From positions 1 through 64,000 of the forward strand of contig NZ_SPMX01000015.1 of assembly GCF_012940005.1 (NCBI RefSeq): a DNA stretch of 64,000 bases. The letters run 5' to 3'. The notes under the pieces are model-generated. The model was given only the letters and a program-made list of their open reading frames with translations. It did no database searches and was not told where the DNA came from. Source of the stretch: Candidatus Accumulibacter contiguus (lineage in GTDB: Bacteria; Pseudomonadota; Gammaproteobacteria; Burkholderiales; Rhodocyclaceae). Made by a program: the position numbers and the translations under genes. Shown one piece after another: positions 1 through 64,000 of this stretch. Each line of letters begins with the position of its first letter. Positions within the stretch are counted from its first letter, which is position 1.

Positions 1-141
1 TTTAGCGACGATGCTTTGTCCGCCGTAACCGAGCGCCTCGGCTTCCGCCAACGCCCACACACGACGCCCCCGCTCATCCAAAACCGTGGACACGCGCTCG
101 AACTTCTTACGGATCGTTTCAACTAGCTCGTCATTACTCAT
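1..141 (-). CDS. ISAzo13-like transposase, N-terminal part (cut by window edge)
   Basis: The minus strand is open from an ATG at 141 to the window edge (47 codons). It begins MSNDELVETIRKKFERV and continues with VLDERGRRVWALAEAEALGYGG, a pattern I recognise as the start of ISAzo13-family transposases (basic helix, then an ER.RR.WA.AEA..LGYGG block before the DDE domain). Only the N-terminus is visible, so I cannot say whether the element is intact. It points outward from a region full of other insertion-sequence debris. The family assignment is from memory of the motif and is moderately sure. Confidence 0.6.
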   Translation of the reverse strand, partial: MSNDELVETIRKKFERVSTVLDERGRRVWALAEAEALGYGGQSIVAK

Positions 142-702
142 GACGAGATCGTCGCCTACTCGTATAAGTTGTACAAGTTATTTCTGGACAGATACTTAGA
201 TCGGGCCCGAGAACGTGCGCTTCGGCAAATTGCTGAAGCGTCGGCATGGCGATGTGTCGCAAGAAATGTGCGGGAGAAAAGACCTTCATTGCGGCGCGTC
301 GTCCTCGGTTGAATGGTGCGCACGGCGGCGCAAAGTCGTGCCCGCTACTCTTGATTTGAAACGGCGAAGCTTGAATGCTTCACCTCTGGAGGAAGGCAGG
401 AACCCTGTGACATTTTTGTTGGTTTGTCTTGCCTGCCATTATATAGAACGCCCGCTGGTAGCCCTACCAGCGACACTGTCAACGCTTTCCTCGCCGCTTT
501 TCGCGGCCACCCGCAGCACTCCGCAACTGCCCGAAACTCCCTCGTGGTGTGGGTAGCGGTTCATCCGGACAATGACGCTTCAAGCGAGTTGGACGGATAA
601 GGACCGATACCCATGCGAGACATCAGACGAAGTGCAACCTCGCGAGTCGAGAGCGCAACGGCGCGCAGCAATTGCCCAGTCACCCATCTGCCCCCGGAGC
701 AC
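142..702. other. No convincing gene
   Basis: Short open frames on both strands lack a recognisable domain or a good ribosome binding site. The stretch lies between a transposase start and a decayed recombinase module, so it is probably flanking sequence of mobile elements. I see no tRNA, strong terminator or tandem repeat in it. Confidence 0.5.
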
Positions 703-876
703 ATGACCGCAGCGCAGCGTCGGTGCGAGATCGCGTCGTTGCTCGCCAATGGGCTGGTCCGCCTTCGTAGCTCCGGTGGGCCTCAACCATTGGAAAACGT
801 GGCCCGAGAGAACGGGTTTGAGCTTGCCTTCTCCGGCGACCAGCGCGTTCATTCACACCCCGTCCACAAGGAATAA
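703..876 (+). CDS. Small protein of a DUF2924/recombinase mobile module
   Basis: A 57-residue frame starts at ATG 703, six bases after a GGAG, with MTAAQRRCEIASLLANGLVRLR. This resembles the short proteins (M..xERR.EIA.ILA.GLLRLR) that usually sit just upstream of DUF2924 and large-serine recombinase genes in phage-like modules. Its C-terminus (LAFSGDQRVHSH) also has the look of that family. The reading frame stays open upstream to 613, but the later start matches the family better. The DUF2924 remnant follows ten bases downstream, which supports the call. The molecular function of this family is unknown to me. Confidence 0.45.
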   Translation: MTAAQRRCEIASLLANGLVRLRSSGGPQPLENVARENGFELAFSGDQRVHSHPVHKE

Positions 877-885
877 ACCGGAGTC

Positions 886-990
886 ATGATGAACATATCC
901 CCTCGCCTTCCCGCCACGCCGCCGTCGGTCCTGGCGCAGATCGCCCGCCTGCCCGAACTGCCTATCGTACATTCCGCACCCCCACGATGA
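886..990 (+). pseudogene. DUF2924 protein, truncated remnant
   Basis: The frame reads MMNISPRLPATPPSVLAQIA and then RLPELPIV before breaking and stopping at 988. SVLAQIARLP is the typical opening of DUF2924 proteins, which are normally about 150 residues or more and precede a recombinase gene. Here only the first 25 or so residues survive and the expected helical core is missing. Together with the small protein upstream and a recombinase tail near 4.8 kb, this marks an integrated element that was broken up, probably with later IS insertions. Confidence 0.5.
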
Positions 991-1226
991 AAAGGAGCGG
1001 GATTTTTTGCGGAGTATGTCATCCGGTTGACTGCGGTAACTACCACCGCTAGTCGTGCGGCGTTGTCGCCGCGTGCGCACCCAGCAGTGGCGCGCCCACA
1101 AGCTAGAGGACGTGTGGATTTCGGGGTAAGGCGCGGGCATCCTGGGGCTGAGGGAACGTCGCGCACGGCTTCAAACCACGTTTCGTGTTCTTCCTGAGTT
1201 AACCGGATAGGCATATTGCGGAAAAC

Positions 1227-2934
1227 CTATCCGTCTTTGGGGTATTGCGTGAAGCAGTTGGAGGGGACCTGTAACGCGCTCAGGAAAGCGATCTGAGTGT
1301 CGGTGAGTGGTTTGGCGAGTTGGCGTTGTCCCCCGAAGCAGAGGAGCAATACGCCCTTGAACTTCCACGTCACCATGTAGGCTGTGGGACGTGCGGTCGG
1401 TTTGTTGTCCCACCCCGGGAGAGTCGCTTGGCGTGCTTCGAGCTCCGTGCGCATCACCCGCTCGATGAGCCGCCAGAGGAGCAGGGAGATCAACAGGATC
1501 AAGCCCAACGCTTCGATTCGCTCGGGGCGTTTGAGAAACAGGGCGTTGACGATCTGATCGTCCTTGAGGAAGCCGAAGTTTTTCTCGATGCCATGCTGTT
1601 CTTTGTAGGTGCGGAGGATGCGCTCGGCGCTGTAGGCGGCCTCGCCATCGGCAGGGACATTGCTGAGCAGGACGAAGCAACCGGCCATCTGCTGGCGTTG
1701 GGCGATGGCCTCCTGCTGCTCCGCAATGCGCGTGCGCAGGACATAGTCGATGGCCACGGGGAGACGCGGGGTGCCCTTTTTGGAGCGCCCCGGGCTAAAG
1801 CGTGGGCGCTCTTCCACCCCCACCTCGAGAAGGTGATAGGCGGTGCGGAGCGTGCGGCCCTGCGCTGCGGCCGCCTCGGCATCGGGGCGGCAGAAGAAGG
1901 TCTGCTTTTCGGTCTCCTTCGCCACCTGCGCGATCTCGCTGCGCGAGGCTTTGATCTCTCGCTCCAAGCGCTTGAGGCGGCGTCGATCATGCGCGCTGGA
2001 GTGCACGACCACTGCCCGATAGGCTTTCCCGTCGATCGTAACCGAGTGAGCCCTCATGGAGGCGGTAGGACGCGCCGGGACGATTCTTCGTGGGGGCGGT
2101 TTGGGCGAGGTGCCCGACCGTCTGCCAGTCATCGGCCTCGAGGGCGGCGAGGATTACCCGCTCGTGCTCGTTGTAGGTGGCCGGCAGGCGGGAGATGAAC
2201 AGCGTGCGCTCGCCAAGCTGCGCCAAATTGGCATCGGTGACCATCGCCGAGTCGGCGATGTAGACAAAGGCATCCGCCTCGACCCCGTATTTGTGCATGT
2301 GTCCGGAGATCTCGCTGAGGAGACGGTGATTGATGGCCTTGTCCGAGGCATTGCCGTCCTCGATCTTGCCCAAGATAGGCACGTTGCCCTCCACGCATAG
2401 CAGCGAGAGCACGAACTGCTTCAGATCTGGACGCTTGTCCTTGCTGTAGCCATGGGCCATCTTGAACGGCGCCGTTTCCTCTTGGGCGCCAAGGTAGTCG
2501 CCAAAAACGTTGATCGAGGTCGTGTCGAAGTGAACGTGGTGGGCTGACACGGGGAAGCTCTCCAACGCCCTCACCGACAGCACCGAGAAGATCCGCTGCG
2601 TGCCCGCCTCGAAGAAGCCATCGAGCATCCGTCCGACATTGTCATCGCTGAAGTACTCCTCCGGCAGCTCCTGGCCGAACAACAGGGCCCGGTCACATTC
2701 CCCGAAGGCCGTCTGCAAATGGTAGAGCGGACTACGCCCGGAAAGGGTGTCGAGCACCAGGCCCAAGGCAATCACACCGGGCTCGACCTCCATCTGTGTG
2801 GGCACCAGCTCATTGACAATCTCCACCAGCCCCAAGCGCCGCGCAAAGTGGGCCACGAGGGGTAGGTGATTGACCTGTGCTACCGAGATTTCCTGCGGCG
2901 CGCTCACCCCGTTCGCGCCAAACGGTTCGGCCAT
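1227..2934 (-). pseudogene. IS1634-family transposase, frameshifted
   Basis: Two overlapping minus-strand frames together make one DDE transposase of roughly 560 residues. The upstream part (start 2934) carries the N-terminal DUF4277-like region and the first catalytic block (VHFDTTSINVFGDY, then KMAHGYSKDKRPDLKQFVL and IADSAMVTDANL). The downstream part carries the helical C-terminus (TYKEQHGIEKNFGFLKDDQ). They are joined by a one-base shift near 2045-2060, inside the stretch that should read RLHEGSVTIDGK. I could not define terminal inverted repeats with confidence. Without programmed frameshifting the element should be dead, but a sequencing error is equally possible. Confidence 0.8.
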
Positions 2935-3847
2935 TGGCTCTCTCCCACTGACAAAAAAAGTGAAAGCGAGTTAGAGCACCAGGCGCGTCTACGCCTAGCG
3001 TGCCAGAATCCGGGCGCGATGTCTAGCGAAATGTACGCTCAAAAAATGCCCTGGCGTGGCCCGACTGGGGTGCGGAATGTGCGCTCGTCGATAACGCCAG
3101 CCCAGTCCGCGGCCTCCATTATCTCCTCCTTGAGGAAGGCCCTCTGGGTCGCCGTCCAGAACGGAGCGCGGTAAAGTGCAACGCCGCTGCCGGGGGGGTC
3201 GGTATGCAGAGATGAAGTCGTCAATTGCCGTCGGGTCAGCCGGTAATCAGAGCTGGGCAAACAAGTTGCTCATGGTGTGTAGGTGGGCTTCCATAGGAAC
3301 TCCGTTTCTGTGCCGCAGGTTGTAACGTTTATTGCAATTGGATGGAAGCAAGGCAGAACAGTTCCATCAGCCAGATCACGCTCAGGCGGGTCTTCCCCCC
3401 GTAGCTGTTTAAGTGCTTGAAAACATTAGTACCGTTACATGCCTACAAATGAGCTAAGTGCTTGAAATTATTAGAGCGAGGGGGGAAGATCCGTCAGGGC
3501 AATGCCCGTTCTTTCCTTTACCCATCCGCTGAAAGCGACCTCTTGTTGACTTTCGCGCTATTGCCGCATGAAGTGCAGGTATGATAGTTTAGCGACGGTT
3601 CAAGACGACTGCTCACTGGCAGGTCCTGGGCCAACGATGACGTTCCCTGAATCACGGACAGGGTTGGCTCCAAACCGGATGATGACGGTTGGTCGACAAT
3701 GTCCGGTTGAGGGCGGCTAATGTTCGCGCGAGCCCGCATGGTCGCATGTTTTTTCCCTACAATGCGCCGGCGGCAAAAACCATCCAAACCGGCGCAGCAT
3801 CGCTTTTCCCCGGTCCAGTCACCTTTAGAGCTTGCAAGACGCAGCAC
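2935..3847. other. Non-coding or decayed stretch upstream of the TRIC gene
   Basis: No frame here has a domain I recognise. The first part borders the IS1634-type element. Around 3383-3497 there are short direct and inverted repeats, listed separately. The rest up to the TRIC start has only weak frames on both strands with coding statistics unlike the neighbours. Confidence 0.5.
3383..3497. repeat. Small inverted-repeat block with internal direct repeats
   Basis: TCTTCCCCCC at 3391-3400 is mirrored by GGGGGGAAGA at 3480-3489, and the match extends imperfectly outward for about eight more bases. Between the arms the motif AAGTGCTTGAAA..ATTAG occurs twice, starting at 3411 and 3456 (45-bp period). 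The layout resembles a small non-autonomous element or an IS end. Its nature is unproven. Confidence 0.35.
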
Positions 3848-4489
3848 ATGGTCTCCGACGCATCCCCCTTGTCGACAGCACAGTTTGCCATCGAGGCGGC
3901 GGCCATCCTCGCCTTTGCCATCTCCGGCCTGCTTGAGGCTGCGCGCAAGAAGTTGGACGCGGTGGGCGTCTGCATCGTAGTCGGGCTGAGCGCCTTCGGT
4001 GGTGGCACATTACGTGACATTCTGCTCGACCGCCGGCCCTTTTTTTGGGTCGAGCATTCTGTCTGGCTATGGGTACTTCTCGCCCTGTCAGTCCTGTCGA
4101 TGTTCTTCCTGCAGGCGCGGCATTTCGCGCTGACCGAGCGCGCGATGCAGTGGCCCGATGCCATAGGACTCGGCTTATTTACCGCCGGTGGCACCCAACT
4201 CGCCATCGCGGCCAGCATGCCGGCCATCGTTGCCGTGCTGATGGGGATGGTCACTGCTGTGTTCGGCGGCGTCCTGCGCGACATCGTGTGCAACGAAATC
4301 CCGCAGGCGTTCCGCGATCATCGACCTTATGCTGTATGTTCGTTTGCCGGCGGCTGGGTGGTAGTTGCTGCCGATCAGCTGGGCCTGACCGGCTGGGTGG
4401 GTCTGTTGGCCGGAGCGTCGCTTGCGACCGTCCTGCGCGGACTGGCTCTGGTATTCGATTGGCGGCTGCCGCAATGGCGGGCCGATTGA
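3848..4489 (+). CDS. Trimeric intracellular cation channel (TRIC/UPF0126) family protein
   Basis: This 213-residue, strongly hydrophobic inner-membrane protein has two similar halves, each with a glycine-rich motif: SAFGGGTLRDILLDR near residue 57 and TAVFGGVLRDIVCNE near residue 140. This duplicated GG.LRD signature is typical of the YadS/YicG (UPF0126) family, the bacterial TRIC channels that conduct monovalent cations. I chose ATG 3848 rather than the longer frame from 3689 because it gives the usual length and places the first transmembrane helix right after a short N-terminus. The neighbours are mobile-element remnants, so context says nothing about regulation. Confidence 0.85.
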   Translation: MVSDASPLSTAQFAIEAAAILAFAISGLLEAARKKLDAVGVCIVVGLSAFGGGTLRDILLDRRPFFWVEHSVWLWVLLALSVLSMFFLQARHFALTERAMQWPDAIGLGLFTAGGTQLAIAASMPAIVAVLMGMVTAVFGGVLRDIVCNEIPQAFRDHRPYAVCSFAGGWVVVAADQLGLTGWVGLLAGASLATVLRGLALVFDWRLPQWRAD

Positions 4490-4560
4490 CGGAAAAATCG
4501 GGCAAACGCCACGTTGGCGTCACCCGATCCTGATGATCCCGCCAGGTGCGGCGGACTGAC

Positions 4561-4743
4561 TCAGCTAGACAGATTGTTGGCGGTCTCGGCCATCAGCTTC
4601 CCCTGGAACCGCGCGTCATCGAGTTCGTTTACGCTCGGCCGACGCTGGCACTGTCCGCCGGCAATTGTCGTCGCGCCGTACGGGCTGCCGCCAGCGACTT
4701 CGTCAATCGTGGCCTGACCCTGGTAGCTTCCACAACTTGACCA
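4561..4743 (-). pseudogene. WrbA-like NAD(P)H:quinone oxidoreductase, C-terminal fragment
   Basis: On the minus strand 60 codons end at a TGA at 4561-4563. They encode the tail of a WrbA-type flavodoxin-fold protein, recognisable as [16 protein letters not shown] followed by [19 protein letters not shown]. In intact WrbA proteins this is the last third, including the glycine-rich flavin-binding loop; the N-terminal two thirds are absent. At its upstream edge it abuts a recombinase fragment of opposite strand, so the truncation probably came from recombination. It is non-functional as it stands. Confidence 0.6.
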
Positions 4744-4892
4744 CGCTCGCGCCTGACATCGTGGCGGCCATCCTGGATGAGACCTTGCCTTCTCACGTCA
4801 CCGTGCATGAGCTGGCGATCAGTCCGCCGGTGTTGTGGGAGGAGCGGCGGGAGCGGATGGGTGTGGTTGGCGAGGACGTGCAGCGGAACTGA
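4734..4892 (+). pseudogene. Serine recombinase, C-terminal fragment
   Basis: The frame reads [20 protein letters not shown] and then LAISPPVLWEERRERMG. This matches the ending common in large phage-type recombinases (LAPDIVEAILDGRQP..L....L...P..W.EQR). No catalytic N-terminal domain is present upstream. The DUF2924 stub at 886 is the partner normally found just 5' of such genes, so both are probably relics of one module split by later events. Confidence 0.5.
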
Positions 4893-5028
4893 TCGGCCGT
4901 ACCCAGGTCTATTCGACGTGGCCGCCGTATGCAACGCAGAGCGGAAACGCCGGATTTTCTACCGAACGCTCGTCGATGGACGGCGTGTGTCACCCCATTC
5001 CGCCTACCGACAACAAGGAGAAAGCCTC

Positions 5029-5325
5029 ATGACCGCCTTCAACGTCGTGCGCTTCCGGGTGAAGCCGGGGCGCGAGCAAGAATTCCTGGACGCGCATCAG
5101 AAGGTCTCACGCGATTGGCCCGGCCTCAGGCGGGTCAACATGCTGCAGACCGGCGACAGAAGCTACTGCATCATTGCTGAATGGGACGACATGGATTCGC
5201 TTGCCAACGCGCGGCCCAACATGATCGCCACACTCGACTCGTTCCGCGACACACTGGAAGATCTGGGCGGCGGTCTCGGTGTCACCGATCCGGTCTCGGG
5301 GCCGGTGGTGCTGGGGTTGAAATAA
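5029..5325 (+). CDS. Antibiotic biosynthesis monooxygenase-fold (ABM/DUF718-like) protein
   Basis: A 98-residue protein begins at ATG 5029, preceded by a good AAGGAG about nine bases upstream. The sequence (NVVRFRVKPGREQEFLDAHQ, a central aromatic strand with CIIAEWDDMDSLANARP, and a C-terminal helix) fits the small ferredoxin-like dimeric alpha/beta-barrel fold of ABM-type proteins. Members include quinone monooxygenases, haem-degrading enzymes and proteins of unknown role, and the sequence alone does not show which. It stands alone between decayed mobile DNA and the arylsulfatase. Confidence 0.65.
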   Translation: MTAFNVVRFRVKPGREQEFLDAHQKVSRDWPGLRRVNMLQTGDRSYCIIAEWDDMDSLANARPNMIATLDSFRDTLEDLGGGLGVTDPVSGPVVLGLK

Positions 5326-5563
5326 GATGTAGAGTATGTAGTGGTGGGCGTCATGCCCGCCTCGGTCGGGGAACCGCCACTCAGCCAAAGGGAGAAAATC
5401 GACACTTTTCTCAAGATAGGGCAAGTCGAAGTCCCCTGGCAGCTGACGACTCTTATGGAAAGCCTTACATGGTCTTCGTTGCGGCCATTTGTCGTTTCGA
5501 TGCTCCAACGGCAGGTTGCTGAGAGGAGCGATGTTGTGTGTCTAGGAAATCCGGGGCGCTTCA

Positions 5564-5686
5564 CGCCGCGATGTTTTGAACTTCATTGAGATGTTCTACA
5601 ATCCGCAACGCTGCCGCCGGTATGCCGGTAGCGTTTCTCGGGTAGAGTTGGGGATGCAGAATTTCAACCGGCGGCATAGTGTCTAG
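5564..5686 (+). pseudogene. IS3-family transposase, C-terminal fragment
   Basis: Forty codons read RRDVLNFIEMFYNPQRCRR, then SVSRVELGMQNF, and stop at TAG 5684. This is the classical end of IS3-family OrfB (V..YIE.FYN..RRH...G..SP..FE). The catalytic core is gone. The fragment ends just before the arylsulfatase gene, so an IS insertion or deletion event set that boundary. Confidence 0.6.
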
Positions 5687-5726
5687 TAAAGTGGTGGCAA
5701 TTCCATTCAGACAACTGGAGCGACTC

Positions 5727-8222
<2,496 letters not shown>

Positions 8223-8492
8223 GCTCGTCTAGACGCCCGTCACAGAATAGGATAGTAGGATGGTTTTGTCCTCCGGGCCATGGCGCGCTGCTGTTCTTGA
8301 GTAACCGCACCGGGCGACCGCTCGATGCTGTTCCAGACTGTGAGCCGCTGATGGCGCCACCGGCGGCAGTGGGTCCTTAGGCAAAGCTTTGCATAACGAC
8401 TCGTTGCAGCCTTTCGCACGCAAAGAAGCCGGTCGTTGGCATGCCGCCGCCATGGGCGGCAACGAGTTCTCTGCCTTTTCCCACCGGATCAC

Positions 8493-9052
8493 TCACCTCT
8501 TGGGAGTCGCGGAGATCGGTGCACGCAAGTCGTCACGCTCTTCTATACTCGCTGCGGCGGGTTGCTGAAAGAACATTCGAATCATGCGTCTTTCGCCCAG
8601 CACTCGGCCCAGTTCCCGGATCACGCAGAGTTGAGAATGACGACAAGCAGGATGATCTGGAGCGCCCAGAAATGCGGCCACACGATTTCGGACAGCAGCT
8701 TCTCGTTGCCGGCGAGGATTCCTCCAGCCTCCTTGGTGAAGTCATAAACCCGCTCCAGATAATGGATGAAGCTTGCGACAACATAGTAAATGACCGTCTT
8801 CCAGGCGATGTTGTAGATCAACGGCTTCTCTGGAAATCGATTGATTGGCGGCCAATGGTCGGCGAGCAAGACCGCCTTGCCAATGATCAGCGCGGCGAGC
8901 GCGATTTGGGCCGACGAAGTGACCGGCAGCCCCGTGCCCTTTGCCATAAGGACTCTGACCAAACCGACGATGTGCAGAGCGATCAAGAAGAAGATGGTTG
9001 GTGGCAATACGGCCAGAAGTTCTTCCTTCAGCTTTTCGACAGTTTTGTTCAC
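8493..9052 (-). pseudogene. Inner-membrane protein of unknown function, apparent frameshift
   Basis: The main frame starts at 9052 (MNKTVEKLKEELLAVLPPTI) and has four hydrophobic segments. It stops after LLVVILNSA at 8621. The adjacent minus frame continues smoothly with LCVIRELGRVLGERRMIRMFF down to 8493, so a one-base shift near 8622-8634 splits what is probably a single protein of about 186 residues. I do not recognise a function. It lies between the arylsulfatase and a DUF1254 lipoprotein but is transcribed away from the former. Confidence 0.6.
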
Positions 9053-9347
9053 CGCAGTTACTCCTAGGTTTTGCCGGCGGTGCTTGCTGTATTCACTTAC
9101 ACAGTGATGGCCGGTTTTCGGCCGATACGCGCGGCATGTTGGCAGGTCGAGCCGACCCGTTACAAGGCTTAATCTACGAGGATGCGGACGTTACGCGACA
9201 AGCGCGAAATCTGTTCGGCCACGAAACTTGCGCTTGCTGCTCAGTGAACATGAGGTGCACCTGCGCCGGCTTGCCAGGACGGGCGGCCCGAGGCGAATAC
9301 CGCGAACCCACCTCTCGTACCAACTCTGAGGCTCGCGTTGGCCCGCG

Positions 9348-9389
9348 CCACCCTCGTTCCGCCAGCATGAGCTTCCGGAACGAGGGTGG
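9348..9389 (-). terminator. Perfect 14-bp hairpin downstream of the DUF1254 gene
   Basis: CCACCCTCGTTCCG at 9348-9361 is mirrored exactly at 9376-9389 around a 14-base loop. It starts 14 bases after the stop of the minus-strand gene at 9403. There is no T-run, so it may be a weak terminator or an mRNA 3'-end stabiliser rather than a classical intrinsic terminator. Confidence 0.5.
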
Positions 9390-9402
9390 GCCGCTGGCAC
9401 TC

Positions 9403-10878
9403 CTATGTTCCCACCCGCTTCACTTCGGGCGGGTTCCACGTGCCCGCACCAGGCGGCAGGATCGACGGCGGCTCGGTCTTCGGCCAATACAGGCGCATCA
9501 CCAGGTAGATGGGGCCGTCCGGCGCGGGCAGCCAGTTCGACTCCTTGTCCTTGCCGGGCGAGTCCTTCTGGACATAGAGCGTGAGCGAGCCGTCCGCGTT
9601 CTTCTTCATCGCCGGCAGCATCGGCGAGTTGATCAGGTAGCGGTCGATCGGGTTCTTGATCAGGAACTGGGTCTTGCCGTCGTACATCGTCACCGACCAG
9701 AAGGCGTTGACCGGCGGGAACTGGTCCTTGGCGAAGGTCAGCGTGTACTTGTGCTTGCTGCCGTCGAGCACTTCGCCGTTCGCCAGCGTCTTGGTGAGGG
9801 GATACATGGCTTCGACGGCATCGTTGCCATAGATGCCGCCCTTGGCGGCCGCGGCGCGCTTCAGCCAGTCGCCGTTGTAGAACGCGCGGTCGCCAAACAG
9901 CGAGCCGACCTTCCATCCGTTGATGTCCTTCTGCCCGGCCTCCAGGTACTTCTCGACCTTGCTGTCGCCTTCCTTCATCGCCAGCAGGATGGCGGCCTTG
10001 TGCTCAAGCGAAAGGTCTTTGAAGTTGAACTTCTTGCCGGGGCCGATGCCGATGCTGGCGAGCTTGGCGCGGATCGCTTCTTCCTCGGGCCCGGCCGGCG
10101 CGAATTGAAGCGCAAAGTCCAGGTAATCGAAGAAGTTGGTCTTCACCATCTCCTTGTCGATCTTCGGGAAATCGATCGCCGGCGCCGCTGGAGGAGCCGG
10201 TTGCTTGAGATACGCCGACAGCGGCTGAACCTTGTAGCCCGCCTGCACCTTCTCGACGTTGGGCATGTCCTTGGCGTCGATGAGTTGCGTGCGGTACGCG
10301 GCGAGCGAGAAATCAGTGGTCGAGCGGAACACCTTCTTGATGCCCGCCGGTGTTTCGCCCTTCCAGTTCGGCCCGACGACCAGGTAGTCGCCGGCGTCAT
10401 TGCCGGTGGCGCGGCTGCCGATGTAGCCGTAGTTGAAGGTGTTGCCGTCGTTCAGCATCACCGAGTAGTAGCGGTTCTTGTCCACCGCCGGCACCGAGAG
10501 TACCAGCGGCTCCGCGCGCAGGTCCATCCACAGCAACGAGTAGGGCGTGTCGCTGTTGGGCGTCACGATTGCCGTGTCCTGGTAGGTGAAGACGCGGGCC
10601 TCGTTGTGGATCTGGTTGAACGGTGCTTTCCACTGGCCCGAGTTCTTGTCGATCACGTATTCATACATGACCGCGTAGTTCATGACGATCGGCAGGCCGT
10701 AGACGAAGCCTTCCTCGGCGATCGCCTTGACCTCGGCGAGGCTCGGCGCGGCCACCCCGGCTGCGACGTCCTTCTTCGCCGCTTGCGTGACGGGGTCGGC
10801 GGGCTTGTTGCAGCCGACCAGCAGCGCGGCGGCCATGGCGACGCCCATGGCGCCACTGAGCAGTGTGCGTTTCAACAT
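9403..10878 (-). CDS. DUF1254/DUF1214 domain lipoprotein
   Basis: From ATG 10878 this is a 491-residue protein with a lipoprotein signal (MLKRTLLSGAMGVAMAAALLVGC), so it should be acylated at the LVGC cysteine and exported. The DUF1254 region follows (PIVMNYAVMYEYVIDKNSG, then VVTPNSDTPYS-like IVTPNSDTPYSLLWMDLRAEP), and the C-terminal DUF1214 region has PPVNAFWSVTMYDGKTQFLI and a final WLPAP. The family is widespread in environmental bacteria but its biochemical role is unknown. A longer frame starts at 10971; I prefer 10878 because it begins directly with the signal peptide, although no strong ribosome binding site marks it. Confidence 0.85.
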   Translation of the reverse strand: MLKRTLLSGAMGVAMAAALLVGCNKPADPVTQAAKKDVAAGVAAPSLAEVKAIAEEGFVYGLPIVMNYAVMYEYVIDKNSGQWKAPFNQIHNEARVFTYQDTAIVTPNSDTPYSLLWMDLRAEPLVLSVPAVDKNRYYSVMLNDGNTFNYGYIGSRATGNDAGDYLVVGPNWKGETPAGIKKVFRSTTDFSLAAYRTQLIDAKDMPNVEKVQAGYKVQPLSAYLKQPAPPAAPAIDFPKIDKEMVKTNFFDYLDFALQFAPAGPEEEAIRAKLASIGIGPGKKFNFKDLSLEHKAAILLAMKEGDSKVEKYLEAGQKDINGWKVGSLFGDRAFYNGDWLKRAAAAKGGIYGNDAVEAMYPLTKTLANGEVLDGSKHKYTLTFAKDQFPPVNAFWSVTMYDGKTQFLIKNPIDRYLINSPMLPAMKKNADGSLTLYVQKDSPGKDKESNWLPAPDGPIYLVMRLYWPKTEPPSILPPGAGTWNPPEVKRVGT

Positions 10879-11048
10879 TGCGATTGCCACCGCCGATGCG
10901 ATGCCGAAAATTCGGGGAATATGGCCATTTCTTGTGTTCTCCATTAAGAGTCGATGAAGTAGGTCGCCCATTGCGCGAGGGTTGGATCATATTCTAAGCT
11001 ATACATATCGACGCGCAAATTGTGAAAACCAGACAACGGGGAGGCCCA

Positions 11049-11684
11049 ATGCAAGCGATTCCGAGTTATCGATTTTTGTCTGTCCCTGCGATCGTGGCGA
11101 GCTTTCTGGCAAGAGCCCGTGGACGAACTTCGCTGGCGGTCGTTCGGGCGTGGACTTGCGCATTCGCCGGAGCGCTGGGGATCGCTGTTGCCTCCGCGCC
11201 GGCCGCGGCGCAGGGCCATCCCGAACTGCAAGCCAACGCGCGCGCGGCCCTGAGCAGCCTCGAGGCGCAAGATCCCCTCGCTGCCACGCTCGCAAAGCGC
11301 GCGGTCGCCGTCTTGGTGTTTCCGGAGGTAACGAAGGCGGGGTTCCTGATCGGCGGTGAATATGGCAACGGCATCATGTTCCGGGGCGAACGCTTCGCCG
11401 GGCACTACAACACCGCCGGCGTATCGTACGGACTGCAGGCGGGCGCGCAGACCTTCGGCTACGCGTTGTTCTTCATGAACGAGCGGGCGTTGCAGGCTTT
11501 GGATGCCGCGGGCGGTTTGCAGGTCGGCGTCGGCCCGAGTGTCGTCGTCCTGGATCAGGGCAAGGCCAAGTCGCTCACATCGGAGACGCTGACCAGCGAC
11601 GCGTATGCCTTCGTCTTCGGCCAGCAAGGGCTGATGGCGGGCGTGGGTCTGGAGGGCACCAAGATCACCAAGCTTAATCAGTAA
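11049..11684 (+). CDS. SYLF (YSC84-like) domain exported protein
   Basis: Starting at ATG 11049 after GGGGAGG, the 211-residue product has an N-terminal hydrophobic signal segment ending near APAAAQG. A SYLF-type domain follows: LAKRAVAVLVFPEVTKAGFLIGGEYGNG, then the GVSYGLQAGAQ and LQVGVGPSVVVLD blocks. SYLF proteins bind phospholipids in eukaryotes, and bacterial versions are periplasmic proteins of uncertain role. It is divergently oriented to the DUF1254 lipoprotein, with about 170 bp between them that could hold promoters for both. Confidence 0.82.
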   Translation: MQAIPSYRFLSVPAIVASFLARARGRTSLAVVRAWTCAFAGALGIAVASAPAAAQGHPELQANARAALSSLEAQDPLAATLAKRAVAVLVFPEVTKAGFLIGGEYGNGIMFRGERFAGHYNTAGVSYGLQAGAQTFGYALFFMNERALQALDAAGGLQVGVGPSVVVLDQGKAKSLTSETLTSDAYAFVFGQQGLMAGVGLEGTKITKLNQ

Positions 11685-11816
11685 CAGCCGAAGAGCGCGC
11701 TGACGTCGAAATGCCGAGCACGGCAGCGGCCGCAGCCCTTGTCGTGAGTCGTTGAGCGCGGGCGAGGCCGCTGGCGCGCCGCGGCTCTTTCCCATGAATC
11801 GCGGAGCCCTGCTCCG

Positions 11817-11981
11817 ATGCTTGGCCAACACCCGATCTTCGTCATCTCCGTCGCAGCGGTGGTCGCTCCACTGCTGGCGCAGACGCGCGAGGGATCGCGA
11901 GTGCCCGTCGTCGTGATCGAAGTGCTGCTCGGAGTCCTCAGCGGGCCACACGTCCTGCGCTTGACCGAATTCGAGCCCTCC
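11817..11981 (+). pseudogene. Cation:proton antiporter (CPA2-type), N-terminal stub
   Basis: The frame MLGQHPIFVISVAAVVAPLL, followed by VPVVVIEVLLGVLSGPHVL, matches the first transmembrane region of KefB/NhaP-like antiporters (HP.F...A.AAPLL......VP..VLEI.LGI.IGP..L). After about 55 residues the homology ends in the duplicated tRNA-flank sequence. The remaining transporter (normally more than 350 residues) is absent, so the gene is dead. Confidence 0.5.
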
Positions 11982-12062
11982 ATGTCTGTATGCACGCCGC
12001 GCACCACACACCGTGCAATTTCCCGCAAGGTGAGCCCCTCAGGAGGGAAGAGTGGCCCGGCG

Positions 12063-12199
12063 CGATTGAATAAGGCCAACTCCGGGCGCCCGAGTGGAGG
12101 GCCGAAGTGTAAAGGAACCGCGCGAACCTTAGTGAAAACGCGGGCGTACGCAAGGAGAAAAGACCAACCCAACGAGGGGGGCGTCGTCTTGTTTGGTGG
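12063..12199. repeat. Degenerate copy of the tRNA-Ile 3' flank (copy A)
   Basis: This stretch is alignable to 13163-13298, about 1.1 kb to the right. Shared pieces include GGCCAA, CCGGGCGCCCG, GCCGAAGT, AGGAACC, AAAGACCAACCC, and TTGTTTGGTGG, where the last three bases correspond to the tRNA 3' CCA in the other copy. It is clearly more diverged than a recent duplication, and its terminator-like stem is imperfect. Confidence 0.5.
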
Positions 12200-12202
12200 A
12201 AG

Positions 12203-12313
12203 GATGAGCGCTGGCTGTTCGTACTCTATCTCTTCAACCGCGAAGTCGTGGGTTGGTCACTGATGGCACGCATGGCATTGGATCTCGTCACGGATTCGTT
12301 GATCATGGCCTGA
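12203..12313 (+). pseudogene. IS3-family transposase, integrase-core fragment
   Basis: Thirty-six codons read DERWLFVLYLFNREVVGWSL and then RMALDLVTDSLIMA before a stop. This is the rve-core region of IS3 OrfB (WLYLAVVLDLFSR.VVGWS......LV.DAL.MA) with several residues missing after WLF. It begins directly at the end of the degenerate tRNA flank copy. Confidence 0.6.
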
Positions 12314-12485
12314 GTCTGGCAGCATGGAATCGACCGTTTCGCAGACGAATACGATTTTGAGAGGTGGCTTCCCGCCAGCCTTCGCTCTCCGCTCTGAACA
12401 CGTCCACGCACACCCTCCGGTAAGCAAAGTTGATGAAAACGATGTACGATTAGTTTCCAGCCACTTGATCGATTGGAGAACGAAA

Positions 12486-12770
12486 ATGAAGAGTCTTGTG
12501 GTATCCCTGACGGCTGCCGTGCTCATGACTGCAGCTGCCAGCACTGCCGTTGCTGTGGAATGCGCCGAAGGGGTCCGGCATGCCGGATGCGTCGGTCGCG
12601 AGGGCGCAGTGGAAGTGCGTAGGCCCGTCGCGGAGCCGGCGAAGGAAGTCGTGGTCGCACCACAGAAAGAAGTCGTCGTTGCACCGAAGAAAGAAGTTGT
12701 TGTAGTGCCCGAGAAAGAGGTAATCGCTGGCCCGTGCCGTATTATTGACGGAAGGCGAGTCTGCCGCTGA
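12486..12770 (+). CDS. Small secreted protein with KEVVV-type repeats
   Basis: This 94-residue product starts at ATG 12486 behind GGAGAACGAAA. A clear signal peptide (MKSLVVSLTAAVLMTAAAST..A) precedes a short cysteine-containing segment (VECAEGVRHAGCVGREGA). Next comes a run of related nine-residue units, KEVVVAPQ/KEVVVAPK/KEVVVVPE/KEVIAGP, and a C-terminal CRIIDGRRVCR. The four cysteines could pair outside the cytoplasm. I do not recognise a family. The repeats in the DNA are imperfect tandem copies of about 27 bp, which suggests growth by slippage. Confidence 0.6.
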   Translation: MKSLVVSLTAAVLMTAAASTAVAVECAEGVRHAGCVGREGAVEVRRPVAEPAKEVVVAPQKEVVVAPKKEVVVVPEKEVIAGPCRIIDGRRVCR

Positions 12771-12911
12771 AATCGCCCTGACGGCGCAGTGATGCCGCGC
12801 GCCGAAACCGCCTTGCCTTTGGGCGCGCCTTCCCTGAACGCGGATAGCTGCTTCGGCAAGACTGCTGTCCGCTGGGGTTTGAACTTCTTGGTCAGCAATT
12901 GGAGTAGCAAA

Positions 12912-12952
12912 CGGCCGTTGCCCCGGGTTCTTTCCACCCGGGGCAACGGCCG
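12912..12952. repeat. Perfect 17-bp inverted repeat (strong hairpin)
   Basis: CGGCCGTTGCCCCGGGT (12912-12928) is mirrored exactly at 12936-12952 with a seven-base loop. It lies about 140 bp after the small secreted protein and has no T-run on either side. It may be a transcript 3' end or a REP-like unit. Apart from this hairpin and the tRNA flank copy, 12771-13253 holds nothing I can call a gene. Confidence 0.55.
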
Positions 12953-13162
12953 GACCTAGCCGAAAACGGCCCGCCAGCTAATAGCCTGACGGCATTTCGC
13001 GCTCGTCGGAACGGCGCCGCTGTCCCCTCCGCCTACCAATGCCACGAATCAACCGCTCGATTGGACCACGTATAAGCTGTTGATTCATAATGGTGCAATT
13101 TCGTGAACTCGTGGACTTCGGTCTCCAGCGGGCAGCGAGGCCGGAGAGAAAAATGGCCAAGA

Positions 13163-13298
13163 GAGAGTGAAAACGGCCAAATCCGGGCGCCCGCGCGAAG
13201 CGCCGAAGTCCACAGGAACCCTCACGAACCCGCGCAAACACGCGGGAGTACGCAAAAAAAAGACCAACCCGATGAGGGGTTGGTCTTCTTGTTTGGTG
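13163..13298. repeat. tRNA-Ile 3' flank (copy B, includes terminator)
   Basis: This is the better preserved copy of the sequence at 12063-12199. It runs up to the tRNA CCA end and contains the intrinsic terminator of the tRNA gene. The two copies bracket about 1 kb carrying an IS3 fragment and the small KEVVV-repeat gene. Confidence 0.5.
13254..13290 (-). terminator. Intrinsic terminator of the tRNA-Ile gene
   Basis: Read on the minus strand, an 11-bp perfect stem (AAGACCAACCC paired with GGGTTGGTCTT, loop of six) starts seven bases after the CCA end and is followed by an uninterrupted run of T residues. This is a canonical rho-independent terminator. Confidence 0.85.
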
Positions 13299-13617
13299 GG
13301 CCCGCAGGGACTTGAACCCTGGACCAAAGGATTATGCTTACCACTACGGCTTTCGTCGCCTCATCCGAGTTTGTGGTCTGGACTATACCTTCCCGTTACA
13401 GGCTGGCCGTCTAGTCTCTACACCTTTCCCCTTCCTGCCGGGGCTTGGCTCGGTATTGGCATGTCCTGATGGAGTTAGCGTTCACCGAATTTGACCAGTT
13501 CTACCCGCCACCAGATCGAAACTGATCACGGGCAACCCTTGAGGCCAGCCCGACATCCGACGATGTTCGGAATGACCTCGCTAAGTCCTCTGCTCTGACC
13601 AACTGAGCTACAGGCCC
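13294..13617 (-). tRNA. tRNA-Ile(CAU), interrupted by a group I intron
   Basis: The two exons fold into a complete tRNA. The 5' exon is 13617-13584 and gives acceptor GGGCCTG, D-arm GCTC/GAGC and anticodon stem GAGGA up to U33. The 3' exon is 13336-13294 and gives CATAA, stem TCCTT, T-arm CAGGG-TTCAAGT-CCCTG, acceptor CGGGCCC, A73 and an encoded CCA. The anticodon is CAU in an isoleucine-type loop (CUCAUAA), as in the tRNA-Ile2 that needs TilS lysidine modification to read AUA. The acceptor (with one U-G pair) and anticodon stems pair fully. The intron lies between U33 and C34. Met identity is less likely on the overall pattern. Confidence 0.9.
13337..13583 (-). ncRNA. Group I self-splicing intron in tRNA-Ile(CAU)
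   Basis: The 247-nt insert begins right after U33 and ends with G, as expected for the omega G. P1 can form between the exon end GACU and an internal guide GGUC a few bases inside the intron, giving the diagnostic U-G pair at the 5' splice site. The conserved core is visible: GTCAAATTCGGTGAA, CCGAGCCAAGCC, GGTGTAGAGACTAGACGG and GGTATAGTCC, which are the P4-P7 strands of small IC3 introns. These closely resemble the 205-nt intron in the tRNA-Ile(CAU) of Azoarcus. No homing endonuclease is encoded, so splicing should be autocatalytic. Confidence 0.9.
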
Positions 13618-13744
13618 GGGACTGTATTCTACAGGTTTACCGCCCGATCGGCAGGATTCAAGGCAGCGCGCGCAAGGCAGCATGCAGGGTACCACCCTCA
13701 GCCTCGCGACCTTCGGAGTCACCGGCGCCGACTCAGCGAACGGA

Positions 13745-14965
13745 TCAGAGACCAGCGCCGGCCGCGGGCATCACGTTGGCCTCGGCGAGACAGTCTTCGA
13801 TGCGGTTCATCGTCTGAGCGATGTCTTCGTCGAGGCCGATCGAAAAGCGGATCAGTCCGTCGCTCAGGCCCGCCGCCGCGCGTTCATCGAGGGGGATCTC
13901 GGAAGACGTGCTGTGGCCGGGTGTCGTGAACAGCGTCTTGAAGTACCCGAGGCTCACCGCCAGGTAGCCGACCTTGTCGCGCTGCAGCAGCGTCATCAGG
14001 CGATTGGCGGCAGCATGGTTGCCGGCGTCGAGCGTCATCATTCCGCCCCAGCCGTAGCCGTGGTTCATCAGCCGCGCCAGGAGTGCGTGGTGCGGATGAC
14101 TGGCCAGCCCCGGGTAGTGCACCGGGTAGCCCAGCGCTTCGAGGCGGCTCGCCAGATAGAGGGCGTTGGCACCGTGCTGGCGCAGGCGCACGTGCAGGCT
14201 GTGGAGATTTTTCAGGATGCTGGCGGCGCGTGTGCTGTCGAGCACGGGACCGAGGAGCATGCTTGGGCCGGCATTGATATCGTTCAGTCGGGCGATGAAT
14301 TCGTGCGACGAAACGACGCAACCGGCGACGCAGTCACTGGTGCCGTTGACGAACTTGGTCAGGCTATGCACGACGATGTCGGCCCCGTGACGGAGTGGCG
14401 ACAGAATCATCGGCGTGAAGGTGTTGTCGACCACCAGCCGCGCGCCGCCGGCGTGCGCGATGGCCGCCAGCGCCGGCAGGTCGCTGACTTCCAGCAGCGG
14501 ATTGCTCAGCGATTCACAGTACAGGACGCGCGTACGCGGGGTCATCGCGGCGCGCACGGCGTCGTGGTTGCAGAGGTCAACGAAGCGGGTGTTCACGCCG
14601 AAGCGCGGCAACAGATTCTTGAGCAAGGCATAGGTGCCTCCGTAGATACTGCGACCACAGACGATCTCGTCGCCGGCGCCGCACAGCGTCATCAGCGTGG
14701 TGCTGATCGCGCCCATCCCCGACGCCATGACCTGCGCGGATTCGCCGTCTTCCATCCGCTCCAGCGCGCTCGCCAGATACTTGTTGGTCGGGTTGAAATG
14801 GCGCGAGTAGAGGAAGCAGCCCTCGATTTCGTGTTCGAACAGTTCCGCCATTCGCTCGGGGCTCAGGAAGGTGTAGGTGGATGAGTCGGTGATCGATGGG
14901 TTGACGTCGCCGAACTCACCGAACACCAGATAGTCCTGAACGCGCGATGCTGGATTGAAAGCCAT
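13745..14965 (-). CDS. PLP-dependent trans-sulfuration enzyme (Cys/Met metabolism family)
   Basis: This 406-residue enzyme starts at ATG 14965 behind a GGAGGG. The fold-type I PLP signature is clear: ASGMGAISTTLMTL near residue 90 for the phosphate, the VDNTFTPM aspartate that contacts the pyridine nitrogen, and SLTKFVNG near residue 210 containing the Schiff-base lysine. A GHSTSSEIP block near the C-terminus fits the substrate carboxylate arginine region of the family. Members include cystathionine gamma-synthase, O-acetyl- or O-succinylhomoserine sulfhydrylase and methionine gamma-lyase; the sequence seen here does not settle which. It is a single-gene unit upstream of, and divergent from, the flagellar operon. 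Confidence 0.85.
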   Translation of the reverse strand: MAFNPASRVQDYLVFGEFGDVNPSITDSSTYTFLSPERMAELFEHEIEGCFLYSRHFNPTNKYLASALERMEDGESAQVMASGMGAISTTLMTLCGAGDEIVCGRSIYGGTYALLKNLLPRFGVNTRFVDLCNHDAVRAAMTPRTRVLYCESLSNPLLEVSDLPALAAIAHAGGARLVVDNTFTPMILSPLRHGADIVVHSLTKFVNGTSDCVAGCVVSSHEFIARLNDINAGPSMLLGPVLDSTRAASILKNLHSLHVRLRQHGANALYLASRLEALGYPVHYPGLASHPHHALLARLMNHGYGWGGMMTLDAGNHAAANRLMTLLQRDKVGYLAVSLGYFKTLFTTPGHSTSSEIPLDERAAAGLSDGLIRFSIGLDEDIAQTMNRIEDCLAEANVMPAAGAGL

Positions 14966-15232
14966 GCTGGTACCCTCCGGCTGGTGATGGGGAACACCAA
15001 CCGTAGCACGTACGGGTCGCCGAGGGCAAAGGAATACCGCCGGTATTGGCCTGATCCTTACCCTCACTTGACTCCGCTACCACTCAAAAAGGCGCTGGTG
15101 CCGTTAGATTTCCTGTCCTTTGGGCCGCGGCAATTTGCGGTCAGCGGCAATATTTGCCGGAAATCCGGCAACTGCCGCCGTAATGTTCGTGCAGAGCGAC
15201 AGCGAAGCCGTTGCCAGCAGCAGCTGCAGATA

Positions 15233-15248
15233 TGGCATGAGTATTGCT
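15233..15248 (+). promoter_or_regulatory. Sigma-54-type promoter of the flgB operon
   Basis: TGGCATGAGTATTGCT matches the -24/-12 consensus (TGGCAC-N5-TTGCW) with the required GG-N10-GC spacing. Transcription would start near 15260, about 25 bases before the flgB start. Sigma-54 control of rod and hook genes through an FlrC/FleR-like activator is common in polar-flagellated proteobacteria. Confidence 0.65.
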
Positions 15249-15284
15249 TTGGTGCTGATCATTACTTCTTCAGAGGAGACTACC

Positions 15285-15686
15285 TTGGTCGGCAAGTTGG
15301 ACAGCACGCTTTTCGTGGAGCAGCAGGCGCTGACGCTGCGTGCCAATCGGCAGCAGGTTCTGGCGGGGAATATCGCCAACGCCGATACTCCGCACTATCA
15401 GGCCAGGGACTTCGATTTTGCTGCAGCGCTGAAGAATGCCGTTACTGGCAGAGGGGAAGGCAGGCTGCACCTGACAACTACTTCTGCGCGCCATTTTCAG
15501 GGCAGTGCGGAAGCTGACGCGGTGCGCCTGATGTATCGCCAGGCCAGCCAGGCGAGTGCCGATGGCAATACTGTCGATATGGATGTGGAGCGGACGCAGT
15601 TTGCCGAAAACGCCATTCACTATGAGGCTGGCATGAGCTTTCTCAGCGGCAAGGTCAAGACCCTGCTCGCGGCCTTGCAGCCCTAA
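15285..15686 (+). CDS. flgB: Flagellar proximal rod protein FlgB
   Basis: FlgB is a proximal rod subunit of the basal body, exported by the flagellar type III system. I start it at TTG 15285, seven bases after a strong AGAGGAG, which yields 133 residues, the normal length. The reading frame is open upstream, but those residues lack similarity and overlap the promoter. The protein has the rod-family N-terminal signature ([33 protein letters not shown]) and a C-terminal helix ([30 protein letters not shown]). It is the first gene of flgBCDEFGHIJ, with flgC five bases downstream. Confidence 0.92.
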
Positions 15687-15691
15687 TCACC

Positions 15692-16096
15692 ATGAGCATG
15701 TTCAATACCTTTCACGTGGCCGGCAGTGCAGTGACCGCGCAGGCGATACGCCTCAACGCGGTTGCCAGCAACCTGGCGAACGTGGACAGCGTGCTCGGTT
15801 CGGACGGCAAGCCATATCGGGCGAAACAGGTGGTATTTGCGGCAACACCGATGGGCAACGCTGCGGCACAAGGGGTGCGGGTCACGCAGGTGGTCGAGGA
15901 CAGCAGTCCGGGGCGCATGGTTTATGACCCACGCAATCCTGCGGCCGACGAAAAAGGCTATGTCGCGATGCCCAATGTGAACGTGGTCGATGAAATGACC
16001 AACATGATCTCGGCATCGCGCGCCTACCAGACCAACGTCGAAGTGATGAATACTGCCAAGCAGCTGCTGCTCAAGACGCTGACGCTTGGTCAGTAG
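15692..16096 (+). CDS. flgC: Flagellar proximal rod protein FlgC
   Basis: This 134-residue proximal rod protein shows the N-terminal rod signature ([20 protein letters not shown]) and the typical FlgC C-terminus ([45 protein letters not shown]), with the ANVDS and PNV..V.EM..MI.A.RAYQ.N blocks. It sits between flgB and flgD with very short gaps, so it is translated from the same operon mRNA. Length and motifs are standard and nothing looks unusual. Confidence 0.95.
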
Positions 16097-16116
16097 CCAT
16101 CGAACAGGAGGAACGC

Positions 16117-16800
16117 ATGAACACCGTGCAATCAGTCAACTCAAGCAGCGACGTCTTTGCGGCGATCAATGCCCAGTCAAAGGCCGGAACAGCCGATGCG
16201 AGTTCGAGCAGTGAGGAAGTCCAGAACCGCTTTCTCAAGTTGCTGGTGACACAACTGAAGAATCAGGATCCGCTCAACCCGCTCGACAATGCTGCGGTGA
16301 CCACGCAGATTTCGCAGATCAGTACGGTGACCGGTATCGAGAATCTGAACGCGACGATGCAGACCTTGCTGAGCAACTTCAACGACGGCCAGTCGATGCA
16401 GGCGGCGGGGCTGCTTGGCAAGCACGTTCTGGTCCCCGGCTCCCGGCTTGCTCTGAGCGACGGTGAAGCCGGCGGCGGTGCCAATCTTGCCGGCCCGGCC
16501 GACAAGGTGACGCTGTCGATCCTCGATGCCGCTGGCAAGGTAGTGCAAAGTCAGAACCTGGGTGCGCGCGAGGCCGGCAGCTTCAGCTTCACCTGGGATG
16601 GCCAGACCGATGCCGGTACGGCAGCACCGCCAGGCACCTACAGTTTCACGATCACTGCCGTGCGTGGCAGCGAAAGCGTGGCCGCAGAAACGATGCAGTT
16701 GGGTACGGTTTCTGCCTTGGTCAGGGACAAAGGTGCTTTCCAGCTTGAACTCGCTGGGCTGGGCAGAGTGGATTTCAACAAGGTACAGCAGATTTTCTAG
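16117..16800 (+). CDS. flgD: Flagellar hook assembly scaffold FlgD
   Basis: FlgD caps the growing hook and guides FlgE assembly. The 227-residue protein has the FlgD N-terminal core (NRFLKLLVTQLKNQDPLNPLDNAAVTTQISQISTVTGIENLN) and a C-terminal Ig/tudor-like part with FTWDGQTDAGTAAPPGTYSFTITA, the typical FlgD_ig motif. A GGAGGAACGC ribosome binding site precedes ATG 16117. It is followed by flgE after 16 bases. Confidence 0.95.
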   Translation: MNTVQSVNSSSDVFAAINAQSKAGTADASSSSEEVQNRFLKLLVTQLKNQDPLNPLDNAAVTTQISQISTVTGIENLNATMQTLLSNFNDGQSMQAAGLLGKHVLVPGSRLALSDGEAGGGANLAGPADKVTLSILDAAGKVVQSQNLGAREAGSFSFTWDGQTDAGTAAPPGTYSFTITAVRGSESVAAETMQLGTVSALVRDKGAFQLELAGLGRVDFNKVQQIF

Positions 16801-16816
16801 GAGCAGGGGGTCAACC

Positions 16817-18091
16817 ATGAGTTTCCAACAGGGTTTGAGTGGTCTGAATGCGTCGGCCGCGTCGCTGAATGTGATCGGCAACAACGTCGCCAACGTCGCC
16901 ACCGTCGGTTTCAAGAGAGCGGATGCGCACTTTTCGGATCTCTACGCGGCTTCGCTGGGTATCGGGTCCGGTTCGCAGATCGGTATCGGGGTGACGGTTT
17001 CGGCGGTCCAGCAACAGTTCACCCAGGGTAATCTGACGACTACCAGCAATCCCCTGGACCTGGCACTCAATGGTCCCGGCTATTTTCGCATGAGTCATGA
17101 AGGGGCAATCACCTATACACGCAACGGCCAGTTTCACCTCGACAAGGAAGGTTACGTCATCAACGACAAGAACCTTCGTCTGACCGGTTATCCGGTCGCT
17201 GAGAATGGTGACATTTCCCCGACCAACCCGGTCGAGATACAGTTGTCTGCCAGCCAGATTCCGCCGCGGGCAACCAGCGATCCGCTGGCGGGAGACATCA
17301 GCGCGGTGCTCAATCTCAACGCCCTCGACCCGATCCCGCTGGTGGCGACCTTCGATCCGGCCAATACGCAATCGTATAATTTCTCGACCGCCCTGAACGT
17401 TTTCGACACCCTCGGGGTGATGCACAACTTGAGCACTTACTACGTTCGTACGGCAACTCCCGGTACCTGGGACATCTATGCGACGCTTGATGGGGTGGTG
17501 TCTGCGGATGCTGCTCCAGGGGGTCGGAGTCTGGTATTCGATACCACGGGGGTGCTGACGAGCGTGGTGCCAGCACCGGCTGCAGGAGACCCCTTGTACT
17601 CCATTCCGATGCCTGAATGGGATCTGACGGACGGTGCCACCACGCCCTGGTCGCCGGGAAGCATCGATTACACCGACACCACCCAGTTCGGGAATGATTC
17701 GACCGTCGATCGCCTGATCCAGGGGGGGTATGCCGCTGGCAGTCTGGTGGGCGTGGGCGTTTCGAGAGACGGAATCCTGCAGGGTCGCTACAGCAACAGT
17801 CAGTCGCGCAACCTCGGGCAGGTCGTGCTTGCCAATTTCAGCGACTCCAACGGTCTGCTGAATCTGGGCAACAATGAATGGAGTGAGACTTCGACCTCAG
17901 GCCCGCCATTGCTCGGTGCGCCGGGGACAGGAACGCGCGCCGTGATCCAGTCGGCGACGGTGGAAGACTCGAACGTCGATCTCACCAAGGAACTGGTCGA
18001 CATGATCTCCGCACAGCGCAACTATCAGGCCAATGCACAAACGATCAAGACCCAGGATCAGGTCATGCAGACCCTGGTGAACCTGCGCTAA
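16817..18091 (+). CDS. flgE: Flagellar hook protein FlgE
   Basis: The hook subunit has 424 residues from ATG 16817; I discard the longer frame from 16562 because it overlaps flgD. The N-terminus (SFQQGLSGLNASAASLNVIGNNVANVATVGFKRADAHFSDLYAASLG) and C-terminus (VDLTKELVDMISAQRNYQANAQTIKTQDQVMQTLVNLR) form the D0 coiled coil typical of axial proteins. The middle contains the FlgE D1/D2 region, including NFSDSNGLLNLGNNEWSET. The stop codon overlaps the start of a hairpin-rich repeat that separates flgE from flgF. Confidence 0.95.
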   Translation: MSFQQGLSGLNASAASLNVIGNNVANVATVGFKRADAHFSDLYAASLGIGSGSQIGIGVTVSAVQQQFTQGNLTTTSNPLDLALNGPGYFRMSHEGAITYTRNGQFHLDKEGYVINDKNLRLTGYPVAENGDISPTNPVEIQLSASQIPPRATSDPLAGDISAVLNLNALDPIPLVATFDPANTQSYNFSTALNVFDTLGVMHNLSTYYVRTATPGTWDIYATLDGVVSADAAPGGRSLVFDTTGVLTSVVPAPAAGDPLYSIPMPEWDLTDGATTPWSPGSIDYTDTTQFGNDSTVDRLIQGGYAAGSLVGVGVSRDGILQGRYSNSQSRNLGQVVLANFSDSNGLLNLGNNEWSETSTSGPPLLGAPGTGTRAVIQSATVEDSNVDLTKELVDMISAQRNYQANAQTIKTQDQVMQTLVNLR

Positions 18092-18212
18092 CGGTCATGA
18101 CTTTTTCAGGCACCCTCGATCATGAAAGTCATGACCGTTTCCCTCTCCCCACGGCCCCTCCCCCCGCGAGTGGGGAGGGGAGATTCATGAGTCGCTGACG
18201 CGACTTTCACAT
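18090..18212. repeat. Dispersed three-hairpin repeat, copy 1 (between flgE and flgF)
   Basis: The unit starts in the flgE stop codon with AACGGTCATGACTTT and its exact inverse AAAGTCATGACCGTT. A second stem follows, CCCCTCCCC/GGGGAGGGG, and a third around AGTCGC-TGAC-GCGACT, ending TTTCACAT. Copies 2 (28277-28399) and 3 (63359-63486, inverted) share the same order. Confidence 0.85.
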
Positions 18213-18245
18213 TAAGCGCAACAGCGGAAGAAAGCGACGAAGACC

Positions 18246-18995
18246 GTGGATCGTCTGATCTACACCGCAATGAGTGGCGCCAAACAGGCTTTCCTGCAGC
18301 AGGCCGGCGTTGCGCAGAATCTGGCCAATGTCACCACGATTGCTTATCGTGCCATGGAGCACCGTTTCCGCGCCGCGCAGGTGCTTGGCGCGGGTGCGCC
18401 GACGCGGGCATTCGCAGTCGATGCGTCGCTGGCCAATGTCTTCGAACAGGGTCCGCTGACGGTTACCGGGCGGCCACTCGACGTCGCGGTCAACGGCGCC
18501 GGCTGGATCGCCGTGCAGGGGGCCGACGGTCGCGAGGCGTATACGCGTGCCGGCAATCTCAAGACCGATGCCAATGGGGTGCTGCAGACCAGTTCGGGCT
18601 TCAACGTGCTCGGCGAGGGCGGGCCGATCTCGCTGCCGCCGGACAACAACATCACGATTGCTCCGGACGGGACGGTATCGAGCATCCCGCGGCTCGGCGC
18701 AGGGGCAATCAACAACGCCAGCGCGGTCGGCCGCATCAAGCTGGTCAATCCGCCGGAGAACGATCTGGTGCGCGGCGATGACGGACTCTTCCGCACCCGC
18801 AACGGCGACGAGACGGTTGCCGACGAGAACGTCAAGCTCGTTCCGGAGGCGCTTGAGGGCAGCAACGTCAACTCGGTGGACTCGATGGTGCGGATGATCA
18901 GTCTGGCGCGCCAGTTCGAAATGCAGATCAAGATGTTGCAGACGGCGGACAGCAATGCGCGCGCAGCCACCCAGATTCTCACGATCAACGCCTGA
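18246..18995 (+). CDS. flgF: Flagellar basal-body rod protein FlgF
   Basis: This 249-residue distal-proximal rod protein starts with GTG 18246. It has the N-terminal motif [36 protein letters not shown], the central [21 protein letters not shown] block shared with FlgG, and the C-terminal D0 helix ([32 protein letters not shown]). Shorter length and the DRL.Y.AMSGA opening separate it from FlgG. The 154-bp gap from flgE holds a dispersed repeat, the only large gap within flgBCDEFGHIJ. Confidence 0.95.
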
Positions 18996-19006
18996 CAGGA
19001 ATACCG

Positions 19007-19789
19007 ATGATCCGCTCGCTATGGACCGCCAGTACCGGCCTCAATGCCCAACAGGTGCAAATCGACATCATTGCCAACAACCTGGCAAACGTCAGCACCA
19101 ACGGTTTCAAGCAGGCGCGCGGCATTTTCGCGGATCTCCTCTATCAGACCCTGCGTCAGCCGGGAGCCCAGTCGTCACAGACCACCCAGATTCCCGATGG
19201 TCTGCAGATTGGCCTCGGGACGACACCGGTGTCTACGGGCCGCATCTTCACGCAGGGTTCGCTCCAGCAAACCGGTAACAGCCTCGATCTGGCGATCGAC
19301 GGCGCCGGTTTCTTTCAGGTTCTGCTGCCCGATGGCACCACCGCCTATACGCGCGATGGTTCGTTTCAGAAAGACAATCAGGGGCAGATCGTTACGGCCA
19401 ATGGCTATCCCTTGCAGCCCGCGATCACGATTCCACAGAATGCCGTGACGATCACCATCGGGACCGATGGCGTGGTCAGCATCACGCAGCCGAATTCGCC
19501 AGCAACCGTGCAGATCGGGACCATTCAGGTGGCGACCTTCATCAACAACGGTGGTTTGCAGAGCGTCGGCGACAATCTCTACCTGGAGACCGCATCGAGT
19601 GGTACTCCAACTCCCAATACGCCGGGAACCAATGGTTCCGGAGTCGTCCTGCAGAACTTCGTCGAGGCGTCCAACGTGAACGTGGCGCAGGAACTGGTGA
19701 TGATGATCCAGACGCAGCGGGCCTACGAACTCAACTCCAAGGTGGTGTCGACTTCGGACGCGATGCTGGCGCGTCTGACCCAGTTGTAG
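19007..19789 (+). CDS. flgG: Flagellar distal rod protein FlgG
   Basis: FlgG forms the distal rod through the L and P rings. The 260-residue protein has the canonical start ([38 protein letters not shown]), the [30 protein letters not shown] block and the C-terminus [39 protein letters not shown]. It follows flgF by eleven bases. Length is standard. Confidence 0.96.
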
Positions 19790-19799
19790 GAGGATGATC

Positions 19800-20480
19800 A
19801 TGAGTAAATGGCTCGTCGCGAGGCCGCTGCTGATGCTGCCTGTATTTCTGCTGGGGGCATGTACGACGGTGCCGCCAACCAACGTCCATCAACCGATGAG
19901 CGCACGCCCCGCGCAGCGGCCCGATGCGCTCGCTGCCAGCCTCGCGGCGACGGGCAGCATTTACCAGGCCGGAACATCGCGAACACTGTTCGAAGACCGG
20001 CGCGCTCGTTATGTCGGCGATACGATCACGGTGACGATCACCGAGAATACTTCGGCGGCCACCAAGTCGAACAACAGCCTCTCCAAAACCGGCAGCATCA
20101 GCGCCTCGTCCGGACCAAACGTCAATCTGCCCGGCAAGTCGCTGATTGAACTGAAAGGCAGTAGCAGCAACACGGCTGCCGGCAAGGGGGAGGCCGCCGC
20201 CAACAACGTGTTTACCGGCACCATCACGGTGACGGTCATCGAGGTGCTGGCGAACGGCAACCTGCTCGTCTCCGGTGAGAAGCAGGTGGCGATCGGGCAT
20301 GGGCAGGAATACATCCGCCTGTCGGGAATCGTCAATCCCTACTTCGTGAATGCCGCCAATACCATTGCGTCTTCCCAGATTGCCGATGCCCGCATCGAAT
20401 ACAAGGAAAGCGGCGCGATCAGTGAAGCGCAGGTCATGGGCTGGCTGGCGCGCTTCTTCCTGACTTTCCTGCCCTTCTGA
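19800..20480 (+). CDS. flgH: Flagellar L-ring lipoprotein FlgH
   Basis: FlgH builds the L ring in the outer membrane. From ATG 19800, preceded by TAGGAGG, it is 226 residues with a lipoprotein signal (LLMLPVFLLGAC, lipobox LGAC). The FlgH core is LFEDRRARYVGDTITVTITENTSAATKSN and LLVSGEKQVAIGHGQEYIRLSGIVNPYFV, ending with the usual MGWLARFFLTFLPF. An alternative start two codons upstream exists. It is followed by flgI after 12 bases. Confidence 0.95.
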   Translation: MSKWLVARPLLMLPVFLLGACTTVPPTNVHQPMSARPAQRPDALAASLAATGSIYQAGTSRTLFEDRRARYVGDTITVTITENTSAATKSNNSLSKTGSISASSGPNVNLPGKSLIELKGSSSNTAAGKGEAAANNVFTGTITVTVIEVLANGNLLVSGEKQVAIGHGQEYIRLSGIVNPYFVNAANTIASSQIADARIEYKESGAISEAQVMGWLARFFLTFLPF

Positions 20481-20492
20481 GGAGAACCGGCG

Positions 20493-21626
20493 ATGGCATG
20501 GATCATGAATACTCGAGCCGGCAGGGAGCTGCGTCGGACAGCCATGCTGGCGGTCCTGGCGGCGTTGTTCTGCGCTCCGGCCGCGGCCGAGCGGATCAAG
20601 GACCTGGCTTCGGTGCAGGGGGTACGCAACAACCAGCTGATTGGCTACGGCTTGGTCGTGGGCCTGGATGGTAGTGGTGACCAGACGACGCAGACTCCAT
20701 TTACCACGCAAAGCATCATCAACATGCTGGCGCAACTCGGGACGACCTTGCCGACGACGCAATCTCTGCAGCTCAAGAACGTCGCCGCGGTGATGGTGAC
20801 TGCCAACCTGCCTCCCTTTGCGAGGGTTGGGCAGCAGATCGACATCACCGTGTCGTCGATGGGCAACGCCAAGAGTCTACGTGGCGGGACGCTGCTGATG
20901 ACGCCGCTGAAAGGTGCCGATGGGCAGATCTACGCACAGGCGCAAGGCAATTTGCTGGTGGCCGGCGCGGGAGCCGCAGCGGCCGGGAGCAAGGTGGTGG
21001 TCAACCACCTGCTTGCCGGGCGAGTGGTGGGCGGTGCCACCGTCGAACGCGAGGTGCCGACGGCACTCGGGCAGGGCGCATTCATTCATTACGAGATGGC
21101 GACGACCGACTTCGGGACCACCCAGCGGGTGGTCGAGGTCATCAACCGGGAGATTGGTCCGGGTACAGCGCAGGCGGTGGATGGTCGCCTGATTCGCGTG
21201 CTCGCTCCCGAGGAAGCGAATAGCCGGGTGGCTTTCCTGGGGCGAGTCGAGTCTCTCGAAGTGCGCCCGACCCAAACCGTCGCCAAGGTGATCATCAATC
21301 CGCGTACCGGTTCGGTGGTCATGAACCAGACGGTCACCATCGACTCCTGCGCGGTGGCGCATGGTAATCTGTCGGTGATCATCAATAGCGAGCAGAAAGT
21401 CAGTCAGCCCAACGCGCTGGCTGGCGGACAGACGGTCACCACGACACAGAGCGAGATCGAGGTCAAACAGGGAGGAGGGGCGTTGATCCAGCTGAAAGCG
21501 GGCGTCAGTCTTGCCGAGGTGGTCAAGGCGATCAATGCGCTGGGCGCCGGCCCGCAGGATCTGTTGTCCATCCTGCAGTCGATGAAAGCTGCGGGCGCGC
21601 TGCGCGCCGACCTCGAAATCATCTGA
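20493..21626 (+). CDS. flgI: Flagellar P-ring protein FlgI
   Basis: FlgI is the periplasmic P-ring subunit. The 377-residue precursor has a Sec signal ([21 protein letters not shown]) and begins the mature part with [30 protein letters not shown], the most conserved FlgI motif. Further FlgI marks are [29 protein letters not shown] and [21 protein letters not shown] 20493 follows GAGGAG. Length and order are standard. Confidence 0.96.
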
Positions 21627-21665
21627 ACCCATGTCGAGCAGAACACCAAGGGGAGCCCTTCACTG

Positions 21666-22613
21666 ATGAATTCCGCCAATCTCGGCGTCAATCGTCTGGC
21701 GATCGATCCGACCCTGGGCGGCGATCTGCGCGCCAGACTCCGAGCGGATCCGCAAGCCGGCGTGCGGCAGGCCGCGCGACAGTTCGAAGGCATGCTGCTG
21801 CACCTGATGTTGAAAAGCATGCGTGATGCGTCTACCGTCGGTGGGCTGCTCGACAGCGATCAGAGCCGCTTTTTCACCACTATCGGTGACCAGCAAATGG
21901 CGCAGGATCTCGCTGCGCAAACGCCGCTGGGTTTCGCCGCATTGATCGAAAAGCAGCTGGCGCGACAGATGACTGCCGGCACTGCGGCTGCGGCGACTTC
22001 TCCCCTCGAACTGCTGCAGCAGTCGTTGCCTGCGCAGATCAAGGCGAGTACGGCGACCATCAGGTCCATGACCGGAGCCCAGCGCAGCACAGCCGCACTC
22101 CCCGTGGCAAACAGCGGCGCGCTGAGCACGGCCGGCACGTCATCCGGTGCGCGTGCTTTTGTCGATCGCGTCTGGCCGCAGGCTGTCGAGGCGGCAGCGC
22201 TGACCGGCGTGCCCGCGCATTTTCTTGTCGCACAGTCGGCACTCGAGAGTGGCTGGGGCAAACGTGAGATCAAGGCCGCCGATGGTTCGCCAAGCTTCAA
22301 TCTGTTCGGGATCAAGGCCGGGCGGAGCTGGTCGGGACCGACAGCCGAAGTGCAGACCACCGAATTCGTCAAGGGAGAGGCACAATCGGTACGCGCCAGG
22401 TTCCGCGTCTATGGTTCGTATGCCGAGGCCTTTCGCGACTATGCAAAAGTCCTGAGCAGTAATCCCCGCTTTGCCGGGGTCATTGGGCAGCAGGATGGCA
22501 CGCAGTTTGCGCGTTCCCTGCAGCAGGCGGGCTATGCCACTGACCCGATGTACGCCGACAAGCTGGCTCGCATCATCAGCGGACCGATGCTGCGGCAGGC
22601 GCTAAGCGCTTAA
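21666..22613 (+). CDS. flgJ: Flagellar rod cap / peptidoglycan hydrolase FlgJ
   Basis: This 315-residue, two-domain FlgJ is typical of beta- and gammaproteobacteria. The N-terminal part (VRQAARQFEGMLLHLMLKSMRDAS, DSDQSRFFTTIGDQQMAQDLA) is the rod-binding cap. The C-terminal half is a glucosaminidase-type muramidase (FLVAQSALESGWGKREIK with the catalytic glutamate, NLFGIKAGRSWSGP, VYGSYAEAFRDYAKVL) that opens peptidoglycan for the rod. It is the last gene before the flg locus is interrupted; flgK begins only 3.6 kb further on. Confidence 0.96.
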   Translation: MNSANLGVNRLAIDPTLGGDLRARLRADPQAGVRQAARQFEGMLLHLMLKSMRDASTVGGLLDSDQSRFFTTIGDQQMAQDLAAQTPLGFAALIEKQLARQMTAGTAAAATSPLELLQQSLPAQIKASTATIRSMTGAQRSTAALPVANSGALSTAGTSSGARAFVDRVWPQAVEAAALTGVPAHFLVAQSALESGWGKREIKAADGSPSFNLFGIKAGRSWSGPTAEVQTTEFVKGEAQSVRARFRVYGSYAEAFRDYAKVLSSNPRFAGVIGQQDGTQFARSLQQAGYATDPMYADKLARIISGPMLRQALSA

Positions 22614-22639
22614 AAGCGTGTTGATTAATTTGCCTGGAG

Positions 22640-22741
22640 CCGGTAAGCGGTCTTGGGTAAGTTCTCCGACATTCCGAGACGGCATTTCCTCATGGATTAG
22701 CTGTTGAAATGTCGGAAGACTTCTTCACAACCGCTTAGTGG
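22640..22741. repeat. Imperfect 39-bp inverted repeat downstream of flgJ
   Basis: The left arm at 22640-22678 (with TAAGCGGT and TCCGACATT) and the right arm at 22703-22741 (AATGTCGGA, ACCGCTTA) match at roughly two thirds of positions in inverted orientation without gaps. This could be a decayed MITE or a bidirectional terminator at the left border of the inserted defence debris. Confidence 0.4.
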
Positions 22742-22830
22742 TGAGCGGTGAGCGTCTCAAGGGCAAGATCGGGGTCATGCCGCAGCCGGCGCGTATCGAA
22801 CTGCTGACCTGGCTGAAATCCCGCTACTGA
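22741..22830 (+). pseudogene. Short C-terminal-like fragment, unknown
   Basis: The frame from GTG 22741 reads GKIGVMPQPARIELLTWLKS and stops with TGA at 22828, three bases before the next ATG (22834). It looks like the tail of a longer protein whose start was lost at the flgJ side. I do not recognise the family, and it may be chance. Confidence 0.25.
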
Positions 22831-22833
22831 CGC

Positions 22834-23172
22834 ATGAGCGCAAACCACCCACTCGATGCGGAGTTGCGTGATCTCTGGAGCCGCCGGCGTGACCTTGATC
22901 AGGCCGGCTGGACACGACTGTACGAGATCTCCGCGACCGTCCTGATGAACTACAAGCCGCGTGAACTGGCCGGCCTGCCCGAAGACCGTGAGGTCTATGT
23001 CACAAAGCCCTATCAACGGGCAGGTCTGACGGACAGTGCCTTCTGGAACCCTTGCCCCGCCTGCCTTTCCGGGGCGGAAAAGGTGAACGGGGGCAAGAAC
23101 CGGGCCAACAATGCTTCCATCATTCCTCGGAAAATTCTTCCTGTACTCTTTCAATACCTTGCAGCGGGGTGA
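22834..23172 (+). pseudogene. Unknown protein, probably truncated after about 55 residues
   Basis: From ATG 22834 the first 55 residues (MSANHPLDAELRDLWSRRRD, WTRLYEISATVLMNYKP, LAGLPEDREVY) look like a genuine, charged helical protein. From about residue 57 the composition changes (KPYQRAGLTDSAFWNPCPAC) and the frame runs into the duplicated cas1-tail repeat at 23151. I think the authentic gene was cut there. I recognise no family. It could be a cargo gene of the same defence island. Confidence 0.35.
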
Positions 23173-23345
23173 ACGTCGAAGAAACCTGTCGAATTGTCAA
23201 GGAGCGAGGCGACGGCGTCAGTCTACCACGTCCCCGCGCGCATCAGGCGTCGTCGAGATGCCAGAAACGCGGAGCAGCGGTTTTGCCGCCCAGCCAGTGC
23301 GCCAGTTCTCGCGCCTGCAGGTGAATGGAGCCTGCGCCACGACAA
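23151..23345. repeat. Duplicated cas1 3'-end segment, copy R1
   Basis: This 195-bp stretch is about 94% identical by eye to 24582-24775 in the same orientation. Read on the minus strand it encodes the last 26 or so residues of Cas1 (IHLQARELAHWLGGKTAAPR and FWHLDDA, stop at 23246-23248) plus about 95 bp of downstream sequence. No cas1 body is attached; instead the broken pglX-like gene joins it at 23346. Confidence 0.85.
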
Positions 23346-23806
23346 TCACTCCGTACCCCAGGTCGGCCATGACTTCCCGCGTGGCGATACCGAGCACCAC
23401 CGCCTCGCGCCATTTCTGGAAGCTGGAGAGGAAGAAACGGCTGCGTGAGGTGCGCCCATGCGACCGCCAGGGCGCAACAGTTGCAGCCCACGTTCGACGA
23501 AGATCGCCAGCAGGTCGTTCTTGCTGCCCGGATAGGCTCTGGCCAGCAAGTCCTTGACGCCGGTGCCGAGCGCGCCGAACGGCGGATTCATCGCCACCAA
23601 ATCGAAGGCTTCGCGAGTGAGGTCGATCAGGCGCAAGCCTTCCAGCGCATCCTGGGCAAACAGGCGGCCCTGGGAGGTCGCCTTCGCCGCCCGGCCATAA
23701 TCTCTCAGGGCGACGCACAGGTGGTCTCCGGTCCTTTGCCAGGTTCCTTGCGCACCTCGTTGACGAAACGCTGCAGGCGATTTCTTGTGGTTTGGTCGAA
23801 GGCCAT
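23346..23806 (-). pseudogene. PglX-like adenine DNA methyltransferase, deleted and frameshifted
   Basis: From ATG 23806, five bases after the vapC stop, MAFDQTTRNRLQRFVNEVRK resembles the start of PglX-type methyltransferases. After a deletion the next recognisable part is LIDLTREAFDLVAMNPPFGA with the NPPF catalytic motif IV of N6-adenine methylases, then AYPGSKNDLLAIFVERGLQLLRPGGRMGA. A frameshift leads to RFFLSSFQKWREAVVLGIA and ADLGYGVIV, where the sequence joins the cas1-tail repeat. Intact PglX proteins of BREX phage-defence systems exceed 1000 residues, so this is a relic. No other BREX gene is visible here. Confidence 0.65.
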
Positions 23807-23810
23807 GGAC

Positions 23811-24233
23811 TTAGCCGAATTCCAGGGTGAGGCCCAGGCGTCGTGCATTGACGCCCTGCTTGTGATCCAGGGTAGCGAAACGCTGAATTCCCAACTCCTG
23901 GGCGACGGCGATGTGCAAGGCATCGGCGCCCCGAAGCCCCTGCTCAAAATCATCCACCAGAGCCGCCGCTGCGCGGTAAGCGACCCGCGAGACGGGCGTC
24001 AAGGTCAGTCCGCCGGCGCTGAGTTGCTCGAAGAGAACGAGCACGTCCTTGGCCTGTCGGCTGAGCAGTTGGCCGATGCGGGTCTTGAGGGCAATGGCGC
24101 TGTGGAACTCGGTCAGTGTCCAGTCGGCACTGACCAGCGTCTCGGATAGATCTTCGAACCACTGTTCCACCCGCGCCGTTCCTGTCTCCGGTGTCAACAA
24201 AGCCACCCAGACACTGGTGTCGGCGTAGATCAT
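23811..24233 (-). CDS. vapC: VapC-like PIN-domain ribonuclease toxin
   Basis: This 140-residue PIN-domain protein begins MIYADTSVWVALL, with the first catalytic aspartate. It retains the acidic positions of the fold: E in LTEFHSAIALKTR, D in GLRGADALHIAVAQE and D in FATLDHKQG. VapC toxins cleave tRNA or rRNA and are neutralised by the upstream antitoxin. The start overlaps the antitoxin stop as TGATG, so translation is coupled. The pair looks intact although its surroundings are decayed, which is common because addiction modules resist loss. Confidence 0.85.
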   Translation of the reverse strand: MIYADTSVWVALLTPETGTARVEQWFEDLSETLVSADWTLTEFHSAIALKTRIGQLLSRQAKDVLVLFEQLSAGGLTLTPVSRVAYRAAAALVDDFEQGLRGADALHIAVAQELGIQRFATLDHKQGVNARRLGLTLEFG

Positions 24234-24487
24234 CAGAAACGATCGGCTTGCCGCATCGCCTCGACAACCGGTTCGCCGATCGGTAAATTGGCGCGCAGTG
24301 CCCGCGCCTGTTTCAGGAACGCCGCTTTATCGAAGGACTCCGTCGCCATGGGGCGCAAGCGCAGATCGCCTGTTGACGTGACTTCGATTTCCAGAGCGTC
24401 GCCCGCCTTGACACGCGCCTGGCGGGCACACTCGCCAGGGATGCGTACCGCCAGGCTGTTGCCCCATTTGGCCAGATGTACTTTCAT
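24233..24487 (-). CDS. vapB: VapB-like AbrB/MazE-type antitoxin
   Basis: From ATG 24487 the 84-residue protein starts MKVHLAKWGNSLAVRIPGEC, the swapped-hairpin AbrB DNA-binding domain (WGNSLAVRIP). It is followed by a C-terminal toxin-binding tail rich in hydrophobic and charged residues (ESFDKAAFLKQARALRANLPIGE). The longer frame from 24631 is rejected because it lacks similarity and overlaps the repeat. The antitoxin should bind its own promoter and repress the vapBC operon. Confidence 0.85.
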   Translation of the reverse strand: MKVHLAKWGNSLAVRIPGECARQARVKAGDALEIEVTSTGDLRLRPMATESFDKAAFLKQARALRANLPIGEPVVEAMRQADRF

Positions 24488-24512
24488 GCATGGTTTCTCC
24501 ACGATGTATAGC

Positions 24513-24534
24513 CGCGTATCTACAGTATCACGCG
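24513..24534. promoter_or_regulatory. Possible vapBC operator
   Basis: A 22-bp imperfect palindrome with outer arms CGCGT/ACGCG and inner AT-rich bases lies 26 bp upstream of the antitoxin start, where autoregulatory VapB sites usually occur. A TATACA-like -10 overlaps the area on the minus strand. Confidence 0.4.
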
Positions 24535-24581
24535 GGGTCGTTGTTGACCATGACTTCGCGGGTGCAGGTTCCTTGACTCGG

Positions 24582-24775
24582 TCAATACCTTGCAGCGGGG
24601 TGAACGTCGAAGAAACCTGTCGAATGGTCAAGGAGCGAGGCGACGGCGTCAGCCTACCATGCCCGCGCGCGCATCAGGCGTCGTCGAGATGCCAGAAACG
24701 CGGAGCACCGGTCGTGCCGCCCAGCCAGTGCGCCAGTTCTCGCGCCTGCAGGTGAATGAGCCTGCGCCACGACAA
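24582..24775. repeat. cas1 3'-end segment, copy R2 (in situ)
   Basis: This is the original context of the repeat: the last 34 or so codons of the intact cas1 gene plus 92 bp downstream. It pairs with R1 at 23151-23345. The 1.24 kb between the two copies carries vapB, vapC and the pglX relic, all read in the same direction as cas1. Confidence 0.85.
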
Positions 24776-25645
24776 ACTCTCGCCCCGCCAGGCAATGCTT
24801 CCCGCAAGCAAGCGCTCCCAGGCTCGGTAAACCACTCCTCGCCGCCCATCGTGCAGCAGGCAGCGGTCGCCCTCGGTCTGAAAGTCGTCGGGAGCGAGTT
24901 CCGACTTCAGTAGCCTGGCGCTGAAGCGGTCGGCGAGCGGCCGCAGTGGTTCGACGAGGTCCATCAGCAGTGTTGGCCGGCCATCCTCGGCGGAGTGGTA
25001 GAACCCTCCTGAGACGTCGAGCCCGGCTGCGGTAGCACCCACCTCGACCTCGTTGAGCAGCAGGGTATAAACCAGCGAGAGCACGGAATTGACCGGATCG
25101 GGCGGCGGATGCTGACGGCGCTGCTCGAAAACGAAAAGGCTGCCTTCCAGATGCTGACGCAAACCGTCGAAGAACGCCCGCGCCGCGGCACCCTCATGGC
25201 CACGCAGGCGATCCAGATCCAGGCAATGGTGGCTGGCCAGCAGCCCGTCGGCGATCTCGTGCCGTCCAGGGACGCGCCACTGCCGCAGCAGCCGGCCGTG
25301 ACCGCGAAGTTTCGCCTGCACCAGTGCGCGGGCGACAGTCATGCACCGGACTGGATCGTCCATCGCCTGGTACTGCTGCTTGCGGAGCATGATCTGGCGG
25401 CCGGGCTTTCCCAGCAGGCTGCCGCGAAAACCGCCGCGTAGCGAGGAGAAGATCACCGGGATGCCCTCCCTCAGCAGAACCGCAATGGCGTCGTGGCTGA
25501 AGTGCGCGTGTGCAAGCACGATCACCTGTTCGACCTGATGCAGGGGTAGCGCCAGTTCTTCTTCTCCCGTGACCTTGAGGGTCAGTCGTCCCTGCGAGGC
25601 GCCGACCTTGACGCCGTGACGATCGATATATAACACGCCGCTCAT
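24674..25645 (-). CDS. cas1: CRISPR-associated integrase Cas1
   Basis: Cas1 is the integrase that inserts spacers into CRISPR arrays as a complex with Cas2. The 323-residue protein starts at ATG 25645, overlapping the cas2 stop as ATGA. The N-terminal beta domain begins VLYIDRHGVKVGASQGRLTL. All three metal-binding elements are present: the glutamate in LRGHEGAAARAFF (near residue 160), the histidine in GFYHSAEDGRP (near 225) and the acidic LLMDLVEPLRP. It therefore looks functional. No effector cas gene or CRISPR array is visible in this window, so either it acts with a distant array or it is an orphan left by deletion. Confidence 0.93.
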   Translation of the reverse strand: MSGVLYIDRHGVKVGASQGRLTLKVTGEEELALPLHQVEQVIVLAHAHFSHDAIAVLLREGIPVIFSSLRGGFRGSLLGKPGRQIMLRKQQYQAMDDPVRCMTVARALVQAKLRGHGRLLRQWRVPGRHEIADGLLASHHCLDLDRLRGHEGAAARAFFDGLRQHLEGSLFVFEQRRQHPPPDPVNSVLSLVYTLLLNEVEVGATAAGLDVSGGFYHSAEDGRPTLLMDLVEPLRPLADRFSARLLKSELAPDDFQTEGDRCLLHDGRRGVVYRAWERLLAGSIAWRGESLSWRRLIHLQARELAHWLGGTTGAPRFWHLDDA

Positions 25646-26019
25646 TCGATCACCCATTCCCTGGCCGGCGGCGGCACCGAATCGGCACGTGCCCGAATGC
25701 AGTCAATGCGCTCGTCGCCGACGTGCGGTAACCGTCGAAACGTATCGAGCAGCCTGTCGAAGCGCTGCTGGCGCGTGGCGTCGAGCCAACACAGAAACAC
25801 CGATTCCTGCACCGGCTCACCGAAACCGAGTAGCAGACGTCGCAGACAGTTTCGGCGGCGGCGGTCGGAAATGTCGTAGGCAACATAGACCGGCAGGGCA
25901 TGTGGTCTCGCGGCAAGCGCATTTGCCGAAGGCCGATGATCGTGTTGCGATTCCGCTTTCAATCTCGTCTCGAAAAAAATCCAGTACCCAAGCAACGCAC
26001 GATCCGGGGCCGGATTCAA
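25642..26019 (-). CDS. cas2: CRISPR-associated protein Cas2
   Basis: The Cas2 core spans roughly residues 42-125: ALPVYVAYDISDRRRRNCLRR with the first-strand aspartate, GFGEPVQESVFLCWLD, and a C-terminal strand IDCIRARADSV. The frame from ATG 26019 carries about 40 extra residues before the core with no clear domain. A TTG at 25962 would shorten it to about 106 residues, closer to the usual 85-100. The gene is cotranscribed with cas1 (4-base overlap) and the order is cas2-cas1. It lies directly upstream of, and divergent from, flgK. Confidence 0.85.
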   Translation of the reverse strand: MNPAPDRALLGYWIFFETRLKAESQHDHRPSANALAARPHALPVYVAYDISDRRRRNCLRRLLLGFGEPVQESVFLCWLDATRQQRFDRLLDTFRRLPHVGDERIDCIRARADSVPPPAREWVIE

Positions 26020-26178
26020 GACTGTGATCCATTGCTGCCTATACTTCGCGCGGCCAAATTTTCGGTTTTACGTTAAGCCAATGTTGGGTTATAAAGAGAA
26101 AATCTGCGCCGCAATCGCAACGGGGCCGTGAATTCATCAACACTTTCTAATGGCCTGAGCAATTTCACGCGCCGGGAC

Positions 26179-26205
26179 TAAATTTATCGCTGCAGGTGCC
26201 GTCTA
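26179..26205 (+). promoter_or_regulatory. Possible sigma-28 (FliA) promoter of flgKL
   Basis: TAAATTTA, an 11-base spacer and GCCGTCTA match the FliA consensus TAAAGTTT-N11-GCCGATAA with exact spacing and 6/8 plus 5/8 matches. A start near 26213 would precede flgK by 20 bases. This would explain how flgK stays expressed despite the insertion separating it from flgJ. Confidence 0.45.
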
Positions 26206-26232
26206 CAGAATAGTCGAAGAGGAACTCATGCC

Positions 26233-28278
26233 ATGGGCTCAGGAATCATCGGTGTCGGTCTCAGCGCTCTGCAGGCCGCCCAGTTCGGTCTGCAAACTAC
26301 CGAACATAATATCGCCAACGTCAATACCCCAGGGTTTTCGCGGCAGCGGACGATCCAGGCGAGCAATTTTGCCCAGCAGACGGGTAGCGGCTTTTTCGGG
26401 CAGGGCACGCATGTCGTGACGGTCGAACGCATGTACAGCCGCTTTCTGAACGACCAGGTCAATCGTTCGCAGAGCAGTACGAGTCAACTCGACAGCTATG
26501 CCGCTCAAATCACCCAGATCAACAACCTGCTCGCCGATCCGACCACTGGCTTGTCGCCGGCACTACAGGGTTTCTTCACGAGTGCCCAGGAGGTTGCGGC
26601 CAATCCTTCCCAATTGGCGAGCCGCCAAATCATGATCGCCAACGCACAGACGCTGAGCACTCGTTATCAGTCGATGGGCGACCAACTCGCCCAGATGTAC
26701 GACGGGGTGAATGGCCAAATCGAGGCAACCGTCACCAGCATCAATGCCAACATCAAACAGATCGCACTGCTGAACCAGCAAATCTCCGTTGCCCAGGCTG
26801 CTACCAGCCAACCCGCCAACGACCTGCTGGATACCCGCGACCAGCTGGTTCTGGATCTGAACAAGCTGATCAAGGCAAAGACCACGACCAATAGCGATGG
26901 CAGTTACAATGTATTCATCGGTAGCGGCCAGCAACTGGTCGCCGGCTCGATCACGATGGATCTCGCGACCATGCGATCGCCGGGCGATCCTTCGCGGCGG
27001 GTGGTCGGCCAGGAAAGCGTGACTGGTGACCACGAGATCCCGGAGTCGCTGCTCAGTGGCGGGTCGCTCGGCGGATTGCTGGCTTTCCGGAGCGAATCGC
27101 TCGATCAGGCGAGCAATGAACTGGGCCGCAACGCGGCCTCGTTGGCTCTCACCTTCAATGCGCAGAGCGCTCTTGGGCAGGATCTGCTCGGTCAGTCGCA
27201 GATCTCTCCGGCGCCCCCTGCGCTCAGCAGTTTTACACCGGATCTGTTCCTGGTTTCGCCGCCGAAGGTGATTGCGAATACGAACAATCCGCCTGGTAGC
27301 CCGACAGTCAGCGCCACTTTTGTCAACCCTCCCCCGTTCAACGGCAACTTCTATACCGATCTCGGGAGCAGCGATTACCGGCTGAGCGCAGACGCGAGCG
27401 GGGTGACGCTGACTCGTCTGTCCGACAACAAGCAATGGAGCGGGGCTGACCTCGGGGTACTCAATACCAATCTGGCAAGCGATCCGCAAGGATTCACGCT
27501 GGATCCTTCCCCGACCCTGCTGGAAGGGTCGAGCTATCTCATCCAGCCAACCCGCGACGCTGCCCGTAAGATCACGGTCAATCCGGCGGTTGTGGCGGAC
27601 GCCAGTCTGATCACGGCTGCCGGGCCAATCCGCACCTCGACAGGGGCGACCAATACCGGATTGGCCAAGGTCTCGGCAGGCAGTGTCGCAGCAGGCTATG
27701 CGACGGCTGTGGCAGGAATGCCGATGTCGCTGGTGTACCAGGGCGGCAAGCTGCAGAACTTTCCGGTGGGTGCGCAAGTTTCGATCAATGGTGCCGCTCC
27801 GGTGGTGATTGCTGCGAGCACGGATGTCGTCCCTTATACGAGCGGGGCGACGATTGCGTTTCTCGACCCGCTTACGAGTACGCCCGGTTTCAGTTTTACC
27901 CTTACTGGTGTGCCCAACAATGGCGATACCTTTAGCATTGCCAGGAATTCCGGTGCGCTCGCCGATGGGCGTAACGCGCTGGTTCTCGCTCAACTCCAGA
28001 CGCAGCAGACGATGTCCGGGAAATCCTCCTCCTTCCAGGAAGCGTATGCGCAATTGGTCAGCCAGACCGGCAGCAAGACCAATCAGATACAGGTCAGCGG
28101 CGCGGCGCAGCAGGCCCTGCTGACGCAGGCCCAAAACAATCGCGAATCGCTCTCGGGGGTCAATCTCGAAGAGGAAGCAGCCAATCTGATTCTTTATCAA
28201 CAGGCCTATCAGGCCGCGGCCAAGGCCCTGCAAATCGGATCCAGTCTTTTCGAGACGATTCTGCAAATGGCGGCCTAA
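26233..28278 (+). CDS. flgK: Flagellar hook-filament junction protein FlgK (HAP1)
   Basis: This 681-residue hook-associated protein begins GSGIIGVGLSALQAAQFGLQTTEHNIANVNTPGFSRQR, the typical FlgK D0/D1 start. It ends with the axial helix NLEEEAANLILYQQAYQAAAKALQIGSSLFETILQMAA. The middle is variable and rich in Ser/Thr/Asn, as in other FlgK proteins, and the length is somewhat above the 550-residue enterobacterial form. ATG 26233 is preceded by GAGGAAC. The stop codon runs into copy 2 of the dispersed hairpin repeat, which separates it from flgL. Confidence 0.95.
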   Translation: MGSGIIGVGLSALQAAQFGLQTTEHNIANVNTPGFSRQRTIQASNFAQQTGSGFFGQGTHVVTVERMYSRFLNDQVNRSQSSTSQLDSYAAQITQINNLLADPTTGLSPALQGFFTSAQEVAANPSQLASRQIMIANAQTLSTRYQSMGDQLAQMYDGVNGQIEATVTSINANIKQIALLNQQISVAQAATSQPANDLLDTRDQLVLDLNKLIKAKTTTNSDGSYNVFIGSGQQLVAGSITMDLATMRSPGDPSRRVVGQESVTGDHEIPESLLSGGSLGGLLAFRSESLDQASNELGRNAASLALTFNAQSALGQDLLGQSQISPAPPALSSFTPDLFLVSPPKVIANTNNPPGSPTVSATFVNPPPFNGNFYTDLGSSDYRLSADASGVTLTRLSDNKQWSGADLGVLNTNLASDPQGFTLDPSPTLLEGSSYLIQPTRDAARKITVNPAVVADASLITAAGPIRTSTGATNTGLAKVSAGSVAAGYATAVAGMPMSLVYQGGKLQNFPVGAQVSINGAAPVVIAASTDVVPYTSGATIAFLDPLTSTPGFSFTLTGVPNNGDTFSIARNSGALADGRNALVLAQLQTQQTMSGKSSSFQEAYAQLVSQTGSKTNQIQVSGAAQQALLTQAQNNRESLSGVNLEEEAANLILYQQAYQAAAKALQIGSSLFETILQMAA

Positions 28279-28399
28279 CGGTCATGACTTTTCCAGGCAC
28301 CCCCGATCATGAAAGTCATGACCGTTTCCCTCTCCCCCCAACCCCTCCCCCCGCGAGTGGGGAGGGGAGGTTCGTGAGTCGCTGATGCGACTTTCACAT
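28277..28399. repeat. Dispersed three-hairpin repeat, copy 2 (between flgK and flgL)
   Basis: This is nearly identical to copy 1 at 18090-18212, over 123 bp, with the same three stems. Like copy 1, it begins within the stop codon of the upstream gene. Differences are a handful of substitutions, mostly in loops or compensated in stems. Confidence 0.85.
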
Positions 28400-28412
28400 C
28401 AAGGAGCGTCAT

Positions 28413-29729
28413 ATGCGTATCAGTACCAGTCAAGCCTACAGCACTGGTTTGCGCGGCATCGATCGCGGTCAGAATCAGCTCCTCAGGCTGCAGAATCAAA
28501 TGTCCAGCGGGCGCCGCATGCTGACTTCGGCGGATGATCCTGTCGCCGCCGCCAGAGCACTGTCCGTTTCGCAATCCAGGGACGTCGGCGTCCAATACGC
28601 GCGTAACCAGAGTGACGCGACCGCGCGGCTTGGTCTGGTCGACAGCCAGCTCGCCGCCTTGACCGATCTGCTGCAGAGCGCTCGTGAGCGGGTCATTCAG
28701 GCGGGCAATACGGTCCTGTCCGACAGCGATCGCCAGGCCATCGCCATTGATCTGGAGGCGAGCTTTGACGGGATGCTCGGGCTTGCCAATAGTCGTGGTG
28801 CCGAAGGCGATTACCTGTTTTCAGGGTACCAGGGGGCAACGATCCCGTTTGCCGGCAGTGCGACCTCATCGGTTACTTACGCAGGTGATGATGGCCAGCG
28901 TCTGCTGCAGGTGAGTTCGACTCAACAGATGCCGATCAATGTCGCTGGCAGCGATTTGTTCATGAATATCCGGGAAGGCAATGGCACCTTTTCGACGGCA
29001 GCCACTGGCGGCGGAGGTTTTTCCAACCAGGGTTCAGGGATCATTGAACCGGGTTCGGTGCTCGATCTCCAGAAATGGCAAAGTGCCTTGAATTCCGGTT
29101 TCCCCTGGCAAGGGACGGGAAATTTCTCGCTACAGCTGCAGTTCTCCTCGGTCGCAGGCGTCACCAGTTACCAGTTGTTCGATGCTTCGACGCCAGACTC
29201 GTCAGGTACGGCCTTGCCTGCCAAGGCAGTCAGCGCGGTGCTGCCCTTTGTTTCGGGACAGGCCATTCCTCTGGTCACCACCATCCCGGCCGTTGACTTC
29301 GGCGCACAGGTGGTGATCAATGGTGTGCCTGCTGCCGGTGATACCTTCACGATCAAGCCAAGCGTCAACAAGAGCGTTTTTCAGACCATGCAGGAGCTGA
29401 TCGGCCTGCTGCGTTCGCCGCTGCAGACGTCGGGAACGACAAGAACCGACTTCTCCAGCCAGTTGCAGGGGCACCTCAGCAATCTCGATCAGGTGCTGGT
29501 CAATGTCAGCCGCGTGCATACGACCGTGGGTGGGTACCTGCAGGAACTGGACGGCCTGAGCAGCAACTCCGAAGCGCTGGATATTCAGTATGCGCAGACC
29601 TTGTCGGACCTCCAGGATCTGGATTATGCGAAGGCGATCACCGATTTCACGATGCAGCAGGTCAGCCTGGAAGCCGCGCAGAAGTCTTTTGTACAGATCA
29701 GCGGTCTGAGCCTTTTCAAGTACCTTTGA
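28413..29729 (+). CDS. flgL: Flagellar hook-filament junction protein FlgL (HAP3)
   Basis: The 438-residue protein starts MRISTSQAYSTGLRGIDRGQNQLLRLQNQMSSGRRMLTSADDPVAAARAL, a standard FlgL/flagellin-like N-terminal helix with the SG.R....DDP..A motif. It ends QTLSDLQDLDYAKAITDFTMQQVSLEAAQKSFVQISGLSLFKYL. It forms the junction between FlgK and the filament. A clear AAGGAG precedes ATG 28413. The dispersed repeat lies just upstream, within the presumed flgKL transcript. Confidence 0.95.
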   Translation: MRISTSQAYSTGLRGIDRGQNQLLRLQNQMSSGRRMLTSADDPVAAARALSVSQSRDVGVQYARNQSDATARLGLVDSQLAALTDLLQSARERVIQAGNTVLSDSDRQAIAIDLEASFDGMLGLANSRGAEGDYLFSGYQGATIPFAGSATSSVTYAGDDGQRLLQVSSTQQMPINVAGSDLFMNIREGNGTFSTAATGGGGFSNQGSGIIEPGSVLDLQKWQSALNSGFPWQGTGNFSLQLQFSSVAGVTSYQLFDASTPDSSGTALPAKAVSAVLPFVSGQAIPLVTTIPAVDFGAQVVINGVPAAGDTFTIKPSVNKSVFQTMQELIGLLRSPLQTSGTTRTDFSSQLQGHLSNLDQVLVNVSRVHTTVGGYLQELDGLSSNSEALDIQYAQTLSDLQDLDYAKAITDFTMQQVSLEAAQKSFVQISGLSLFKYL

Positions 29730-29740
29730 TCGGCAAAGAC

Positions 29741-30283
29741 ATGAGCATGCGTGTGCCTGCAGGTTTCTTGCTGCTCATCCTGCTGAGTGGCTGTGGAAAC
29801 GTCGATTGGTACTTGCGGCCGCGTCCAGACAGCAGCCATGTGTCTGACTATTCCTTCAAAGAATCGCAGAATCCGATGCCGAGCGTGGAGCCACTCCGGG
29901 CCGCCGTAATCGCCGGAGCGGTCGGTTATTCGGTCAAGGAATATGCGGGCAATGCCGCTTATCTGGGGCTGGCCGTTGCTGCTGCGGTTGCCGCCTATGC
30001 CATCTACGATCCTCTGGCACCCAACTGGACGATTGAGGAGAGGATGCTTGATGCCGACACCTACCGTATCTCGATGCGCGCCAAGAGCTTTCGCACCGGT
30101 GGCGATGGGGAATCCGGATTGATTTTCAAGCGGCGGGCACTGCAGCTGCAGCGCGAACGAGGTGTTCCCGCGTACCGTATCCTCGACTACTCGGAAGGGA
30201 TCGACTCGAGTACGCCTTTCACGCACCGTTTCGCGGAAGGCGTGATTCAGCTGGTCCGCGCCGATCCTCCGAAAACGCCTTGA
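29741..30283 (+). CDS. Lipoprotein of unknown function downstream of flgL
   Basis: From ATG 29741 the 180-residue product has a lipoprotein signal (MSMRVPAGFLLLILLSGCGN, lipobox LSGC). A small hydrophobic segment follows in the middle (YLGLAVAAAVAAYAIYDPLAPNW), then a basic C-terminal part (TYRISMRAKSFRTGGDGESG). The start lies 11 bases after flgL, so it may be cotranscribed with flgKL. I recognise no characterised family. Location suggests, but does not prove, an envelope role linked to motility. Confidence 0.7.
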   Translation: MSMRVPAGFLLLILLSGCGNVDWYLRPRPDSSHVSDYSFKESQNPMPSVEPLRAAVIAGAVGYSVKEYAGNAAYLGLAVAAAVAAYAIYDPLAPNWTIEERMLDADTYRISMRAKSFRTGGDGESGLIFKRRALQLQRERGVPAYRILDYSEGIDSSTPFTHRFAEGVIQLVRADPPKTP

Positions 30284-30338
30284 GCGTCATCCCTATACCC
30301 ATGGCAAGTGTCGGGTCGGCGCGTGACCCGCTGCCCGA

Positions 30339-30890
30339 CTACCAGGAACGCACCCTGCCGGTGTCGAGGTGAACGAACTGGTCGTGCGGATAGAAGCCGA
30401 CTCCGCCGGCACCCTGGGAGATCGCGGCGTCGCGCAGATCGACCAGGGGAACGCCGGCAAGGCGGAGATCGATGGCCTTGCCCTGCATGTGCAGGCTCTG
30501 CTTCGCCACTCCACCGCTGCCGGTGCTGCGCAACCTGGCGTTGGTCTGGGCGCAACGGTAGCCGGAAATGATCTGGAAAGGCTGCTCGCAGTCCAGCTCT
30601 TGCCGGAGCTGGAAAAGCAGGTCGAACAATTGCGGGTCGATGCTGCCGATTTCACCCGAGTAATGGTCCCGCAGAAAAAAGTTGAGACGCTGCAGCCCCT
30701 CGGGAAGATAGCGATCACCGATGGCAAATACGACAGAGAGGCGTTCGCCGGTATGGGTGTGATCAAACTCGAGGCGGCGCGCATTCGGCAGGGCTGCCAG
30801 TGCAGGCTTTGCCAGCGGCAGTGCGGCGCCGGCGATGACCAGACGAGCGGCGTGAGCGAGAAACAGGCGACGTGCGTGAGGCTTCGGCAT
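30339..30890 (-). CDS. mepK: MepK-like (YcbK, DUF882) murein endopeptidase
   Basis: This 183-residue protein of the M15-like DUF882 family has a twin-arginine-type signal (HARRLFLAHAARLVIAGAALPLA). The zinc site is visible in SLHMQGKAIDLRLAG (His and Asp) and QFVHLDTGRVRSW (His), with YRCAQTNARLRS before it. The E. coli homologue cleaves 3-3 crosslinks made by L,D-transpeptidases. Here it follows an LdtD-like gene by 18 bases on the same strand, the same pairing as ycbB-ycbK in E. coli, which supports the assignment. Confidence 0.85.
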   Translation of the reverse strand: MPKPHARRLFLAHAARLVIAGAALPLAKPALAALPNARRLEFDHTHTGERLSVVFAIGDRYLPEGLQRLNFFLRDHYSGEIGSIDPQLFDLLFQLRQELDCEQPFQIISGYRCAQTNARLRSTGSGGVAKQSLHMQGKAIDLRLAGVPLVDLRDAAISQGAGGVGFYPHDQFVHLDTGRVRSW

Positions 30891-30908
30891 GACTGCTCCT
30901 TGGCAAGG

Positions 30909-32532
30909 CTAACGGGTTGATTCAGCGGCAATGTTGATGGTGTGGGAAGGCCGGAAGGCGAGCCGGTTCTGGCGCAGGACAGCGTCAAGAAGCGGGTCCT
31001 GCCGGTAGATGTCGGGGAAAAAATACACCCGCCCATCCCGGACGACTGCCGTGTGGTAGGCGATGACCACAGGCAATTCTTCCTGCAGGCGGATGGTCGT
31101 GGATTTGCCTTTGCGCATCGCCTGCACGATGCGCGCTTCGCTCCATTCCGGTGCATCGGCGAGGACGAATTTCGCCAGCGCCACTGGCGCCTCGACGCGA
31201 ATGCAGCCGTGACTGAAATCGCGCCGGTCGCGTTTGAAGAGTTGTGGTGTCGGTGTGTGATGAAGATAGATGTTGTCCTTGTTGGGAAACACGAATTTGA
31301 TATCGCCGAGGGCATTGCCTGCCCCGGGTTTCTGACGGATGCGCATCTGGCCGCGTTGCACTGCGTCGAGATTGGCCCCGGAAAAGCCGCTGATGACGCG
31401 GCCTTCGCTGTCGACGAATTCGAAGCCCTGTCGGTCGAAATAGCCTGGATCGCTGCGCAGCCTGGGCAAGGTTTCGCTCCTGGCGATCGATGGTGGGACG
31501 TTCCAGTAGGGGCTGAACTCGATGAAGCGCATTTCGGCATCAAAAAGCGGGGTCGGGGACTTGCGTGCCGTACCGACGATGACCTTCATCGCGGTCTTGA
31601 TCTCGATCCTGCCGTCACGGACATGATATCCACTCAGCATGAACTCCGGAAGGTTGACCACGATCGTACGCGGCGCTGACAGCAGCGGCGTCCAGCGCAG
31701 CCGTTCGAGCGCCAGTTCGAGCTGGCGGGCGCGGCTTGCCGGCGGCACATGCAGTAACCCGAAGGTATCTTTTCCGAGCACGCCGTCGGGCACCATCGCC
31801 ATGCCGTTCCTGAAATGCCTGCACGCCTTCGACGATGGCTCCCTCGTAGCGTGCTGGCGGCACGATGTCGGCGCGCAGGTCTCCGAGTAATTCGAGTCGC
31901 TGCCACAGGTCCGCAATGCCGGCGTATTTTTCGCCGGGCCTCAGTTTGCCCTTGGGCAGCGCTGGCAGATCCTGTTGCCAGGCGGGATGGCCGGCCAGTT
32001 CGCGGTAGCGGGCAAGCGCCTCCCGCAAAGCAACGTACTGCGGCAGGGCGGGCGCCACGCTGCGGGCAGCTTCGGCGAGACGGTCATCGGTGATCGCCGA
32101 AGTCAGCAAGAAATCGACGTCGAAAGCTCCAGCTGCCTGGCTATAGTTTGCGCCAAGCTGATGCGGATCGACGCGCCCGAAGTGCAGGTCGGTGAGAAAG
32201 CGCCGCATCGCCGCAGTCAGGGCGAGATCGATCCTGGCGACCTGATCTTCTGCCAGTGCCTGTCCGCTGATTGCATTTTCGATGGCCATTCGCAGCCAAT
32301 CGGTGTTGTAGTCCTGTGCTTCCAGACCGTCCGCATCTGCCTCGGCAAGCAGCTCCACGGCCTGCTGGGCAGCAAGCGTTGGGCGCTCTGCAGCGAACCA
32401 TAGCGGCGCCTCGGTCGCGAAAGAGAGACTACTCGCCACCGTCAGCCCGATGGCCAGGCGGATTGCCGGAAAATGCCAGTCTCGAAAGCGGCGGACAGGT
32501 GTTGTGGGGAAGAGCGGCGAACGGGAAGGCAT
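30909..32532 (-). pseudogene. ldtD: LdtD (YcbB)-like L,D-transpeptidase, apparent frameshift
   Basis: Two minus-strand frames make one protein of about 540 residues. The first (start 32532) holds an N-terminal signal or anchor and the scaffold domain with ADGLEAQDYNTDWL, then the peptidoglycan-binding segment ending GVQAFQERHG. The second continues with PDGVLGKDTFGLLHVPP and the YkuD catalytic domain with the active-site cysteine in SHGCIRVEAP. A one-base shift near 31788-31805 joins them. Intact LdtD forms 3-3 crosslinks in peptidoglycan. Both halves are well conserved, so either the mutation is very recent or it is a sequence error. Confidence 0.8.
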
Positions 32533-32679
32533 AAGGAAGCCAGGAATGTTGCGGACTGCGCATTATCCATCATCAACGGATCGTACTGGGTGTTGCAGGT
32601 GGATTCGGCCAATCCGGACGGCCATTGTAGACTGCATCCACTGCTGGTGATGAGCCCCGGCAACTTGCTTGGTGGAGCG

Positions 32680-32685
32680 TATAAT
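32680..32685 (+). promoter_or_regulatory. -10 box of the rnpB promoter
   Basis: A perfect TATAAT lies seven bases before the first nucleotide of RNase P RNA. No good -35 hexamer is seen at 16-18 bp, so the promoter may rely on an UP element or an extended contact. Confidence 0.55.
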
Positions 32686-32691
32686 CCGCAT

Positions 32692-33058
32692 GGGAAGTCG
32701 GTCAGGCAGCCGCTGGGCAATAGGTGCAAACCTTGAGCCGAGAGGAAAGTCCGGGCTCCGCAGAGCAGGATGCCGGTTAACGACCGGGCACCGTGAGGTG
32801 ACGGAAAGTGCCACAGAAATCAAACCGCCGATGTTCTCGCGCATGTGGGAGCAGGCAAGGGTGAAACGGCGAGGTAAGAGCTCACCGCGGCCGTGGTAAC
32901 ACGGACGGCACGGTAAACCCCATCCGGAGCAAGGCCAAATAGGGAAGCATGGGCGTGGCTCGCGCTGCTTCCGGGTAGGCTGCTTGAGCGTGCTGGTAAC
33001 AGTACGTCTAGAGGAATGGCTGTCCACGACAGAACCCGGCTTATCGACCGGCTTCCCA
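32692..33058 (+). ncRNA. rnpB: RNase P RNA (class A)
   Basis: The P1 helix is formed by GGGAAGTCGGTC at the 5' end and GACCGGCTTCCC at the 3' end. The universal core AGAGGAAAGTCCGGGCTCC follows at about 32738, then GGTAAACCCCATC, GAGCAAGGCCAAATAGG and the 3' block ACAGAACCCGGCTTATCGACC, all diagnostic of bacterial type A RNase P RNA. Length is about 367 nt. It matures tRNA 5' ends together with the protein subunit (not in this window). Confidence 0.95.
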
Positions 33059-33342
33059 CTTTCCTACTGTTCCACCTTTCCGGCATGGCGGGCAGCGATC
33101 GCTGTCCCTGCTCCAGTGTTCGCTCGCATGTTGCATCGCTGCCAAATGTTCGCTTCCATCTCGTCGTTTGTACCAACACTTAGGAAGCAATCTTGAGAAA
33201 TTACTTTAAGTGTGGTGATTGCAGCATTGTTTTATAGCAAGTAATCTCCTTTCTAACTACCTCAAAAGTCGCTCATAAGTCCTTGTAGCCATTGAGAAAT
33301 GTAAAGCTGTACCTCTTGCTTTAGGCGAGTCCTTAACTTAAA

Positions 33343-33367
33343 GTGGGAGTAAGTGGCGAAAAGTGGG
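33343..33367 (+). promoter_or_regulatory. Triple MraZ box upstream of mraZ
   Basis: GTGGG at 33343, GTGGC at 33353 and GTGGG at 33363 are spaced exactly 10 bp apart. This is the known MraZ operator layout (GTG[G/T]G repeats with 5-bp spacers). It overlaps or follows the likely promoter and implies autorepression of the dcw cluster. Between rnpB and this site (33059-33342) the DNA is AT-rich and holds no gene. Confidence 0.85.
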
Positions 33368-33408
33368 AAAATGTCGGTTTTGATGGGCGGACAGCAAGGG
33401 TTGGTTTG

Positions 33409-33855
33409 ATGTTTCAGGGTGCGGCAGCGTTAAGTCTTGATGCCAAGGGCAGGCTCGCCATTCCGGCGCGTCACCGGGAGGCGCTTGCGTCTGCTGCCAG
33501 CGGCCGACTGGTCCTGACCGCCCACCCGCACCGCTGCCTGCTGCTCTATCCCGAACCTGCGTGGGAACCGATCCGCGACAAGGTGTTGTCGGCTTCGAGT
33601 TTCAATCTGCAGGCAGCGGCCATCAAGCGTCTGTTGGTGGGTAACGCCCGCGAGGAAAGCATGGATGCTGCCGGTCGCCTGTTGATCGCGCCCGAACTGC
33701 GCCAGTTTGCACAACTCGAGAAGCAGGTCTGGCTCGTTGGCCAGGGGAGCCATTTCGAAATCTGGTCGGACGCGGGCTGGCAAAAGCAACAGGAGGCTGT
33801 TTTCGCTCTTGGCGATCAGTTCCTGCCTCCCGGTCTCGAAGATCTGGCGCTGTGA
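33409..33855 (+). CDS. mraZ: Transcriptional regulator MraZ
   Basis: MraZ is a ring-forming DNA-binding protein with two AbrB-like domains. The 148-residue product from ATG 33409 starts [24 protein letters not shown], with the DAKGR..IP DNA-contact motif, and has the second copy in [19 protein letters not shown]. The frame is open to 33343, but those residues would cover the operator. It represses its own operon through the repeats just upstream. The stop overlaps the rsmH start by 4 bases. Confidence 0.93.
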
Positions 33856-34808
33856 GCGCGCCATTGCAGCATCAAACCGTTCTGCTGCGGGAGGCGGTTG
33901 AAGCTCTGGAGATCAAGCCCGCAGGAACCTACGTCGACGGCACCTTCGGTCGGGGTGGCCATACGCGAGCAATTCTCGAACGACTCGGGCCGAACGGTCG
34001 TCTGTTGGCACTCGATCGTGATCCGCAGGCGGTGGAACTGGCCCGCGCAATCCAGGATCGGCGCTTGCTCGTCATGCATCGCCGTTTCGCCGATCTGGTC
34101 GATGCCTTACGGCAGGCAGGTGTTGCAGTAGAGAAGGGCGTCGATGGCGTGCTTCTCGATATCGGGGTCTCTTCGCCGCAACTGGATGAGGGAGCACGCG
34201 GTTTCAGTTTTCGCTACGACGCGCCGCTCGATATGCGGATGGATACGACACAAGGTGAGACCGCCGCACAGTGGCTGCTACGGGCCAGTGTGCAGGAGAT
34301 CACGGAGGTCATAAGGAATTATGGTGAAGAACGGTTTGCTTTCCAGATTGCAAAGAAGATTGTGGCTGCTCGGGGAGAGCGGCCGCTTACAACCACGGGG
34401 GAACTTGCCGCCCTTGTACGCGCGGCCGTGTGGACCCGCGAGCCCGGGCAGGACGCGGCGACGCGTACCTTTCAAGCTCTACGGATTCATATCAATCAAG
34501 AACTCCAGCAACTCGCGCTAGTCCTGCCCGAGACCATGACCGTCTTGAAACAAGGAGGGCGCCTGGTGGTGATCAGTTTCCACTCGCTCGAAGACCGGAT
34601 CGTCAAGCGCTTCATGCGTGAGCAGGCGGCGCCTGACTGCTTGCCCAGGAAGCTGCCCTTGCGTGCCAATGAACTGCCGCAGCCAGGACTTCGCCTGATT
34701 GGCAAGCCGCGTCGAGCGAGTGCTGCGGAAGTCACTGCGAACCCACGGGCGCGCAGTGCGGTGATGCGCGTCGCCGAGAAACTGGCCAGGGCCAGGGAGG
34801 CCGCCTGA
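33852..34808 (+). CDS. rsmH: 16S rRNA m4C1402 methyltransferase RsmH (MraW)
   Basis: RsmH methylates N4 of C1402 in 16S rRNA. The 318-residue protein starts at GTG 33852. It contains the SAM-binding motif [19 protein letters not shown], the substrate loop [24 protein letters not shown], and [20 protein letters not shown]. These are invariant in the family. It overlaps mraZ and is followed after one base by ftsL, in the usual dcw order. Confidence 0.96.
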
Positions 34809-34809
34809 A

Positions 34810-35088
34810 ATGGTTCGCCTGAATATTTTCCTGTTGCTGGCGGTGGTGATCTGCAGCCTGGCCGTAGTGACTTCACAGCACAAGGCGCGCAAGATTTTTC
34901 AGGCGCTTGAGGCCGAGCAGGAGCATGCGCGGCAACTCGAGGTCGAGTTCGGGCAGTTGCAACTGGAACTCTCGACCTGGGGAACGGCGCCACGAATCGA
35001 GAAAATTGCTCGCGAGAAGCTGAAGATGCGTGCGCCGGAAACGGGCCACGTGATCACCGCAATCCCCACCGGAGGCTTGCCGCAATGA
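34810..35088 (+). CDS. ftsL: Cell division protein FtsL
   Basis: This small bitopic divisome protein of 92 residues has one transmembrane helix (RLNIFLLLAVVICSLAVVTSQ) and a periplasmic leucine-zipper-like coiled coil (IFQALEAEQEHARQLEVEFGQLQLELSTW). It ends with IEKIAREKLKMRAP, typical of FtsL. It works in the FtsQLB complex. Its position between rsmH and ftsI, and a 4-base overlap with ftsI, agree. Confidence 0.93.
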   Translation: MVRLNIFLLLAVVICSLAVVTSQHKARKIFQALEAEQEHARQLEVEFGQLQLELSTWGTAPRIEKIAREKLKMRAPETGHVITAIPTGGLPQ

Positions 35089-36836
35089 TGCGTTTCAAAG
35101 GTCAAGTGGCGCACAAGTTCGCCGAAAGCCCATTATTACAGATGCGCCTGCCGCTCTGGCGCTCGCGCCTGATGGCTCTGCTGATTCTCGGTTCGTTCGG
35201 CGTGCTGATCGGACGAGCATTCTACCTGCAGACCCTGAACAATGATTTCCTGCAGGAAAAGGGCGAATCCCGCTATCGGCGCGATATCGAAATCAGTGCT
35301 TCGCGCGGACGGATTGCCGACCGGCACGGGGACGTCCTGGCCATTTCGACGCCGATGAAGTCGATCTGGGCGATTCCGCCAGCAACGACGCTGACGCCTG
35401 TGCAGGCGAGGCAGTTGGCCGCTCTGCTGGAGACCGACGTCAAGCAGCTGACCCGCAAACTGGACACCGACAAAACCTTCGTTTTTCTTCGCCGCCAGAT
35501 CCCGCCTGCCGTGGCCGACCAGGTGGCGGCGCTCAAGTTGCCTGGCATCGGCCAGGACAAGGAATACCGTCGCTTCTATCCGACCGGTGAAATGACTGCG
35601 CACATGGTCGGCTTCACCGGCGTTGACGACAAGGGACTCGAAGGTGTCGAACTGGCGTTTCATCGCCAACTGCTGGGCCAGCCCGGTAGCCGTAGCGTCA
35701 TCAAGGATCGGCGCGGCCAGATCGTCGAGGACGTCGGCTCGATCAAGCCGCCGCAGGATGGCAAGGAGATTCGGCTGGCGCTCGATTCGAAGATTCAGTA
35801 TCTGGCCTACAGCCACCTGAAGCAGGCGATTGCCGACAACAATGCCAAGGCTGGTGGCGTCGTCGTGGTCGATGTCAGGACAGGTGAGATCCTCGCCTTG
35901 GCCAACTGGCCAACCTATAACCCGAACAATCGCGAGGGTCTGTCCGGGAGCCAGTTGCGCAATCGTGCGGTGACCGATACCTTCGAACCTGGTTCGACAC
36001 TCAAGCCTTTCACTATCGCCCTGGGAATTGAGGCGGGCAAGGTCCGTTCCGACACGATCATCAACTGCGCGCCAGGACGCCTGACCATTGGCAATGCGAC
36101 GATTTCCGACGCGCATCCCCACGGCGCGCTGAGTGTCGCCGAGGTCATCCAGAAATCCTCCAATGTCGGTGCAGCCAAGATTGCGGCCATGCTGCCGTCG
36201 CAGAAAATGTGGCAGATGTTCGACGATGTCGGTTTTGGCCAGGTGCCACGCCTGGGCTTTCCTGGCGAGGTGAGTGGCCGGGTGCGTCCATGGAAGAACT
36301 GGCGGCCAATCGAACAGGCAACGATGGCTTATGGGCATGGCATTTCAGTGTCCCTGATCCAGTTGGCGCGCGCTTATACGGCTTTTGCACGCGATGGGGA
36401 CGTGCTGCCCCTCTCGCTGACCCAGGTTGAGTCGTCTACGCCCAGCGGTATGGCCGTATTCAGCCCGAAGACCGCGCGTGAGGTGCGCAGTATGCTCGAA
36501 ATGGCTGTTCTGCCAGGCGGAACGGCGCCGAAGGCGCAGATTCCCGGCTATCGTGTGGCCGGCAAAACGGGTACGGCACACAAGCTCGTCGGTGGTCGCT
36601 ATGCGAACAAGTACGTTTCGTCTTTCGTCGGTTTTGCGCCCGCATCGGATCCGCGCCTGATCGTCGCGGTGATGATCGACGAGCCGGGTGCCGGCAAACA
36701 CTATGGTGGCGATGTTGCGGCACCGGTGTTTGCCTCCGTCATGGGAAGCTCCTTGCGGACCCTCGGCATTGCGCCGGACGTGCCGCTGGTGGTCGCGCAA
36801 AGCCCGAAAGCGCCGACACCCAAGGCGAGGCTGTGA
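35085..36836 (+). CDS. ftsI: Septal peptidoglycan transpeptidase FtsI (PBP3)
   Basis: This 583-residue class B penicillin-binding protein has an N-terminal anchor (RLMALLILGSFGVLIGRAFYLQ), a dimerisation/pedestal domain (ISASRGRIADRHGDVLAIS) and a transpeptidase domain. The three active-site motifs are present: STLK in FEPGSTLKPF (serine near residue 304), SSN in IQKSSNVGAAKIA and KTG in VAGKTGTAHK. It crosslinks septal wall with FtsW. The stop overlaps murE. Confidence 0.96.
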   Translation: MMRFKGQVAHKFAESPLLQMRLPLWRSRLMALLILGSFGVLIGRAFYLQTLNNDFLQEKGESRYRRDIEISASRGRIADRHGDVLAISTPMKSIWAIPPATTLTPVQARQLAALLETDVKQLTRKLDTDKTFVFLRRQIPPAVADQVAALKLPGIGQDKEYRRFYPTGEMTAHMVGFTGVDDKGLEGVELAFHRQLLGQPGSRSVIKDRRGQIVEDVGSIKPPQDGKEIRLALDSKIQYLAYSHLKQAIADNNAKAGGVVVVDVRTGEILALANWPTYNPNNREGLSGSQLRNRAVTDTFEPGSTLKPFTIALGIEAGKVRSDTIINCAPGRLTIGNATISDAHPHGALSVAEVIQKSSNVGAAKIAAMLPSQKMWQMFDDVGFGQVPRLGFPGEVSGRVRPWKNWRPIEQATMAYGHGISVSLIQLARAYTAFARDGDVLPLSLTQVESSTPSGMAVFSPKTAREVRSMLEMAVLPGGTAPKAQIPGYRVAGKTGTAHKLVGGRYANKYVSSFVGFAPASDPRLIVAVMIDEPGAGKHYGGDVAAPVFASVMGSSLRTLGIAPDVPLVVAQSPKAPTPKARL

Positions 36837-38341
36837 GCACGCAGGCGACTCTCGCACGCAGTGACGCTGCCAGCGCAAGCTTGGCGCGGCTGGCAGCGCT
36901 TGGCGTCGTGCCGAATCGTGTCACGGATGACAGCCGCCAGGTTCTTCCCGGCGACCTGTTTCTGGCCTATCCCGGCGATCTTGCCGACGGCCGCCGCTAC
37001 ATTGCCGAGGCCATCGCCAACGGCGCTGCTGCGGTCTTCTGGGAGGCGACGACCACCAGCACGGCTGATTTCGCCTGGAACAGCGCCTGGAGAATTGCCA
37101 ATCTGCCGATCATCGGTCTGCGTGCGCTTTGCGGACCGCTGGCGCACGCCATCTACGGGCATCCGAGTGAGCGCCTGTCGCTGCTTGCGGTCACCGGTAC
37201 CAACGGCAAGACCAGCGTCACGCAGTGGATCGGTGCCAGCCACCCGCGCTGCTGCGCGATCATCGGCACGCTGGGTGCGGGTTTGCCCGGTCAGATGGTC
37301 GAGACCGGTTTCACGACACCCGAAGCGACCACGTTGATGCGCTGCCTGGCCCATTTTGCCGATGCGGGAGCACAAGCCTGTGCGCTCGAAGCAAGTTCGA
37401 TCGGCATTGCCGAAGGACGTCTCGACGGCGTTCGCGTTGACGTCGCGGTGTTCACCAATTTGACGCGCGATCACCTCGACTACCATGGCACGATGGCGGA
37501 CTATGCAGAGGCCAAAGCCAGATTGTTCACCTGGCCGCGACTGCGTCTGGCGGTCAGCAATCTTGACGATCCCTACGGGCGTGAACTGGCCGCGCTGAGT
37601 ACGGCGACCAAGGTGCTTGGCTACACCCAGCAAAATCTGCCCGACGACCGGCAGGGAACGATCCGCGCCGAGAATGTCGAAGAAACCATCGACGGTCTGC
37701 GTTTCCGGCTTTGCGCCCCGAGCGGTCGCGCTCTGGTCGAGACCGGCCTGCTCGGCCGTTATAACGTCTCCAATCTGCTCGCCGTGGCGGCGGTATTGCT
37801 TGACGCCGGCCTGACTCCGCAGGCGGTCGCCGAGCGTCTTGCCACGCTGAATTCGCCGGCAGGCCGCCTGGAGAAGATTGGCGGTGGCAACGAACCCTTG
37901 GTCATCGTCGATTACGCCCATACCCCGGATGCCCTGAAAAGCGCCTTGCTCGCGCTCCGTCCGATGGCCATTGCCCGTGGTGCCGGTCTGACCGTCATTT
38001 TCGGCTGTGGCGGTGATCGGGATCGCGGCAAGCGGCCGTTGATGGGAGATGTTGCTGTCCGCCATGCCGACCGCGTTGTGCTGACCAGTGACAATCCGCG
38101 CAGTGAGGATCCGCAGGCCATTCTTGACGATATCCGCGTTGCTGCCACCGGCGTTGAAATCATTGCCGATCGCGCCGAAGCGATTCGCCGCACCATTCTC
38201 CTGGCGCATCCGGCCGAGGTGGTGTTGATTGCCGGCAAGGGGCACGAATCCTATCAGGAGATCGCCGCTGTGCGTCGGCCGTTTTCGGACGCTGGCGAGG
38301 CGCGTGCCGCCCTCGCTGCCCGCCAGGAGATGACAAGATGA
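36833..38341 (+). CDS. murE: UDP-MurNAc-tripeptide synthetase MurE
   Basis: MurE adds the third amino acid to the UDP-MurNAc dipeptide. The 502-residue ligase has the ATP-binding loop VTGTNGKTSVTQWIG, the carbamylated-lysine region, and LTSDNPRSEDPQAI. The DNPR motif marks specificity for meso-diaminopimelate rather than lysine. VDYAHTPDALKSALLALRP is a further family block. The first residues overlap ftsI, and the end overlaps murF by 4 bases. Confidence 0.96.
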   Translation: MSTQATLARSDAASASLARLAALGVVPNRVTDDSRQVLPGDLFLAYPGDLADGRRYIAEAIANGAAAVFWEATTTSTADFAWNSAWRIANLPIIGLRALCGPLAHAIYGHPSERLSLLAVTGTNGKTSVTQWIGASHPRCCAIIGTLGAGLPGQMVETGFTTPEATTLMRCLAHFADAGAQACALEASSIGIAEGRLDGVRVDVAVFTNLTRDHLDYHGTMADYAEAKARLFTWPRLRLAVSNLDDPYGRELAALSTATKVLGYTQQNLPDDRQGTIRAENVEETIDGLRFRLCAPSGRALVETGLLGRYNVSNLLAVAAVLLDAGLTPQAVAERLATLNSPAGRLEKIGGGNEPLVIVDYAHTPDALKSALLALRPMAIARGAGLTVIFGCGGDRDRGKRPLMGDVAVRHADRVVLTSDNPRSEDPQAILDDIRVAATGVEIIADRAEAIRRTILLAHPAEVVLIAGKGHESYQEIAAVRRPFSDAGEARAALAARQEMTR

Positions 38342-39711
38342 TGGATCTCCTCGCTGCGGCACGTGCCACGGCCGCCAGACTGATCGGCGACAACGTGACT
38401 TTCTGCGGTGTGTCGACCGACAGCCGTAGCATTGCTGCAGGTGAGCTTTTCGTTGCGCTGCGCGGGGAGAACTTCGACGGCCACGAATTCGTGGCGGCAG
38501 CCCAGATGCGTGGTGCGGTCGCCGCGATCGTTGCTGCAGACGCTGCCGAAAGCCTGCGCGCGCTGGGCCTGCCACTGCTGCAGGTGGCCGAGACGCGGCT
38601 GTCGCTGGGTGCCCTGGCCGCCGATTGGCGGAGCCGTTTCACGCTGCCTATGATCGCCGTGACCGGCAGTAACGGCAAAACCACGACCAAGGAGATGATC
38701 GCCAGCATCCTCCAGGCGGCCTTCGCCGAGGCGGTATTGTCTACGCAGGGTAATTACAACAACGACATCGGCCTGCCCTTGACCCTGCTCCGGCTCAACG
38801 CCACTCATCGCGCGGCGATCATCGAGATGGGCATGAATCGTCCCGGTGAAATTGCCTATCTCGCGGGCATCGCCCGTCCCACGGTTGCCGTGGTGACCAA
38901 TGCACAGCGCGCCCATCTCGCCGGAATGGGTACGCTGCAAGCGATCGCCAGCGAAAAGGGCAGCATCTACAGCGGCCTCGATGAAGACGGCATCGCGGTT
39001 TTCAATGCCGACGACCAATGGGCCGATTTGTGGCGCACCCAGAGTCGCGGACTCGGGGTGATGACTTTCGGTCTGGAGCAGGCGGCTGATGTCACTGGCA
39101 AGTCCACCCTGCATGGTCTGGATAATCGCCTCAGCGTCTGCGCTCCACAGGGTCGGTTCGAGGTCCTGCTGGCCCTGCCGGGCCAGCACAATGCGCGCAA
39201 CGCCCTCGCCGCTGCCACTGCCTGTCTGGCGGCCGGCGTCTCGCTGGACGCCGTGCAGGCGGGGCTGGCCAGCTTTCGTGGTCTCCAGGGCCGCCTGCAG
39301 CGACGCACTGCCCTGCATGACGCGGTGCTGCTTGACGATACCTATAACGCCAACCCCGACTCGGTGCGCGCCGGCATCGATGTGCTCGCGGCGACGATCG
39401 GCAAGAAGGTGCTGGTGCTTGGCGACATGGGTGAGATCGGCGAGATGAGCGCCCAGTTTCACGACGAGATCGGCGGCTACGCCAAGAGCCAGGGAATCGA
39501 TCGCCTGTTCGCGCTGGGTGAAGCCAGTGCACTTGCCGCTCACAACTTCGGTTCCGGTGGTGAGTACCATACGCATATCGACCAGCTGATCGAAGCATTG
39601 ACCGCTGAACTCACACCGGAGACGACCGTCCTCGTCAAGGGATCGCGCTTCATGCGCATGGAACGGGTGGCGAACGCCATCAGTGTTCCGGCACCCGAGG
39701 GGGGCAAGTAA
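38338..39711 (+). CDS. murF: UDP-MurNAc-pentapeptide synthetase MurF
   Basis: MurF adds D-Ala-D-Ala. The 457-residue ligase shows [15 protein letters not shown] (ATP loop), [34 protein letters not shown] and [17 protein letters not shown], the hallmark MurF motifs, plus LGDMGEIGE near the end. It overlaps both neighbours (murE by 4 bases, mraY by 1), so translation is likely coupled along the operon. Confidence 0.96.
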
Positions 39712-40799
39712 TGCTGCTGCTGTTGACGCAATGGTTGGCACAGGACGTGCGGGCTTTCAATGTGTTCGGGTACATCACCTTGCGCACGGTGCTGGCTGCG
39801 ATGACCGCGCTGATCATTTCCTTCATTGCCGGACCGCGCGTGATTCGCTGGCTGGCCGCCAAGAAGATCGGCCAGGCGGTGCGGCGCGATGGCCCGCAAA
39901 CGCACCTGATCAAATCCGGTACGCCGACCATGGGCGGGGCCCTGATCCTGATCGCCATCGTCATTACCACGCTGTTGTGGGGTGACCTCAGCAATCGTTA
40001 TGTCTGGGTGGTGCTGATCGTGACCGTTGGCTTCGGCGGCATCGGCTGGTACGACGACTGGCAAAAAGTGGTGCATCGCAATCCGCGAGGTCTGCCGGCT
40101 CGCTGGAAGTATATCTGGCAATCGGCAATCGGTCTGGTGGTGGCACTCTATCTCGGCCTGACTGCCAGCGGACCGGCACAGCTGGAGCTGATCGTTCCCT
40201 TCTTCAAGACCGTTTCCTATCCACTCGGTATCTTCGGCTTCATTGTCCTCAGCTATCTGGTCGTCGTCGGCACCAGCAATGCCGTTAACCTGACCGATGG
40301 CCTCGATGGCCTGGCGATCATGCCGACGGTGATGATCGCCAACGCCTTGGCCATCTTCGCCTACGTCGCCGGCAACGCCGTCTATGCCAAGTACCTGTTC
40401 CTGCCGTACATCCCGGGCGCTGGTGAACTGGCGATCTTCCTTGGGGCGATGGCAGGTGCCGGGCTCGGTTTCCTGTGGTTCAACGCTTACCCGGCGGAAG
40501 TGTTCATGGGGGATGTCGGCGCACTGGCACTGGGTGCAGCGCTCGGCACCGTGGCCATCATCGTCCGCCAGGAGATCGTGCTGGCGATCATGGGTGGCAT
40601 TTTTGTGGCCGAAACACTGTCGGTGGCTGCCCAGGTTCTCTACTACCGGTGGAGCGGGGGCCGGCGGATTTTCCGCATGGCGCCGCTGCACCACCATTTC
40701 GAACTCGGCGGCTGGAAAGAGACGCAGGTAGTCGTCCGCTTCTGGATCATCACCATCATGTTGGTGCTGGTCGGCCTGTCAACCCTGAAGCTGCGCTGA
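39711..40799 (+). CDS. mraY: Phospho-MurNAc-pentapeptide translocase MraY
   Basis: MraY transfers phospho-MurNAc-pentapeptide to undecaprenyl phosphate, giving lipid I. The 362-residue, ten-helix membrane protein has [16 protein letters not shown], the catalytic [14 protein letters not shown] loop, [22 protein letters not shown], and the histidine loop [17 protein letters not shown]. All catalytic aspartates and histidines are present. The stop is followed after one base by murD. Confidence 0.97.
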
Positions 40800-40800
40800 C

Positions 40801-42168
40801 ATGGACCTTCAGGGAAAGCGGACACTCGTCGTCGGCCTCGGCGAAAGCGGACTGGCGATGGCCAGGTGGCTGGCGCGGCAGGGCGCGGTCGTCCGCGTCG
40901 CCGATAGCCGCGAGATTCCACCACGAACCGCCGCGCTGCGCGCGGCAGTGCCCGCGGCGACCTTGTTTGCCGGCCCGTTTACGCCAGCGACTTTTGCCGG
41001 GGCCGAACTGATCGCCATTTCTCCCGGCGTCCCCAGGCAGGAACCGCTGGTTCAGAAGGCGGCAGCGCTTGGCGTCCCGGTGGTGTCCGAGATCGAACTG
41101 TTTGCCTGGGGCCTCCGCCAGTGGTCGCCGCAGGCGCGGGTGATTGCAATTACCGGCAGCAATGGCAAGACCACCACCACCGCTCTGACCGGTGTTCTGT
41201 GTCGTGCCGCCGGTCGCAGCACGGCGGTTGCCGGCAACATCAGCCCGGCGGCGCTGGACGCCTTGATGAGCGCAATCGACAGCAACGAACTGCCGGCCGT
41301 CTGGGTGCTGGAGCTGTCGAGTTTTCAGCTCGAAGCGACGCAGACGCTGGCAGCCGCGGCCGCGACCTTGCTCAATGTCAGCGAGGATCATCTCGATCGC
41401 TATGACGGTCTCGAAGAGTACGCCGCCAGCAAGGCGCGCATTTTCCAGGGCAACGGCATCATGGTCCTCAATCGCGACGATGCCCGCAGCCTGGCGGCAG
41501 CCCGTGACGGGCGCCAGGTAGTGACCTTCGGTCTCGATCAGCCAGCGCGCCGCTGTGACTACGGGCTGGTCGATGCCTGCATCGTTCGTGGCAGCGACCC
41601 GCTCGTCAAGCTCGCCGACATGAAACTCGTCGGGCGCCACAACGCAGCCAACGCGATGGCGGCGCTGGCCTTGTGCGAGGCGATCGGTATCGAGCCGCAC
41701 TCGGTGTTGCCGGCGCTGACGGCCTTCAGCGGTCTTGCGCATCGCGTCGAGTGGGTCGCCGAAATCAATGGTGTCAGCTACTTCGACGACTCGAAAGGGA
41801 CCAATGTCGGTGCAACCCTGGCGGCAATTCAAGGCCTCGGTCGCCCCTTGGCGATCATCCTGGGCGGCGACGGCAAGGGCCAGGACTTCTCGCCCCTGAG
41901 AACTGCCATCGACCAGCATGCGCGTGCCGCGGCACTGATCGGACGCGATGCTCCATTCATCGCCGCTGCCCTCGAGGGTTGTCGCATCCCCCTGCAATAT
42001 TGCACCGACATGGTTGCGGCGGTTCGCTGGTGCGCCACGCAAACGCAAGCTGGTGATGCCGTGCTGCTTTCTCCGGCCTGCGCCAGCATGGACATGTATC
42101 GTGACTACGCGCATCGTGCCGAAGCATTCGTTGCCGCCGTGCGTGCCATCGAAAGAGAGGCTGCCTGA
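40801..42168 (+). CDS. murD: UDP-MurNAc-L-Ala:D-Glu ligase MurD
   Basis: MurD adds D-glutamate. The 455-residue ligase begins with the nucleotide-binding [17 protein letters not shown] and has the ATP loop [32 protein letters not shown], the metal-site [24 protein letters not shown] and [16 protein letters not shown]. It overlaps ftsW by one base (ATG within TGATG). Length is typical. Confidence 0.96.
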
Positions 42169-43328
42169 TGTTGGGAACTCTGGACTCGCCGCGCCGCCTG
42201 CCGTCGGAAATCGATCTGGCGCTGCTGTGGGGTACCTTGATGCTGCTGGTGATCGGCATGGTCATGGTCTATTCGGCGTCGATGGCGACGGCCGAGGCCG
42301 GCCGCCAGACCGGCAATCAGCCGGCGTATTTTCTGGTACGACATGCGGTTTTTCTGATCATCGCGCTGGTCGCCGCCGCTGTCGCCTTTCAGATCCCGCT
42401 ATCGACCTGGCAAAGATGGTCGCCGTGGCTCTTCGTTGCCGGCTTTGCGTTGCTGGCGCTGGTGCTGATTCCCGGGATTGGCCGCGATGTCAACGGAGCC
42501 CGCCGCTGGCTTCCGCTCGGGATCGTCAATCTGCAGCCGTCCGAATTGATGAAGCTGTTTGCGGTCCTTTATGCGGCGGACTACACCGCCCGCAAGATGC
42601 CGCACATGCATGATCTCAAAAAAGCCTTCCTGCCTCTGGCCAGCGCGATGGTCGCGGTGGGCATCCTGCTGCTCAAGGAACCCGACTTCGGCGCCTTCGT
42701 GGTGATCATCTCGATAGCCATGGGAATTCTTTTCCTCGGGGGGATGCGGGCGCGTCTGTTCGTCATCCTGATCCTCGTCCTGGCCGCCGCCTTCGCCGCG
42801 CTGATCATTTTTTCACCTTACCGGCGTGATCGCATCTTTGGTTTCATGGATCCCTGGGCGGACGCCTTTGGTCGCGGCTACCAGCTTTCGCATGCCCTGA
42901 TTGCCTTCGGGCGGGGCGAGCTGTTCGGCGTCGGCCTCGGCGCAAGCGTCGAGAAGCTGTTCTACCTGCCCGAGGCGCACACCGATTTTCTGCTCGCGGT
43001 GATCGCCGAAGAACTCGGTTTTGTCGGCGTTCTGGTGGTCATCGTCTTGTTCGGCCTGCTGATCCAGCGCGCTTTTGCGATCGGTCGTCAGGCAGTGGCC
43101 CTTGAGCGTCTGTATTCCGCGCTGGTGGCACAGGGGATTGGCGTCTGGCTGGGGGTGCAGAGTTTCATCAATATGGGCGTGAACATGGGTCTGCTGCCGA
43201 CCAAGGGACTGACGCTGCCCCTGATGAGTTTTGGCGGTTCAGGCATCCTGGCCAACTGCGTGGCCCTGGCGGTCCTCTTGAGAATCGATTGGGAAAATCG
43301 CCAGTTGATGCGCGGAGCCAAGGTATGA
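42168..43328 (+). CDS. ftsW: Septal glycosyltransferase FtsW
   Basis: FtsW is the SEDS-family polymerase partner of FtsI. The 386-residue protein has about ten membrane helices and the family marks [82 protein letters not shown] and [18 protein letters not shown]. Its stop codon overlaps the ATG of a 24-codon ORF that fills the gap to murG. Confidence 0.96.
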
Positions 43329-43399
43329 GCGGCATGCGTATGCGCAGCCTTGTCGCCTCTACTTTGCCGGGCAGCCCTCGCACCGGAGTTCCGGCATGA
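43325..43399 (+). CDS. 24-codon mini-ORF bridging ftsW and murG
   Basis: The ATG at 43325 overlaps the ftsW stop (ATGA), and the TGA at 43397 overlaps the murG start (ATGA). Between them are 24 codons ([20 protein letters not shown] and then GVPA). Perfect double overlap in a cluster where coupling is the rule suggests it may carry ribosomes across the only gap between ftsW and murG. It may equally be chance; no protein family is recognised. Confidence 0.4.
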
Positions 43400-44454
43400 G
43401 CAGAACCTTGCTGGTCATGGCGGGGGGTACCGGCGGACACGTCTTTCCGGCCCTGGCGGTGGCTGATCTGCTCAAGAGCCGAAACTGGCATGTGGTCTGG
43501 ATGGGCGCTCCGGATGGCTTGGAAGCGAAGCTCGTTCCCGCGCATGGCTACGAGATGGCCTGGGTTCGTTTTGCCGCCTTGCGCGGCAAGGGGCTGCTGC
43601 GCAAACTGCAGCTTCCGTTCCGTCTGTTTGCCGCATGCTGGCAGGCGCGGCGCGAGATTCGCCGGGTCAGACCGGATGTGGTTCTCGGAATGGGCGGTTA
43701 CGTCAGCTTTCCCGGTGGCCTGATGGCGGCGCTGCTCGGTCGCCCACTGATCATTCATGAACAGAATTCGATCGCCGGTCTGGCCAACCGGGTGCTCGCC
43801 AGATTTGCCAAGCGGGTCGCCTGTGGTTTTCCGAATGCGCTGCCGAGTGGCGTCTGGGTCGGCAATCCACTGCGTCCGGAGATGAATCATCTGCCGGCGC
43901 CGGCACAGCGATTTGCCGGACGCGAAGCGCCGGTGCATCTGCTGGTCCTCGGCGGCAGCCAGGGTGCCGTTGCGCTGAACGAAATCGTACCCCAGGGTCT
44001 GGCCCTGATCGATGCCGAACAGCGGCCGCTGGTGGTGCATCAGGCCGGCGCCAGGCATCTGGCGCAATTGCAGGAAAATTATGCAGCCGCTGCGGTGCAG
44101 GCGCACTGCGTCGCTTTCATCGAAGACATGGCTGGCGCCTACGAGTGGGCTGACCTGGTGATCTGTCGTGCTGGTGCACTCACAGTCGCCGAACTGGCTG
44201 CCACCGGCGTGGCCAGTGTTCTGATTCCCTTTCCGCACGCGGTGGACGATCATCAGACACTCAATGCAAATTTTCTGTCGCTGGCTGGCGGCGCCATCCT
44301 GCTGCCACAGGACCAGATGACACCAGAATCGATCAGCGAACTTTGCAAGTGTCCGCGCAGCCGCTTGCAGGAAATGGCCGAAAGAGCCCGTGAACTGGCC
44401 AAACCCGAGGCGACGGCGGAGCTTGCCCGGATGTGCGAGGAGCTGGTCAATTGA
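43396..44454 (+). CDS. murG: Lipid II-forming GlcNAc transferase MurG
   Basis: MurG adds GlcNAc to lipid I on the inner face of the membrane. The 352-residue GT-B enzyme has the N-terminal loop [81 protein letters not shown] and the donor site [39 protein letters not shown]. It ends overlapping the murC start by four bases (TTGA). Confidence 0.97.
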
Positions 44455-45839
44455 AACACAAGGTCAAGAACATCCACTTCGTCGGCATCGGCGGTGCCGG
44501 CATGAGCGGTATTGCCGAAGTGCTGGCCAACCTCGGTTTTTCGGTGAGCGGCTCGGACCTGGCCGATAGTTCGACTATCAGGCGCCTCGCTGCTCTCGGC
44601 GTGCGCACCGTGGTCGGGCATGCTGCCGCGAATGTCGCTGCCGCGGATGCGGTGGTGATTTCTTCCGCGGTCAAGTCCGACAATCCAGAGGTGATCGCAG
44701 CACGCAGCCGCAAGGTACCGGTGGTGCCGCGCGCGCAGATGCTGGCCGAACTGATGCGGCTCAAGCAGGGAATTGCCGTCGCCGGCACGCACGGCAAGAC
44801 GACGACGACCAGTCTGGTGGCGTCGATTCTCGCCGAGGGCGGCATGGACCCGACTTTCGTCATCGGGGGCCGTCTCAACGCCGCCGGCGCCAATGCCCGT
44901 CTGGGATCCGGCGATTTTCTGGTGGCCGAGGCCGATGAGTCCGACGCGTCGTTTCTGTTGCTCTCGCCGGTGATCTCGATCGTCACCAACATCGACGCAG
45001 ACCACATGGAGACCTATGGTCATGATTTCAGCCGGCTCAAGCAGGCCTTCGTCGATTTTCTGAACCGCCTGCCCTTTTATGGCGTGGCGGTACTCTGTGC
45101 TGACGACGCCAACGTCCGTGAAATCATGCCCCTGGTCAGCAAGCAGATCGTCACTTACGGTCTCGATCCTGCGGCCAGTTGCTATGCAGAGAACGTCACC
45201 GCGGTCGATGGTCAGATGCGTTTTGATTGTGTGCGCGTCAACGGCAGCGTCAACCGCTTGTCGGTCACGCTCAATCTGCCGGGGAGGCATAACGTCCTGA
45301 ACGCCCTGGCAGCGATTGCGGTCGCTGGTGAACTGGGTATCGCCGATGCCGCCATCGCCAAGGCATTGACTGAATTCAGAGGAGTCGGTAGACGTTTTCA
45401 GCGCTATGGTGAGATTGTCCTGCCGGCTGGCGGGCAATTCACGCTGGTCGACGACTACGGTCATCACCCGGTCGAGATGCGAGCGACGCTCGCGGCTGCG
45501 CGTGGTGCTTTCCCCGGTCGTCGCCTGTTGTTGGCTTTTCAGCCGCATCGCTATACCCGGACGCGCGACTGCTTCGACGATTTCGTCAAGGTGCTGGGTG
45601 GTGTAGACGCGCTGGTGCTGAGCGAAGTATATGCCGCGGGTGAACAGCCGATCGTTGCTGCCGATGGTCGAGCGCTGGCACGTGCGCTGCGTGTTGCCGG
45701 CAAGGTCGAACCGCTGTTCGTCGAGGCCATTGGCGATCTCCCGCAAGCGATCCTCGATGTCGCCCGTGATGGCGATGTGGTGATGACGATGGGCGCCGGC
45801 TCGATCGGTTCGGTTCCCGGCAAACTGGCTGCCGCGTAA
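44451..45839 (+). CDS. murC: UDP-MurNAc:L-alanine ligase MurC
   Basis: MurC adds the first amino acid. I start at TTG 44451, which overlaps the murG stop and gives the typical N-terminus [24 protein letters not shown] (462 residues); a GTG at 44433 would add six residues. Motifs include [47 protein letters not shown] and [16 protein letters not shown]. The first two are the ATP and metal sites. ddlB follows after 10 bases. Confidence 0.95.
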
Positions 45840-45849
45840 GGTGAGGGCA

Positions 45850-46776
45850 ATGGACGTCCAGAATTTCGGTAAGGTTGCGGTACTTTTCGGAGGTCGTTCC
45901 GCCGAGCGCGAGGTGTCGCTGAACAGCGGCAGCCGCGTGCTGGCGGCTTTGCGGCGGCAGGGCGTTGACGCGCATGCCTTCGATCCGGCAGAGCGCAAGC
46001 TCGACGAACTGGCGGCTTTCGAGCGTGCGTTCATCGCGCTGCACGGGCGCTATGGCGAAGATGGCACGATCCAGGGGGTACTCGAACTGATGGGCATTCC
46101 CTACACGGGCAGTGGTGTGATGGCCTCGGCGCTGGGGATGGACAAATGGCGCTGCAAGTTGCTCTGGCGTGCCGCAGGTCTGCCGGTGCCGGAATACGCG
46201 CTGCTCGATGCTGCCAGCGACCTCGCGCAGCTGGCGGCAGGATTGGGGCTGCCGCTGTTCGTCAAGCCAGCCTGCGAGGGGTCATCGATCGGCATCAGTA
46301 AAGTCAAGCGGGTCGGCGATCTGGGGGCAGCCTATGCAGAAGCAGCCAGGCATGATTCGCTGGTGATCGCCGAGCGTGCGATCCTTGGCGGCGAATACAC
46401 AGTCGCCATCCTCGGCGAGCAGGCGCTGCCGATCATCAAAATCGAGCCGGCTAGCGAGTTCTACGATTACGAAGCCAAATACCTGCGCGACGATACCGCT
46501 TACCGTTGCCCTTGCGGTCTCCCGGAGAACCTGGAAAACGAACTTCGCCAGCGGGCACTCGAAGCATTCCGGATCCTTGGCGGCCGCGGCTGGGGGCGGG
46601 TCGATTTCCTGATGGACGAGGCAAAGGTATCGGGCGAAAGTCGGGCCTACTTCCTTGAGGTGAACACCTCGCCAGGGATGACCGACCACTCGCTGGTGCC
46701 GATGGCTGCGCGTGCTGCCGGCATGAGCTATGACGAACTGGTGGTGCGCGTGCTTGCACTTGCCACCCTGGGATGA
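45850..46776 (+). CDS. ddlB: D-alanine-D-alanine ligase DdlB
   Basis: This ATP-grasp enzyme of 308 residues makes the D-Ala-D-Ala used by MurF. It shows [20 protein letters not shown] at the start, [44 protein letters not shown] for ATP, and the metal/active site [10 protein letters not shown]...[19 protein letters not shown] prefer ATG 45850 over GTG 45841 because it fits the family start. It lies between murC and ftsQ, the usual place. Confidence 0.96.
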
Positions 46777-46779
46777 GCG

Positions 46780-47532
46780 ATGTGGCACAAACCGCACCTG
46801 CTGATGGCTGTCTCGGATCTGCTCTTCCTGGCGGGCACTGCTGCCTTGCTGGTTGCCGCCGTTGTCTGGGGAACGCCGCGCCTGCGTCTGTTTCCTCTGG
46901 CCGAATTGCAGGTGATCAACGAATTGCAGGAGGTACAACGCAGCGAAATCGAGCAATCGCTGTCGGAACTGCTGCGTGGCAATTTCTTTACCGTCGATGT
47001 GGACGCACTGCGTCGGTCGCTGGAACAATTGGCCTGGGTACGGCGTGCCGAGGTCTGGCGAAAATGGCCGGCACGTCTCGAGGTCCGTATCGAGGAACAT
47101 CAGGCAGCGGCCTATTGGGGCGATGGGGAGGGGCAGTTGGTCAATACGTATGGCGAACTTTTTCCGGCCTCGCTGTCGCGGGAGCAGGTGCTGCCGCGGC
47201 TGAGTGGGCCGATTGGCTCCTCGGGCGAGGTCCTGCGGCATTACGAGGAGTTCGTACAGATCCTGAAACCAAGCGGCCGACTGCCGGCGCAGGTGGCGCT
47301 GTCGCCGCGCCTGGCATGGCTCCTGAAACTGGAGGATGGCATGTTGATTGAACTCGGTCGCGAACAGGCAAAGGCGCCGATCCGTATGCGCCTGCAGCGT
47401 TTCGTCGACTACTACCCGACCTTGTCGGACGCCCGCCGTGGGCGGCCAATGGCGGTGGATATGCGGTATCCAAACGGTTTCGCATTGCGCTTTCCGGCCA
47501 GTGCAGGTCAAGAAGTCAAAGGAAAGAAATGA
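46780..47532 (+). CDS. ftsQ: Cell division protein FtsQ
   Basis: This bitopic divisome protein of 250 residues has an N-terminal transmembrane segment (LLMAVSDLLFLAGTAALLVAAVVWG). The POTRA domain follows (LFPLAELQVINELQEVQRSEIEQSLSELLRGNFFTVDVDALRRSLEQLAWVRRAEVWRKWPARLEVRIEEHQAAAYWG), and a beta domain ends in VDMRYPNGFALRFP. It joins FtsL and FtsB. The stop overlaps ftsA as ATGA. Confidence 0.94.
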   Translation: MWHKPHLLMAVSDLLFLAGTAALLVAAVVWGTPRLRLFPLAELQVINELQEVQRSEIEQSLSELLRGNFFTVDVDALRRSLEQLAWVRRAEVWRKWPARLEVRIEEHQAAAYWGDGEGQLVNTYGELFPASLSREQVLPRLSGPIGSSGEVLRHYEEFVQILKPSGRLPAQVALSPRLAWLLKLEDGMLIELGREQAKAPIRMRLQRFVDYYPTLSDARRGRPMAVDMRYPNGFALRFPASAGQEVKGKK

Positions 47533-48758
47533 GCAGGGATAGCAAGGATCTGATCGTTGGACTCGACATCGGCACCTCGAAAATTGTGGCGCTGGTCGCC
47601 GAACTCACTCCGGAAGGGCGAGTGAACGTCATCGGCATGGGTTCCCAGGAATCGAAAGGGCTGAAAAAGGGGGTCGTGGTCAACATCGAGGAGACCGTCG
47701 CCACTATTTCACGTGTTCTGCAGGAAGTGGAACTGATGGCCGATTGCAAGGTTCGCGACGTGTATACCGGCATCGCCGGCAGTCACATCCGGAGCTTCAA
47801 CTCGAACGGAATGGTCGCCATCAAGGACAAGGAAGTCACGACGATGGACGTCGAAAGGGTGATCGAGACGGCGCGCGCCATGCCAATCCCTGCCGACCAG
47901 GAAATCCTGCACATTCTGACGCAGGAATTCATCATCGACGACCAGGATGGCATCCGCGAGCCGATCGGCATGAGCGGCTTTCGCCTTGAGGTGAAAGTGC
48001 ACATCGTTACCGGTGCGGTTTCGGCGGCTCAGAATATCGTCAAATGCGTTCGCCGCTGTGGGCTGGAGGTGAACGATCTGGTGCTGCAACCGCTTGCCTC
48101 CAGCTGTGCCGTCCTCTCGGAAGACGAAAAGGATCTCGGGATCTGCCTGATCGACATCGGCGGTGGCACCACCGATCTGGCGGTGTGGACACAGGGAGCC
48201 ATTCGTCACACTTCGATCATTCCGATCGCCGGTGACCAGATCACCAACGACATCGCGATGGCGCTGCGTACGCCAACACGCGAGGCCGAGGACATCAAAC
48301 GCAAGTATGGTTGTGCGCTTGCCCATCTCGCGGACCCGGCAGACGTCCTCGACGTTGCCGGTGTGGACGACCGTCCTTCACGCAAGCTGTCGCGCCGGGC
48401 GTTGGCGGATGTCATTCAGCCACGCGTCGAGGAACTGTACGAATTGATTCAGGCGGAACTTCGTCGCTCCGGTTTCGAGGACGTTTTGTCTTCCGGCATC
48501 GTGCTGACCGGCGGCGCTTCGGTGATGCCAGGGATGATCGAGCTTGGCGAAGAAATTTTCCATATGCCGGTCCGGCTGGGCGTACCCAAGTATCAGGGTG
48601 CCCTCTCCGACGTGGTGCAGAGCCCCCGCTTTGCGACCGCTTGTGGATTGCTGCTGGAAGCACAGACGCAACGCAAGCGTGGCTTGAAGGTACGGGAAAC
48701 CCGCGATGTCAAACAGGTCTTCGGCCGCATGAAGTCGTGGTTCGAAAAGAATTTCTGA
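47529..48758 (+). CDS. ftsA: Cell division protein FtsA
   Basis: This actin-like membrane tether of FtsZ has 409 residues. It starts KDLIVGLDIGTSKIVALVAEL (phosphate loop 1) and has the second loop DIGGGTTDLAVWTQG and GIVLTGGASVMPGMIELGEEIF. The C-terminal amphipathic membrane-targeting helix is FGRMKSWFEKNF. The 71 bp to ftsZ are AT-rich and contain the ftsZ ribosome binding site GAGGAG. Confidence 0.96.
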   Translation: MSRDSKDLIVGLDIGTSKIVALVAELTPEGRVNVIGMGSQESKGLKKGVVVNIEETVATISRVLQEVELMADCKVRDVYTGIAGSHIRSFNSNGMVAIKDKEVTTMDVERVIETARAMPIPADQEILHILTQEFIIDDQDGIREPIGMSGFRLEVKVHIVTGAVSAAQNIVKCVRRCGLEVNDLVLQPLASSCAVLSEDEKDLGICLIDIGGGTTDLAVWTQGAIRHTSIIPIAGDQITNDIAMALRTPTREAEDIKRKYGCALAHLADPADVLDVAGVDDRPSRKLSRRALADVIQPRVEELYELIQAELRRSGFEDVLSSGIVLTGGASVMPGMIELGEEIFHMPVRLGVPKYQGALSDVVQSPRFATACGLLLEAQTQRKRGLKVRETRDVKQVFGRMKSWFEKNF

Positions 48759-48829
48759 TCGGATCGTGGACCAGAATTACCGGTTTTTTACAAGTTTATT
48801 GATTTTTTATTTTTGCAGAGGAGACGACC

Positions 48830-49993
48830 ATGTTTGAAATCATCGACAAGGAAGAAGGCGAACGGGATACCGTCATCAAGGTGATCGGGATCGGTGGTGC
48901 CGGTGGCAACGCCGTCGATCACATGATCCGCGAGGGTGTCAATGGCGTGGACTTCATCACCGCCAATACCGATTCCCAGGCGCTCGGCCGCAGTATTGCC
49001 GTTCACAAGCTGCAACTAGGCAAGACCGGCCTCGGCGCTGGTGCCAAGCCCGAAGCCGGGCGTAGCGCTGCGATCGAGGAGCGCGAAGCCATCGTCGAGT
49101 CGCTCAGAGGTGCGCACATGGTATTCATCACCGCCGGCATGGGGGGCGGAACGGGTACCGGTGCCGCGCCGATCGTTGCCGAAGTGGCCCGCGAACTCGG
49201 GGTGCTGACCGTCGCCGTGGTCACCAAGCCCTTCGGTTTCGAAGGCAAGCGCCTGAAAGTGGCGGACGTCGGGATTGCCGAACTGCAGAAGCATGTCGAT
49301 TCACTGATCGTCATCCTCAATGACAAACTGATGGACGTTCTCGGTGATGATGTTTCCATGGATGACGCCTTCAAGGCCGCCGATAACGTCTTGCGTAACG
49401 CCGTCGGCGGCATTGCCGAAATCATCAACTTCCCGGGACTGGTCAACGTCGACTTCGAGGACGTACGGACGGTCATGGGCGAGATGGGAATGGCCATGAT
49501 GGGCTCTGCGAACGCTGCGGGTGTCGACCGGGCGCGAATTGCTGCCGAACGCGCCGTTTCGTCGCCGCTTCTCGAAGGTGTCAACCTGTCCGGCGCCAAG
49601 GGTGTGCTGGTGAATATCACCGCCACGCGTTCCCTGAAAATGAAGGAAGTCAATGAAGTGATGACCACCGTTCGCGCCTTTGCGGCTGACGACGCGCACA
49701 TCATCTTCGGCGCAGTGTATGACGAAAATATGGGCGAGGACATCCGGGTGACGGTGGTGGCCACCGGTCTTGGCCAGGCACAGGCCAAACGCTTCGAAGT
49801 GATCAACAGCTCGATCAACCAGGGCACCGGTACCGACGGCCGTTTCGCGCATGGTCCGAACATTGACTACTCGTCGCTCGATCAGGTTCCGGCGATCGTC
49901 CGCAAGGGGCGCAGTGCAACCGTCGAAGCGCTGGCCAATAGCGGTGTCGATCGCTACGATATTCCGGCCTTTCTGAGGAAACAGGCGGACTAG
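48830..49993 (+). CDS. ftsZ: Cell division tubulin FtsZ
   Basis: FtsZ is the GTP-dependent Z-ring polymer. The 387-residue protein has [16 protein letters not shown], the tubulin signature [21 protein letters not shown], the synergy loop with [22 protein letters not shown], and the C-terminal conserved peptide [14 protein letters not shown] that binds FtsA and MinC. MinC is encoded 8 kb downstream in this window. Confidence 0.97.
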
Positions 49994-50034
49994 GCCTGGC
50001 AAGTGGTCGTCACTCTCCTGTGGGGATTGGCGGG

Positions 50035-50063
50035 TTCCTGGGCCGGCCAGCCTGTGCTAGAAT
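50035..50063 (+). promoter_or_regulatory. Possible own promoter of lpxC
   Basis: TTCCTG at 50035 and TAGAAT at 50058 are separated by 17 bp, giving a start near 50070, 22 bases before the lpxC ATG. A separate promoter between ftsZ and lpxC is known in E. coli. Confidence 0.4.
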
Positions 50064-50091
50064 CCGCCAATTCCACCGTTATTTCAGACAG

Positions 50092-51021
50092 ATGTTAAAG
50101 CAGCGAACTCTCAAGTCGGTGGTCCGCGCCGCAGGCGTTGGTCTGCATTCCGGCGTCAAGGTGAACATCAGCTTGCGTCCGGCCGCTTCCGGGACAGGTA
50201 TCGTCTTTCGGCGAATTGATCTCGATCCGGTGCTTGACCTGCCAGCGTCGGCCTTGCTCGTCGGCGACACGCGCATGTGCTCGTGCCTGGAGCGTAACGG
50301 CGCCAAGGTCGGGACCATCGAACACCTGATGTCGGCTTTCGCGGGCCTGGGGGTCGACAACGCCTTCGTCGACCTCGATGCCGCCGAAGTACCGATCCTC
50401 GATGGCTCGGCCTCGCCGTTTGTCTTCCTGATTCAGTCGGTCGGAATTGAAGAACAGCCGGTCGCCAAGCGCTTCATCCGGATCAAACGTCCGATCGAAG
50501 TCCGCGAAATGGACTCCTCCGGCGAAAAGTGGGCACGCCTCGAACCATACGATGGTTTCCGCCTGTCTTTCTCGATCGGTTTCAACCATCCGGCAATCGA
50601 TCGCACCGGTCAGCAGGTGACCATCGATTTTGCCGAGCACTCGTATGTCCGTGAAGTGGCGCGGGCGCGTACCTTCGGTTTCATGCAGGAGGTCGAGTGG
50701 CTGCACGAAAACGGTCTCGCACAAGGCGGGGGCCTGGAAAACGCCGTCGTCCTTGACGAGTATCGCGTGCTGAACGCGGATGGTCTGCGCTACAGCGATG
50801 AATTCGTCAAGCACAAGGTACTCGATGCGATCGGCGACCTCTACCTGCTCGGCCACCCCTTGCTGGCTTCATTCAGCGCTCATAAATCCGGGCATGCGCT
50901 GAACAATGCGCTGGCCCGGGCACTCCTGGCCACCCCGGCGGCATGGGAGTACGTCAGCTTCGAAAATCGCGAACTGGCACCAGCGACCGTCTCCCGCTGG
51001 CTGACCTTGCCGGCTTTCTGA
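50092..51021 (+). CDS. lpxC: UDP-3-O-acyl-GlcNAc deacetylase LpxC
   Basis: This zinc enzyme catalyses the committed step of lipid A synthesis. From ATG 50092 it has 309 residues and starts [21 protein letters not shown]. Zinc ligands are in [12 protein letters not shown] (His79-type) and [16 protein letters not shown] (H...D). [19 protein letters not shown] carries the catalytic histidine region. A longer frame from 50020 covers the promoter and is rejected. It closes the dcw cluster as in other proteobacteria. Confidence 0.96.
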
Positions 51022-51025
51022 ATAC

Positions 51026-51214
51026 ATGTGGTTGTTGCGTCTGCTGGGGGTATTGACGGTACTCACCGTCGCCGGCGGCGTGCTGGCCTTCCTTTTCACT
51101 CGGGACGCGCGCTATCTGCAGTTTTCCTGGCGCCTGTTTCGCTATTCGCTGATCGTTGCACTGCTGATTTTCGCGCTGCTGATCCTCGAACGGGTTGCCG
51201 TCATTCCTGTCTAG
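51026..51214 (+). CDS. Small membrane protein downstream of lpxC
   Basis: This 62-residue protein has two hydrophobic segments (LLRLLGVLTVLTVAGGVLAFLF and YSLIVALLIFALLILERVAVI) separated by a basic stretch with aromatic residues (TRDARYLQFSWRLFR). It starts four bases after the lpxC stop, so it is probably read from the same mRNA. Its last 14 bases overlap the 3' end of the convergent dciA gene. I do not recognise a characterised family. Confidence 0.7.
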   Translation: MWLLRLLGVLTVLTVAGGVLAFLFTRDARYLQFSWRLFRYSLIVALLIFALLILERVAVIPV

Positions 51215-51635
51215 CTGAATGCGCCAGCAGGTTTTCGACCGCCGTGCGCAATGCCGATGCCGGCAGCGCATCGCGCAATGCCGTCAATTCCTGGCTGGTC
51301 CTGGTGCTGAGTGGCTTCTGCGTCGGCGCAGGGGTCGCGGCACGCTCTGGCCGGGCCTGTACCTTGACCTGCACGCTGGTGCATTCGAGCCCCCGCTTCG
51401 ACAGTTCGTCGGCGAGCGTTGGCGCCATCTGGCGCAGCTTGGTGGCCACTGCGCCATTGCTGGCGTGAATCACCACGACTCGCGACTTGTAATTGGCCAC
51501 GCAACTGGCCTCGCCCAGATGTGCCGGAACGATCTCCTGGTAGAGACCTTCCAGCTTGACCAGGAGTCGCGCGTGCGCCAGCACCTTGCCGGCGCCCTCG
51601 GTTCCTTCAAGATAATTCAGCAGTAAGTCTGCCAT
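51201..51635 (-). CDS. dciA: DciA-like (DUF721) helicase-loading protein
   Basis: The 144-residue protein has an N-terminal DUF721 domain: LLNYLEGTEGAGKVLAHARLLVKLEGLYQEIVPAHLGEASCVANYKSRVVVIHASNGAVATKLRQMAPTLADEL. This KH-like fold is the hallmark of DciA, the DnaB-helicase operator found in bacteria lacking DnaC. The C-terminal tail is Pro/Ala/Thr rich and flexible. A DUF721 gene near lpxC is common in betaproteobacteria. It converges on the small membrane protein with a 14-base overlap. Confidence 0.8.
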   Translation of the reverse strand: MADLLLNYLEGTEGAGKVLAHARLLVKLEGLYQEIVPAHLGEASCVANYKSRVVVIHASNGAVATKLRQMAPTLADELSKRGLECTSVQVKVQARPERAATPAPTQKPLSTRTSQELTALRDALPASALRTAVENLLAHSARQE

Positions 51636-51807
51636 CAGCTTTCCTGGTTAGGGTTTGCAGGATACGCCAGACAGCTGTGGGACGTCCACTGACAGCGATT
51701 CGATGGTGGGTGCATGCGCGCCATCCAGATGCCAATCGCCCGCCTACCGGGAAACCGCCAGGATGCGCTCAGGCGCAGCAATACCGGCATCGGGCAAAAA
51801 CAAGCGA

Positions 51808-51813
51808 TATAAT
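51808..51813 (+). promoter_or_regulatory. -10 box just upstream of the Crp/Fnr-type gene
   Basis: TATAAT ends eight bases before the ATG at 51821, so a start 7 bases after it would give a leaderless or nearly leaderless mRNA. No Shine-Dalgarno is visible between, in agreement. The -35 match is poor. Confidence 0.4.
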
Positions 51814-51820
51814 CCCCGTC

Positions 51821-52513
51821 ATGGCTGTACATCCCCTTCTTTTGCAGCAATTTCCGCTACTTAACTCGCTTCCTGCAGATCAGCTGGAACGACTTGCCGG
51901 TCAGGCCAGTACCCAGACCTTCGCCAAACGAGAGGTGGTGCTGCCTAAATCGAGTGCTCCTCGCAACCTCTGCTTCCTGGTCAATGGGCGCCTTCAGGCA
52001 ATTGACTTTACCCTCGACGGCAGGGAAGTCGGCCTCTATTTCATCGACCCAGGCGACTATTTTGCCGAGTTGGCCCTGATCGACGGTCAGACGCAGCCGG
52101 AACTGGTGATCTCCAATAGCGCATCCCAGGTGGTGTTTGTACCGGGAGCCGAGATTCGGCCCTTGCTGTTCTCAACGCCTTCGATGGCCGAGGCACTGTG
52201 TCGGCGCTTGGCACAAAGAGTGCGCATCCAGGTGAACCATCGCCAGATTCTGGGTTTGAACAATCCCTTGCAACGCATCTGCGCGCATCTGGAACTCCTG
52301 ACCATGGGTAGTGATGGCAACCGGCGCATTCTCAAGGCACCTACGCACCAGGAGATCGCCATCATGGTGAGTTTGACCCGTGAAACCGTCACGCGCACTT
52401 TTCAGGTGCTGCAAACCAAGGGGGTGCTGACCAGGGAAGGAGAAGACCTGCTGGTGGATTCCGCCAAATTGTCTGAACTGGCGACCAGTCGTGCGGGCAG
52501 CGGCAGCGATTGA
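51821..52513 (+). CDS. Crp/Fnr-family transcriptional regulator
   Basis: The 230-residue regulator from ATG 51821 has an N-terminal cyclic-nucleotide-binding-type barrel (NLCFLVNGRLQAIDFTLDGREVGLYFIDPGDYFAELALIDGQTQPELVISNSASQVVFVP), a dimer helix and a C-terminal winged helix with APTHQEIAIMVSLTRETVTRTFQVLQTKGVLTREGEDL. It lacks the N-terminal cysteine cluster of Fnr, so it is unlikely to carry an oxygen-sensing Fe-S cluster. The ligand is unknown. It is close to the anaerobic ubiquinone genes, but a regulatory link is only a guess. Confidence 0.88.
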   Translation: MAVHPLLLQQFPLLNSLPADQLERLAGQASTQTFAKREVVLPKSSAPRNLCFLVNGRLQAIDFTLDGREVGLYFIDPGDYFAELALIDGQTQPELVISNSASQVVFVPGAEIRPLLFSTPSMAEALCRRLAQRVRIQVNHRQILGLNNPLQRICAHLELLTMGSDGNRRILKAPTHQEIAIMVSLTRETVTRTFQVLQTKGVLTREGEDLLVDSAKLSELATSRAGSGSD

Positions 52514-52569
52514 CAGCAGTGCGCATCGGCGCCCGGTGGCGAAGGGCTGCCTCATCCTGCTACTTTGCC

Positions 52570-52585
52570 TGGCATAAAATTTGCT
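52570..52585 (+). promoter_or_regulatory. Sigma-54-type promoter upstream of an unknown gene
   Basis: TGGCATAAAATTTGCT has the -24 GG and -12 GC elements with exact 10-base spacing and is very like the flgB promoter at 15233 (TGGCAT...TTGCT in both). Transcription would begin near 52597, 20 bases before ATG 52617. Confidence 0.6.
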
Positions 52586-52616
52586 GTGCAAGAGAATCTA
52601 TTTCGAAAGGCGCACG

Positions 52617-53537
52617 ATGGAAATTACTTCTGCGACAGCCGTCACCAATCTGGCATCGACAGCCATCACGGCTCCCAAGAACAACTCCAGCGCGGCAAAT
52701 TTTGCCGACCTGCTTGTGGATACGGTCAAATTTGCCGAAAGAAAGGAGGCAAAAGAGGCCAGCTTCGTTTCCGGGCGTCTCGGCGTCGACCTGAATTCCA
52801 ACGGTGTCCCGTTGCGAATGGTGTACCTCGACGAGCAAGGGAACAGATTGACTGCCTCGGCCTTCTCCGCAGAGAGCATCCTGCGCAATACGCAGCAGCT
52901 TGGAATCAGCCTTGGTGATCTCAAGGATCTCGGCAGGCAACTCGATGCCGCAGGCATTGGCTACAAGCCCTATGATCTGTACAAGGGAACCGGTTCGGAC
53001 CATGGGATCGATTTCGATGACCTGATTGCCGGTGGGCTGGGAACCGCCTATGACTGGACTCGGGACGCCAATGTTGCCGCCAAGGGCCCGGGCGCTCTCC
53101 AGAGACTCGAAGAGGCAGCCGCCCTGGCAAAGTCACTCAATCTCACGGCCCACGCCGAAGTGACGAAAAACCAGGGTATCGACCCGACTCGCTTCACAAC
53201 ACAGGCGGCAACAGGAGCATCGCCGCGTCACTATGTGATGTTCAATGGCAGCGTCGCCGCCTGGTATGGCAGCAGTGAACAGGCAAACCAGGCAAGTCAA
53301 CTCTATGGCGGCAGCGTCACCGACATTGCTTCCCAGGCAAGCGCGAATGCCAGCGTCGGCATTCGCGCTCGCAACTCAAGTTCCAGCACCACCGCCAGCC
53401 ACAGTGAAGCCACTCAAGCGACTACATCAGCAAGCGCAGCGGACCAGTTGCAAGCCCTGATCAATACCATCCGCGGCAGCGGTGTAGCCGCCAACGTCAA
53501 TCCGCTACTACAAGTGCTTGGCAACTGGCTCCGCTGA
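52617..53537 (+). CDS. Unknown protein behind a sigma-54-like promoter
   Basis: This 306-residue protein starts at ATG 52617 after CGAAAGG. It has no signal peptide or membrane helix. Residues 1-60 are Ala/Thr/Ser rich (MEITSATAVTNLASTAITAP, then NFADLLVDTVKFAERKEAKE). The middle has VDLNSNGVPLRMVYLDEQGN, LRNTQQLGISLGDLKDLGRQL and YDWTRDANVAAKGPGALQRLEEAA. A region near 220 reads HYVMFNGSVAAWYGSSEQANQA, and the tail is Ser/Thr rich. No family is recognised. The disordered ends without a Sec signal resemble substrates of flagellar-type export, and the promoter points to the flagellar or another RpoN regulon. Confidence 0.7.
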   Translation: MEITSATAVTNLASTAITAPKNNSSAANFADLLVDTVKFAERKEAKEASFVSGRLGVDLNSNGVPLRMVYLDEQGNRLTASAFSAESILRNTQQLGISLGDLKDLGRQLDAAGIGYKPYDLYKGTGSDHGIDFDDLIAGGLGTAYDWTRDANVAAKGPGALQRLEEAAALAKSLNLTAHAEVTKNQGIDPTRFTTQAATGASPRHYVMFNGSVAAWYGSSEQANQASQLYGGSVTDIASQASANASVGIRARNSSSSTTASHSEATQATTSASAADQLQALINTIRGSGVAANVNPLLQVLGNWLR

Positions 53538-53594
53538 CTCCGCGCGGAAGTCCGCATTCTTTCCGCGGATCATCCTGGCAGATATCTTCACCCT

Positions 53595-54548
53595 TCAGGC
53601 CGGCCGAAATACTCGTACCCCGAGAATCACGCCGCCGATCAGCAAGACGATACCGATCAGTGCCGTGCTGCCGGGTAGCGCGCCTCGCCAGATGAAGGCA
53701 TAGGCAAAAGCGGCGAGCGTTTCGAAAACGATCAACTGGCCGGTGAGAGCGGTCGGCAGCAGCTTGCTGGCACGATTCCAGAGCAGCGTACCAAGCCAAG
53801 ACGCGCACAGTCCCAGGGTCAGCATCAGGCCAACATAGCGTAGCGCTTGTGGTCCGAGTGGATAGTCGAAACTGCTCGACCCATGCAAGTACAGGCCGGC
53901 ACCAGCCATGCCGATGACCGCCAGCGGCAGCGTCGCCAGGCCCTGGGCGATCGCCCAGGTACCGGAAGCGAGCGCCGGTCGCTGGCGCAGCCAGCGGGAA
54001 TTGCGTACCGGGTACCAGGTCCAGGCAAGTACTGCAGCGATGGCGAGCAGCGCTCCCAGGAGATGGTCATGGTGGCTGCGCTGGCCATCGAGCAGCGCCA
54101 TCTCATGCTGGTTCACCAGCGCGATGCCGCTCGCGATCACCGCCAGCGAAGGCAGCAGGCGACGCCAGGGTAGGGCTTCGGCACCGAAGTTGGCGACAAG
54201 CGCAATGACGATCGGCAGCGTGCCGATGAGCATCGTCGGCAAGGGGGCTCCGGCGAGCTGGATCGCCGCCGAGAGAAAAAGGTAGTAGAGGAGGTTTCCG
54301 ACCAGCGCCAGTTCGCAAGCCATCCGCCAGTCCTGCCGCTGCAATTGTTGCAGGCGCGGCAGGTCGGTCCAGGCGAGCAGCAGCGCGATGATTCCGAAAC
54401 CGAGGTAGCGACCGAAGGAAAGCATTGCCGGTGGATAGTCGGGCAGCATCAGGGGAACGACAAACACCAGCCCCCACAGCAGACCGGCGCCGAGTGCGCA
54501 GGCTACGCCCTCGACAAGGGCGCGGTGGACCAGCAACTCTGGTTGCAC
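53595..54548 (-). CDS. EamA/DMT-family transporter
   Basis: This inner-membrane protein of about 317 residues has ten hydrophobic segments arranged as two EamA repeats, e.g. GVACALGAGLLWGLVFVVPLML at the start and LGALLAIAAVLAWTWYPVRN at the second repeat. It ends LIGIVLLIGGVILGVRVFRPA. The start is probably GTG 54548, which lies just upstream of the TGA of ubiT (7-base overlap); the long open frame beyond is a shadow of ubiT. DMT family members export amino acids or other metabolites, and the substrate cannot be told. Confidence 0.82.
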   Translation of the reverse strand: MQPELLVHRALVEGVACALGAGLLWGLVFVVPLMLPDYPPAMLSFGRYLGFGIIALLLAWTDLPRLQQLQRQDWRMACELALVGNLLYYLFLSAAIQLAGAPLPTMLIGTLPIVIALVANFGAEALPWRRLLPSLAVIASGIALVNQHEMALLDGQRSHHDHLLGALLAIAAVLAWTWYPVRNSRWLRQRPALASGTWAIAQGLATLPLAVIGMAGAGLYLHGSSSFDYPLGPQALRYVGLMLTLGLCASWLGTLLWNRASKLLPTALTGQLIVFETLAAFAYAFIWRGALPGSTALIGIVLLIGGVILGVRVFRPA

Positions 54549-54552
54549 CCGG

Positions 54553-55928
<1,376 letters not shown>

Positions 55929-56942
55929 CTATCGCCACGGGCGGTTATAGGCGCCGAGTGTCACCTGGCTGCCCTCGGCGACGCGTGCCAGTTCAGCCTG
56001 CCACTCTGGCTTGACATGAAAGTGCCGCGCGTCCCTGGCGAGTTCGTCGAGCGCCGCGCGCAAAGCGCGGGTGACCTGCGCGACATAGGCCGGGCTGCGC
56101 TGCCGTCCTTCGACCTTGATCGCCGCGACGCCGATACTGGCGATCTTCGGCAGAATTTCCAGGACATTGAGGCTGGTCGGTTCTTCGAGTGCGTAGTAGG
56201 TTTCGCCGTCCACCTCGAAGCGCCCCTTGCACAGTGTCGGGTAACCGGCAGGCTCGTCGTCGCCGAAGCTGTCGATCAGGATACCGTTCAGGCGGGTCGT
56301 CATCTGTCCCGGCGAGCGGTCCCACTGCACGTACTTTGCCGGCGAACACGCGCCGACGGTATTCGGCGATTCGCCGGTAGCGTACGAAGACAGCCAGCAG
56401 CGCCCCTCGTTCATCACGCACAGGCTGCCGAATCCGAATACCTCGATCTCCACCGGCGTGTTGCGGATCACCATCTCGACCTGCGCCAGCGTCAGCACGC
56501 GCGGCAGCACCGCGCGCCGGATGCCGAACTCGCGGTGGGCAAAATTGACCGCCTCGTAGCTGCTTGCCGAGCCCTGCACCGAGAGGTGCAGACGCAGGCC
56601 AGGGTGACGCCTGCTGGCGTAGTCGAGCAAGCCGACGTCGGCCAGGATCACCGCATCGACGCCGAGTCCGGCCGCACCATCGACGGCATGCTGCCAGTCG
56701 GCGGCGCGTCCGGGCTGAGCGAAGGTATTGATCGCCATCAGCACGCCGCGGCCTCGCGACTGCGCGTAACGGATGCCTTCGAGCATGGCTTTCTGATCGA
56801 AGTTGAGGCCGGCGAAATTACGCGCATTGGTGTCGTTGCGGTAACCGAGATAAACCGCGTCGGCACCGTAATCGACCGCCGCCTTGAGCGCCGGCAGGCT
56901 GCCGGCGGGACAAATCAGTTGGGGAATTTTCTGGCGCGGCAT
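55929..56942 (-). CDS. ubiU: UbiU, U32-family protein of anaerobic ubiquinone hydroxylation
   Basis: The partner of UbiV, 337 residues. It begins QLICPAGSLPALKAAVDYGADAVYLGYRNDTNARNFAGLNF, the U32 barrel start. It has four cysteines for a 4Fe-4S cluster in FGSLCVMNEGRCWLSSYATGESPNTVGAC and YPTLCKGRFEV. The substrate-binding segment KVEGRQRSPAYVAQVTRA is present near the C-terminus. First gene of ubiUVT. Operation without oxygen would complement the UbiH hydroxylase encoded at 59169. Confidence 0.95.
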   Translation of the reverse strand: MPRQKIPQLICPAGSLPALKAAVDYGADAVYLGYRNDTNARNFAGLNFDQKAMLEGIRYAQSRGRGVLMAINTFAQPGRAADWQHAVDGAAGLGVDAVILADVGLLDYASRRHPGLRLHLSVQGSASSYEAVNFAHREFGIRRAVLPRVLTLAQVEMVIRNTPVEIEVFGFGSLCVMNEGRCWLSSYATGESPNTVGACSPAKYVQWDRSPGQMTTRLNGILIDSFGDDEPAGYPTLCKGRFEVDGETYYALEEPTSLNVLEILPKIASIGVAAIKVEGRQRSPAYVAQVTRALRAALDELARDARHFHVKPEWQAELARVAEGSQVTLGAYNRPWR

Positions 56943-57040
56943 GCGAACCCTCGTCGAGCGAAATACGCAGTATAGGCATGCCTGGAATGCAGCACTTGAT
57001 TCTCGTCAATTTGCCGCCGATTGCTCCTGCAAGCGAGCAA

Positions 57041-57313
57041 TCAGAGTTTCCTGCCACCTTCCGGCATGACGATGTTGACTTCCAGCACTTCGAAATTTCC
57101 CTGTTTTTCCAACGACACCTTGATGTCTTCAGGGTTGACCGACACGTACTTCGCGATGACGGACATCAGCTCCTGTTGCAAGGCCGGCAGGAAATCCGGC
57201 GTGCTGATGCTGCCATTGCGCTCGTGGGCAATGATCAGCTGCAGGCGTTCCCTGGCAATCGCTGCCGTCTTGGGTTTGCTGCCGAAGATCAGGGAGAACA
57301 GGGACATGCTCAT
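57041..57313 (-). CDS. minE: Cell division topological specificity factor MinE
   Basis: This 90-residue protein has an N-terminal membrane-targeting helix ([31 protein letters not shown], including the MinD-binding region) and a C-terminal dimerisation domain with [40 protein letters not shown]. It stimulates MinD ATPase to drive pole-to-pole oscillation. Its ATG at 57313 overlaps the minD stop; a second ATG two codons in is possible. Last gene of minCDE. Confidence 0.96.
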
Positions 57314-58131
57314 CTACCCCCGAACAGTCGCTTCAAGAGACCTGGCTTCTCATAGTCGACGAAACGCAGGGGGATGGTCTCGCCGAGAAAGCGGCCAACC
57401 ACGTCGAGGTACGCGCCGGCGACGTCAGTATCCGTCAGATGGATCACTGGGGTGCCCGCGTTCGATGACTGCAGCACCGCTTCGGATTCGGGAATGACGC
57501 CGATGATCGGCACGCGCAGGATCTCCTGCACATCCTTGAAGGACAGCATCTCACCTTCCATGACGCGCTTCGGCGAATAGCGGGTGATCAGCAGGTGTTC
57601 CTTGACGGGCTCGCCACCGAGCAGGGCGCGCCGCGATTTGGCCTGGATGATCCCGAGGATACGATCGGAGTCGCGCACCGAGGAAACCTCCGGGTTGCTG
57701 ACTACCAGTGCTTCGTCGGCAAAGGTCAGAGCCATCACCGCACCACGCTCGATCCCTGCCGGTGAATCACAGACGACGTAATCGAAGCCCATGTGTTCGA
57801 GCTCCTTGAGAACCTTTTCCACGCCTTCTTCGGTCAGCGCATCCTTGTCGCGGGTCTGCGAAGCAGGCAGCACGAAGAGATTGCCGTTATCGCAGTGCTT
57901 GTCCTTGATCAATGCCTGGGTAAGTGTCGATTCGCCATGGAGGACATTGACCAGGTCATAGACGACGCGGCGTTCACAGCCCATGATCAGGTCGAGGTTG
58001 CGCAGGCCGACGTCAAAATCGATGACGGCAGTCTTGTATCCACGCAGGGCGAGGCCCGAAGCGAAGCTGGCGCTGGTGGTGGTTTTGCCGACTCCACCCT
58101 TGCCGGACGTTACGACGACGATACGTGTCAC
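57310..58131 (-). CDS. minD: Septum site-determining ATPase MinD
   Basis: This deviant-Walker ATPase of 273 residues starts [27 protein letters not shown], the signature-lysine P-loop. It has [29 protein letters not shown] (switch I), [18 protein letters not shown] (switch II), and a C-terminal amphipathic membrane helix ending [10 protein letters not shown]. It recruits MinC and MinE to the membrane. Length is standard. Confidence 0.97.
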
Positions 58132-58234
58132 GGATTTTTCCCCGCAAGTGAAAGAAAAGATTCTACCCGCAGAATGAGTATTCTGTTACCTGGCTCTACA
58201 GGTTGCCGGAGCTTGGCCGCGCGCGTCATCGCCG

Positions 58235-59008
58235 CTAGTCGATCCGCAATGCTTCGACGATCAGGGTGCTCGCTTCTTCACCAGGCTTTTGCGAGCGCCT
58301 GATCTGCACCGGTTTCTCGGCCAGCTCGACCGGAACCCCGCCATCGAAGGTCCGGTACAACCCGGCCACCGAAACCAGTTCGGCATCGAAGCGGGTGCAG
58401 AAAATTCGTGCCCCGGCAGCACCGCTGGCACCGGCAAGTGCGCGACCATGCAGGGGCGCGTAGATGTGAATGTGGCCATCGGCAATGACCTCGGCGCCGG
58501 CATTGACCGCTGCCAGAACCACCAGGTCGCCGCCACGTGCATAGACCTGCTGTCCCGAACGCAATGGCCGGTCGATGAACAGCGCTGGCGCGCTCGCGGC
58601 TGCGGGCGTCGGTGGTGGCGCTTTGGGGGCTGGCTCGGTGACGGGCGGTGGTGGTGCGGCCGTATTGTCGTGCACAGGGATCGCACGTTCGCCGGCAGCG
58701 TAGGTCGGCAAGCCGGCAAAGGCCGCGCTGTAGCGGAGTTCTTCGCTTCCGCCACGTACGCCAATGACGTTCAGTCCGTGTGCCTTCAGCACCTGTTTGA
58801 CGCGCCGCCAGTCGGCCTCGGGTACATCGGCGAGTTGCGCCAGTTCGAGCAATGCGGCGTCACCGTCGAAAAAGTCATCATCACCGAAGAGCCTGCTGGC
58901 CGCTTCGGCTAGTGCTTCCGGCTGCAGGGTGCGCAGAGTGACCACGACCACCGGTAACGTGGTTCCCTTGAACTCGATCAGTTGGATTGTCTTGTTTGTT
59001 CGCTGCAT
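58235..59008 (-). CDS. minC: Septum site-determining inhibitor MinC
   Basis: The 257-residue FtsZ inhibitor has an N-terminal domain ([29 protein letters not shown]) and a Pro/Ala linker ([20 protein letters not shown]). The C-terminal beta-helix domain reads [50 protein letters not shown], with the RSGQ and GG.V...G MinD-binding marks. It is the first gene of minCDE; the 103-bp gap to minD is the only space within the operon. Confidence 0.96.
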
Positions 59009-59168
59009 GGCGCCGTCAGGGAGGTGAATGGAAAAGATCGCGTCAGCCAGCGGCTGGAGAAGCGGCGAAGTCTAGCCGAATCGGCAACAAAGCGAAATAC
59101 GCCGGCGGGCTTCATTCGGTTGCTGGGAAGCTGCATGCGCTGGATCGACAGGCCACCAGATCGCGCGT

Positions 59169-60321
59169 TCAAGGCCAGGCCCTGGCTCCCCAGATCATGC
59201 GACGGGCGACAAAGTGGCGTAGCGGTGGCAGCAGGTCAAGGGTCAGCAGCCCCAGCCCACGCACCACCCGCAGTGGCCCCAGATCGTTGGAAAAGAGGCG
59301 GACCAGGCCATCGGTAAACGCCATGCTAGCGCTGCGGTCGATGCGCCGGCGTCGGGCGTAGGTGGCCAGGGTGCTTGCCTCGCCGGCGTCGCTGCTGATG
59401 TTGGTGCGCAAGGTTTCGGCCAGTTCCCAGGCATCACGCAGGCCGAGGTTGAAGCCCTGTCCGGAGACCGGGTGCAGGCTTTGCGCGGCATTGCCGATCC
59501 ACACCTGTCGGGGAGCGCTGAGCTGTTGGCGGATGCGCAGCGCGAGCGGAAAGCTGGCGCGTGAGCCGCTGCCTACGAAATCGACGTGACCGCCAAAGGG
59601 TGCGCGCAGGGCAGCGAGAAAGTGTTCTTCGTCGAGCTGAAGCAACTCGCTGGCCTTTTCGGGCGGCACGCTGAACACCACTGCGTAGTCCTGACCCAAG
59701 GGTAGCAAGGCGAGAGGGCCGTCAGGAGTGAAACGTTCCCATGCCCGACGAACGTGCGCAGCGAGCGGGCGGACTTCGGCAACGACGGCATGCTGCCGGT
59801 AATCGTACACCCTGACGTCGGGATCGTTGCCGGGAGTGCCCTCGGCATGGACGACGAGGCGTGCAGAGATGCAGCGCGGGCCGCCGTCGCTACCACCGTC
59901 CAGCGTGATCTCGGCGGCTTCCCTAGCGAGGCGGATGGCGATGACTGCGCATTCGTTCAGTAGCCGTGAAGATTCGATGCGGGCATCCAGGTTGGCCGCC
60001 AGATCACGGTAACGCATCACGTAGCCCAGTGCTGGAATGTCGTAGTCCGCCGCGTCGATGAGCGTGCGGCCAAAGCCGCTGCGTTGCGAGACGTGGATGG
60101 TCTCGATCGGCGTGCCGGCGTTGACATTCCATGCTCCGAGGTTTTCGAGAAGTTGCCTGGTTCCGTACGATAGAGCCAGCGCCCGCGGGTCACTGGCCCA
60201 GGCGCCGCGCCGGCGGCTGTCGATCAGCAACACACTGAACGGGCCACCGGCCAGCGCCAGCGCCAGCGTCATGCCGACCGGACCGGCGCCGACGATGGCA
60301 ATATCGACCGCATCGATGGTC

Positions 60322-60329
<8 letters not shown>
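59169..60329 (-). CDS. ubiH: UbiH-like FAD-dependent ubiquinone hydroxylase
   Basis: This 386-residue flavin monooxygenase of the UbiH/UbiF/VisC family has the ADP-binding motif IAIVGAGPVGMTLALALAG, the family motif WIGNAAQSLHPVSGQGFNLGLRDAWELAETL for the second FAD site, and a DPRALALSYGTRQLLENLGAW block near residue 50. UbiH hydroxylates C4 of the ring using O2. Immediate neighbourhood with pepP (8-base overlap) is the same as in E. coli pepP-ubiH, which supports UbiH rather than UbiF or UbiI. Confidence 0.9.
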
Positions 60330-63339
<3,010 letters not shown>

Positions 63340-63358
63340 GCCGTTTCTCCTTGGCGTG

Positions 63359-63486
63359 GAAGTGTCGCGTCAGCGACTCACGAATCTTCCCTCGACAATG
63401 GCAGAGGGCTTGGGGGTTGGGGGTTGGGGGTAGGATAAAGGCATGAATTTCGTGATTGCAGGGTGCCTGGAAAAATCATGTCCGTT
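63359..63486. repeat. Dispersed three-hairpin repeat, copy 3 (inverted, diverged)
   Basis: Read in reverse it shares the ends of copies 1 and 2: the GCGTCAGCGACTCACGAATC side at 63367-63386, and GGGTGCCTGGAAAAATCATG near 63461-63480. The CCCCTCCCC stem is replaced by a G/T-rich run (TTGGGGGTTGGGGG). It lies between the divergent amgK and lptD genes. Confidence 0.65.
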
Positions 63487-63586
63487 GGACGATGATGTTA
63501 AAATGAATGGATTTTATCATCCGATCGGTGCCGCAAAGCGCCTTCCGAAAGAACAACCTGACGTATCCTTTACCGACCACTCCGGA

Positions 63587-64000
63587 ATGACCTTTCCTTC
63601 TCGGCGCAAGCCGCTGACCCTGATCTTCTGCTGCAGTGTGGTCGGCACACTTGCTGCAAGCTTTGCTGGCCAGGTACGGGGGCAGAGTTCGGTACCGTTC
63701 CGGGTCGATCCAGTCCTGCTCGGTTTGCCGCCGGTGAAGCCGGTTGCCAGACCGGTCGCGGTACCTTCTGACCCGCCTGCTGCAGAGGCCAGGTCTGTGC
63801 AGGCACCAGTAGTCGAGACACGGCCGATGCCGGAACCTCCTGCCCCGACGCCGCAGGCCGAGGCCGAACTGCGCAATCGCCGGCAGAAAGAGCTGCCGCG
63901 AACGTCCCGGTTGCGGCAGAGATCGCTTCGCCAGTGGACAGTGCGCCGACGACGGCGGCGAAGCCTCTCGTGTCTGCGGTGCCCTCGCGAGCCGGGTCCT
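63587..64000 (+). CDS. lptD: Probable LptD (LPS assembly protein), N-terminal part
   Basis: From ATG 63587 the product starts MTFPSRRKPLTLIFCCSVVG and continues as a Sec signal ending near residue 30 (AASFAGQVRGQ). SSVPFRVDPVLLGLPPVKPV and an Ala/Pro-rich linker follow. The gene is divergent from amgK-murU, the standard place of lptD. Codons near 63860-63880 appear to lose frame: downstream a different frame reads the more plausible ERAAANVPVAAEIASPVDSA. The frame is also open upstream to ATG 63503, but the shorter start fits a signal peptide. The barrel domain lies outside the window, so the name rests mostly on context. Confidence 0.6.
   Translation, partial: MTFPSRRKPLTLIFCCSVVGTLAASFAGQVRGQSSVPFRVDPVLLGLPPVKPVARPVAVPSDPPAAEARSVQAPVVETRPMPEPPAPTPQAEAELRNRRQKELPRTSRLRQRSLRQWTVRRRRRRSLSCLRCPREPGP

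Follow-up and report, generated by a model that had tools for sequence, protein, structure and literature searches.

The 64,000-nt stretch of DNA analyzed here (the window) carries a tRNA-Ile(CAU) gene whose anticodon loop is interrupted by a group I intron. The locus raises the question of where this intron is spliced, which of its bases guide the splicing, and whether it is the Azoarcus intron at a shifted site. The gene occupied 13294-13617 on the minus strand, with a 34-nt 5' exon, a 247-nt intron, and a 43-nt 3' exon (Table 1). The original prediction of a small group I intron inside tRNA-Ile(CAU) was supported: its coordinates were borne out, the insert was exactly 247 nt long with a terminal G, and both tRNA exons were intact, as judged from the sequence and by ARAGORN with introns allowed. 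The 47 introns compared were 230-289 nt long. As also predicted, no endonuclease ORF, a mark of mobile (homing) group I introns, was found within the 247 nt. At the −10 position upstream of the gene, TGTAGAAT or TGTAAAAT was present in 22/22 printed loci of the genus (by eye); a consensus promoter scan reported no promoter.

Table 1. Features of the split tRNA-Ile(CAU) gene, in window coordinates.
Feature	Coordinates	Strand	Remarks
5' exon of tRNA-Ile(CAU), G1 to U33, 34 nt	13584..13617	-	acceptor and anticodon stems pair with 3' exon; D stem internal
Group I intron, 247 nt, final base G at 13337	13337..13583	-	
3' exon, C34 to CCA, 43 nt, anticodon CAU first	13294..13336	-	
P1-extension hairpin, contains GGUC (13577-13574)	13541..13579	-	two-sided change in 13/16 pairs; 78.6% of cells paired
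Internal guide GGUU; P1 with exon G30-A31-C32-U33, U33.G wobble at splice site	13534..13537	-	
P10 strand AAG; pairs C34 and U36, A.A mismatch at 35	13538..13540	-	AUG in most relatives
P2 with P2.1	13503..13533	-	
P3 (13498-13493 with 13408-13403), encloses P4, P5, P6	13403..13498	-	
P7 (13416-13412 with 13385-13381), short P8 (13402-13392) inside	13381..13416	-	
P9 with P9.1 and P9.2	13341..13376	-	
Candidate −10 box TAGAAT	13626..13631	-	by eye
Probable intrinsic terminator	13254..13287	-	by eye; scan gave same stem on + strand only

The Rfam group I model (RF00028) matched the core at 13500-13402 with 38.2 bits (E 2.7e-8), which bears out the predicted core strands; the score stayed below the gathering score of 50 bits, which is a database threshold and not a biological feature. 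At E 0.001, RF00028 matched the 5.02-Mb draft genome nowhere else. Owing to the score below gathering, a gathering-level scan of the window listed RNase P RNA only (bacterial class A, complete, 32694-33059, plus strand, 327.2 bits). A positive control, the Azoarcus-type intron of G052, which we take from its sequence to be Azoarcus, scored 49.1 bits and likewise missed the cut-off, so the cut-off is strict for this class. ARAGORN in plain mode found no tRNA in the 64-kb window; with introns allowed, it found a CAU tRNA, which it called tRNA-Met, split by a 247-nt intron ahead of the anticodon. The split tRNA has the acceptor pairs C4-G69 and C5-G68, which, by tRNA identity rules, fit tRNA-Ile2 rather than tRNA-Met. 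Because plain tRNA finding overlooks such split genes, genomes may seem to be without tRNA-Ile(CAU).

The splice junction U33|C34, as first proposed, was borne out by intronless relatives, which join exactly there. In these tRNA-Ile genes, query bases 1-34 and 282-324 are contiguous, for example in G046 (127597-127630 followed by 127631-127673), in G057, and in others. The exon join cannot slide, since query bases 35 (U) and 282 (C) differ, as do bases 34 (U) and 281 (G). U33|C34 thus stands independent of any P1 argument, and the P1 with GGUC that had been offered in its favor is wrong though the junction is right. Splicing one base later on both sides, giving the anticodon UAU, was rejected because the intron would end in C and not in G. 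The tRNA-Leu that ARAGORN reported for L042 and L048 was due to splice-adjacent intron bases; under the rules of a U before the site and a terminal G, both read as CAU with U33|C34. A U before the 5' splice site, in U.G wobble with the guide, was present in 47/47 introns; the U was demanded by the site finder and the G by the guide motif, and both columns were invariant in the 26- and 43-intron alignments, which are independent of the finder. The terminal G was observed in the window itself, and elsewhere it holds by construction, as the later site finders demanded it.

Azoarcus-type introns splice after U36, so the difference in site that the original prediction gave is right. The intron could still belong to the Azoarcus-type tRNA-Ile lineage and have moved three bases within the loop, which we consider quite unlikely. 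It shares with that lineage the tRNA, the order, and a very similar core, and an AU test did not reject a joint clade of 29 proteobacterial U33 introns and 12 U36 introns (p 0.273). Against this, the free tree of 127 cores (every third intron within the genus, plus the other distinct introns if placeable) grouped the 12 Azoarcus-type introns as a single clade (100/99) that stood apart from the 29 U33 introns. These formed two clades (12 rows, 100/97; 17 rows, 100/99), neither adjoining the U36 clade, in a tree with 52/123 inner branches open and a bootstrap not settled. AU tests also did not reject the 29 U33 introns as one clade (p 0.15) or together with four other U33 introns (p 0.167). P8 was very short in 12/12 sampled proteobacterial U33 introns and long in 8/8 sampled U36 introns, and the guide motif lies 31-85 nt into 43 introns, compared with a GUG near the start in the U36 type. 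The placement of the guide, the P1 extension, P8, and the free tree suggest a lineage separate from the Azoarcus type. The "shifted site" of the original prediction therefore holds as a site other than that of Azoarcus; these same features speak against a shift within one lineage, while the AU tests permit common descent.

The guide is the point at which the original prediction failed. In the window, GGUC pairs 4/4 with exon GACU, U.G wobble included, and a guide so near to the splice site is genuine in L101, whose conserved guide sits at that offset. Among the 47 distinct U33|C34 introns, however, the pairing was 4/4 in only 5, one of them L101, and in 10/47 when offsets of 3-13 were allowed. 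The pair of GGUC with exon A31 was kept in 5/26 introns of alignment A1 and 7/43 of alignment A2, without two-sided change. GGUC lies in a variable hairpin, and its bases covary with the far strand of this P1-extension hairpin, some middle pairs of which are poorly kept. It is therefore very improbable that GGUC, 6 nt into the intron and closing a six-base loop, is the guide.

The distal GGUU, 46 nt into the intron, paired with the exon in 47/47 introns (as GGCU where the exon has G31), including 26/26 and 43/43 aligned introns. Because GGG[CU]U was the motif used to locate this guide, finding it in 47/47 is in part built into the search. The motif left U or C free at the variable position, and the matching of guide U with exon A31 (43 introns) and of guide C with G31 (4 introns) is not by construction. 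The four G31/GGCU introns came from Chloroflexota, Gracilibacteria, Kaiserbacteria, and Omnitrophica; the P1 columns were constant in the 43-row alignment, and P1 covariation rests on these four outside introns. The block GGGUUG (5' half) was invariant in A1 (26 introns) and A2 (43 introns), independent of the motif. The first motif hit in the window, at offset 32, was false; pairing and alignment favor the hit at offset 45.

The guide region pairs with both exons. P10 pairing was 3/3 in 32/47 introns, 2/3 in 14/47, and 1/3 in 1/47; the window had 2/3 because its strand is AAG, and it shared the A.A mismatch with L033 and L034. The first 92 nt of a 265-nt stretch, folded alone, formed the GGUU P1, which was absent from the minimum-energy fold of the whole 265 nt. 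RNAalifold gave two of the four P1 pairs, joining C32 and U33 to the same G's, while A31 stayed in the anticodon stem, and it also added intron bases 1 and 2, a competing form of the P1 extension. G30 and A31 are shared by P1 and the anticodon stem, so the two helices compete.

The P3-P8 core, with pseudoknotted P3 and P7, was present, and two-sided changes were found in each of P3-P8. On A2 (43 proteobacterial introns, 57 pairs), 95.0% of cells were paired: 100% in P3, P4, P5, P6, and P7, 98.4% in P8, and 72.7% in P6a. Two-sided change was observed in 213 cells (shuffled mean 68.0) and 27 pairs (shuffled mean 18.0), and 0/500 shuffles, which ignore the relatedness of the introns, reached either count. 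Sliding the partners by 1-3 columns left 29.6-45.3% paired, a comparison that flatters the structure because the window served as its template. Stronger evidence comes from the two-sided changes in P3, P4, P5, P6, P7, P8, and P9.

The genome gave 39 tRNA matches, among which ARAGORN recognized two tRNA-Met, one initiator and one elongator, and a single odd candidate with CAU. Within these matches of the draft we found no other tRNA-Ile(CAU) and no UAU tRNA; the draft is without some tRNAs, as tRNA-Ile(GAU) was also missing. A TilS match above cut-off (170.6 bits) was present. As this is the only tRNA-Ile(CAU) seen and TilS is present, splicing is probably needed to read AUA. That the intron is a dead remnant, unspliced in a cell that copes otherwise, might be suggested by the RF00028 score and the P10 mismatch, but is hardly credible for the only tRNA-Ile(CAU) seen in a draft genome that kept TilS, with a core largely invariant over 26 relatives and no intronless allele among the 28 genus genomes searched (3 of them without any match).

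Our main reading, to which we give a probability of about 0.92, is that this U33|C34 group I intron would be excised under the guidance of GGUU and the tRNA then given lysidine by TilS, the splicing and its order relative to TilS being predicted from sequence. The anatomy, the junction from empty alleles, and the pair changes across relatives are directly established. In the transcript, GGUU would pair with exon G30-A31-C32-U33 as P1, and the 39-nt stretch between the splice site and the guide would fold as the P1-extension hairpin. A guanosine bound in P7 would attack after U33, which is held by the U.G wobble, and the freed U33 would then attack after the terminal intron G. For this second step, the bases just before the guide (AAG here, mostly AUG) would hold the CAU of the 3' exon as P10. 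The mature tRNA would have the loop CUCAUAA, and TilS would make lysidine at C34 in the now-whole loop, so that AUA is read. In the cell, the RNA most likely cuts itself out without the help of a protein, and we infer that TilS acts only after splicing.

A stronger proposal is that the intron reads the anticodon that it interrupts, so that splicing checks anticodon identity and gates AUA decoding. We regard this as unlikely. It draws on the guide together with P10 (AUGGGUU in most relatives), which complements GACU|CAU over seven bases, so that the second step would proceed only on a CAU tRNA; if it were true, TilS could act on the spliced product only. As part of the same doubtful proposal, separate intron lineages would have taken each of the two U's of the CAU loop.

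Accumulibacter is a wastewater bacterium, placed in the order Burkholderiales in GTDB. The intron was found in 25/28 searched genomes of the genus, including its own, of which 22 were full length and 3 were cut at contig ends. DDUX01000115.1 (Candidatus Accumulibacter iunctus) and contig 67 of G023 have the same intron. The remaining 3/28 genomes, two of them <90% complete, showed no match at all, so no intronless allele was seen in the genus. A gene for a PF01053 Cys/Met-metabolism PLP enzyme lay upstream in 16/49 loci, own included, all 16 of the genus; the loci compared for neighbors reach only ~1.5 kb each way. Elsewhere in the window, we observed a gene for a Ysc84-domain protein (11022-11684, plus strand; PF04366, 34.1 bits) and ORFs at 15120-18091 (plus strand) that, by their translations, resemble flagellar rod and hook genes.

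By DNA similarity, 20/399 genomes of the order matched at E 1e-17, own included. The other 19 matches comprised 18 tRNA-Ile U33|C34 introns and one tRNA-Leu intron. The core model gave 74 matches in 62/399 genomes, and the site caller, which demands a U before the site and a terminal G, placed 48/74. These were tRNA-Ile(CAU) at U33|C34 (19, own included) or after U36 (10), tRNA-Leu(UAA) after U34 (10), tRNA-Arg(CCU) after U36 (4), tRNA-Ser(UGA) after U34 (3), and tRNA-Thr(UGU) after U36 (2). An equally good alternative site existed in 5/48, all outside tRNA-Ile (L273, L281, L282, L283, and L290). Of the 26 unplaced matches, 23 were assigned a tRNA by ARAGORN, 16 of these tRNA-Leu; by eye, L305 among the unplaced is a U33-type 3' half, and L308 and L310 lie in tRNA-Ile(CAU) after U36. 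The ratio of U33 to U36 introns is only a guide, as the core model was built from both Ile intron kinds. In an earlier sample of 175 core regions (119 stretches with an exact core match, among the matches listed, plus other loci; repeats included), ARAGORN made 158 calls; 143 of these were placed, 14 with ties. It agrees on Leu after U34, Arg(CCU) after U36, and CAU at 33 or 36, and differs, among the matches listed, in placing tRNA-Thr(UGU) after U34. In the searched sample, U33|C34 introns are no rarer than Azoarcus-type tRNA-Ile(CAU) introns, which adds to the view in which the Azoarcus intron represents betaproteobacterial tRNA-Ile(CAU) introns.

Several further observations were made during these searches. 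The same intron in its Accumulibacter-side form was seen in L231 (G438, family f43) and L144, in a genome of another family, which is possibly lateral transfer or a naming matter. In L245, L249, L272, and L274, an apparent second tRNA-Ile 5' half ~200-235 nt upstream of the split gene reads as a longer alternative intron; these halves would be either attachment-site scars or tandem copies. Pseudomonas phage phi3 (2888-2930) and phage BIBS67 (10751-10793) match the tRNA over 43 nt (90.7%) from precisely C34 onward, and the match overlaps an annotated integrase or recombinase gene, as an attachment site would be expected to do. A 25-nt piece of the core from the window had no exact counterpart among viral contigs. 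Part of the intron was matched by 1264 plasmid records at 60-80% identity, none covering >80% of the query; in the one record inspected, L062 1501-1683 (pCTX-M3 61886-62068), the matching stretch is a group I core that interrupts a tRNA-Leu gene close to aac(3)-IId. Group I introns of a different core occurred in tRNA-Ile(CAU) after U36 (L308 and L310, by eye) and in genes that ARAGORN labels tRNA-Asn and tRNA-Asp (L298, L306, and L311).

The element is of a known kind, and its site and guide layout were not found described in the accessible parts of the literature. The accessible text of PMC3984707, PMC3943268, PMC6125680, PMC5733544, PMC1995217, and PMC11408192 does not give the U33|C34 site, and our literature search, with most subscription papers outside its reach, found no description of U33|C34 for tRNA-Ile. 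The tRNAscan-SE 2.0 paper (PMC8450103) reports group I introns for tRNA-Ile2 (Acidovorax and Burkholderia) and for tRNA-fMet (two cyanobacteria). The former have the same tRNA in related bacteria and may be the same lineage; the passage on them gives neither insertion site nor guide (PMC8450103). No cyanobacterial intron was recognized among the loci compared. Two other introns, L101 (Kaiserbacteria) and L178 (Omnitrophica), lie in what we take, from our own reading of the tRNA, to be tRNA-fMet. They too are inserted at U33|C34 and have GGCU as guide and AUG as P10 strand, but their guide motif is only 5 and 9 nt in, and they form a separate set in the tree. The group I introns of proteobacterial tRNA-Leu(UAA) and tRNA-Arg(CCU) are alike in the core and, by eye, in the P9 end, but are inserted after U34 and U36, respectively, unlike U33|C34.

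The Azoarcus type (G052, L190/L250) shares the group I core, the tRNA, the absence of room for an endonuclease, and a similar size (L190, 205 nt). A 1992 study reportedly found that the Azoarcus intron splices after the third anticodon base. According to PMC6274277, the triplet for the Azoarcus guide in vivo is CAU, in line with splicing after U36. In the Azoarcus type, the intron is inserted after U36 and CAU, as the 5' exon, pairs with a GUG guide close to the 5' end, whereas here the insertion is at U33|C34, P10 holds CAU as the 3' exon, and GGUU stands as guide far from the splice site. With ~8 nt between splice site and guide (by eye), the Azoarcus type is without a P1-extension hairpin, and its P8 is longer. 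Two intron kinds inserted three bases apart, with guides placed differently, offer a natural comparison of how a ribozyme chooses its splice site.
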